A stretch of DNA of 36,638 bases, taken from positions 1 through 36,638 of the forward strand of contig JAADHN010000102.1 of NCBI GenBank assembly GCA_013151865.1, written 5' to 3'. Shown here one piece after another: positions 1 through 36,638 of the stretch. The notes beneath the pieces are model-generated. The model saw only the letters and a list, made by a program, of their open reading frames with translations, had not been told where the DNA came from and did no database searches. Position numbers and translations under genes: made by a program. This DNA comes from Kiritimatiellota bacterium (lineage in GTDB: Bacteria; Verrucomicrobiota; Lentisphaeria; Oligosphaerales; JAADHN01). How positions within the stretch are numbered: position 1 is the stretch's first letter; every line of letters starts with the position of its first letter.

Positions 1-12
1 CGCCGTACCGAT

Positions 13-148
13 GTACGCTGAAGGCGTACTTCAACCTACACGTAAGGAATACGTTGAAGCACCCCTTCAGGGTGCATGTTCCGGAAACCCATCACGGCCT
101 GGGGCGCCGCCCCAGGCTACGGTGGCATTGCCCCGTTGGGGCGTTTTT
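13..148 (+). repeat. Cluster of short palindromes, last one terminator-like
   Basis: Four perfect stem-loops follow each other: 13-18/24-29 (GTACGC/GCGTAC), 60-64/70-74 (CACCC/GGGTG), 97-105/109-117 (GCCTGGGGC/GCCCCAGGC) and 130-134/138-142 (GCCCC/GGGGC). The last is followed one base later by five T residues (144-148), so it could act as an intrinsic terminator for a gene ending left of the window. No coding potential is convincing. The layout resembles multi-palindrome intergenic repeats (REP/BIME-like) found in many genomes. Whether it is repeated elsewhere in this genome cannot be seen here. Confidence 0.5.
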
Positions 149-570
149 CGCGGAATTCTCGAATAAAACGACAGGCCCTTCCGGCGGCTTCAAGGTCGGC
201 CCGATGCGGCGGATCGGCTTCCGAACGGGGGGGGCGGCGAAAACCCAAGTGGTTCGATTGCACACGGGCGCTGTACGTGTACACTAATACCAACAAGGCA
301 ACTCGAAATCAAAACCGGCCGGGGCGGGACGTCCCCGCTCCGCCTTCGGTCGCAAGTGGTTTCCTGCGGGCGGTGAACTGCGTCGATGCGTGCTCCGCGC
401 GTTGCCCACGGCATGAGCCGTTTCGATGTTGGGTCCGGTGGATAGGGCAGGCGGGGGCCCGGACCGGAGCAAAAGCACTCGCGGCCGATTTCCCGCGTTG
501 GACCCCCGGCGTGCCGCACATGTTGACGTCGGCGCGACCCGTCAGCCGGACGCGACATTAGTATTAGTAT
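149..570. other. Non-coding stretch, no supported gene
   Basis: Open frames occur on both strands, but they are arginine/proline-rich, lack ribosome binding sites and overlap each other, as expected by chance in GC-rich DNA. I see no protein family, RNA gene or clear promoter here. Confidence 0.5.
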
Positions 571-640
571 GAGCCCGGCCACGCCCCCTTTGGGGACGGG
601 CTCTAGTATACGGTTGGACGGTGCGCAATACGAGCACCGT
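571..640 (+). promoter_or_regulatory. Two consecutive stem-loops upstream of the PAS gene
   Basis: The first hairpin pairs GAGCCCG (571-577) with CGGGCTC (597-603) and has an inner CCCC/GGGG stem (585-588/592-595) around a TTT loop. The second pairs ACGGTGC (618-624) with GCACCGT (634-640). TAGTAT sequences flank the first hairpin. The pair ends about 130 bases before the start codon at 772. It could be part of a 5' leader or a terminator region. No known riboswitch was recognised. Confidence 0.35.
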
Positions 641-771
641 TGGTTTGAGCGTGTCTCTAAACGCGGCCCCGTGTGGTGGGCGCTCGTCAGATCCATGAAC
701 TTTGCAGGCGAACGTGCCCGAGCATCCGGGTGAATCATGCGGAACGACAGGAACCGGGGAGATTGTCTCCG

Positions 772-1452
772 ATGGAATTCGGCGACCGGATCTGTGCTTT
801 GGCGTGCCGAGCGACGGCGTTGGTAGTATTCTGCGCCGACCGCAACGGCAAGCTTGTTTTCGTGAACCGGTCCACGGCGGATCTCACGGGGGTTCCGCTC
901 GATTCCTTGCGCACTCGGAATGCGGCCGACGTCCTCGTGGACGGTTGGCCTGCGGCAGCGCCTTCTGCGGGTGAGTGCAGCGAGACGCTTCTCCTGTTTC
1001 GGCGAGCGGACGGCCGCGAGGTACCTGTATTCTGTTCGTTGGTTTTCCTCGCCCGGGACGCCCTGACACGGGGCGGTTGCGAGCCCGGGGCGGATTTCGA
1101 ATGCCCCCTTGTCTTTGTCGTGGGTCACCCCGAACCGAGGCCCCCGGCGCACGACCCCGTTTCCGGCGATGCCCCGGTCTCGACGGAGTTTTCGGCTCAG
1201 TGCCGTCACACCCTGTTGAACGCGGTAAGCCCCGTAAAAACGGCCGCCAACGCTTTCCTCGACATTTTGCGGGCGTGGGCGTCGGAGCGGGAAGGCGACG
1301 CCGTTCAGAGTATCGAGATCATCCTTGAATTGGCTTCAGCCCTGGAAATGGGCGCCGATCAGCTTGAACAAACAATTCTCGAGTTGTTTCCGCGTCCCCC
1401 GCCGGAACATCCGTTTGGCGAAAGTTGGGGGGCGGGGACCCGCGACTTGTGA
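772..1452 (+). CDS. PAS-domain protein with a histidine-kinase-like helical region but no ATPase domain
   Basis: Probable small cytosolic signalling protein of 226 residues. The ATG at 772 is chosen because GGGGAGA lies 8-14 bases upstream; the frame stays open further 5' but has no equally good site. Residues about 5-115 read as a PAS fold: hydrophobic strands around FCADRNGKLVFVNRST, then a RADGREVPVF strand pair. After a proline-rich linker, residues about 140-205 are helical and contain CRHTLLNAVSP, similar to the phosphoacceptor helix (H-box) of two-component kinases, with His146 as the candidate. There is no N, G1 or G2 box and the protein stops soon after, so the HATPase domain is absent. 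It could be a phosphotransfer or dimerisation partner, or a decayed kinase. There are no membrane segments. Confidence 0.6.
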   Translation: MEFGDRICALACRATALVVFCADRNGKLVFVNRSTADLTGVPLDSLRTRNAADVLVDGWPAAAPSAGECSETLLLFRRADGREVPVFCSLVFLARDALTRGGCEPGADFECPLVFVVGHPEPRPPAHDPVSGDAPVSTEFSAQCRHTLLNAVSPVKTAANAFLDILRAWASEREGDAVQSIEIILELASALEMGADQLEQTILELFPRPPPEHPFGESWGAGTRDL

Positions 1453-1634
1453 ATGCGGCTGCACATTTTCCCGGCTTCGACTCGCGGCTTGGGACCGGGC
1501 CGGGACACCCCTAAAAACTCGAATCCGGCCGATCATTTCGAAAGCCGGGCCGGGACGATTCCCGAGAGAAGGTCTCCAAGCACGCATGAGTTTTCCTGCA
1601 TATCGGGTTCTTCGGATACGATCCCGATTCAGGC

Positions 1635-1662
1635 TTGAAGCCGCCCCGCCACGAATTACTTT
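1635..1662 (+). promoter_or_regulatory. Candidate sigma-70-type promoter of tRNA-Ser
   Basis: TTGAAG (1635-1640) and TACTTT (1657-1662) are separated by 16 bases and would start transcription about 20 bases before the mature tRNA 5' end. The match to the consensus is moderate, especially at -10. Confidence 0.3.
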
Positions 1663-1687
1663 ATCCATTCTCAAAGTCCAACCCGTC

Positions 1688-1778
1688 GGAGAGGTGACAG
1701 AGTTGGCCGAATGTGCAGCACTGGAAATGCTGTGTCCCCTCGTTGGGACCCAGGGTTCGAATCCCTGCCTCTCCGCCA
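1688..1778 (+). tRNA. tRNA-Ser (anticodon GGA)
   Basis: The full cloverleaf can be traced by eye. The acceptor stem is GGAGAGG (1688-1694) with CCTCTCC (1768-1774). The anticodon stem CAGCA/TGCTG encloses the loop CTGGAAA with anticodon GGA. A long variable arm follows, as expected for a class II (serine) tRNA. The T arm CAGGG/CCCTG has the loop TTCGAAT (1756-1762). The discriminator base is G1775 and CCA is encoded (1776-1778). It reads UCC/UCU codons. A T-rich run follows the 3' end. The last part of the gene is duplicated downstream (see 1854-1964). Confidence 0.95.
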
Positions 1779-1781
1779 TTT
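1760..1781 (+). repeat. Direct repeat, copy 1 (3' end of tRNA-Ser)
   Basis: The 22 bases from the T loop through CCA and three following T residues are repeated identically at 1943-1964, 183 bases downstream. A duplicated tRNA 3' end is the usual footprint of site-specific integration at a tRNA gene, but no integrase lies between the copies. Confidence 0.8.
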
Positions 1782-1853
1782 TGTTTCGCTCGGCGGTGCG
1801 GTTCGGCGCGGAGAAAGCCCGGCTCTCGCAACGGAGCAGGGATGAGAGCCCTG

Positions 1854-1964
1854 CCAGGGTTCGAGCGCCGCTCCCGCCGCGCGGGAGCGGCACGGGCTGC
1901 AATTCGCTGTGCGTATTGCAGCAGCGCACGTGAGTGCGCGTCAATCCCTGCCTCTCCGCCATTT
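1854..1964 (+). repeat. Broken second copy of the tRNA-Ser T arm and 3' end enclosing three hairpins (tRNA-derived or att-like remnant)
   Basis: CCAGGGTTCGA (1854-1864) matches tRNA positions 1750-1760, and 1943-1964 matches 1760-1781, so the T arm and acceptor 3' strand occur again but split inside the T loop. The 78 intervening bases are almost entirely three perfect stem-loops: 1867-1876/1882-1891 (10 bp), 1896-1903/1915-1922 (8 bp) and 1924-1929/1934-1939 (6 bp, GTGA tetraloop). CAGGG (1855-1859) can still pair with CCCTG (1946-1950), so the whole piece could fold as a multi-branched RNA. It may be an attachment-site remnant with a palindromic insertion, or a tRNA-derived small RNA. Confidence 0.6.
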
Positions 1965-2067
1965 CTTCTCGCCCAGTCAATGCACGTTGGGGAAGCCGTT
2001 GCGGGGAGGAGGGGGGACGCACCGCGTCATCACCGGCAGGAAAGCCATCGCAAGGAGCACCCCAGCC

Positions 2068-2628
2068 ATGGTCTCGCGCTTCGTGATATCCGTGATGGCC
2101 GCGGACCGCGTCGGCATTATCGCGGACGTTGCGGGCGTGATTCGCAACCTGGGCGGGGATTTGGGTGAAATCAGTCAGACGGTGGTCGCCGGCTATTTCA
2201 CCATGATACTCACCGTGACGTTTCCCGGACGCCTCGAGCCCGAGGTCGTTCGGCGTGCTCTCTTGGCGGTCGATGCCGCCGATCCGTTCGAGGTGGGGGT
2301 GCGCCGAATGTCCAAGTCGCCGACGACAGCGGGCGCCGACACTGCGGAAGCCGACGCACGCAAGTATGTTCTGACGGCGGTTGGCCCGGACAGGGTCGGT
2401 TTTGTGGCGGAGATCGCCGAGTATCTCCGGCAAAAGAGCATCAATATCGAGGACTTGGCCACCCGGGCGGACGGCGGACAATACACCATGATTCTCCTCC
2501 TTGATATTCCTCCCGAGATCAACGTGGCACGGTTGAAGCGCGGTCTTGCGGTCGCCGTCGAGGAGGAGCAAGGCGTTCGTATCGAACTCCAGCACCACGG
2601 CATTTTTCGGGCGACCAACGAAATCTGA
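2068..2628 (+). CDS. Double ACT-domain protein (GcvR-like regulatory protein)
   Basis: Predicted cytosolic regulator of 186 residues made of two ACT domains and little else. The first (about residues 3-78) begins FVISVMAADRVGIIADVAGV and the second (about 95-172) begins YVLTAVGPDRVGFVAEIAEY. The xxDRVG(I/F)(I/V)Axx turn is the standard ligand-binding start of ACT domains, as in GcvR and formyltetrahydrofolate deformylase. No catalytic domain is attached. The ATG at 2068 is preceded by AAGGAGC (2052-2058); the upstream in-frame extension crosses the tRNA remnant and is not protein-like. It probably senses an amino acid or a one-carbon metabolite. No gcv genes are nearby, so the ligand is unknown. 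Confidence 0.8.
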   Translation: MVSRFVISVMAADRVGIIADVAGVIRNLGGDLGEISQTVVAGYFTMILTVTFPGRLEPEVVRRALLAVDAADPFEVGVRRMSKSPTTAGADTAEADARKYVLTAVGPDRVGFVAEIAEYLRQKSINIEDLATRADGGQYTMILLLDIPPEINVARLKRGLAVAVEEEQGVRIELQHHGIFRATNEI

Positions 2629-2708
2629 ATGCGCGCGGCGTCCGGCGACTGCACCGGACCCCGTGGATCGACACCGTAGTTCCCCGTCGCCGACAATGGA
2701 GCCTTCCG

Positions 2709-4529
2709 GTGAAAACTTTGAAAAAACGTCCGGACGACCGGGAAATCTCGACAGCCCAGAAAGAAGGCATTCGGCGATTGCTTGCCGCCATGGCGGGGCT
2801 GCCGGGGATGCCGGGCGGTCGAAAGGGGGGACGAAGGCAAGTCGACGAAACTGCGGACAGGGACCTGGATCTGGATCTGCCGCCCCCGGGAGAGCGGTAT
2901 GTTCGTCAGGACGAGATCACCCGCGGTGGAATGGGGGCCATTTACCGGGCGTTGGACCGCGTGGTCGGACGGATTTCGGCCATGAAACTGGCCTTGCCGG
3001 AGATCCTCACCGACCCGGAAAACTCCTGTCGATTTGTGACCGAAGCCAAGATCACCGCGCTGCTCGAGCATCCCAATATTGTTCCTGTACACGATATCGG
3101 CAGGAGCGACAAGGACGGTCTTTTCTTCATTATGAAATTGGTCGCCGGCGAGCCATTGAGCACGATCTTGTACAAGCTTGCCCAAGGAGATCTGGACTAC
3201 ACTCGCCGATACGACCGCCATGACCTGCTGGTCATTTTTCGAAAGGTTTGCGACGCCGTTGCGTTTGCCCATTCCCGAGGCGTCATCCACCGGGACATCA
3301 AGCCGCATAACATCATGGTGGGGCCGTATGGTGAAGTCCTGCTCATGGATTGGGGACTGGCCAAGTTCGAGGACCTTCCGGAAGGATCGGGACCGGCTTT
3401 GGATGCCAAGCGCGTGCGCAGCGTGCCTGCGCTGAGCGCCACGACCGACGGCGTGGTGAAAGGCACCCCCTCGTACATGGCCCCGGAACAGGCGGCCGGG
3501 CGCGGGCGGGACGTGGACCGTCTCACGGACATTTACCTCCTGGGAACGACGCTCTACCACATCGTCACGCTCGAACCGCCGTTCACCGGGGTGGATGCCG
3601 AAGAAATCCTGTTGAAGGCAATGGGCGGGCGTCTGATCCCCCCGAATGAACGCAATCCGGCCTGCCAGGCGCCCGAGGAGTTGTGGCGCATTATCCGCAA
3701 ATGCGCGGCCCGCCGTAAGGTCGAGCGATACCAGAGCGTCGAGGAACTCGTTGCCGACCTCGACGCCTGGATGGCGGGGCGCATTCTCTCCCAGCACCGC
3801 CGTTTTGAACCGGGCGAGTACCTGATGAGGTCCGGAGAGATCGGTGCGGAGGCTTACCTGATCGTCAACGGTCGGGTCGAGGTGTTCGAGAAGATCGGCG
3901 GACGGAAAGTCTCCCTGAACGAGCTGGGCCCGGGAGACATTGTGGGTGAAATGGCTCTGTTGACGGACGAGACGCGCTCGGCCAGCGTGGTCGCCCTGGC
4001 CCCCACAGAGGTGCAGATCATTACGCGTGAAACCATGCACCAGGTGCTCCGGGGACTCCCCCCCTGGATGGATGAAGTCGTCACGACCCTGGCCCGTCGC
4101 CTTCAGAACGCCAATGTCAATATTCATCCGTTGATGGCCGGCGACTGTACGTACCAGGTGTTGAACCAGTTTTTCCTGGAAGCCCGTCTGCAGACCGCTT
4201 CGCCGCTCGGGGCCGGAGCGGGGCCCCTCCCCGGGCTCGACCGCGAAACAGCGGCCCGGCGTATCGCGCTCTGCCTGGCTGTGCCGTCCGGACGGGTGCG
4301 CCGGGTCCTCGATGTCGCGGTCGAGGAAGGGTTGCTCGCCCCCGGGCCGTCGGGGGAACTTGTCATCGTTGAGCCCGTTCGATTCAAACAGCTTCTCGTC
4401 CACTGCGAGCAGCTCGCGGGTCGTGGATCGGGCGCCGCTGAGGCTGCGGGCGTCGCCCTGTCGAAAGACGAGAAGGACGAGTTCGACAGGATTCACGCCC
4501 GGATCATGTCCCGGTTGCGCCGCGAATGA
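2709..4529 (+). CDS. Ser/Thr protein kinase with C-terminal cyclic-nucleotide-binding domain
   Basis: Hanks-type (PknB-like) kinase of 606 residues starting at a GTG with GGAG 7 bases upstream. The kinase domain spans about residues 62-345: glycine loop RGGMGAIYRA, ATP lysine K93 in SAMKLAL, catalytic loop HRDIKPHN with D196, DWG instead of DFG at D214, activation-segment end YMAPEQ, and a conserved LTDIYLLGTTLYHI helix. All catalytic residues are present, so it should be active. Residues about 355-470 form a cNMP-binding (Crp/cAMP-kinase type) domain with EPGEYLMRSGE and GDIVGEMALLTDETRSA. The last 120 residues look like a helical or winged-helix tail. No transmembrane helix or extracellular sensor is visible, so the cNMP domain is the likely input. 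It is 80 bases after the ACT-domain gene, but no shared function is evident. Confidence 0.9.
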   Translation: MKTLKKRPDDREISTAQKEGIRRLLAAMAGLPGMPGGRKGGRRQVDETADRDLDLDLPPPGERYVRQDEITRGGMGAIYRALDRVVGRISAMKLALPEILTDPENSCRFVTEAKITALLEHPNIVPVHDIGRSDKDGLFFIMKLVAGEPLSTILYKLAQGDLDYTRRYDRHDLLVIFRKVCDAVAFAHSRGVIHRDIKPHNIMVGPYGEVLLMDWGLAKFEDLPEGSGPALDAKRVRSVPALSATTDGVVKGTPSYMAPEQAAGRGRDVDRLTDIYLLGTTLYHIVTLEPPFTGVDAEEILLKAMGGRLIPPNERNPACQAPEELWRIIRKCAARRKVERYQSVEELVADLDAWMAGRILSQHRRFEPGEYLMRSGEIGAEAYLIVNGRVEVFEKIGGRKVSLNELGPGDIVGEMALLTDETRSASVVALAPTEVQIITRETMHQVLRGLPPWMDEVVTTLARRLQNANVNIHPLMAGDCTYQVLNQFFLEARLQTASPLGAGAGPLPGLDRETAARRIALCLAVPSGRVRRVLDVAVEEGLLAPGPSGELVIVEPVRFKQLLVHCEQLAGRGSGAAEAAGVALSKDEKDEFDRIHARIMSRLRRE

Positions 4530-4548
4530 GGCGGGACCGGTCGAGACG

Positions 4549-4572
4549 GAGACGGCAACCCGCCGCCGTCTC
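4549..4572 (+). terminator. Hairpin after the kinase gene, weak terminator candidate
   Basis: GAGACGG (4549-4555) pairs perfectly with CCGTCTC (4566-4572) around a 10-base loop, 20 bases after the kinase stop codon. There is no T run, so termination would have to be weak or factor-assisted. The remaining space to 4823 shows no gene. Confidence 0.3.
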
Positions 4573-4823
4573 TTGTACGGCGGGAGCGAAGATGCGGCGG
4601 CGTTCGGGAAGTAGCGGACGCTCGCCCGGTGCGAATGCTGTTTCCCCTGCTTCCGCTACGGGTCCCGGGCCCATGGCGGAAGTTGGCTGTCGGCGTTCCC
4701 GGGCGCGGCGGGAAGTCGGGCGGCGGCCTTGTAGGGCCTCGTAGAGTGCCTGGGGTGTGAATGTGCTCTTTCGTGTGCGGCGAACTCAATTGGCGAATGA
4801 AACGCCTGGAAGGGAGTCCTGCG

Positions 4824-5858
4824 ATGAAGGCGGCGGTCACCGACGGCAAAGGCAAAGTTTGGGTGGAGGATGTTCCCGTTCCGGAAGTCGGGCCGTACCA
4901 GTGCCTGTGCCGGACGCTCGCGTGCGCCACATGCACCGGAACGGACACCAAGCACATCTTCGACAAGCTGCCCTGGGAGCAGAAGTATCCCGGCTTGTTG
5001 GGACATGAGAGCATCGGTCGGGTCGTCGAGTGCGGCCCCGGTGTGCGCAACCTGGCAAAAGGCGACCTCGTGTTGCGTCCGGCTGCAGCCTATCCCGGCG
5101 AGACGCACGCCGGTTACACGTCGATGTGGGGCGGGTTTGCCGAGTACGGCTTGGTCACGGATGCTGCGGCCCTGAAGGAAGCTTGTCCGGACGCCTCACC
5201 GAATCCATACACGCAGTTCCAGTTGCCCGTGCCTGAGGTGGCCGGCGTGACCCCCGGCGATTGGACCATGATCATTACACTTAAGGAATGTGCGGGCTAC
5301 GTTCATACCGCCGGTGTGGGTTTCGACACGTCGCTCCTGGTCCTCGGAGCGGGGGCGGTGGGCATGTCGATGTGCCGGCACGCCAAGATCTTCGGTGCCT
5401 GGCCCGTGATCGTGGTTGCCCGGCGTGACGAGCAGCTCGACTATGTCCGGGATGTTGTCGGTGCGGACTTCGTGATCAACGCGACCAGAGAGAACGTGGT
5501 CGAGCGGGTGCGGGAAATCACCGCCGGCGCCGGGGTGGACCGCATCATCGACACCACCGGGGCACTGGAATTCGCGGCCTCGTGTGTTCCGGCTTTGAAC
5601 GACGCCGGTCGAATCGCCGGGTACGCCACCTACCCCCGCGGCTCGAACCTCGCGGAGTTCGTGCCCGCCGGCCGCATTGTCGCCGCCAGGACCGGCGAAG
5701 TGCTTACGCATCAATACCTGCTCGACTGCGTTCGTCTGGGGTTGGTCAAGCTGTCCGATTTCTACTCGCATGTCATGCCGCTCGAGGACATCGCCCACGG
5801 GTTCGAGATGATTTGGCGAAAAGAAGCCTTCAAGATCGTGTTCACCATGGGAGAATGA
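4824..5858 (+). CDS. Zinc-dependent alcohol/polyol dehydrogenase (medium-chain family)
   Basis: MDR-superfamily oxidoreductase of 344 residues, most like sorbitol/threonine-type dehydrogenases that oxidise a secondary alcohol with NAD(P)+. The ATG at 4824 has GAAGGGAG at 4809-4816. The N-terminal GroES-like domain carries CATCTGTD (C34, C37, D41) and GHE (60-62), the catalytic zinc ligands. The usual four-cysteine structural-zinc lobe is missing; that segment reads LRPAAAYPGETHAGYTSMWG. The Rossmann nucleotide site is VLGAGAVG near residue 175, and R/H residues after the second strand could favour NADP. The next gene begins 4 bases after the stop, so the two MDR genes are surely co-transcribed. 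Specific substrate unknown; sugar alcohol or inositol-like compounds fit the neighbourhood. Confidence 0.85.
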   Translation: MKAAVTDGKGKVWVEDVPVPEVGPYQCLCRTLACATCTGTDTKHIFDKLPWEQKYPGLLGHESIGRVVECGPGVRNLAKGDLVLRPAAAYPGETHAGYTSMWGGFAEYGLVTDAAALKEACPDASPNPYTQFQLPVPEVAGVTPGDWTMIITLKECAGYVHTAGVGFDTSLLVLGAGAVGMSMCRHAKIFGAWPVIVVARRDEQLDYVRDVVGADFVINATRENVVERVREITAGAGVDRIIDTTGALEFAASCVPALNDAGRIAGYATYPRGSNLAEFVPAGRIVAARTGEVLTHQYLLDCVRLGLVKLSDFYSHVMPLEDIAHGFEMIWRKEAFKIVFTMGE

Positions 5859-5862
5859 CCGT

Positions 5863-6861
5863 ATGAACACACGGGCCGTGATCTTTCCGGAAGCGAATCG
5901 GTACGAAATGTGCGAGTTGGCCCTGGACGAGGCCGGTCCGGGCGACCTCGTGGTTCGCACGCTCGTCACGGCCGTGTCCCCCGGGACGGAACGCTGGATC
6001 CTGCGCGGAAAACACATCGGGACGCAGTTTCCCTGTGTGCCCGGCTACCATCGGATCGGCGTGGTCGAGCAGTGCGGATCGGAGGTGCAGGGCGTTACGC
6101 CCGGCGATCTCGTCTACGGAAGCGGTAACCGCTGGGCGGGGCCGGTGGTGTCCATGTGGGGGGCACACGTCGGCCTTTCTGTCAGCGCGCCGGGCGGCTA
6201 TCACAATCTCGGGTCCGTGCCGCCCCCGGTCGAAAAACTCGAGGAATTGGCCTTCATTATCCTGTGCGGCGTGTCGAACCGCGGCATCAATCGCTGCGAA
6301 ATCCGCGAGGGCACCAAGACGCTGCACATCGGCGGTGGGATCGTGGGCGTGTGCGCCGCCCAGTTGGCCCAAGGCCTGGGCGCCGACGCTGTGGTGCTCG
6401 AGAAAGCCCCGGACCGAATCGCGTTCTTGCGGCAGGCGCTCCCCGAGGTGGCCTGCTGGTCCGTGGACGACCCGGACCTCGAGGGCAAGCTCAAAGCGTT
6501 TGCGCCCGAGGGGGTGGACATCCTCCAGGATACCGTCGGGCATGCCCCCACCACCGACCGACTCGTGCCGTTCATGCGGACTCGCGGCCTCATCCTCCTG
6601 CAGGCCCAGTACTTCGACAAGCAGAAGTGTGCCATCGACCTGGACCAGATCAAAATCCGCGAGCTTTCCATGACCACGACCGTGGGGATTCGGGAAGAGG
6701 ATTTCCAGCAAACCCGGGAGCATATCCTCAGCGGTCGCCTCAAAGTGGCCCCGCTGATTACTCACCGACTGGACGCCGCCCACATCCTGGATGCCTACCG
6801 GATGCTGGATACAGGGCGCCCGCACAACTTGGGAATGGTGATCCATTGGTCCGAGGTGTGA
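5863..6861 (+). CDS. Zinc-independent medium-chain dehydrogenase (BchC-like or related)
   Basis: Second MDR protein, 332 residues, co-transcribed with the preceding dehydrogenase (4-base gap, ribosome site GGGAGAATGACC). The N-terminal domain has VSPGTERWILRGK where the catalytic-zinc cysteine would be and GYHRIG in place of GHE, so the active-site zinc is absent. The Rossmann motif is HIGGGIVGVCAAQLA, near residue 157. The S-x-GTE-R feature is shared with the BchC and related zinc-free branch of the family. It likely reduces or oxidises a carbonyl on the same pathway as its neighbour, with an unknown substrate. It is more divergent from textbook enzymes than its partner. The gene ends 68 bases before the convergent tsaE. 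Confidence 0.75.
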   Translation: MNTRAVIFPEANRYEMCELALDEAGPGDLVVRTLVTAVSPGTERWILRGKHIGTQFPCVPGYHRIGVVEQCGSEVQGVTPGDLVYGSGNRWAGPVVSMWGAHVGLSVSAPGGYHNLGSVPPPVEKLEELAFIILCGVSNRGINRCEIREGTKTLHIGGGIVGVCAAQLAQGLGADAVVLEKAPDRIAFLRQALPEVACWSVDDPDLEGKLKAFAPEGVDILQDTVGHAPTTDRLVPFMRTRGLILLQAQYFDKQKCAIDLDQIKIRELSMTTTVGIREEDFQQTREHILSGRLKVAPLITHRLDAAHILDAYRMLDTGRPHNLGMVIHWSEV

Positions 6862-6929
6862 GACCCCGGCGAGCCGCTCTGCACGCGAATTCCAGATCGC
6901 CGAACTCAGACGTCCTGACCCAAAGCGCG

Positions 6930-7478
6930 TTACCCGGGCTTTCCCTCGAAAACCCTCCCTGATGCCTTTCGGTCTGTTCTCTTGAAACCGACGGCGAATT
7001 CGGCCGGGATCCGGATCCGGCGCCGGTCCGCTTCGACGTGTTCGAAGTATACGGGAACGACCCGGGGCAGGACGAGGGCGGGAGTGGGGCGTTCGCGTCC
7101 TGCCTGACCCTCCCGTGTCGGGGGCGCCTCGAGGAGGGCCGCGATCCTTTCAGGCCATTCCACCGCCGTGATCGAGTCGGGGGCGAACAGGAATTCTTCG
7201 ATCCCGAATCCGAGTGCGGCTTCCACACCGTCGATTCGATAGAGATCCAGGTGGTAAAACCACAGGCCGGCAGGCGTGCGGTACTCCTGAACGATCATGA
7301 AAGTCGGACTGACGACAGGCTCCGTAATGCCGAGCGCACGTGCCATGCCGCGTGCCATGACCGTTTTGCCGGTGCCCAGATCGCCGTAGAGCCCCACGAC
7401 CGTCCCCGGCGCCAAGCGCCGGGCAAGGGCTTCGCCGACCGCAAGAGTGTCCCGTTCCGACGTGCTGTGGATGTCCAT
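6930..7478 (-). CDS. tsaE: tRNA threonylcarbamoyladenosine biosynthesis ATPase TsaE
   Basis: TsaE is the ATPase partner of TsaB and TsaD that drives the cycle forming t6A at position 37 of ANN-decoding tRNAs. The 182-residue protein has Walker A GDLGTGKT with K38, the SPTFMIVQEY segment that follows it in this family, then FYHLDLYRID, and ITAVEWPERI near residue 115. Typical TsaE is about 150 residues; here about 40 extra basic residues follow the core. The ATG at 7478 is chosen because homology begins at once (MDIHSTSERDTLAVGEALARR), although no strong ribosome site precedes it. It lies 100 bases downstream of the Nramp-like gene on the same strand. Confidence 0.9.
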   Translation of the reverse strand: MDIHSTSERDTLAVGEALARRLAPGTVVGLYGDLGTGKTVMARGMARALGITEPVVSPTFMIVQEYRTPAGLWFYHLDLYRIDGVEAALGFGIEEFLFAPDSITAVEWPERIAALLEAPPTREGQAGRERPTPALVLPRVVPVYFEHVEADRRRIRIPAEFAVGFKRTDRKASGRVFEGKPG

Positions 7479-7578
7479 TTTCGAAGAGTTATGGGTTGGT
7501 CGCGACCCAAGGGCTTGCGTCAGCAGTTGTGTCCGGCCCTGGGGCGACCGGCGGATGCACAATGCGTGCCGGTCTCCC

Positions 7579-9006
7579 TCAGCTCCCGCGGATGAAATGT
7601 GTGTACAAGTAAAAGAGGCTGCTGGCGGACGCGATCGCGATGGCGAGCAGCATTCCGATGTTCCACGCAATCCGGGCCTTGCCGACCGGCATGTCCTTGC
7701 CGAGGTATTCCCGGCGATTGTGCAGGATGAAAAAGCCGATGTAAGCAATCGGAAGCAGCAAACCGCAAACGGCCGACGTGGGCACCGCGATCCACGCTCC
7801 CATATACTTCCAGGCGACTACTCCCAAGACCCCCGGCGCCGGGGTCAGACACGCCAGTTTGTACTTCCAGCCGCGGGGTTCGATCCCGAAGATCTCGCAG
7901 AATGCGAACCCGTTCACCAGCATGTGCGTCGTGATCGTGCTGAGGGCCATGCCCAAGACTCCGAGGCCGAACACGTACCTGGCGAATATCGCGCTGACAC
8001 CGGCGCTCTCGATCATCCCGGCCGCCACGACCGGGGTCACTTTCGTCCCTGCCGGGACATTCCCGTGGAGAACGGCCCCCGCCGAGATCACGATCAGACC
8101 GGTCGCGACGGTGTACGGCAGGAACATGCCGGTGATCAGATCGAATCGCGCCAGTCCCCGGTGCTCCCGGCCCCAGCCCCGGGCCAGCAGCGAGTACGGA
8201 AACAGAAACGTCATGTTGATGCCTACCGCGGCGCCAAAGGCGGCCATCAGCGTCGACACCCCGCGTTTGTCCGTCGGCACGTACAAGGGCAGGAAGCCGC
8301 GCAGCACTTCTCCCCACCGGATTCGGCCGTCGAGCGTGTTCCGCAAGACCACCGCCGCAAACGCCGCCACGATCATCCAGACAAAGAGTTTCAGGGCGTT
8401 CTCGTACCAGCGGATGCCCCTGTAGCCGTTCCCGTAGTTCCAAGTGATCGCCGTCGAAATCGCAAACACCACTAACCCGATCGCCAGAAGGAAAAGCGTT
8501 CGCGACGTGCCGGCGGGAGCCCAGCCGGTGGCGGCTTTGACCATGTCTTCGGTCATGCCGGCCGCCAACCCGTACTGCGGGAAATGCCAGATCACCGTCG
8601 ACACCAGTGTGGCCAGGGCCCAGGCCCAGGCCACGGCGGGGTGCGCGTATTTCTTCATGGCGCCGAACGGACGGACGCCCGTGCTCAAGGTCTGATGCGA
8701 CACCGCCGCAAGCATGATGATGCCCAGAAGCATGGCCAGCGGCTGGAGCCAGAGCAACCGGTAGCCGAAAAACGTGCCGAGAAAAAGGGACGCCATGGCG
8801 CTGCCGCCCCCCAGGGTCATGGCGCTCTGCAGCCAGCCGGGCCCGGTCCAGGCGAAGTATCCCCGCCATCGCCGAAGGACATTCTGACGCCCGAGTTCGG
8901 TTAAGGCCGTCCGTTCCCGTGCCAGTGCTTCCGGGTCCCGAAGCGAAACCATCGGAAGTCCCTGCACGGTCGCGTCTTCTTCCCGTGCGCACTGCGCAGA
9001 AGACAT
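7579..9006 (-). CDS. Nramp-related membrane transporter without the canonical metal-site motifs
   Basis: Integral membrane protein of 475 residues with about 11 hydrophobic helices, starting at an ATG with GGAGGG ahead of it. The helix-1 signature GPGWLQ (55-60) and the overall helix pattern match the Nramp (SLC11) family. However, the metal-binding DPGN of helix 1 is replaced by LGGGSA (65-70), and the MPHN-type motif of helix 6 by INMTFLFP (263-270). In classical Nramps the Asp, Asn and Met of these motifs hold Mn2+ or Fe2+. The substrate is therefore probably different; Nramp-related Mg2+ transporters are known to have altered motifs, but which branch this belongs to cannot be told by eye. 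The first 45 residues are cytosolic. It may share a transcript with tsaE. Confidence 0.75.
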   Translation of the reverse strand: MSSAQCAREEDATVQGLPMVSLRDPEALARERTALTELGRQNVLRRWRGYFAWTGPGWLQSAMTLGGGSAMASLFLGTFFGYRLLWLQPLAMLLGIIMLAAVSHQTLSTGVRPFGAMKKYAHPAVAWAWALATLVSTVIWHFPQYGLAAGMTEDMVKAATGWAPAGTSRTLFLLAIGLVVFAISTAITWNYGNGYRGIRWYENALKLFVWMIVAAFAAVVLRNTLDGRIRWGEVLRGFLPLYVPTDKRGVSTLMAAFGAAVGINMTFLFPYSLLARGWGREHRGLARFDLITGMFLPYTVATGLIVISAGAVLHGNVPAGTKVTPVVAAGMIESAGVSAIFARYVFGLGVLGMALSTITTHMLVNGFAFCEIFGIEPRGWKYKLACLTPAPGVLGVVAWKYMGAWIAVPTSAVCGLLLPIAYIGFFILHNRREYLGKDMPVGKARIAWNIGMLLAIAIASASSLFYLYTHFIRGS

Positions 9007-9510
9007 CGAAACACCCTCCTTCGCTGATCCCGGCGCCCATTCAACTGCGCTCCTCTGCGGAAGTCACGCTCCCGGTCGCGGCGCGCGAGCCTGAAACCTG
9101 CAGCTGCGGGCCCTTTTCGACGCCGTCAGTATAGTGCGCGAACAGACGGAAGGAAAGCCTCGAGAAAAGGCGAAACCTCGCTTGCGTGTGCACCGGATGC
9201 GCTATACTCTTTCTCTTTTCTCTTGCCGGCCGTCTCGAAAGAATCAGGGGCACAACTGAACTGACCGCTCCCGGCGGTATGTCCGGACCATCCAGTGACG
9301 CATCTGGACTTGTCGCAGATTGCCGACTCGTCGGCGGTCTGCGAACCTCCACGTGCTTCCTGCCGTCGCTCCGGGGGCCCCGGCCGCGGGCGTCGCGACG
9401 GTCGACCGTGCGCACTGCCGGGCGCATTCCGGACCGTGGCGCCGGGCAAGAATCCGAGCCGTCGGCCGTGGGCGCGTCGCGGCGGATCGGAAAACCAGGG
9501 AGTCGGCTCG
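9007..9510. promoter_or_regulatory. Divergent intergenic region with two facing TATACT boxes
   Basis: This lies between the divergent Nramp-like and HD genes. On the minus strand a TATACT box (bases 9128-9133) could serve the transporter. On the plus strand TTGCGT (9182-9187) and TATACT (9203-9208) with 15 bases between, or 16 using CTTGCG, could serve the HD gene. The two -10 boxes face each other about 75 bases apart. No gene is supported; the frames that cross the region are arginine-rich chance frames. Confidence 0.3.
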
Positions 9511-9912
9511 ATGGAACACCCTCATGCCGGAATCGTCCGGGCGCTGGTCCGCTACTTCGACACTGACGACCGCAGAATCGAACATGCCCTGCGTGTGTTG
9601 TTTCATGCCGAACGAATCGCGGCGGACCGCACCGATTGCGACCCTGAAATCGTGATCGCGTCGGCGCTGCTGCACGATGTCGGCATCAAAGTTTCCGAAG
9701 AGAAACACGGCTACAACAACGGCAGGACTCAAGAAGAGTACGGGCCGCCGATGGCCGAAGAGATTCTCGAGACCGTCGGGTTTCCGCGCGAGAAAATCGC
9801 CGTCGTCAAGGACATCATCGGCAACCACCATTCTCCCTCGCGGTACGATTACCCGGAACTCGAGGTACTGAAGCAGGCGGACCGGATCGTGAATCGAGGC
9901 GAGCGCGGGTGA
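9511..9912 (+). CDS. HD-domain phosphohydrolase
   Basis: Small cytosolic HD-superfamily protein of 133 residues. The ATG at 9511 has CAGGGAGTC about 10 bases upstream. The metal-binding signature is complete: a His in IEHALRV near residue 26, H55-D56 in SALLHDVGIK, a histidine pair in GNHHSPS, and D124 in KQADRI. This set is typical of metal-dependent phosphohydrolases acting on nucleotides or other phosphate esters. The substrate cannot be assigned. It is separated from the next gene by 168 bases containing a GGCCGC/GCGGCC hairpin (10000-10014) and shows no clear partner. Confidence 0.8.
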   Translation: MEHPHAGIVRALVRYFDTDDRRIEHALRVLFHAERIAADRTDCDPEIVIASALLHDVGIKVSEEKHGYNNGRTQEEYGPPMAEEILETVGFPREKIAVVKDIIGNHHSPSRYDYPELEVLKQADRIVNRGERG

Positions 9913-10080
9913 TCCCGGGGGCACACCGCACAGGTCCAAAGACTGCCGCAACGCCGCGAGGCCCGCGACAGGGGCCGCACGCATTCGGGGGCGCCCCACG
10001 GCCGCTCGGCGGCCGGCCTTCGCGTTTCTCGAGGCATACGTCCGAGAATTCGGTCCGGCGTTTCGATCGGGGGTGAACGC

Positions 10081-13000
10081 ATGAGAACAATCTTGACTCT
10101 CGGGGCGTCCCTCGTTTTGGCGCTGGCGGTCGAGGCCGGACCGGCGGTCCGGCTGCGGGTTCCGGCGGCGGTCCCGGGCCCGGTCCGGTTCGGGTTGAAG
10201 GACCTGCGGACCGCCCTGGTCGACAGGGGCTGTCGCCTCATCGCTGTCGGCGAAGCAGGCAACGCCTTCGAAATTGTCGTTCGACAGTCGGGGAGCGTTT
10301 CGGGCTCCCCGGTACCCGCCGAACCGGAATCGTTTTCCATCGTCCCCGGTTCTCCCGGGGACCGTCGGCTCGAGGTGAGCGGCCGAGACCCGACCGGCCT
10401 TATGTACGGGCTGCTCGAATTGGCGGAGCGGGTCCGGCGGGGGACCGCGCTCGAACAGGTGCCGAAGATCGTGCAGGCGCCGTTCCTGGCCTTCCGCGCT
10501 CCGAATCCCTTTCTGTCGCTGCCATACCCGTTCAAAGGCAAGTGGGAGGACTGGTGGTTTCGGTCGGAAGATTTTTGGCGGACATACCTGGACATGCTCG
10601 CAAGGGCCCGGTTCAATTGGGTGGACTTGCACGGCATGTACGATGTGCGGACCACGCGGTTTCCGAACATCTACCCCTACTTTCTGACCAGCAAGAGTTT
10701 TCCGAAGGCGGGGATCGCCCCCGCCGAGCGCGCCGCCAACCTGGCCATGCTGAAGCAGGTGGTGACCATGGCCGCGGACCGCGGGATCAAGGTGGCGCTC
10801 ATGAGTTACCATGCCTCCTGGAACGTTCGAGGCGCGCCGCGCGCCCCGTACCCCGAAACGGAAGAGAACCTGGCGCGCTACACTCGCGAGTGCGTGGCGG
10901 AGCTGTTGCGGCAGGTCCCGAATCTCGGCATGGTCGGTTTCCGGATCGGAGAATCGGGTCGCAAGGAAGACTTTTACGAGAAAAGCTACCTGCCGGGCAT
11001 CGCCGACTCCGGAAAAGACCTGCCGCTCTATACTCGCACTTGGGGGGCCAGTCGGGACAAGATTCTCGATCTCGGCAGGTTGTACCCCGAGCGCTTCCTG
11101 ATCGAAATCAAATACAACGGCGAACATTTCGGCCTGCCGTACATCGTCTCCGGCGGGCGCATGGCGCGCTGGAGCCATTACTCCTACCAAGCGTATTGCC
11201 AACCGCCGGAGCCCTACCGAATCGTGTGGCAAATTCGAGCCAACGGCACGCACCGTCTCTTCCGCTGGGGCCGCCCGGCATGGGTGTCCAGGGCGGTCCG
11301 GGCCTGCGTACTCGACGGGGCCGTGGGGTTCAGTCTCGAATCCGTCAATTCGTACTACCCCCAGTACGACTACTATCATAAGCAGCCGGACCTCAAGTGG
11401 TTCAAATGGGTCGTCGAGCGCGACTGGTTCTGGTACCTGCTCTGGGGGCGGCTGGCCTACGATCCGAACCTGCCGGAGGATACTTGGCGGGCCGCGCTCG
11501 CCGAGCATTTCGGGAGTGCGGACGCAGGGGGACCCATGCTCGAGCTGAGCCGAAACATGAGCCGTATCGTGCCCTTGATCTACTCCGTTCATTGCATGGG
11601 ACCGGACCACCGCAACATGGCCCCGGAATTCGAAACTGGGGGACCGATCGACCGTTTCGCCTTTGTCAAACCGCTGGACACTTTTGCCATGCAGTCCATT
11701 CCCGAATACGTGGCGCGACTGTTGCGCAAAGATCCGTCCGCCCGGACCGACCCGCTGCAGATGGCGGCCGCATTGGACCAGGCCGTGACAAAGATCGGCA
11801 CAGGGCTGAAAAGACCTCCGCCGCGCGTGACCCGCGGGCGGCGGGAGCTGATGGACTGGCGGGCCGATGCACAGTGCCTGGCGGCCTTGGGCGCCTACTA
11901 CGCCGCCAAGGTGCGGGCCGCCACTTGGCTGCAACTCTACCGTGCCACTCGGGACCCCGAGTCTTGGCGTCGGGCGCGGGAGTGTGCCGAGCAGGCCGTC
12001 GACGCCTGGCAAGCGCTCTCTCAAGCGGGCGACCGCTTTTATCGGCCTTTTGTGGACACGCTCCGGATGCATACGGAGAAGTTCCGGTGGAGCGCTTATC
12101 TGCCGGAAGTAAAGAAAGACCTTGAAATTCTCGAGCGCGTCAAACGACGGGTGGCTGCGCTCAAGTTGCCCGTGATTCCCGGAGTGAAGCCGGTGAGCCT
12201 GGCCCCGTTGACTGTCCGGGTCGACTGCACGCCCATCTCTGCGACAAGAGCGCTTAAGACGTTCCGGGTCCGTGTGACCCCGGCAGTGGGCGCCGTCTCG
12301 TTTCCCGCCGGGACCCGGGCCTTTCTGCGGTTCAAACACCTGCCGTCGGAGCAGACCTGGAGGAAACGTCGGATGCAGCCCCGGGACGGGGGGTTTGTCG
12401 GTACCGTACGCGTTACCCCCGCGGGGGCGCAATGGGCCGTTGAGGTGGTTGCGCCCCAGGCAGGCACCTGTTGGCCGGATTGGCGCCGCGAGCGACCGTA
12501 CAGAGTCATCGAGCCCTGGGACGGCCCTGTGCCGAACCTGACCCCGGTTTCCCGCCTGCCGGAACTCGGGGGGGCGTTCGACGTGTCGCGCCGGCGGTTC
12601 GGGGCCATTCTGTGCGGGCGGATCGCCCGCGCTCTGAGCGAGGCGCCAAGCGCGCAGAAACGCGAACTGCTCGCTCAAGTCGCCGCTGGACAGGCCCTGG
12701 TGATCTTCAATCAGGATTACCCGGGCAGTTTCGACGCATCGTGGCTGCCTGGCGGGATTCGAGGGACGGACCGCGATTTCGATTCCTGCAAGACGCTCGG
12801 CCCGCACCCGTTGCTCGACGGGGTCCCGGCGACACTCCAACTGAAGAAAATCGTCAACGACGCTCTCGAAGGCGGGGACGGGGAATGGCGGAAACTTACC
12901 GTGCCGTGTGGCTTGGCGGTCCGCCGATACGGCAAGGGGCGAATCATCCTGGTACAGCTCCGTCTGCTGGAAACGGCCGATGATCCGACTTCCGAGCGGT

Positions 13001-13140
13001 TGCTCCGGAATATCCTGCGGTATGCGCTCCAGGGAAGCGACAAGCCACTGCTGGTACTCGATTCGGGGAATGGCGCACTGCCGTCAGCCCTGGATTCTTT
13101 GGGAATCGACTACCGTGTCCGGCAGGACGGGCTGCCGTAG
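10081..13140 (+). CDS. Large secreted glycoside-hydrolase-like protein (alpha-glucuronidase/hexosaminidase-type N-domain)
   Basis: Protein of 1019 residues with an export signal (MRTILTLGASLVLALAVEA, cleavage near residue 19) and GGGGG ahead of the ATG. Residues about 22-130 resemble the small alpha/beta domain that precedes the barrel of GH67 alpha-glucuronidases and GH20 hexosaminidases, ending in GRDPTGLMYGLLELAE. A TIM barrel follows from about 160 to 480, with FWRTYLDMLARARFNWVDLHG, GFRIGESGRKEDF and FSLESVNSYY. A helical region (480-700) is followed by a beta domain. The final 200 residues (816-1010) look like the glutamine-amidotransferase-like fold often attached to glycosidases, ending YGKGRIILVQLRLLE. 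Likely acts outside the cytoplasm on uronic-acid or amino-sugar glycans. The precise family and catalytic residues are not certain. Confidence 0.7.
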   Translation: MRTILTLGASLVLALAVEAGPAVRLRVPAAVPGPVRFGLKDLRTALVDRGCRLIAVGEAGNAFEIVVRQSGSVSGSPVPAEPESFSIVPGSPGDRRLEVSGRDPTGLMYGLLELAERVRRGTALEQVPKIVQAPFLAFRAPNPFLSLPYPFKGKWEDWWFRSEDFWRTYLDMLARARFNWVDLHGMYDVRTTRFPNIYPYFLTSKSFPKAGIAPAERAANLAMLKQVVTMAADRGIKVALMSYHASWNVRGAPRAPYPETEENLARYTRECVAELLRQVPNLGMVGFRIGESGRKEDFYEKSYLPGIADSGKDLPLYTRTWGASRDKILDLGRLYPERFLIEIKYNGEHFGLPYIVSGGRMARWSHYSYQAYCQPPEPYRIVWQIRANGTHRLFRWGRPAWVSRAVRACVLDGAVGFSLESVNSYYPQYDYYHKQPDLKWFKWVVERDWFWYLLWGRLAYDPNLPEDTWRAALAEHFGSADAGGPMLELSRNMSRIVPLIYSVHCMGPDHRNMAPEFETGGPIDRFAFVKPLDTFAMQSIPEYVARLLRKDPSARTDPLQMAAALDQAVTKIGTGLKRPPPRVTRGRRELMDWRADAQCLAALGAYYAAKVRAATWLQLYRATRDPESWRRARECAEQAVDAWQALSQAGDRFYRPFVDTLRMHTEKFRWSAYLPEVKKDLEILERVKRRVAALKLPVIPGVKPVSLAPLTVRVDCTPISATRALKTFRVRVTPAVGAVSFPAGTRAFLRFKHLPSEQTWRKRRMQPRDGGFVGTVRVTPAGAQWAVEVVAPQAGTCWPDWRRERPYRVIEPWDGPVPNLTPVSRLPELGGAFDVSRRRFGAILCGRIARALSEAPSAQKRELLAQVAAGQALVIFNQDYPGSFDASWLPGGIRGTDRDFDSCKTLGPHPLLDGVPATLQLKKIVNDALEGGDGEWRKLTVPCGLAVRRYGKGRIILVQLRLLETADDPTSERLLRNILRYALQGSDKPLLVLDSGNGALPSALDSLGIDYRVRQDGLP

Positions 13141-13286
13141 CAAAGTCCCCGCGCACGAGCCGGGTCGCTTGGAAGCGATCAAGGCTCTTCTGCCGGATCC
13201 GTTCCCACTTTTTTTGAAAACGGCGGCTCCGGCGGCACGCCCGTGCTTCCGGGTCCGAATCGAAACAAGACCGGGGAAAGAGGCAA

Positions 13287-14570
13287 ATGGAGCCGAAAAC
13301 CGTGCTCGAAGCAGTCGGCGACACGTCGGCTTTGGAAAACGTCGGTCGTCACTGGGAAGAATCGATGGCCGCAATGCCCCCGGGATCGCCGGAATTCCTC
13401 CTGGATCCCGTTTGGCGGGAAAATGTGCGCTGGTGCGGGTTCGAGGGTGAATTGGACGAACCGTTGGCCCGTGCCGCCGCCGTGATTCGGGGGAACGAAG
13501 CGCTGCGGCGCCTGGCTTGGCACGCCTACTGGCGCGTCTTTCTTGCTCCCGCCCCTGCGGCGCCGGTCGATTGGCCCGAGCCCGTCCGGCATTTGGGGGA
13601 CGATGCCGGGCTCTTTTACCTGATAGTGGGGGTCGCCGGCGTGCCCCTGGTCCGCCGGCATCACCGCGCACTGGGAATCCCCGAAAACGTGACCCGGGAA
13701 ACCACCCAACAGGTGAAACGGTATTGCGACGATATGTATCGTGCCGGCAACGGCGGGCGACCCGGCCTCTACCAGGGGCAAATGGGGTGGCTCCGCCACT
13801 ACACACGGGAAAAATACGTTCGACTCGGACGACTCGAATACTGGCTGGGGCCGAACCCATACCGGCTCGAGGCGTACCGGAGTATTCCTACCGGTCGCGT
13901 CGCCGCCTTGGCGGCGGATGGCACGCGTTTTACGGAAAACGGTCTCATCCTCCGGGATCCCGCCCGGTACCGGGAAGGAGAAGGCTGGACCGCGACACTC
14001 CTGCACGGCGAGCACACGACTACCGGATGGCTGATCGATCCCGACGGTTTCTGCACCCGCCGGCGAGTTGGCCTCCCGACATCCGAGTGGACGTGTGTGT
14101 TGAAACACGAAGATCCCGTCCTGATGATGCACATCCCGTCGGGCGGCAGAATGACGCCCGAAGCCTGCCGGGACTCGCTCGAAAGGGCGGCCGCGTTCTT
14201 CCCGGAACACTTTCCCGACGAACAACCCCGGGCCGTGGTCTGTACATCCTGGATTTTCAGTCCCGTACTTCAGAAGATCTTTCCGCCCGAGGCGAACCTG
14301 TGCATGTTCCAAAAGGAATTGTACCTATTCCCGGCGCCCAGCGGAGCGTGGGACGGACTCTGGTTCGTTTTCCTGCGGCGCAACCGACCCGACGACCTCT
14401 CCGAACTGCCGCGCAAATCCTCGCTCCAGAGAGGCATCGCCGATTACCTGCGCCGGGGAAAGGAATGGTACGCGGGGGGCATGTTCCTCTTGATGGACGA
14501 TATTCCCAGGTTCGGTTCGCAGTTCTATCGCTCGAACCGCCCGCTGCATTTGTCGGACGTGTCGAAATAG
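13287..14570 (+). CDS. GNAT-like acyltransferase-domain protein (NAT_N/GNAT_C type)
   Basis: Cytosolic protein of 427 residues with no signal peptide. The ATG at 13287 has AAAGAGG just upstream. The architecture matches the two-domain 'acyltransferase domain-containing' family (N-terminal helical domain plus GNAT-like C-terminal domain). The junction has ETTQQVKRYCDDMYRA and GWLRHYTREKYVRLGRLEY. The C-terminal part has MMHIPSGGRMTPEACRDSLE, then CTSWIFSPVLQKIFPPEANL. Members are widespread next to carbohydrate genes in gut bacteria and PVC bacteria, but to my knowledge no reaction is established. It probably transfers an acyl group, perhaps to a sugar amine. It lies in a plus-strand run of secreted-enzyme genes, 146 bases after the previous one. 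Confidence 0.75.
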   Translation: MEPKTVLEAVGDTSALENVGRHWEESMAAMPPGSPEFLLDPVWRENVRWCGFEGELDEPLARAAAVIRGNEALRRLAWHAYWRVFLAPAPAAPVDWPEPVRHLGDDAGLFYLIVGVAGVPLVRRHHRALGIPENVTRETTQQVKRYCDDMYRAGNGGRPGLYQGQMGWLRHYTREKYVRLGRLEYWLGPNPYRLEAYRSIPTGRVAALAADGTRFTENGLILRDPARYREGEGWTATLLHGEHTTTGWLIDPDGFCTRRRVGLPTSEWTCVLKHEDPVLMMHIPSGGRMTPEACRDSLERAAAFFPEHFPDEQPRAVVCTSWIFSPVLQKIFPPEANLCMFQKELYLFPAPSGAWDGLWFVFLRRNRPDDLSELPRKSSLQRGIADYLRRGKEWYAGGMFLLMDDIPRFGSQFYRSNRPLHLSDVSK

Positions 14571-14675
14571 TTTGGAGCCCACCGAGCCTGCAGTCTTCGC
14601 TCACCCGGCCGAACGGCGCAAGGGCCATCCGGCGCTGGGCGCGGAGAGCGGTTCGAACTCGGGAAGGTCCTTTCT

Positions 14676-16433
14676 GTGAGTATGAAACCCATGATGACCG
14701 GTCTGATTACCCTGGCCTCCGTGCTGAACGCCGGACCCCAACCGGCGACAGGCCGCGTCCCGTTTGCGGATCTCGCAGGCGTGTACCGGTGCGGCCAGGT
14801 TTTCCTGACATGGCGGGAAGACGCTCTCCCGGCTGGGGCGACGGTCAACGTCTACACGCATGACCGGCCCATAACCGCCGCCACCTTCGCGTCGGCCCGA
14901 CTCCTTGCCGCCGGTGTCGAGCGGCACAGTGCCCGGGACTGGTGGCGGGATCCGGCCTCTTTCGAGCCGGGTGCGGAGTCCGCACCCCCGGTCGGTTGGG
15001 ACCTCGGGGATGTTCTGGGGGAACTCGACCCCGCCGGAGGACTCTTCGTACACACGGTGACCGCCGAGACCGCCGGACCTCGCTACTACGCCGTGACTTG
15101 GACGGATCGCACGGGCATGGAGCACACGACCGTGACGGCCGGCGCGAACGCCGCAAAAACGCCTGTGACCGGGAAAGTGGCCCTGTTCAGCCCGATCTGG
15201 CAGGGACCGACCGGGGCGCTGCCTGAAAGAAACGCCTGTCGGGGCCGGCGCTTGGTGCTGTCGCTCCACGGTCGTGGCGGCGGCGCGACCGCAGGAAAGC
15301 GGAAGAACAAAGTCAATTGTCTCTGGTTCGCGGACGCAACCCAGGGATGGCGCGAGGGACTGCCGTTCAAGTTCAACCTGTCTGTCGGGCGCGACACGGT
15401 CGTACTGTCGCCCATGGACCGGGTGTGGGTGGGGCGCCCCGTCACGGAATCCTGGGACCGTCGAGACCATTGCCCGGCCATCAATACTTGGTGGTACGGT
15501 TACAACGAGCGTATCCACCAAACAACTCTGACCCGACCCGTCATTGCGCCGAATTACACTGAAAAGTGCCTCCTGGCACTGGTCCGCTGGTGTCGGGAGT
15601 ACCTCGGCTGCGATCCCAACAGCGTGTACATCAAAGGCGGTTCCATGGGCGGTTCCGGCACGGTGGCCATGGTGCTCCATCACCCCCGCGTGTTCGCCGC
15701 CGCGTTCGCCGCGGTGCCGGTTTATTCCTGCACCCGCCCCGGCAAGGGCAGCGCCCGGCGCCTCGAATGCGCCTGCGGTCCGTTGGGCGACCGACCTGCC
15801 TTCAACGGGGCCGGGGTCCCGCTGCTCGAATACATGAACGGGGCGCGCAACATGCTCAATGCACAGGGCGACGTTCCGCCCCTTTTCGCCACCAACGGCC
15901 GGCGCGACGGGTCCATTCCCTGGGAGAACAACCCGCCGTTCTATGCGGCCGCCAACCGGGCGCGCCAGGCGTTTGCCGTCTACTGGAACAACGGTCACCA
16001 CGGAATGACGTCCGAAGCGCCCGCCGATGTACGAGCCTGGGGGTCGGCCATGTATCGCTATCGCCTGGACCGGAGTTACCCGGTTTTCACCAACTGTTCC
16101 GATAATCGGAACTACGGCAACGGCGATCCGGCTGATGGCGATCTCGTGGGCTGGATCAACCGGGGGCTGGCGTGGCGGGACCTCGAGGACACCCCGGATC
16201 GCTATGCGATCACGGTCACGGCGGCGTACCCGGATCTTCGACGCCCCGTTGTCGTGGATGTCACTCCCCGGCGGCGGCAACATTTTCGACCCGCTCCCGG
16301 ACAACGACTCCGGGTGCGGGTAGGGCAGGGCAGGGCGAAAGGCATCGTGGTCGACGATTCCGGCCTGTTCACCGTTCCCGGCGTCCGGATCGTGAACGAC
16401 GCAGGGACTCGAATCGTAATCTCGCCCGAATGA
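14676..16433 (+). CDS. Secreted alpha/beta-hydrolase (esterase/PHB-depolymerase-like)
   Basis: Exported protein of 585 residues with a short hydrophobic leader (MKPMMTGLITLASVLNAG). The GTG at 14676 sits 8 bases after GGGAAGG; the ATG at 14682 is an alternative. Residues about 25-165 are beta-rich and fibronectin-like. From 190 onward it is an alpha/beta-hydrolase with all triad members visible: Ser323 in GGSMGGSG, Asp411 in GRRDGSIPW, and His441 or His442 in NNGHHGMT. LVLSLHGRGGG supplies the oxyanion region. The C-terminal 100 residues form a beta domain. The family includes feruloyl/acetyl esterases and PHB depolymerases. In this neighbourhood an esterase removing acyl groups from plant or algal polysaccharide is the likeliest role. 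Confidence 0.8.
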   Translation: MSMKPMMTGLITLASVLNAGPQPATGRVPFADLAGVYRCGQVFLTWREDALPAGATVNVYTHDRPITAATFASARLLAAGVERHSARDWWRDPASFEPGAESAPPVGWDLGDVLGELDPAGGLFVHTVTAETAGPRYYAVTWTDRTGMEHTTVTAGANAAKTPVTGKVALFSPIWQGPTGALPERNACRGRRLVLSLHGRGGGATAGKRKNKVNCLWFADATQGWREGLPFKFNLSVGRDTVVLSPMDRVWVGRPVTESWDRRDHCPAINTWWYGYNERIHQTTLTRPVIAPNYTEKCLLALVRWCREYLGCDPNSVYIKGGSMGGSGTVAMVLHHPRVFAAAFAAVPVYSCTRPGKGSARRLECACGPLGDRPAFNGAGVPLLEYMNGARNMLNAQGDVPPLFATNGRRDGSIPWENNPPFYAAANRARQAFAVYWNNGHHGMTSEAPADVRAWGSAMYRYRLDRSYPVFTNCSDNRNYGNGDPADGDLVGWINRGLAWRDLEDTPDRYAITVTAAYPDLRRPVVVDVTPRRRQHFRPAPGQRLRVRVGQGRAKGIVVDDSGLFTVPGVRIVNDAGTRIVISPE

Positions 16434-16590
16434 TTCGTGTCCGGACGAGCAGACCGCCCGTGCTCCCGCCGATCTCGAAGGAGCGTTCGGGGCCTTCTGC
16501 AACAGAGGGTATTGCGCCGGTCCCCGCGGCCCGACTCGGACCGGCGACGAAAACGACAGGAGCGGATGAAAAGCGGAAAGGATGCAAACA

Positions 16591-19500
16591 ATGACTGGGA
16601 ATACACGAATGTCGATTCTGTTGGGGATCTGTCTGTTGTCGGCCTCTCTCCTGCCGGCGGTCTCGGCGGCCCCGGCGACCGACCGGGCGGACGCGGCAAC
16701 GGCGCGGCAGCTCGTCGAAATGGCCGGCGTTTCGGCCGGATTCGTCGTCCACTTGGGGTGCGGCGACGGTAAGCTGACCCTGGCGCTCGCCCGCGCGCGG
16801 TTTGGTCCAGGGGCTGGATCGAGACCCGAACCGGATTGCACGGGCGCGCGCCTCTGCCGACGCGGCCGGAGTGAGCGCAAGAGTCGCTTTCCTGACTTGG
16901 ACCGGGGATCGGCTGCCGTACGCCGACAACTTGGTGAACCTCATTGTCTGTGATCGAGAAGAACTCGCGGCCACGGTCACCATGTCCGAAATCACGCGGG
17001 TGCTTGTCCCCGGCGGTGTGGCCTGCATCCGCCGCAACGGGAAATGGATCCGCACCGTCAAGCCGCGCCCGGACGATACGGACGAGTGGACGCATTTCCT
17101 GCACGGCCCGGACGGCAATGCCGTCGCGCATGACACGGTCGTGGCCCCGCCGCGTCGCGTCCAGTGGATTGCGCCGCCCCGACATACGCGCGGCCACGAG
17201 TCCACTCCGAGCATTGCCGCGTTGGTTTCCGCCGCCGGTCGGGTTTTCTATATCGCCGATGAAGCCCCCATCGATAACATCGCCGCGCCGGCCGAATGGC
17301 GGCTCGTGGCCCGGGACGCATACAACGGACTCCTGCTCTGGAAACGCCCCATGGAATCCTGGTACCCGTACCTGTTCAATTGGGGGTCGGCCCCGCCTCA
17401 CTTGCAACGCCGGGTGGTGGCCGCCGGCACGCGGGTTTACGTCACTCTGGGACTGTCGGCCCCGGTCAGCGTCCTGGACGCCGCCACGGGCAAGACTTTG
17501 GCCGTCTACGAGCAAACTCGGGGCGCCATGGAAATCGTCTTGCTCAAGGGAGTTCTGCTGGTCGTGACGCGGGAGGTCACCCCCGCGGCCCTGGCGGAGC
17601 AGGAAAAAGTGGCGCGTCTCGCCCGACGGCAGGGATCGCCCTTGTTCAAACGCGAAACCGCGGCGCCGCTCCTCAAAGAATTCCGGCAGACCGAATTCAA
17701 CCGACCCCCGCGGGGGATCGTGGCGGTCGACGTCAGCACCGGAAAGACGCTGTGGAGAAAACCGAGTAAGGAAGTCGGGGGCGTTCGATTCATGAGCCTC
17801 AGCGCCTCGGGCGACCAAGCGTTCTATCAAGTCAATCGCAACGTGATTTCCGTGGACTTGAGGACCGGAAAGAACCGCTGGTCGATGCCTGCCCAAGGAG
17901 GACTGCGACTGGTTTCCGGCGATCTGGGCATCATGGCGAGCAAGAAAACCGTGAGCGCTTTTGCCGTCCATGACGGCCGGCCCCTATGGAGTCAGCCGCT
18001 GCGACTGTGCAGTGTGCGCGATTTCTTCGTCATTCGCAACACGCTTTGGCTCGGGGGGTTCAAGCCGTTTTCGACCGGACGGAAATACACGGGACCGGTT
18101 TGGGGTCCGTATTTCGCCGTCCAGCGCGATCTCCGCACGGGCGATGTGCTCAAGGAAATCAAACCCAAAAACCCCGGGCACCACCACCGCTGTTGGCGCA
18201 ACAAAGCCACGGACCGGTTCATCATCGGGGGCCGCCGCGGGGCCGAATTCATCGACCTGGAAACCGGAGACGTGTTTTGGAATAGTTGGGTCCGGGGCGT
18301 CTGCCGGTACGGCACCATGCCGGCCAACGGCCTGCTCTATGCACCCCCCCACGCCTGCGGCTGCTATATCTCGGCAAGGTTGGACGGGTTTTACGCGCTT
18401 TCCGGACAAGGCCGCCCCGGACCTGCCCCCGTATCGGAACGTTCGGCCCGTCTCGAAACCGGTCCGGCTTTCCCGGATGAGGTCCGAGGGTTGACTCCGG
18501 AAGCGGGAGATTGGCCTACCTACCGGCACGACAGCGCCCGTAGCGGGGCCGCATCCGGTCCGACGTCGAAACAACCCCCGAGTCTGCTGTGGAAAACGAA
18601 AATCGGCGGCAGACCCGCCCCTCTCACGATCGCCCGAGGCATGGTCTTCACCGTCGACCCCGAGGGCCACCGAGTGTATGGACTGGATGCCGCGACCGGC
18701 CGCGTCGTTTGGCACTTTGCCGCCGCTGCCCGGGTGGACTCGCCGCCGACGTTCCACAACGGGCGCATCGTCTTCGGCTGTCGTGACGGTCGTCTCTACG
18801 CACTTCGTGCCCGGGACGGCGTGCTTGCCTGGCGCCTGCGGCTCGCGCCCGAACGCCGACTGATCATGGTCCGCGGCCAGGTCGAGGCCGCGTCTCCCGT
18901 CTTCGGCAGCGTGCTGCTCAAGGACGGCGTCCTGTACGCCACCGCCGGTCGTTCGTCTTATCTGGACGGCGGCATCGTGCTCTACCGCGTGGCGGCGGAC
19001 ACCGGGCGTGTCCTCTCCGCCACGGTGCTCTACAGTCCGGACCCCAAGACCGGGCGACAGCCGGAACAGAAGGGCCCCAGCGTCATGCCGGGCGCCCGCG
19101 CCGACATTCTCAGCAGCGATGCGGACTTCGTCTACTTGCGCGACACGGTGTTTGACCTGACCGGCGCCCGGCAACCCAAGGGACGCCCCCACCTGTTTAC
19201 GCTGACCGGCTTTCTCGACGATACGTGGCCGCACCGTTCTTATTGGTGCTTTGCCACACGACCGTCCCTGTCCATCGGCTGCGGCGGACGCGAGCGACAT
19301 TTGGTGTACGGCCGCCTCCTGACCTTCGATTCCGGGACCGTCTACGGGTATGGCCGGGCAAACGTGCACTGGTCCAACATGCTGCGTGACGGTGCGTACC
19401 GGGTTTTTGCCGTGGCCCGGGATCCCCGGGCGGTGAAGTGGCAGGTCAAACCCCCGGTCCGTGCTTGGGCCATGGTCTTGGCAGGGGATACGATCCTTGT

Positions 19501-19717
19501 ATGCGGCCCGGAAACGGTCCCGAACAACAATCGGCTTGGTCCGGAAACCGCCCGCCCGGCCCGGGTGCTCCTGGTCGGGCTCTCCACCCGGGACGGCGCC
19601 GAGCGCTTCCGCTGCGCTCTTGATTCGGCCCCGGTCTTCGACGGCATGGCCGTGGCCGGAGGACGGATCTACGTCGCAACCACGGATGGACAAATCATGG
19701 CCCTCGGAGCAAAATGA
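16591..19717 (+). CDS. Exported methyltransferase-like domain fused to PQQ-type beta-propeller (frameshifted near 16800)
   Basis: About 1041 residues if one frame change is repaired. The ATG at 16591 has GGAAAGG 9 bases upstream and encodes a signal peptide ending AVSAAP. The first frame carries methyltransferase motif I, VVHLGCGDGKLTLALARAR, then the reading continues one frame over from about 16802 with VQGLDRDPNRIARARASADA and RLPYADNLVNLIVCD, the rest of the same Rossmann fold. The break is therefore inside one domain, so it is a real indel or a sequencing error. From about residue 150 there are many PQQ-propeller blades: DAYNGLLLWKRP, DVSTGKTLWRKP, DLRTGKNRWSMP, DAATGRVVWHF. Likely periplasmic. 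Whether the Rossmann domain binds SAM outside the cytoplasm is unclear. Similar fusions occur in Planctomycetes and relatives. Confidence 0.75.
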
Positions 19718-19740
19718 CGCCGTCCCGGCAAGGGCCGGAG

Positions 19741-19780
19741 GGCGCGCATTGGTTTGCGCCGCCCGAGCGCCGGCTCGGCG
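19741..19780. terminator. Two hairpins between convergent genes
   Basis: GGCGC (19741-19745) pairs with GCGCC (19756-19760). CGCC-C-GAGC (19760-19768) pairs with GCTCGGCG (19773-19780), with one bulge. They sit in the 100-base gap between the convergent propeller and regulator genes and could act as a bidirectional terminator. No strong T run is present on either strand. Confidence 0.3.
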
Positions 19781-19817
19781 TGGGGGTTGCTTCTTGGTCC
19801 GCCCCATCCCCCGGAAC

Positions 19818-21371
19818 TCACGGCGCGGCGGTGAGACCCGCGGTGCGGGCTGCGTTCACACGGGCTTTGACCGTCCGACGGTCCAGCCCGAGCCGCCGGG
19901 CCGCGGCGCTGTAACTGCCTGTCTGTTCGAATACACGGTTGCAGTACCAGTTCAGCAATTCGTCCGCGCTCAGGGCGCCGGTCCGGATCGCATCCAGCGG
20001 GTCGGGCGTCGAACCGGCGGCGGCCGGTACGTCGAACCGGCGGTGAATCAGAATGTTCCGGACGCATTGGTCGAGTTCCCGCACGTTCCCCGGCCAGGGA
20101 TAAGCCGGCCCGAGTTCCCGCCGAATCCAGTCCACCGCTTCCTCTGCCAGGCCTTGGGCTTCGTCCGGTCCCACCAGTCTCCGAGCGAGATACAGGACAA
20201 GGGTCTCCAGATCTTCCGGGGCCTCCTCGAGCTGTCTCTGCAAGGGCGGCGTCCGGATCGTGTCGGCGCACAATCGGTAATAGAGGTCTCGACGGAAACG
20301 CCCCGCGTCCATTTCCCGGGGCAGGTCGCGATTCGTGGCGGCAATGACCTTTCCCTGAAAAGGGCGGCAGCGAGTCTCCCCGAGACGGGAGAACGTCCGT
20401 GCCTCGAGCAAGCGCAGCAGCTTGACCTGGACCTCTGCCGCCACGTCGCCGATCTCGTCCAGGAAAACCGTGCCGTACGGGCCGCACTTCTCGACCCAGC
20501 CCACATGGTCCGCGGCGGCGCCCGTGAACGCACCGCGACAATGGCCGAACAGCTCAGATTCGATTAACGTGGGGCTTAATGCCGAGATGTTCAGGGGAAA
20601 GAACTGCTCTCGCCATTCCACGTCGAACCGGCGTTTCTCGGGATCGAAAGGGATGTATCGCGACAGTCCGATCGCCTGAGCAACCAGCTCCTTGCCCGTT
20701 CCGGAGGGCCCGGTGATCAGGACCGAGAAGTCCCCCATACGCCGAAACAGACTGCGCCGGTACCGGCGCATGTCGTGGGTGAAGACCGATTGCCAGACCG
20801 CGGCCCGCAATTCGGCGACTGCCGGGGAACGGCCCAGGATCGACCGGAACGTGTGATGGAAGGCGCGCCGCACTTGAAAACAGCAGGCGAACAGGTGCGC
20901 GATCGCCGCGCGGCACGGCCGCGGTCGGCCCGGAATCACTCCGAAAAAACGGTCCGCCGCACTCTCGAACTCGGTGTACCAGTCGGCGACCTCCGGATGT
21001 GCCTTTCCCGACTTCTTCCGTACCGGGGTTTCGCGAATCATGCCGTAGAACCGCGGTTCCATACGGTAATAAAGCGTGTAATAAACCACGTCTTCATACA
21101 ACTCCAGCTCCCGGGCGTCCGCGGACGCGCCCCGCGCCAACCGTTCCCGTGCCGCCGCCGCCAGGGCCTCGCACTTCTCGCGGAGCCGCAAAAGGTTCGG
21201 GGTTTCGCCGTCTTCGTCGGCCGGCGCACTCCAAACCGGGCCGGTCCCGGCCAGGTCCGGACCGAGCACGGCCCTTTCGAACTCGATCCGCTCCGGCAGG
21301 AATGGGTTGCAGAAGGCAAGCCCGGACAATGCTTCCGCCTGCTTCGATTCACTTGCGGTGAATAGGCTCAC
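19818..21371 (-). CDS. Sigma-54-dependent transcriptional activator with unrecognised N-terminal domain
   Basis: Bacterial enhancer-binding protein of 517 residues. The GTG at 21371 follows GGAG at 7 bases; longer frames upstream look non-coding. The central AAA+ domain (about 190-430) has Walker A GPSGTGKE (K227), the sigma-54 contact loop GAFTGA (280-285), Walker B VFLDEIGD (D305, E306) and the sensor ATNRDLP. A Fis-type helix-turn-helix closes it: GSYSAAARRLGLDRRTVKAR (about 485-510). The first 190 residues are helical, soluble and match no receiver, PAS or GAF pattern I know, so the signal is unknown. It is divergent from oadG across 453 bases, making the Oad genes a candidate target, but no clear -24/-12 promoter was found there. 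Confidence 0.9.
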   Translation of the reverse strand: MSLFTASESKQAEALSGLAFCNPFLPERIEFERAVLGPDLAGTGPVWSAPADEDGETPNLLRLREKCEALAAAARERLARGASADARELELYEDVVYYTLYYRMEPRFYGMIRETPVRKKSGKAHPEVADWYTEFESAADRFFGVIPGRPRPCRAAIAHLFACCFQVRRAFHHTFRSILGRSPAVAELRAAVWQSVFTHDMRRYRRSLFRRMGDFSVLITGPSGTGKELVAQAIGLSRYIPFDPEKRRFDVEWREQFFPLNISALSPTLIESELFGHCRGAFTGAAADHVGWVEKCGPYGTVFLDEIGDVAAEVQVKLLRLLEARTFSRLGETRCRPFQGKVIAATNRDLPREMDAGRFRRDLYYRLCADTIRTPPLQRQLEEAPEDLETLVLYLARRLVGPDEAQGLAEEAVDWIRRELGPAYPWPGNVRELDQCVRNILIHRRFDVPAAAGSTPDPLDAIRTGALSADELLNWYCNRVFEQTGSYSAAARRLGLDRRTVKARVNAARTAGLTAAP

Positions 21372-21824
21372 GACAGGTCTCCAAGTTCGCAACCCACCAG
21401 CCGAACTTCCCGGTCCCGCGATCCGCTCCCCGTTCCGGACACGCCGACTTCGCTCGCGCGGCTGGCCTCGGCAGTAACATACCGTGTCGGTCGGAATTGT
21501 CCGAAGACCCTTCGCGGTCGCGCCGACCTGATGAATGCACGGACTTCGTCGAGAGAAGACGAAGCTCATCCGGATTCAGGTCATTGCGCCGAGCGCCAGG
21601 CAAGGCTGTGTTGAAACGCCGCCTCGGTCGGTGGGCGGCGGCAATACTCTGAAGGTGTGCGAGATGCGTCATCGCGGCCGGCGGTTCATGCGCGATTCGG
21701 GGTGAGCAAGCGCCTCAGCCACGGTTGCAGTTTCGTCACGGCGACGTAAAGTAAGCGGCTCGCGCCGCCGGCCGCAACGTCGGCGATCCCAAGACAGTGA
21801 CGTACTTCGGGAGCGACTCGTAGA
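21372..21824. promoter_or_regulatory. Divergent control region between the sigma-54 activator and oadG
   Basis: There is no supported gene in this 453-base gap. A perfect 7-bp inverted repeat with a 7-base spacer, CTTCGTC (21544-21550) and GACGAAG (21558-21564), lies near the middle and could be an operator or upstream activator site. I searched both strands by eye for GG-N10-GC type -24/-12 elements and found none that also matched the flanking consensus. Confidence 0.35.
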
Positions 21825-22100
21825 ATGCTGTGGTTGACGGACGGTCTGCAACTCCTGCTGCTGGGAATGGGCACGGTTTTTCTCTTCCTCGGGATCATGG
21901 TGGCCTGCATTCGGGGCCTGGCCGTGCTCCTGCGCCCGTTTGCACACATTCTTCCCGAAGTCGCCGGAGTGCAACCGCCGCCCCGGGGCTCGGCCCCGGG
22001 GACCGCCGTGTCCGCCGGACCGGGGCCGGAAATGTTGGCCGCCGTGGCGGCGGCGGTCCGGCGCTATCGATCCGAACACGTTCATGGCCGCATGGGGTGA
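21825..22100 (+). CDS. oadG: Sodium-pump decarboxylase gamma subunit (OadG-like)
   Basis: Small membrane protein of 91 residues with one N-terminal transmembrane helix (about residues 6-30, LLLLGMGTVFLFLGIMVACI) followed by a proline/glycine-rich cytosolic tail. The GMGTVFLFL pattern at the helix start is the hallmark of OadG. In known complexes it anchors the alpha subunit to the beta subunit and helps assembly. The ribosome site is GGGAG, 11 bases upstream. Ends in MLAAVAAAVRRYRSEH, which resembles the OadG C-terminal helix. First gene of an oadG-oadA-oadB set. Confidence 0.85.
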   Translation: MLWLTDGLQLLLLGMGTVFLFLGIMVACIRGLAVLLRPFAHILPEVAGVQPPPRGSAPGTAVSAGPGPEMLAAVAAAVRRYRSEHVHGRMG

Positions 22101-22307
22101 ACCCCGGCGGCATGGCGTTCTTGCCGCGGAGATCCTCGAGTGCCCGCCTGCGCCGATGCGCTTCGGCCCGATGGATTCGCTTTCTGGGTCGAAGCCGGAC
22201 GTGGGCCCCGCCGAAAACGCACTCGCAACATCCGGCGGCGTTGCGGCTGCCCGATGCCGGCCGGCCGGGGTCGGCACGCCACGAAAGCAACAGGGAAAGA
22301 AAACTTG

Positions 22308-24116
22308 ATGAAGCGTATCCGGTTCATGGACCTCTCGTTCCGCGACGGCTTTCAATCCGTGCTCGGCGCGCGCGTGAAGACCGACGATTTCTTGCCCGCA
22401 CTCGAAGCCGCCGTCACCGCGGGGTCAACCTACTTCGAGATCGGCGGCGGGGCACGGTTTCAAAGCCTTTATTTCTATTGCCGGGAAGACGCTTTCGAAA
22501 TGATGGACCGCTGCCGACGGACCGTCGGCCCCGACGTCGAGCTGCAAACCCTGGCACGCGGCATCAATGTGGTCGGACTGAGTTCCCAGCCGCGGGACAT
22601 CATCAACCTGCACGCCAAACTGTTCAAAAAGCATGGCGTGAGCGCCATTCGCAACTTCGATGCGCTCAACGACGTCCGAAACCTGGACTACAGCGGCGGC
22701 TGCATTCACGACAACGGACTCCGACATGAAATCAGCATCACCCTCATGGGATTGCCGCCCGGGGTCAAAGACACTTACCCTCATAGTCCGGACTTTTACC
22801 TCGACCGTGTTCGCAGCATACTCGAGGCGGAAATCCCGTTCGACAGTCTTTGCTTCAAGGACGCCTCCGGCACCACTCCGCCGGCCATTGTCCACGAGAC
22901 GGTCAAGCGGGCCCGAAAATTGCTCCCGGCGGAAATCCCCATTCACTTCCACACGCACTGCACGGCGGGGCTGGCGGTGAGTTGCCACATGGCGGCCATC
23001 GAGGCCGGGGCGGATATCATCGATTTGGCCATGCGTCCGGTCAGCGGGGGTACGGGCGCACCCGATATTCTCACCATGTGGCATCGCTTGAAGGGTACGC
23101 AGTATACGTTGGACATCGATTACGAGAAATACCTCGAAGCCGAAGACGTGTTCATCAAGTGTCTGGAGCGCTACTTTTTTCCGCCCGAGGCCAGGGAAAC
23201 CACGCCGCTCATTACGCTGTCGCCCATGCCCGGCGGGGCGTTGACGGCGAATACTCAGATGATGCGGGACAGCAACTGCCTGCACCTCTATCCGCAAGTG
23301 ATCCATGCCATGCGCGAAGTGGTGGAACGCGGCGGGTTCGGCACGTCCGTGACCCCGGTGAGCCAGTTCTACTTTCAGCAGGCGTTCGCGAACGTGACAC
23401 AGGGGCCGTGGAAAACCATGACGGAAGGGTACGGCAAGATGGTGCTCGGGTACTTCGGACGGACCCCCGCACCGCCGGATCCCGAAATCGTTCGCCTGGC
23501 CGCCGATAAACTCGGCCTGGCGCCCTCCGACGCGTCCCCGGTGGACCTTAACGACGCCGATCCGAAACTGGGCGTCGAGGCGGCTCGCAAAACATTGCAG
23601 GCGGCGGGGCTGCCGGACACGGAAGAGAATATTTTCATTACCGCGACCTGCGGCGAAAAAGGCGTTGCCTTCCTTAACGGCGACCGGCCGTTGGGGATCC
23701 GTTACAAAGACACCGAGGCCGCTCCCGGCCCCGCCCCCGGGACGTCTGTTGCCCCGCGAGACGCCGACAAGCCCGTCGAAATCTATGACGTGACGGTCGA
23801 CGGCCGAACCTTCCGCGTGCGAGTCGCGCCGGACGGCGGCGGGAGGAGCGACGAGATCCGCATCGAGTCCGCGGCTCCGGCCCCGGGCCCCGTCCGCGCG
23901 GCGGATGAAACCATCACCGCGCCCATGCCTGGGTCCGTGCTGCGAGTGATCGCCCCGGAGGGGACCCGCGTCGGAGACGGCGATACCATCCTGGTGCTCG
24001 AGGCCATGAAAATGGAGGTCGAAGTCAAGTCGGCCGTACCGGGGACCGTCAAAGTCCTGCATGTCCGCGAGGGGGACACAGTGGCCTCGGGGCAGCCTTT
24101 GGCCGACGTGGGATGA
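22308..24116 (+). CDS. oadA: Biotin-dependent carboxyltransferase, sodium-pump decarboxylase alpha subunit (OadA-like)
   Basis: Cytosolic alpha subunit of 602 residues. The ATG at 22308 has AGGGAAAG ahead and starts MKRIRFMDLSFRDGFQSVLG, the DRDG-type metal loop of the DRE-TIM carboxyltransferase barrel. The CO2-transferring lysine is K184 in CFKDASGT, and the metal histidines are H215 and H217 in HFHTHCTAGLA. A conserved C-terminal PYC/Oad linker (about 300-450) is followed by a proline-rich hinge. A biotinyl domain (about 530-602) has LEAMKMEVE with biotin lysine K568. The barrel start (FEIGGGARFQSLYFYCREDA) diverges from classical OadA, so the substrate may be oxaloacetate, methylmalonyl-CoA or another. 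Its partners are the flanking beta and gamma genes. Confidence 0.85.
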   Translation: MKRIRFMDLSFRDGFQSVLGARVKTDDFLPALEAAVTAGSTYFEIGGGARFQSLYFYCREDAFEMMDRCRRTVGPDVELQTLARGINVVGLSSQPRDIINLHAKLFKKHGVSAIRNFDALNDVRNLDYSGGCIHDNGLRHEISITLMGLPPGVKDTYPHSPDFYLDRVRSILEAEIPFDSLCFKDASGTTPPAIVHETVKRARKLLPAEIPIHFHTHCTAGLAVSCHMAAIEAGADIIDLAMRPVSGGTGAPDILTMWHRLKGTQYTLDIDYEKYLEAEDVFIKCLERYFFPPEARETTPLITLSPMPGGALTANTQMMRDSNCLHLYPQVIHAMREVVERGGFGTSVTPVSQFYFQQAFANVTQGPWKTMTEGYGKMVLGYFGRTPAPPDPEIVRLAADKLGLAPSDASPVDLNDADPKLGVEAARKTLQAAGLPDTEENIFITATCGEKGVAFLNGDRPLGIRYKDTEAAPGPAPGTSVAPRDADKPVEIYDVTVDGRTFRVRVAPDGGGRSDEIRIESAAPAPGPVRAADETITAPMPGSVLRVIAPEGTRVGDGDTILVLEAMKMEVEVKSAVPGTVKVLHVREGDTVASGQPLADVG

Positions 24117-24698
24117 GGCCGCTCTTGTATCGAGAACGCTTGCTTCGACATTCGCCCCCCGCGTCAAAACGTGCTGCTTGGTGCTGCATTGCTTCGATAT
24201 ACGACCGCCGGCCGGTGGGAAAGCAGGCGGGCGCGTCGGCTTGCACGTTGTACGCCGACAGGTCTCGCTCCCCGTGCGGGTCGCAACGGTTCGCCTGTTT
24301 CGGTGTCGGTTTGTTCGGCCGCGCCGGACTGACGGGTGACGGGATGCGAGTCAGGAGATGATGAATTGGCTGAGACCGACCTGGGACCCATCCGAAAAAA
24401 GGGCGTGAGCCGCGTTGGGAGCGCAGGACGGCCTGCCTCCGCCCCAACCCGACCTGTCCGCCGTAGGCCCGCAGTCGCGGGACGAAGGTGGAAGGGCGTG
24501 GATGTTTTCGGGCGGTCTTCCGCCGTTTCCGTCTCCCGCCCGGCGGAATTACTGCAGAGGGGTGTACCGCTTGCCTGTGCGGGGCACGCAGACAGGCCGG
24601 GTCCCGCTCGGCGGGAACGAAATCTCACCAAAAACCCCACTCTCGCGTGCGGCCACGCGCCCTTTCCGGGCGGGCTCGCCCCAGCCTGGCAAGAAAGT
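24117..24698. other. Gap between oadA and oadB, with a mini-ORF and hairpin
   Basis: There is no supported full-length gene. The open frame that extends oadB upstream to 24336 is arginine-rich and has no ATG. A 16-codon frame (ATG ATG at 24358, stop 24406-24408, peptide [16 protein letters not shown]) overlaps AGGAG at 24353. It is followed by a hairpin pairing GCAGG (24423-24427) with CCTGC (24432-24436), and outer TTGGG/CCCAA (24415-24419/24443-24447). A leader-peptide arrangement is possible but weakly supported. Confidence 0.3.
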
Positions 24699-26339
24699 GT
24701 GCGGCAGGCGCCGGACATCTTCCGCCGGCGCATTCCGTTTTCCCGGATCGCGTTGGTGCCGGTGCTCGTTGCCGTCCTGCTCTGTCCGATCCGGGGTCGG
24801 GCCGCCTCGGCGCCCGGCGCGGGCACTGCCCCATTGCCGCCGGTTTTCGTGCTGGAGCCGCAGACGGACGGTTCGCTCCTGCTGCGTTATACCTGGCCGG
24901 ACCCGAGCATGGTGTACGAGATTTCCGCCGAAAAAGGGCAAGTGATCTACCCCGGCCGCCTGATCTGTGTGTTGCGGATCCTGCCGGAAGACGCGCCCAC
25001 ACGGAGCAAGGCCCATGTGCGGATCGGTCGGACCTGTCGCGTGGAAAAGGTCCTGGTCCGGCGGGGACAACGGCTCGACGGACGACGTCGCCCCGTGCTG
25101 TTTGTGCTTCGGCCTGTGGACGTCGTTCACGATTCGGTCGCCAGTGGGACGGGAGGAGGCCTGCGGCTGTGGGAGGGGATCCTGAACCTGTGGCGCAGCA
25201 CCGGGATCTACGCGATCGTTTCGCTCACCGGTCAGGACTGGACACTCGGTATCGGACGACTCGCCATGATGGGGGTGGGATTGATCCTGTTGTACCTCGG
25301 GGTGTTTCGCCGGTTCGAGCCGCTCCTGCTTATTCCCATCGGATTCGGTGCGATCATGGCCAACATCCCGGTCGCCGACCTGGCCGGGCCCGACGGCATA
25401 CTCGGCATGATTTACGCCGTGGGAATCAAGACCGGCGTATTCCCGTTGCTCATCTTCATGGGCGTGGGCGCCATGACCGATTTCGGCCCGCTGATCGCCA
25501 GCCCCGCCACCGCCCTGCTCGGGGCCGCCGCCCAGCTCGGGATATTCACCGCTCTGATCGGAGCCCTGGCGCTTGCAAACTGGCTGCCGGGCATTCATTT
25601 CTCGCTGCGTGAGGCCGCCGCCATCGGCATTATCGGCGGCGCCGACGGACCGACCGCCATCTTCCTGGCCGGAAAGCTGGCCCCCAACCTGCTCGGACCC
25701 ATTGCGGTGGCGGCGTACTCTTACATGGCCCTCGTCCCCATCATCCAACCGCCCATCATGCGCCTGCTGACCACGGAAGCCGAGCGTAAAGTCCGGATGA
25801 AACAGCTCCGACCGGTCTCACGGCTCGAACGCACTTGTTTCCCCCTGCTCATTACGCTGCTCTGTGCCCTGCTCCTGCCGGACGCCGCGCCGCTCATCAG
25901 TATGCTGATGTTCGGCAATCTGATGCGGGAATGCGGAGTGGTCGAGCGGCTCAGCCAAACCGCCCAGCATGCGCTCATCAATACGGTCACCATTTTTCTG
26001 GGGCTGACCGTCGGTTCGAAACTGTCGGCGGACAAGTTTCTGAACATTCAGACCCTCGGCATTCTGGCGCTCGGCCTTTTCGCCTTCGCCGTGGGAACGG
26101 CCGGCGGCCTGCTGCTGGGTAAGCTGATGCATCGACTCTCCGGCGGGCGCGTAAACCCGTTGATCGGGGCGGCCGGGGTCTCCGCCGTGCCCATGGCCGC
26201 CAGGGTGGCCAACAAGGTCGGGGCCGAGGCGGACCCGCACAATTTCCTGCTCATGCACGCCATGGGGCCCAATGTGGCCGGCGTGATCGGCTCCGCCGTG
26301 GCCGCCGGCGTGTTGTTGAATGCACTCCGTTTCCTGTAA
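24699..26339 (+). CDS. oadB: Sodium ion-translocating decarboxylase beta subunit with extra N-terminal exported domain (OadB-like)
   Basis: Membrane subunit of about 546 residues that couples decarboxylation of carboxybiotin to Na+ export. The C-terminal 390 residues are standard Oad[22 protein letters not shown], the [21 protein letters not shown] segment (read in pieces), [11 protein letters not shown] with the essential Asp (D316 here), and [19 protein letters not shown]. About ten membrane helices are evident. Unusually, an additional 150 residues precede it: a signal-peptide-like helix ([17 protein letters not shown], then GRAASA) and a beta-rich domain (about 46-142). The start is uncertain; the GTG at 24699 just before the hydrophobic stretch is proposed, with only a weak ribosome site. 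Confidence 0.85.
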
Positions 26340-26428
26340 GGTCGGGGCCGCCGACGATCGGGGCCGAGGCCGAATGCAGGAGGGGCGCCGAGCGACGGCC
26401 GGCGGCGCCTGCAATGGAGGGACCATAT

Positions 26429-27364
26429 ATGGGGGCTTTGCCGGAACGCAGCAGAATGACCGGGGTCTGGTCCGCCACGCCCACGCCGTTTACCGCCGAC
26501 GGGCGCGTCGATCCCGTCGCCGCGCAACGCTTGGTCGAGCATCACGTCCGGCTCGGGGTCCGTGGGCTCTTCCTATGCGGTACCTGCGGCGAAGGGCCGT
26601 GGATGACCGATGAACAGCGAGGCGAATTCATCCGCGCCGTCGCGGACGCCGCCGGGGGGCGCCTCACGCTTGCAGCGCAGGTCACGGACAACTCTGCCCG
26701 CCGGATCCTGCGCAACATCGAGGCCGTTCGCGACGCCGGCGCCGAGATCGCCGTGATCGCACCCCCGTACTTCCTGCTCAACTCCACACCGGAAAACGTG
26801 CTGGCAACCTACCGGGAGGCGATCCGACAATCGCATCTGCCCGTGGGGATCTACGACCGCGGCGCCGGCGGCGCCGTGCCTGTGCCCGACGAAATCCTGG
26901 GCGAGATCTACGCCGAAGACAACGTCGTTATGGTCAAGGACAGTTCGAGCGACCCCGGACGCCGCCGGATCGCACTCGAAGCCCGGACCGACCGCCCGCA
27001 ACTGGCGCTCTTGACCGGGAACGAGTTCGATTGCGTCGCCTACCTGCGGGCAGGTTACGACGGGCTCCTGCTCGGCGGAGGGATCTTCAACGGAAAACTG
27101 GCCGCGAGACTGATGAGCGCCGCCGGTCGCCGCGACTGGGAGGCCGCCGAGACACTGCAACAGCGGATGAACCGGCTGATGTGGGACGTGTACGGCGGCA
27201 GACAGATCGCCTGCTGGCTGTCCGGTCTCAAATACCTGTTGGTCGAAATGGGAGTGTTCCGGACCACTGCGGGGTTTCTCCGCTACCCGCTCACACCCGA
27301 ATGCCGCGCCGCCGTCAAGCAGGCAATGAACCGAGAAGCCGAAGTGCTGGGCCTGGCGCCTTGA
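26429..27364 (+). CDS. DapA/NanA-family aldolase or dehydratase
   Basis: Class I aldolase-fold protein of 311 residues. The ATG at 26429 has GGAGGG 7 bases upstream. The Schiff-base lysine is K170 in VMVKDSSS, the catalytic Tyr is Y142 in VGIYDRG, and the GTTGE loop is altered to GTCGEG (51-56). Family members condense or cleave pyruvate with an aldehyde (dihydrodipicolinate synthase, N-acetylneuraminate lyase, 2-keto-3-deoxy-sugar aldolase) or dehydrate keto-deoxy sugars. No lysine-pathway genes are close, while glycosidases and a pyruvate/oxaloacetate-linked pump are, so a sugar-acid aldolase is preferred over lysine biosynthesis. It starts 90 bases after oadB and may share its transcript. 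Confidence 0.8.
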   Translation: MGALPERSRMTGVWSATPTPFTADGRVDPVAAQRLVEHHVRLGVRGLFLCGTCGEGPWMTDEQRGEFIRAVADAAGGRLTLAAQVTDNSARRILRNIEAVRDAGAEIAVIAPPYFLLNSTPENVLATYREAIRQSHLPVGIYDRGAGGAVPVPDEILGEIYAEDNVVMVKDSSSDPGRRRIALEARTDRPQLALLTGNEFDCVAYLRAGYDGLLLGGGIFNGKLAARLMSAAGRRDWEAAETLQQRMNRLMWDVYGGRQIACWLSGLKYLLVEMGVFRTTAGFLRYPLTPECRAAVKQAMNREAEVLGLAP

Positions 27365-27451
27365 CGCGTCCCAAACGCACCCGGTCGGGGTGGGACGCGG
27401 TCTTCGCTTGTCCCTCCCGGGTTTTTTTTCGCCGACACGGAGGGTCCCGTC
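27365..27451 (+). promoter_or_regulatory. Leader with mutually exclusive hairpins, intrinsic terminator and masked ribosome site
   Basis: Hairpin A pairs CGCGTCCCA (27365-27373) with TGGGACGCG (27391-27399). Terminator B pairs GGG-T-GGGAC (27388-27396) with GTCCC-T-CCC (27410-27418) and is followed three bases later by eight T residues (27422-27429). A and B share 27391-27396 and cannot form together. CCCTCC (27412-27417) can also pair with the ribosome site GGAGGG (27439-27444) of the next gene. At minimum B is a good terminator for the aldolase gene. Confidence 0.5.
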
Positions 27452-30400
27452 ATGCTTCGAATCGCACTTGCGTCGGTCTTCCTGTGGACCGCCGTGTTCG
27501 CGGTCCCGGCCGCGCCGCTGCTGACCGTCCCGAAAGTGACACAAGCGCCGCGGATCGACGGCGTGCCGGACGAGCCGGTCTGGCAAACGGCGGCCGTGGG
27601 CGCGGGGTTCACGCGGCTCGGCGAGAGTGCCGTACCGCGCGAGCCGACCCGGTTCCGCGTCCTGTGGGACGGGCGGGTGCTGTATCTGGCGGTTGAGTGT
27701 GCGGAGTCCGCTCTCGTTCCGGCTGAGCAGCGGGCGGAACAGGTGAAGCGCGCCGCGCGCGGCAGGGACGGGAACGTTTTTGCCGATGACGTGGTCGAGT
27801 TCTTCCTCGATCCGCGCACCGACGCCGGGTACGTGCACCTGGCGGTCGGCGCCGGCGGCGGCCGTTACGATGCCCGTGGAACAAACCGGTCGTGGGACTT
27901 GAAATGGACGGCCACGGCACGCTTGGCCAATGGGCGCTGGACCGTCGAGGCGGCCGTGCCGCTCGAACCGATCCTGGGGCAGTTGCCGCGCCCGGGCCTT
28001 CGGTTGGGTTTCAATGTCGCCAGGGAGGAAAAACCGGTGCCGGAACTGTCGGCCTGGGCGCCGGTGAGCAGCGGCTTTCACGAGCCGGACCGATTTGGCA
28101 CGCTCGTTCTCGCCGACGGTCTCGTGCCGGCGATCTCGGCAGAGACGCCGACACGATCCGCCGCGGACAAATGTTCTTTCCCGGTTACGGTCCGCGGCGT
28201 TGCGCGGGACCCGCTCCGGGTCGAGGCGGTGGCCGGCGGACAAACGCTCGGAACGTTGACCGTGCCCGCCGGCGGCCCCGAGAAGCGGACGGTCGCCCTG
28301 GCCGTGCGGCCAGGGGCGAACTCCGCGGTGACGGTCGTGGTTTCCAGCGGCGGTCGCGCCCTGTTTCGGTCGCCGCCGTTCCCGCTCGCAGGTTTGGGCA
28401 TCGCCGTTTACCGTGCGAAGTTCGCAGGTACGGCCGGGACCCTGAAACTGGCGGTCGACGGGCGCACGGTCGGGCGCGCTGAAGCGGGTCAAGGCTTGAA
28501 ATGTGAATTCCGCCTCGAACGCGGCCTGCATCTTGTGACGATCTCCGGGGACAGCCCCGGAAAAATCGCCGGCGGCATCGAGACGGCCGGCGGGTTCGCT
28601 CTGCGGCTCGATGAGGCTTGGCGGCGCTTCGACGGCGTGCCGGAGACAGGGAACGACATCGCGGTCGACCAGGCCGCGGCCTGGCCCCGCGCCGTGAGCC
28701 GAACCCTCGGACCCGGCGGCGGGGTTTTTGCGCGGGCCATCCTGGTCGGCGGCCCGGCCCGGACGCCCCTGACGCCGAACTGCCGTGTGGCTGCGTTCCC
28801 GAAAGGAACGCCGGAAATGGTATATCCCACCCTGAACCCGCCTCCGGTTATGTTGCCCGGGCCGTATACGGCCATGATCGAGTTGCCCGCCGGGTTCACA
28901 TTCCTGGCGGCGGACGGGCGTGCGGGCCAGGCATTCGACCGGAGCCGCGCGGACAAAGGGGAGGGCGGCACGCTGCGCATCCGGCTCGAGACTGCCTTCC
29001 TCGGCAGACCGGGCATGGAAATCAGCAGTCGGTTTTCGGACGCCGCCAACACGACCACCGGCTACATTCCCACCGTGCGCTTGGGCGGTACGCACGACTG
29101 GCGGGTCTGCACCGCTCGGGTTCGGGTACCGGACAATTCGGTGGGCCTGCGTCCGCTGTTCATCAAGTGGCAGAATCGGGGAGTGACCGGCACATGCTGG
29201 ATCGACGACGTCGAGGTCCGGGAGGTGGACTCGGGGCGCCTGCTGTTCCGGCGAACTTTCGAGGAAGCGGGGTGGCAACGTAAAACTTATGTCGTGGCTC
29301 TGAACGAAACAAGCGGGGGACACGCCGCCCGGATCGTGGCGCTTGAGAAGGGCCAAAAACGACAGCAGGCACTTTGGTTGGTGGACGAACCCATCCCGGT
29401 GCGACCGGGGGCGCTTCTCGAAATTTCCTGCCGGGCAAAATGCGGAAACGTGCGGAGTCGCGACACGACCGCCAAAGCCGCACTGGTGGTGCGGTCCGAG
29501 GCCGCGCCCGGCTCGACGGGGACCGGCCGGGTTTGGTTTACTTGCGGCCGGGGTTTCCTGGTGGAGCACCCCCGACAGTTCGAAGTCCGGACCCTGCCGC
29601 CGCTCGTGGGACGGCGGCCGAAGCGGATCCGAATCGTGCCGTGCTATTACAGCGACCGGTTCGAAGAAACGGCGTCGAGGGCCATGGCGGAGAACATCGA
29701 CAAGGCCGGCATCACCGGGATTTACGGCGGACGCAGTACGCTGGTCGGCCGGTACGTGCGCAGCCGGTTGCACTACATTCTCAGCTTGCCGTGGCACAAC
29801 GGCGCGGCAAAAATGCTCGGGTTTGCTCCCGGCGAACTCCCCGAGGATTGCCGGCAACTGAACTACGACGGCAAACGCGCCAAGGACAAAGCCTGCCCCA
29901 CCTGGATGCTGTCCGACGGCCGGGCGCGTTTCAACGTCATGGGCGATTGGATCGCTGCGCGACTGAAAGCCGACGGCGGGTACGACGAAGTGGACTGGGA
30001 TTACGAGACTCCGGTGGTGGATCCCCCGACGTTCTGCTTCTGTCCGCGCTGTCTCAAGGCATTTGCCCCATCGGTACACGCGGACCCCGCGGACTTGACC
30101 GCGGAAAAGGTGGTCGAGGAATACCGGGACCCGTGGGTGGCGTTCCGCTGCCGGCAGAATGCGGAGATCGCCGGCCTTGTCGCCGAACAGGTCCACCGCG
30201 TTGCACCGGGGACGCTTTTTTCCGTGTACAGCGGACACCAGAACCGGCGTACTCGAGAGCACTACGGCGTGGACTGGGAGTTGATGGCAAAGTCCGTGGA
30301 TCTCGGTATTGCCGGGTACAACGCGTCGCCCGAGCAGGCCCGCAAAACCGCCGCGGCGCTGGCCGCCCAGGGCAAACCGTTCATGGGGGGCGAAATGTAC

Positions 30401-30850
30401 TTCCTGTCCCTGGACGGTCCCGTGAAAGGCGCCTGGCGCCCGGAAGGCTGGAAAGTGCGCCTGGTGCGGCAAACCGTCGAGAGCGGCGGACTGGGGTGCT
30501 TGATCTGGTGGCTGCCCGTCATGGACGGCGCCGGGTTCTACGAGACCTCGCGCGCCGCCGGGCTGATGGCCGCGGTCGAGGATTTCGTGACCGGTAACGA
30601 CCGGGCGGACGCCACGGTGCGCGTCCGGCGCGGCCCGGCTCGGGACGTGGTCGTCCTGCGGCACGGCGGTCGCCGCTGCCTGCTGCTGTTCAACGGCGGA
30701 GCCAAGGCACGGACGTTCGAACTCGATCCGGGCGGCGGCGGCCCGTTCCTCGAGGCACTCGAGACCGGTCGCACAGGCGAGCGCCTCGGACAGACCGTTA
30801 CGGTCTCCGCCCATGACGTCCGCGCTTTCGTGGAGCAGGAGGACCGGTAG
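27452..30850 (+). CDS. Giant secreted protein with CBM9-like domain and putative glycosidase barrel
   Basis: Exported protein of 1132 residues (signal MLRIALASVFLWTAVFAVPA; ribosome site GGAGGG). Residues about 25-225 match the CBM9/DOMON-like carbohydrate-binding fold: RIDGVPDEPVWQTAAVG, VLYLAVEC, DDVVEFFLDP, WTVEAAVPL and ending DRFGTLVLADG. Residues 225-440 are Ig-like beta domains, and 545-700 contain a carbohydrate-binding-like module (WIDDVEVREVDSGRLLFRR). A TIM-barrel domain runs from about 722 to 1050, with the likely acidic centre EVDWDYETP near 845 and the cysteine-containing FCFCPRCLKAFAP. A short beta domain ends the protein. The barrel belongs to the loosely defined group of hypothetical bacterial glycosidases; no GH family can be assigned by eye. 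Confidence 0.75.
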   Translation: MLRIALASVFLWTAVFAVPAAPLLTVPKVTQAPRIDGVPDEPVWQTAAVGAGFTRLGESAVPREPTRFRVLWDGRVLYLAVECAESALVPAEQRAEQVKRAARGRDGNVFADDVVEFFLDPRTDAGYVHLAVGAGGGRYDARGTNRSWDLKWTATARLANGRWTVEAAVPLEPILGQLPRPGLRLGFNVAREEKPVPELSAWAPVSSGFHEPDRFGTLVLADGLVPAISAETPTRSAADKCSFPVTVRGVARDPLRVEAVAGGQTLGTLTVPAGGPEKRTVALAVRPGANSAVTVVVSSGGRALFRSPPFPLAGLGIAVYRAKFAGTAGTLKLAVDGRTVGRAEAGQGLKCEFRLERGLHLVTISGDSPGKIAGGIETAGGFALRLDEAWRRFDGVPETGNDIAVDQAAAWPRAVSRTLGPGGGVFARAILVGGPARTPLTPNCRVAAFPKGTPEMVYPTLNPPPVMLPGPYTAMIELPAGFTFLAADGRAGQAFDRSRADKGEGGTLRIRLETAFLGRPGMEISSRFSDAANTTTGYIPTVRLGGTHDWRVCTARVRVPDNSVGLRPLFIKWQNRGVTGTCWIDDVEVREVDSGRLLFRRTFEEAGWQRKTYVVALNETSGGHAARIVALEKGQKRQQALWLVDEPIPVRPGALLEISCRAKCGNVRSRDTTAKAALVVRSEAAPGSTGTGRVWFTCGRGFLVEHPRQFEVRTLPPLVGRRPKRIRIVPCYYSDRFEETASRAMAENIDKAGITGIYGGRSTLVGRYVRSRLHYILSLPWHNGAAKMLGFAPGELPEDCRQLNYDGKRAKDKACPTWMLSDGRARFNVMGDWIAARLKADGGYDEVDWDYETPVVDPPTFCFCPRCLKAFAPSVHADPADLTAEKVVEEYRDPWVAFRCRQNAEIAGLVAEQVHRVAPGTLFSVYSGHQNRRTREHYGVDWELMAKSVDLGIAGYNASPEQARKTAAALAAQGKPFMGGEMYFLSLDGPVKGAWRPEGWKVRLVRQTVESGGLGCLIWWLPVMDGAGFYETSRAAGLMAAVEDFVTGNDRADATVRVRRGPARDVVVLRHGGRRCLLLFNGGAKARTFELDPGGGGPFLEALETGRTGERLGQTVTVSAHDVRAFVEQEDR

Positions 30851-31344
30851 GAGAGGGGCCTCGAGACTCGCCCGCGCAACCTTGGACGCACACGGATCGC
30901 ACAGCCCCTGAACCGGTTCCGGCGAGCGGTCCCGCCGAGCGGGAGGGCCGTCCTTTCGCCCCTCCGCCTGACGCGCCAATCTCCGGAAACCAGAGAAATT
31001 CCGTCCCTCGATCTCCACCATGGCCGGGGCGCCGGCGCCGCCAAATCCTCCCCCGGTCCCTTGCCGCCGCTTCCAGTCCGCGCTATCTTCTTCCCCTCGC
31101 AGGAACGCAATTTCCTGTCAGCCTGTTCAATCCCGCCGAAGAGGCAAAGGAAACGCATCTTCGGATCGATCCCGTCGCCCTGAAGCTGCCGACCGGTTGT
31201 ACGGACGCGGACGTGCTCATCGGACGGCCAAGCGAGAAGCGGCCGATTCGACGGACGCCGGCTGACCGAGGACGTGGCGATGATCGCGGTCGGTCCATGA
31301 GCTTCGCCCGTCCTGCAAACTGTCTTCCTTGAAGAACCGGAAAC
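30851..31344. other. Gap without a supported gene, possible coding remnant
   Basis: No start codon with a ribosome site is found. One plus-strand frame is open from at least 30961 to a stop at 31330-31332. Its latter part reads like protein (FPVSLFNPAEEAKETHLRID, then PVALKLPTG) but it has no ATG before that segment. It may be a decayed gene or chance. The minus-strand frames are arginine/serine-rich chance frames. Confidence 0.3.
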
Positions 31345-34300
31345 ATGAATCCCTACGGAGCTTGGCTGCGCATCGGGTTGGCATTATGCCTGACTTCCGT
31401 GCCAAGGGCTTGGTCCGCCGAGGACGTACGTCCACAGGCGAAGAATGTGGCGCTCGGGAAGGCCGTGCGGTTCAACACGCCTCCCAACTATCGCGCCACC
31501 ACCGATCCGGACGATGCGAAGCAGCTCGTCGACGGTCTCCTCTCGCCCCGGTCCCCCATCTGGTACGACAAGAGCACCGTTGGCTGGGCCTCGCTCGATC
31601 CCACGGTGTTCACCCTTGATCTCGGCGCGGTGCATCCCATTCGGGGCGTGGGGCTGCATATTGGCGCGGGGCGGGCCGGAGTCGAGTGGCCGGCCAGCAT
31701 CCGGATTCAGGTCAGCGACAACGGGCGGAGATACAGCGACGTCGGCAATCTCATGGAACTGCTGTCCCGACGTCCACCGAACCGGGGCTACGCTTCCTTC
31801 TGGCTCGTCACCGACAGGCTCCGGACCCACGGTCGGTTCGTGCGTTTCGTCTGCTCGCCCGTCAACCTGGGCAACGGCGCCTACATCATGCTGGACGAGG
31901 TGGAGGTGTACCGGGGGGAGACGGCTTGGCTCGATCTCCCTCTGACCTGGCCCGATGCGCCCCGATACTGGCGCGCCGACTGGTCGGAGATGAAGTGGGC
32001 GGATCGCACCGGCAGCACGCCCTATGCCCAACGTCCCACGCTCCTGGTGCTGGTGGACGGCACGAACGAACAGCGCGGGCAGGCGCCCTTGCAGCAAGCC
32101 GTGCCGGGGCCGGACGGGATGACCTTCACGCTTCTGGGGGAAGCGGGCCGGCGACGCAGCATGTCTTGGACCGGCCGACTTGCCACGCCCATCTCTACGG
32201 AACACTGCCGTTATGCCCTGATGACGTTCCGCGCCGAAGGGATCCGCCGTACGTACCATTCGCGGGCGTTGGTGGCGCTCCGGGGACTCAGCGACAAGGC
32301 CGCGGCCAACGAGGTGACCCTGCTTGAAGCCAACATGGCGCTGAATGACGGACTGCCCCACACGCTGCTCAAGCCCCTGCCGGAGGGCTTCACGCTCCAT
32401 CAACTCAAGGTCGCTCTGCACACCGAGGATGATGCGCCGCGCCTGACGCTGGAGCGGCTGGAACTGTTGAGCGAGGCGCCGGCGGTCTTCAACACGGAGA
32501 TCGCCTTGGGGCGCGCGCCGCCGCGGGCAGGCTTCCTCCCCGTCGAGTTGGGCGCGACCCTCAACGGCACATTGTCCGGCTGGTATGACCGGGTGCTGGC
32601 GAAGCACAAGATCGCCTTCGACGGCGCCCGTGTCCTGCCTGCCGGCAGTCTGTGCGTGTCGGGCGTACCGTTTGTCATCGCCGCGGGCGACAAGGACTTG
32701 GCGCTCGTCCCGCAGACGCCCGAACAGAACGAGCGGGTCCGGTTTTTGGGCCAAACCGTGGACAGCCGCAACCTCGGGCCCATCTCGCGCGATGACGCCC
32801 TGAGCGTGGAGGTGGATGCCGCCGCGCGCGAGGCCTTCCTGCTGCTCGCCCTGGACGCGCGGCCGGTGCAGTCCCGTGGCAACCTGCCCGGTACGGCGTT
32901 GCGTCTTGATGACATCGAGTGCCTCTCGGTGGAACTCGCCTACGACCGGGGTCGCAGCGAGATCGCCTTCCCATACTCCCTGGCCGACCGAGGCTGCTAT
33001 ATTCCGGCGCGGGAATTGGGGGCCTATGCCGTCGCCTGTGATCCCACGCGGCGGCTGAAGAAGATCACCCTCCATGCTCGCCAGTTCGGGCTCAACTTCG
33101 CTCTCGCCGCGGTGACCCTGAACACGTCCGGCAAGGCGCTCGTGCCGCAACTCGCCGGCTTCCCCCAGCCCGAGCGCACCGTGCGCCATCCCGCCCCTCC
33201 CGCCCGACCCGTGGCAGTCACTCTGGAGGACCGGCGCTTGACGCTGGGTAACCGTTGGTACGAATGCAGCTTCGATCTCTCCCAAGGTTTCGTGCTCGAC
33301 CGATTTATCCATCGCTGGAATCCGTCGGTCAAGATCCATCTTGCCCCCAACAGCGGCTTGCGCGTGCGCATTCGCGACACGGTGTACACGGGGCGATGCT
33401 TCAAGGCCGAGGTCGTGCGCACCGCGGCTGCGGAAGCCGAGCTGCGGCTGGTCAGTCGGCGGCCGGAGCTGCCGCTGGAGATTGCCGTCACCATCACGGC
33501 CTCCGACTCCCCCGAGCTGCGTTTTCAGGTTCGGGCCCGCAACCTCGGCGACAAACCGCTGGCCGCGGAACTCTGCCTGCCCGCGCTGGCCGGGCTGTCG
33601 CTCGGCGATCTCGCCGCGACGCGCCTGTTCTTTCCGCAGTACCGCGTGGTGGACACCGCCCGGTCCGTCGTTCTGCGTGCGCCGTACGGCCCGGAGTTTT
33701 CTTCACAGTTCATGGACGTGTACAGCCGCCGGGCCGGGGTCGGCCTGATGGTGCGCACCGACAACCGCGAGCAACGCATGGCCGACTTCACCTTGCGCAA
33801 GGACCCCGGCGGTGTTTCCGGCGGCGTCTGCTTCCCCGCGGAATTCAATTCACTCGGCCCGGGGGTCGGCCGCGCCTATCCACCCGTGGTTCTGGCCGCC
33901 CACCAGGGCGACTGGCACGAAGCCTTCAAACTCTATCGCGACTGGGTGCGGACCTGGTACCGGCCCGTCAAGTCTCAAGACGAGGACTACTTCCTCAACG
34001 CCTGGGACATGCAGTGCTATCGTCCGAGCGAGAAACTGAGTTGGCTGGAAGCGCGTATTCCGGCGATCATCTCGCCAGACCGCAAGCGATTTTTCGTGGA
34101 CGAAATATTCGCCTTCGAGCAACAATACCTCGGCCACGTGCCGGACTTGGTCCACTTCTTCAATTGGAATTACAACAACGAGAAGAATCGCCACGAACAT
34201 GGCGTCTACGGCGCCCCGCACGCCTACGAGCAGGCCGGGGGGCTCGCCTTCTTCCGCCGGCTCATCGCCGAAATTCAGGGGAAGTGGAAGCGTCCGGTAT

Positions 34301-35283
34301 CTCTGTACACGATCAGCGACCGCTTTCGTATCTCGGCAATGCCGGACCAAGCACTCGCCGCGGAATTGGCGGCCGGGGCGGCGCACAAGCAGATGGAGGA
34401 CGACGACACGGCCGCGTTGCGCGGCGCCGGGACGGCGGACGGGATCGTCTTTCCCGGTATCGGCAATGAGCGCTGGACGGACTTTTTCGTCAGGGATATC
34501 GCCAAGATGCAGCGCGATACCGGTTGCCGGATCGTGTATATGGACGTCTTTCCGCGCTTCTCCCACCTGAGCGGGGCGCCGGGCGTCACCCCACGCGGGG
34601 ACGACATGAACGTGATTCGGCGCGTGCGCAAGGCCCTGCCGGATGAGGTGGCGCTGTGGAGCGAATACCCCCTTACCGATGTCGCGTCGCAGTACGCCGA
34701 CGGTTGCCTGCAGTACTATTTCCTGGACCTTAACCAGGTTTTCGCCCGGCGCTACAACGTCTCCGACAGGGCCGGCGACCTCTTCATGGAGATGCCGTTC
34801 AATCTCGGCCGCTATGCCTTGCCACGCTACCGAATTTTCTGCCTTGCCGGCTACGCCGAGATGACGAACAAGCCCGGCCAGGTGGACGCGGTGTTCGTCA
34901 ACGGTGAGGCCTATTTCGAAGACACCTACCGGCTGGAGTATTCGCGCTTGCGCGCCCGGATCAACCGGGCCTATGAGGTCAAGCGCCAATACGCCGATTG
35001 CTTCAGCAGCGACGACCCGACCCCATGGGTGCAGACGGCCGCCTCCGGCCTGACTGCCAACCTGTTTCCGGGCAAGGGCCGGGACCTGTGGACGTTGTTC
35101 AACGGGCGGCCGAAAACCTACTCGGGGGTCGTGCTGATCGTGCCGCATCACCCGGGGGCGAAGTATCGAGACGCCTGGAACGGGTCGCCGCTGGCGCCGG
35201 CGATCGAGCGGGGAATGGCGAAGATCTCCCTGACTCTCGACCCGCAGCAGCCCGGCTGCGTGGTGCAGGATTGGAGTCGCTGA
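31345..35283 (+). CDS. Giant secreted protein with discoidin (F5/8C) domain and putative glycosidase barrel
   Basis: Exported protein of 1312 residues; the signal peptide ends near SVPRAWSA (residue 24). Residues about 33-190 form a discoidin/F5-8C carbohydrate-binding domain: NVALGKAVRFNTPP, FTLDLGAVHPIRGVGLHI, SIRIQVSDNGRRYSDV, GRFVRFVC and DEVEVYRGE. Beta-sandwich regions follow to about 630. A mutarotase-like sandwich (about 630-860) begins LTLGNRWYECSFDLSQGFVL. From about 860 to 1200 there is a TIM barrel: YRDWVRTWYRP, HFFNWNYNNEKN, DTGCRIVYMDVFPRF and EVALWSEYPLTDVASQYADG. The layout resembles DUF6259-type secreted glycosidase candidates of Verrucomicrobia-like bacteria. D and E residues in the last two motifs are the best catalytic candidates. 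Substrate unknown. Confidence 0.75.
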   Translation: MNPYGAWLRIGLALCLTSVPRAWSAEDVRPQAKNVALGKAVRFNTPPNYRATTDPDDAKQLVDGLLSPRSPIWYDKSTVGWASLDPTVFTLDLGAVHPIRGVGLHIGAGRAGVEWPASIRIQVSDNGRRYSDVGNLMELLSRRPPNRGYASFWLVTDRLRTHGRFVRFVCSPVNLGNGAYIMLDEVEVYRGETAWLDLPLTWPDAPRYWRADWSEMKWADRTGSTPYAQRPTLLVLVDGTNEQRGQAPLQQAVPGPDGMTFTLLGEAGRRRSMSWTGRLATPISTEHCRYALMTFRAEGIRRTYHSRALVALRGLSDKAAANEVTLLEANMALNDGLPHTLLKPLPEGFTLHQLKVALHTEDDAPRLTLERLELLSEAPAVFNTEIALGRAPPRAGFLPVELGATLNGTLSGWYDRVLAKHKIAFDGARVLPAGSLCVSGVPFVIAAGDKDLALVPQTPEQNERVRFLGQTVDSRNLGPISRDDALSVEVDAAAREAFLLLALDARPVQSRGNLPGTALRLDDIECLSVELAYDRGRSEIAFPYSLADRGCYIPARELGAYAVACDPTRRLKKITLHARQFGLNFALAAVTLNTSGKALVPQLAGFPQPERTVRHPAPPARPVAVTLEDRRLTLGNRWYECSFDLSQGFVLDRFIHRWNPSVKIHLAPNSGLRVRIRDTVYTGRCFKAEVVRTAAAEAELRLVSRRPELPLEIAVTITASDSPELRFQVRARNLGDKPLAAELCLPALAGLSLGDLAATRLFFPQYRVVDTARSVVLRAPYGPEFSSQFMDVYSRRAGVGLMVRTDNREQRMADFTLRKDPGGVSGGVCFPAEFNSLGPGVGRAYPPVVLAAHQGDWHEAFKLYRDWVRTWYRPVKSQDEDYFLNAWDMQCYRPSEKLSWLEARIPAIISPDRKRFFVDEIFAFEQQYLGHVPDLVHFFNWNYNNEKNRHEHGVYGAPHAYEQAGGLAFFRRLIAEIQGKWKRPVSLYTISDRFRISAMPDQALAAELAAGAAHKQMEDDDTAALRGAGTADGIVFPGIGNERWTDFFVRDIAKMQRDTGCRIVYMDVFPRFSHLSGAPGVTPRGDDMNVIRRVRKALPDEVALWSEYPLTDVASQYADGCLQYYFLDLNQVFARRYNVSDRAGDLFMEMPFNLGRYALPRYRIFCLAGYAEMTNKPGQVDAVFVNGEAYFEDTYRLEYSRLRARINRAYEVKRQYADCFSSDDPTPWVQTAASGLTANLFPGKGRDLWTLFNGRPKTYSGVVLIVPHHPGAKYRDAWNGSPLAPAIERGMAKISLTLDPQQPGCVVQDWSR

Positions 35284-35628
35284 CCGGCTGTTGAGGACAA
35301 CCGCTATTCTCAAAGCGCTATGAGCCGTGACAGGCCCTGGTTCCACGCGGGTCCACAAGAAGCCCCGGGACCTTTGCCCACGGTGTCATCCGGGCGAGTC
35401 GAGCTGAGCCGGGAGGGCATGGTTCGGGGAGACTCACCCGGTGAGTGAGACTGTGGTATGTCTCTTAGCCGGGTGGATCCAGTGGACGGACTGCACTGGG
35501 TGAACCGGTTGGACGCCATCGTTTCGGCGGGGTCTTGTTTTCTCGGTCCGCCGGCATCCTCCGAGCCGAACCGGCTTTTCCGGGAGATCTTCCGCGGAAA
35601 GATCCCCGAGGCAGCGCCGCGTCATGCC
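35284..35628. other. Gap after the discoidin gene, with a 42-codon mini-ORF
   Basis: One short plus-strand frame, 35320-35448 (begins MSRDRPWFHAGP and ends EGMVRGDSPGE), is open from ATG to stop but has no ribosome site. An imperfect palindrome ACTCA/TGAGT (35432-35436/35442-35446) lies at its end. Two 9-base-spaced GTGGAY units (35473-35478, 35482-35487) belong to the repeat described at the four-helix-bundle gene. Confidence 0.3.
35473..35487. repeat. GTGGAY repeat pair downstream of the four-helix-bundle gene
   Basis: GTGGAT (35473-35478) and GTGGAC (35482-35487) start exactly 9 bases apart, the same unit and spacing as the large arrays on the other side of the gene. Confidence 0.5.
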
Positions 35629-36267
35629 TTACGGGGCGCTCCGTGTCTGCCGGCGTGTTCGATACAGGCGTTCCGTGAATCCGCCTTCCTGCTCGAAGGC
35701 CTCGGCCAGGGCCGCCAACTGACGGTCGAGCAGGCCGCACGCCACCGCGATCAGCACCAACGCCGCGTTGGCCGCGACGCCGGGGTAGGTGGACGGGGTG
35801 GAGGCTCGCTCTTGTCCACTTCGTCCACTGTCCCTGACTTCCCGAACCCACGCCGCCACTTCGGCGGCAGAGGTGCACCGTCGCTCGATCAACCGGGCCC
35901 GGCGCGGATCGTCTCTCGGCCAGAGCGGCAGTCCGCGCTGTCGCAGGAAATCCTCGTAGTCCAGCCGCAGTTCCTCGAGGCTGGCACGGGCTACATTCGT
36001 CAGTTTCAGCTCGAACTTCTTCGAGGTGCCCGAGGCTTGGCTGCCCTCGGCGATGTTCTGCACACCGGAGCGGGCCGCTTGGACCATCTGGTCATGCGTG
36101 CGGCTCCGCCGGTCGATGTAGCGGTCGCAGAACCGCACCGTCACGTCATAAACGAGTTGCGCCACCTGGAAACTCTTCAGTTTCCGGTACCCGCCGTGCT
36201 TCGGGATCAATCTTTCCGGTCCACCGCCTCCGGATTGCCGGGCGTGTCCAAGGTGCGACGGCTTCAT
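35629..36267 (-). CDS. Four-helix-bundle protein with suffix domain (23S-IVP/Avd-like family)
   Basis: Cytosolic protein of 212 residues. The ATG at 36267 is set by the strong ribosome site GAGGAGGT upstream; the frame upstream runs into the GTGGAC array. Residues about 27-140 form the four-helix bundle of the 23S rRNA intervening-sequence/Avd-like family: KLKSFQVAQLVYDVTVRFCD, MVQAARSGVQNIAEGSQA, and NVARASLEELRLDYEDFLRQ. Residues about 162-205 match the short C-terminal 'suffix' region (VAANAALVLIAVACGLLDRQ, then EEGGFTERLYRTR-like). The two are joined by a Ser/Arg/Gly linker (about 146-161) that is itself encoded by the GTGGAC/GTCCAC repeat. Related folds bind nucleic acid, but the function of this family is not established. 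Confidence 0.85.
   Translation of the reverse strand: MKPSHLGHARQSGGGGPERLIPKHGGYRKLKSFQVAQLVYDVTVRFCDRYIDRRSRTHDQMVQAARSGVQNIAEGSQASGTSKKFELKLTNVARASLEELRLDYEDFLRQRGLPLWPRDDPRRARLIERRCTSAAEVAAWVREVRDSGRSGQERASTPSTYPGVAANAALVLIAVACGLLDRQLAALAEAFEQEGGFTERLYRTRRQTRSAP
35789..35828. repeat. GTGGAC/GTCCAC inverted repeat inside the linker of the four-helix-bundle gene
   Basis: GTGGAC (35789) and GTGGAG (35798) are followed by GTCCAC at 35814 and 35823, each pair 9 bases apart, making an inverted repeat with a 10-base centre. It encodes the low-complexity linker between the two protein domains. Confidence 0.7.
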
Positions 36268-36318
36268 CGCGGCTACCTCCTCGCAAGCGGGCGCGTGTAC
36301 CCCGCGACCCCGGGATCG

Positions 36319-36486
36319 GTGGACTGGGTGGACGCAGTGGACAGAGTGGACAAACGCTCGCACCACCCCGTGCGTCCCGCCAACCGGCCCACTGTATCTC
36401 CCCCATATGTCCTGTCCACTTCAGTCCACAGTGCCCACCCTGTGCGTTCCGTCCACTTAGTCCACATCAGTCCACCCCGTCCACTC
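36319..36486. repeat. Facing arrays of a 9-base GTGGAC/GTCCAC repeat upstream of the four-helix-bundle gene
   Basis: Four GTGGAC units start at 36319, 36328, 36337 and 36346, exactly 9 bases apart. After 60 bases the reverse complement GTCCAC occurs at 36414, 36424, 36451, 36460, 36470 and 36479, with GCCCAC at 36433, at 9- or 10-base spacing. The two arrays are inverted relative to each other and could pair as a long imperfect hairpin. They fill the space between the ribosome site of the gene and the stop of the next minus-strand frame. Confidence 0.85.
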
Positions 36487-36514
36487 TGCCTCCTGTGCCC
36501 CCAGCTCTGGAGAA

Positions 36515-36638
36515 TCACCCTGCTTCGTTGGGCGTGAGTTGTGGGGTGCCGGAGGCGACGATCTTACGCGGAGAGGCGTGAACCTCCGCCGCCGTGCGCG
36601 GTTTGTGATGCTGAGTTTTTACTGCGGTTCGAACAGGA
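36515..36638 (-). CDS. C-terminal end of a minus-strand gene cut by the window edge
   Basis: An open minus-strand frame enters from the right edge and stops at 36515-36517. The 40 visible residues (ending RKIVASGTPQLTPNEAG) look like a plausible disordered tail and lack the arginine excess of chance frames. Too little is visible for any function. If real, its stop lies about 30 bases before the GTCCAC array and it would be upstream of the four-helix-bundle gene on the same strand. Confidence 0.3.
   Translation of the reverse strand, partial: PVRTAVKTQHHKPRTAAEVHASPRKIVASGTPQLTPNEAG

Follow-up and report, generated by a model that had tools for sequence, protein, structure and literature searches.

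We examined a stretch of 36,638 nucleotides (hereafter the window; contig JAADHN010000102.1 of a Kiritimatiellota bacterium, class Lentisphaeria), in which an intact tRNA-Ser(GGA) gene is followed on the same strand by a non-coding unit made in part from pieces of that tRNA. The gene beside the unit (2068-2628) encodes a protein with two ACT domains, the next gene (2709-4529) encodes a Ser/Thr kinase that also has a cyclic-nucleotide-binding domain, and no mobile-element gene was seen adjoining the unit in the window. The features of the locus, in window coordinates, are:

1688-1778, + strand: tRNA-Ser(GGA), intact, with encoded CCA (ARAGORN; Rfam tRNA 54.7 bits)
1761-1778, + strand: the duplicated 18-nt tRNA 3′ end, from T-loop position 59 to CCA
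1779-1835, + strand: spacer (tRNA trailer)
1834-1953, + strand: the whole unit of the TLR/RtT type (see below), in the extent matched by a covariance model made without the host genome
1836-1843, + strand: 5′ strand of helix P1, GCAGGGAT, an inverted copy of the tRNA-specific T-stem/acceptor start, pairing with 1944-1951 and showing covariation across elements
1844-1862, + strand: a conserved GA, then hairpin P2, GAGCCCT/AGGGTTC (1846-1852 with 1856-1862)
1854-1864, + strand: second copy of the left T-arm half, CCAGGGTTCGA
1865-1942, + strand: hairpin module of P3 (1867-1891), P4 (1896-1922) and P5 (1924-1939, GTGA loop), ending CGTC, fold z -5.0
1943-1964, + strand: second copy of the tRNA 3′ end, AATCCCTGCCTCTCCGCCATTT, encoded CCA included

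The left T-arm half CCAGGGTTCGA occurs at 1750-1760 and again at 1854-1864, a spacing of 104 bases, and the 3′ end AATCCCTGCCTCTCCGCCATTT at 1760-1781 and 1943-1964, a spacing of 183 bases. These coordinates agree with a first-pass annotation of the sequence, which had noted 11- and 22-base pieces of the tRNA recurring in order downstream and had held that chance could not explain the longer one; this holds, as a 22-mer shared by two such segments is expected 4e-9 times by chance. The last 19 nt of tRNA-Ser(GGA) are covered by the 22-bp identity.

Folding of the 78 nt between the copied pieces (1865-1942) gave three successive hairpins with a minimum free energy of -53.4 kcal/mol (z = -5.0; 0 of 200 shuffles as low), which confirms the three hairpins, one with a GTGA tetraloop, that had been reported there. 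P3 has 11 bp and a CGC loop, P4 has 8+3 bp with an internal mismatch, and P5 has 6 bp and the GTGA loop, and the description of all three stems as perfect is therefore correct for two of them but not for the middle one. Positions 1836-1852 hold a third tRNA-derived element that the first-pass annotation had missed, the inverted T-arm GCAGGGAT-GA-GAGCCCT. When 1836-1964 is folded (z -5.5 for RNA, -5.2 for DNA), the best structure joins GCAGGGAT to the copied ATCCCTGC at 1944-1951 and GAGCCCT to AGGGTTC at 1856-1862, the P2 region being the remainder of the inverted T-arm opposite the left T-arm half. The two T-stem halves had been thought still able to pair with each other; in the best fold, however, their partner is the inverted T-arm. 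P1, which joins the inverted arm to the copy of the tRNA end, is thus predicted to enclose the three hairpins in a closed multi-branch structure. The motif GGATGAGA..GGTTCGA in the 1844-1862 region is common to Escherichia coli RtT and many relatives.

The inverted arm is fitted to its own tRNA. Across 21 distinct units, 94 of 126 positions of the arm were paired with the 3′ end of the cognate tRNA, compared with 65.8 ± 4.4 when tRNAs were permuted, and none of 20,000 permutations reached 94. In a unit that had merely been transplanted the arm would be independent of tRNA identity, whereas the arm observed tracks the tRNA. Likewise, RNAalifold recovered P1, and at one of its pairs as many as 8 of the 20 sequences had compensatory changes on both sides. 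In a single genome (G115) near-identical hairpin modules of 43-44 nt lie behind tRNA-Ser(CGA), tRNA-Arg(TCT) and tRNA-Pro(GGG) (loci L090, L105 and L106), each with its own matching P1, and the module therefore appears to spread within a genome while its tRNA-derived parts are renewed.

The window unit is very probably a tRNA-linked repeat (TLR) of the RtT type attached to tRNA-Ser(GGA). Each of the 22 TLRs of E. coli, which occur behind tRNA or 5S rRNA genes, ends in an exact repeat of the final 18-19 bp of the RNA gene before it (PMC8144298); the window unit (1836-1964, + strand) lies downstream of its tRNA (1688-1778, + strand) in the same orientation and shares 22 bp with it, and it has the RtT architecture of an inverted T-arm (GGATGAGA..), the left half GGTTCGA, hairpins and a copied 3′ end. 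In covariance searches, one of the checks that the first-pass annotation had suggested, the Rfam model RF00391 (RtT) matched nothing in the window at a threshold as loose as E 10, and a custom model (R2) gave 44.4 bits (E 3.6e-9), with the runner-up site in the window at 14.5 bits. The custom model was made from 18 units, including those of E. coli and Salmonella tyrT as well as PVC bacteria, and holds no sequence of the host genome. As RF00391 is silent in the window, the link to RtT rests on the custom model and on the architecture. RF00391 did, though, score 54.1 bits (cut-off 45) beside tRNA-Ser(GCT) in a genome of the same order (G010), and its sub-threshold matches of 28-38 bits were placed exactly on five units in other PVC genomes (L105, L106, L090, L113 and L051). 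RtT is also reported near tRNA-Asn and tRNA-Lys in Pasteurellaceae (PMC4986893) and is reported to have a covarying tandem-GA motif (PMC7657543), which the conserved GA/GA at the P1/P2 junction of the units may represent. We file the window unit as an RtT-type TLR that has diverged beyond the Rfam model, and it is a fresh instance of a known, neglected repeat class in a distant host. Other candidate matches were rejected: sX4 at 1680-1845 (24 bits, cut-off 70) and similar weak Rfam matches are probably driven by the tRNA itself, and a hammerhead-like core (GATGAG..stem..CGA..GTC) has misfitting core bases and lies in the inverted T-arm, with no ribozyme found in the Rfam search.

Further units were present in the host genome and well beyond it. 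A DNA search located a second host unit behind tRNA-Ser(GCT) on contig C29, the end of which runs into the unit repeat with a period of ~176 bp, and a motif search located others behind tRNA-Asn (C27) and tRNA-Gln (C78); the custom covariance model found the Ser(GGA), Asn and Gln units but missed the Ser(GCT) unit, which is without the GGATGAGA form. An exact scan of GTDB genomes with the tRNA-Ser pattern returned, among chance matches within genes, real units in several Lentisphaerae/PVC genomes and also in Thioalkalivibrio denitrificans and other Gammaproteobacteria. Of the 289 genomes scanned in the phylum, 42 had the pattern GGATGAGAR-N(4-30)-GGTTCGA, with ~70 matches listed against a handful for the reversed control. 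Several pattern matches (for example L071, L076, L077, L088, L096 and L101) have no tRNA and were set aside as chance. In a pattern-free scan, in which the last 18 nt of each tRNA in the fetched loci were sought a second time, we obtained 47 pairs of tRNA and copy, mostly with 0 mismatches, for tRNA-Ser, Tyr, Gln, Arg, Pro, His, Met, Glu and Lys, and the copies normally began at ATCC, 18 nt before the CCA end. Three tandem units also lie behind the tRNA-SeC gene of genome G001 (L131; contig C46, 1159-1528). Related units thus occur behind tRNA-Ser, Tyr, Gln, Arg, Pro, His, Met, Glu, Asn, Lys and SeC in Verrucomicrobiota and Gammaproteobacteria, and where they form tandem arrays the period is 121-184 bp. 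Comparison of the tRNA-Ser(GGA) locus itself among relatives, also suggested earlier, showed the segment at 1 of 28 orthologues (24 with at least 250 nt downstream), and some of these relatives carry units behind other tRNAs with conserved pairing. Hairpin modules of different genomes align poorly, and across phyla the units may share descent or may have converged on a tRNA-derived fold.

Two cases among these have unusual structures. In genome G005 a TLR array is broken inside a hairpin, with the halves of a unit on two contigs (L033, about 3380-3670 of C6, and L034, on C30), and the interrupter looks like an insertion sequence with the terminal repeat TGACACTGAGACACACTTGACACCGTCA. In L055, at the end of contig C1341 of genome G019, a tRNA-Ser(CGA) is interrupted within the T loop itself by a hairpin, and an intact copy is absent; a T-loop intron or a truly split tRNA was considered, but a collapsed repeat is more likely, as the contig ends ~24 bases later.

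Evidence on how new copies arise comes from the lysQ-nadA locus of E. coli, where two loci (L123 and L124; NZ_CP018250.1 and NZ_CP010440.1) form a natural empty/filled pair. The empty lysQ site of strain 10671 reads ..GGTTCGAATCCTGCACGACCCACCAATGTAAAAAAGCGCCCTAAAGGCGCTTTTTTGCTATTCAGG, and the filled site in K-12 has ~102 extra bases followed by a second copy of 54 bases, from ATCC to GCTAT. This direct duplication of 54 bp comprises the tRNA 3′ end, the trailer and the terminator, and ends just beyond the terminator of the tRNA operon. The lysQ unit was matched in 3,209 of 5,426 E. coli genomes (~59%). Other apparently recent units likewise have long duplications of 45-62 bp (L066, L100, L113 and L127), while in older units identity is left in 18 nt alone and the flanks have diverged; by the extent of its identity to the tRNA copy, 22 nt, the window unit is of the older sort. 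From these loci we infer that a module would insert behind a tRNA with simultaneous duplication of the tRNA 3′ end, and that recombination between the duplicated ends would later generate further copies and hence tandem arrays. No enzyme for unit insertion was found. We tentatively propose, at less than an even chance, that TLR/RtT units are mobile, non-autonomous elements of one family that spans at least two phyla, which insert specifically behind tRNA (and 5S) genes and copy the 3′ end of the target RNA gene in both direct and inverted form, each copy thereby being fitted to its tRNA.

With respect to expression, no terminator-like site was found between tRNA-Ser(GGA) and the unit (1779-1835), and from this arrangement the unit is probably co-transcribed with the tRNA. 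Its RNA could be released by cleavage at the copied mature 3′ end, the signal that also matures the tRNA, as has been proposed for E. coli RrB (PMC8144298). The first-pass annotation had also considered a tRNA-derived RNA with an encoded CCA end; the tRNA-derived sequence and the encoded CCA stand, and as a statement about RNA the reading is partly right. RtT is reported as an expressed sRNA in Thioalkalivibrio, where it is up-regulated in the cold (PMC8092127), and for the rrA/B/F TLR RNAs of E. coli transcription and processing have been shown, along with in vitro binding to Hfq and CsrA (PMC8144298), all of which, together with the 18 nt kept identical between diverged flanks, would suit a tRNA-derived regulatory RNA under selection, for example a sponge or a CsrA/Hfq ligand, rather than a mobile repeat. 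However, the 19 tRNA-linked TLRs of E. coli score <0.01 as CsrA-type RNAs, and the sole phenotype claimed for TLRs, an early link to the stringent response, was withdrawn (PMC8144298). Presence is also patchy, both for the lysQ unit and for the unit at tRNA-Ser(GGA), and we consider that a regulatory RNA in place of a mobile repeat is rather unlikely. As to role, a regulatory RNA and a mostly selfish repeat that the host tolerates are equally likely. A more specific proposal, that the copied 3′ end acts as an antidote which pairs with the inverted arm and so shields the precursor tRNA from misfolding, draws on the complementarity of the inverted arm to the tRNA's own T-arm and on equilibrium folding, in which the mean T-stem probability fell from 0.76 to 0.16 when the unit was present. 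The tRNA fold was not, however, rescued by the copy (0.31 without the copy and 0.16 with it), and the copy was better in 1 case and worse in 10 (n = 32) in this equilibrium folding, which leaves the proposal very improbable.

The origin of the unit also invites readings based on site-specific recombination. Tyrosine integrases use tRNA T loops and duplicate the tRNA 3′ end, and the copy in the window begins in the T loop; a phage or island could accordingly have integrated there and been deleted, leaving the duplicated 3′ end as attR, and the first-pass annotation had offered such a scar, followed by insertion of a palindrome, as one of two readings. Against this, all units are non-coding, 121-184 bp long, and have an inverted arm and hairpins common to many tRNAs, the tRNA-specific inverted arm is not predicted by integration, and E. 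coli TLRs also lie behind 5S rRNA genes (PMC8144298). The same design recurs behind many tRNAs in two phyla and in tandem arrays, with no integrase or mobile cargo between tRNA and copied 3′ end in the pairs seen, where the spacers before the first unit are non-coding and at most ~160 bp. Furthermore, none of 64 tRNAs scanned on viral contigs had a copied 3′ end, the tRNA-Ser version of the motif gave 0 viral matches, and not one of the 67 viral matches of a looser motif adjoined a tRNA whose 3′ end is copied. RtT had no match in phage records, and its plasmid matches were all on records typed non-mobilizable, those inspected being in chromosomal gene contexts. An integration scar is therefore most unlikely indeed, and the feature in the window is one recurrent element of the TLR/RtT class and not the scar of a lost island with a separate palindrome insertion.

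An integron-like site recombined as single-stranded DNA has been weighed in the same way. Here the folded unit would rebuild a T-arm-like duplex (GGAT-GA-GAACC against GGTTC-GA..ATCC) for a recombinase, with the tRNA T loop as docking site and the tandem units as empty cassettes. The foldback with its unpaired GA centre, the tandem arrays, the insertion at a fixed base, the DNA fold (z -5.2) and the E. coli empty/filled pair all fit, and integron attC sites share with TLR units the foldback, unpaired central bases and tandem arrays. However, the attC consensus (RYYYAAC..GTTRRRY) is absent, no gene lies in any unit, no integrase lies beside any array inspected, the 54-bp lysQ duplication reaches past the terminator, unlike an att core, and 5S-linked TLRs have no T loop, so that this reading too is very unlikely. 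An integron or att cassette array was rejected on similar grounds, since the units (which end GGGAT..(C)AATCCC) are non-coding, have no attC core and bear the TLR hallmark. Some other units do lie at contig ends (L003 and L055), as an assembly artefact at a repeat would predict, but the window unit is internal to a 36.6-kb contig and its two flanks differ in sequence, and equivalent units occur in single-long-contig genomes (G179, G184 and G311) and RefSeq E. coli chromosomes; an artefact has practically no probability.

TLRs were already known from E. coli in 1978 and still have no accepted function or origin, and the literature found places them in Gammaproteobacteria only; the 178-bp tyrT repeats and RtT RNA reportedly go back to Egan and Landy in 1978 and to Bosl and Kersten in 1991, and TLRs are said to have been described by Rudd in 1999. 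With the layout now seen behind at least ten kinds of tRNA, mostly in PVC bacteria, they become a comparative problem, and the comparative evidence makes the class more interesting than the single window locus. Direct tests are now possible of the conserved design, of the closing helix with its tRNA specificity and of how new copies arise, with the lysQ pair as a start. TLRs are also a source of duplicated tRNA ends and of assembly breaks in genomes, and the stretch between terminators T1 and T2 of E. coli rrnB is carried on many common expression vectors. This T1-T2 stretch is itself a TLR (PMC8144298).

The TLRs of E. coli, like the window unit, lie downstream of a stable-RNA gene and close with 18-19 bp that exactly repeat its 3′ end, although they are found after 5S rRNA too; PMC8144298 treats Enterobacteriales for three rRNA-linked TLRs, and not PVC bacteria. 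The lysQ and lysT TLRs, annotated as RtT sRNA in RefSeq, likewise have a copied tRNA 3′ end (there of tRNA-Lys) and a hairpin module, which ends GAGTC directly before ATCC; the lysT unit has P1 and no P2 hairpin, and the lysQ unit has a weak P1 and a longer P2. One of the closest comparisons is with the RtT repeats of E. coli tyrT, which read ..AATCCTTCCCCCACCACCA, spacer, GAAGGATGAGAAGCTTCGACTAAGGTTCGA, hairpins, GAGT, AATCCTTCCCCCACCACCA and occur as tandem units, as do TLR/RtT units elsewhere. Although the tyrT repeats belong to tRNA-Tyr in enterobacteria and the window unit to tRNA-Ser in a Lentisphaeria/PVC bacterium, and although their hairpin modules are not alignable, both have the identical order of parts, with a GGATGAGA-type inverted T-arm, GGTTCGA and the exact tRNA 3′ end.
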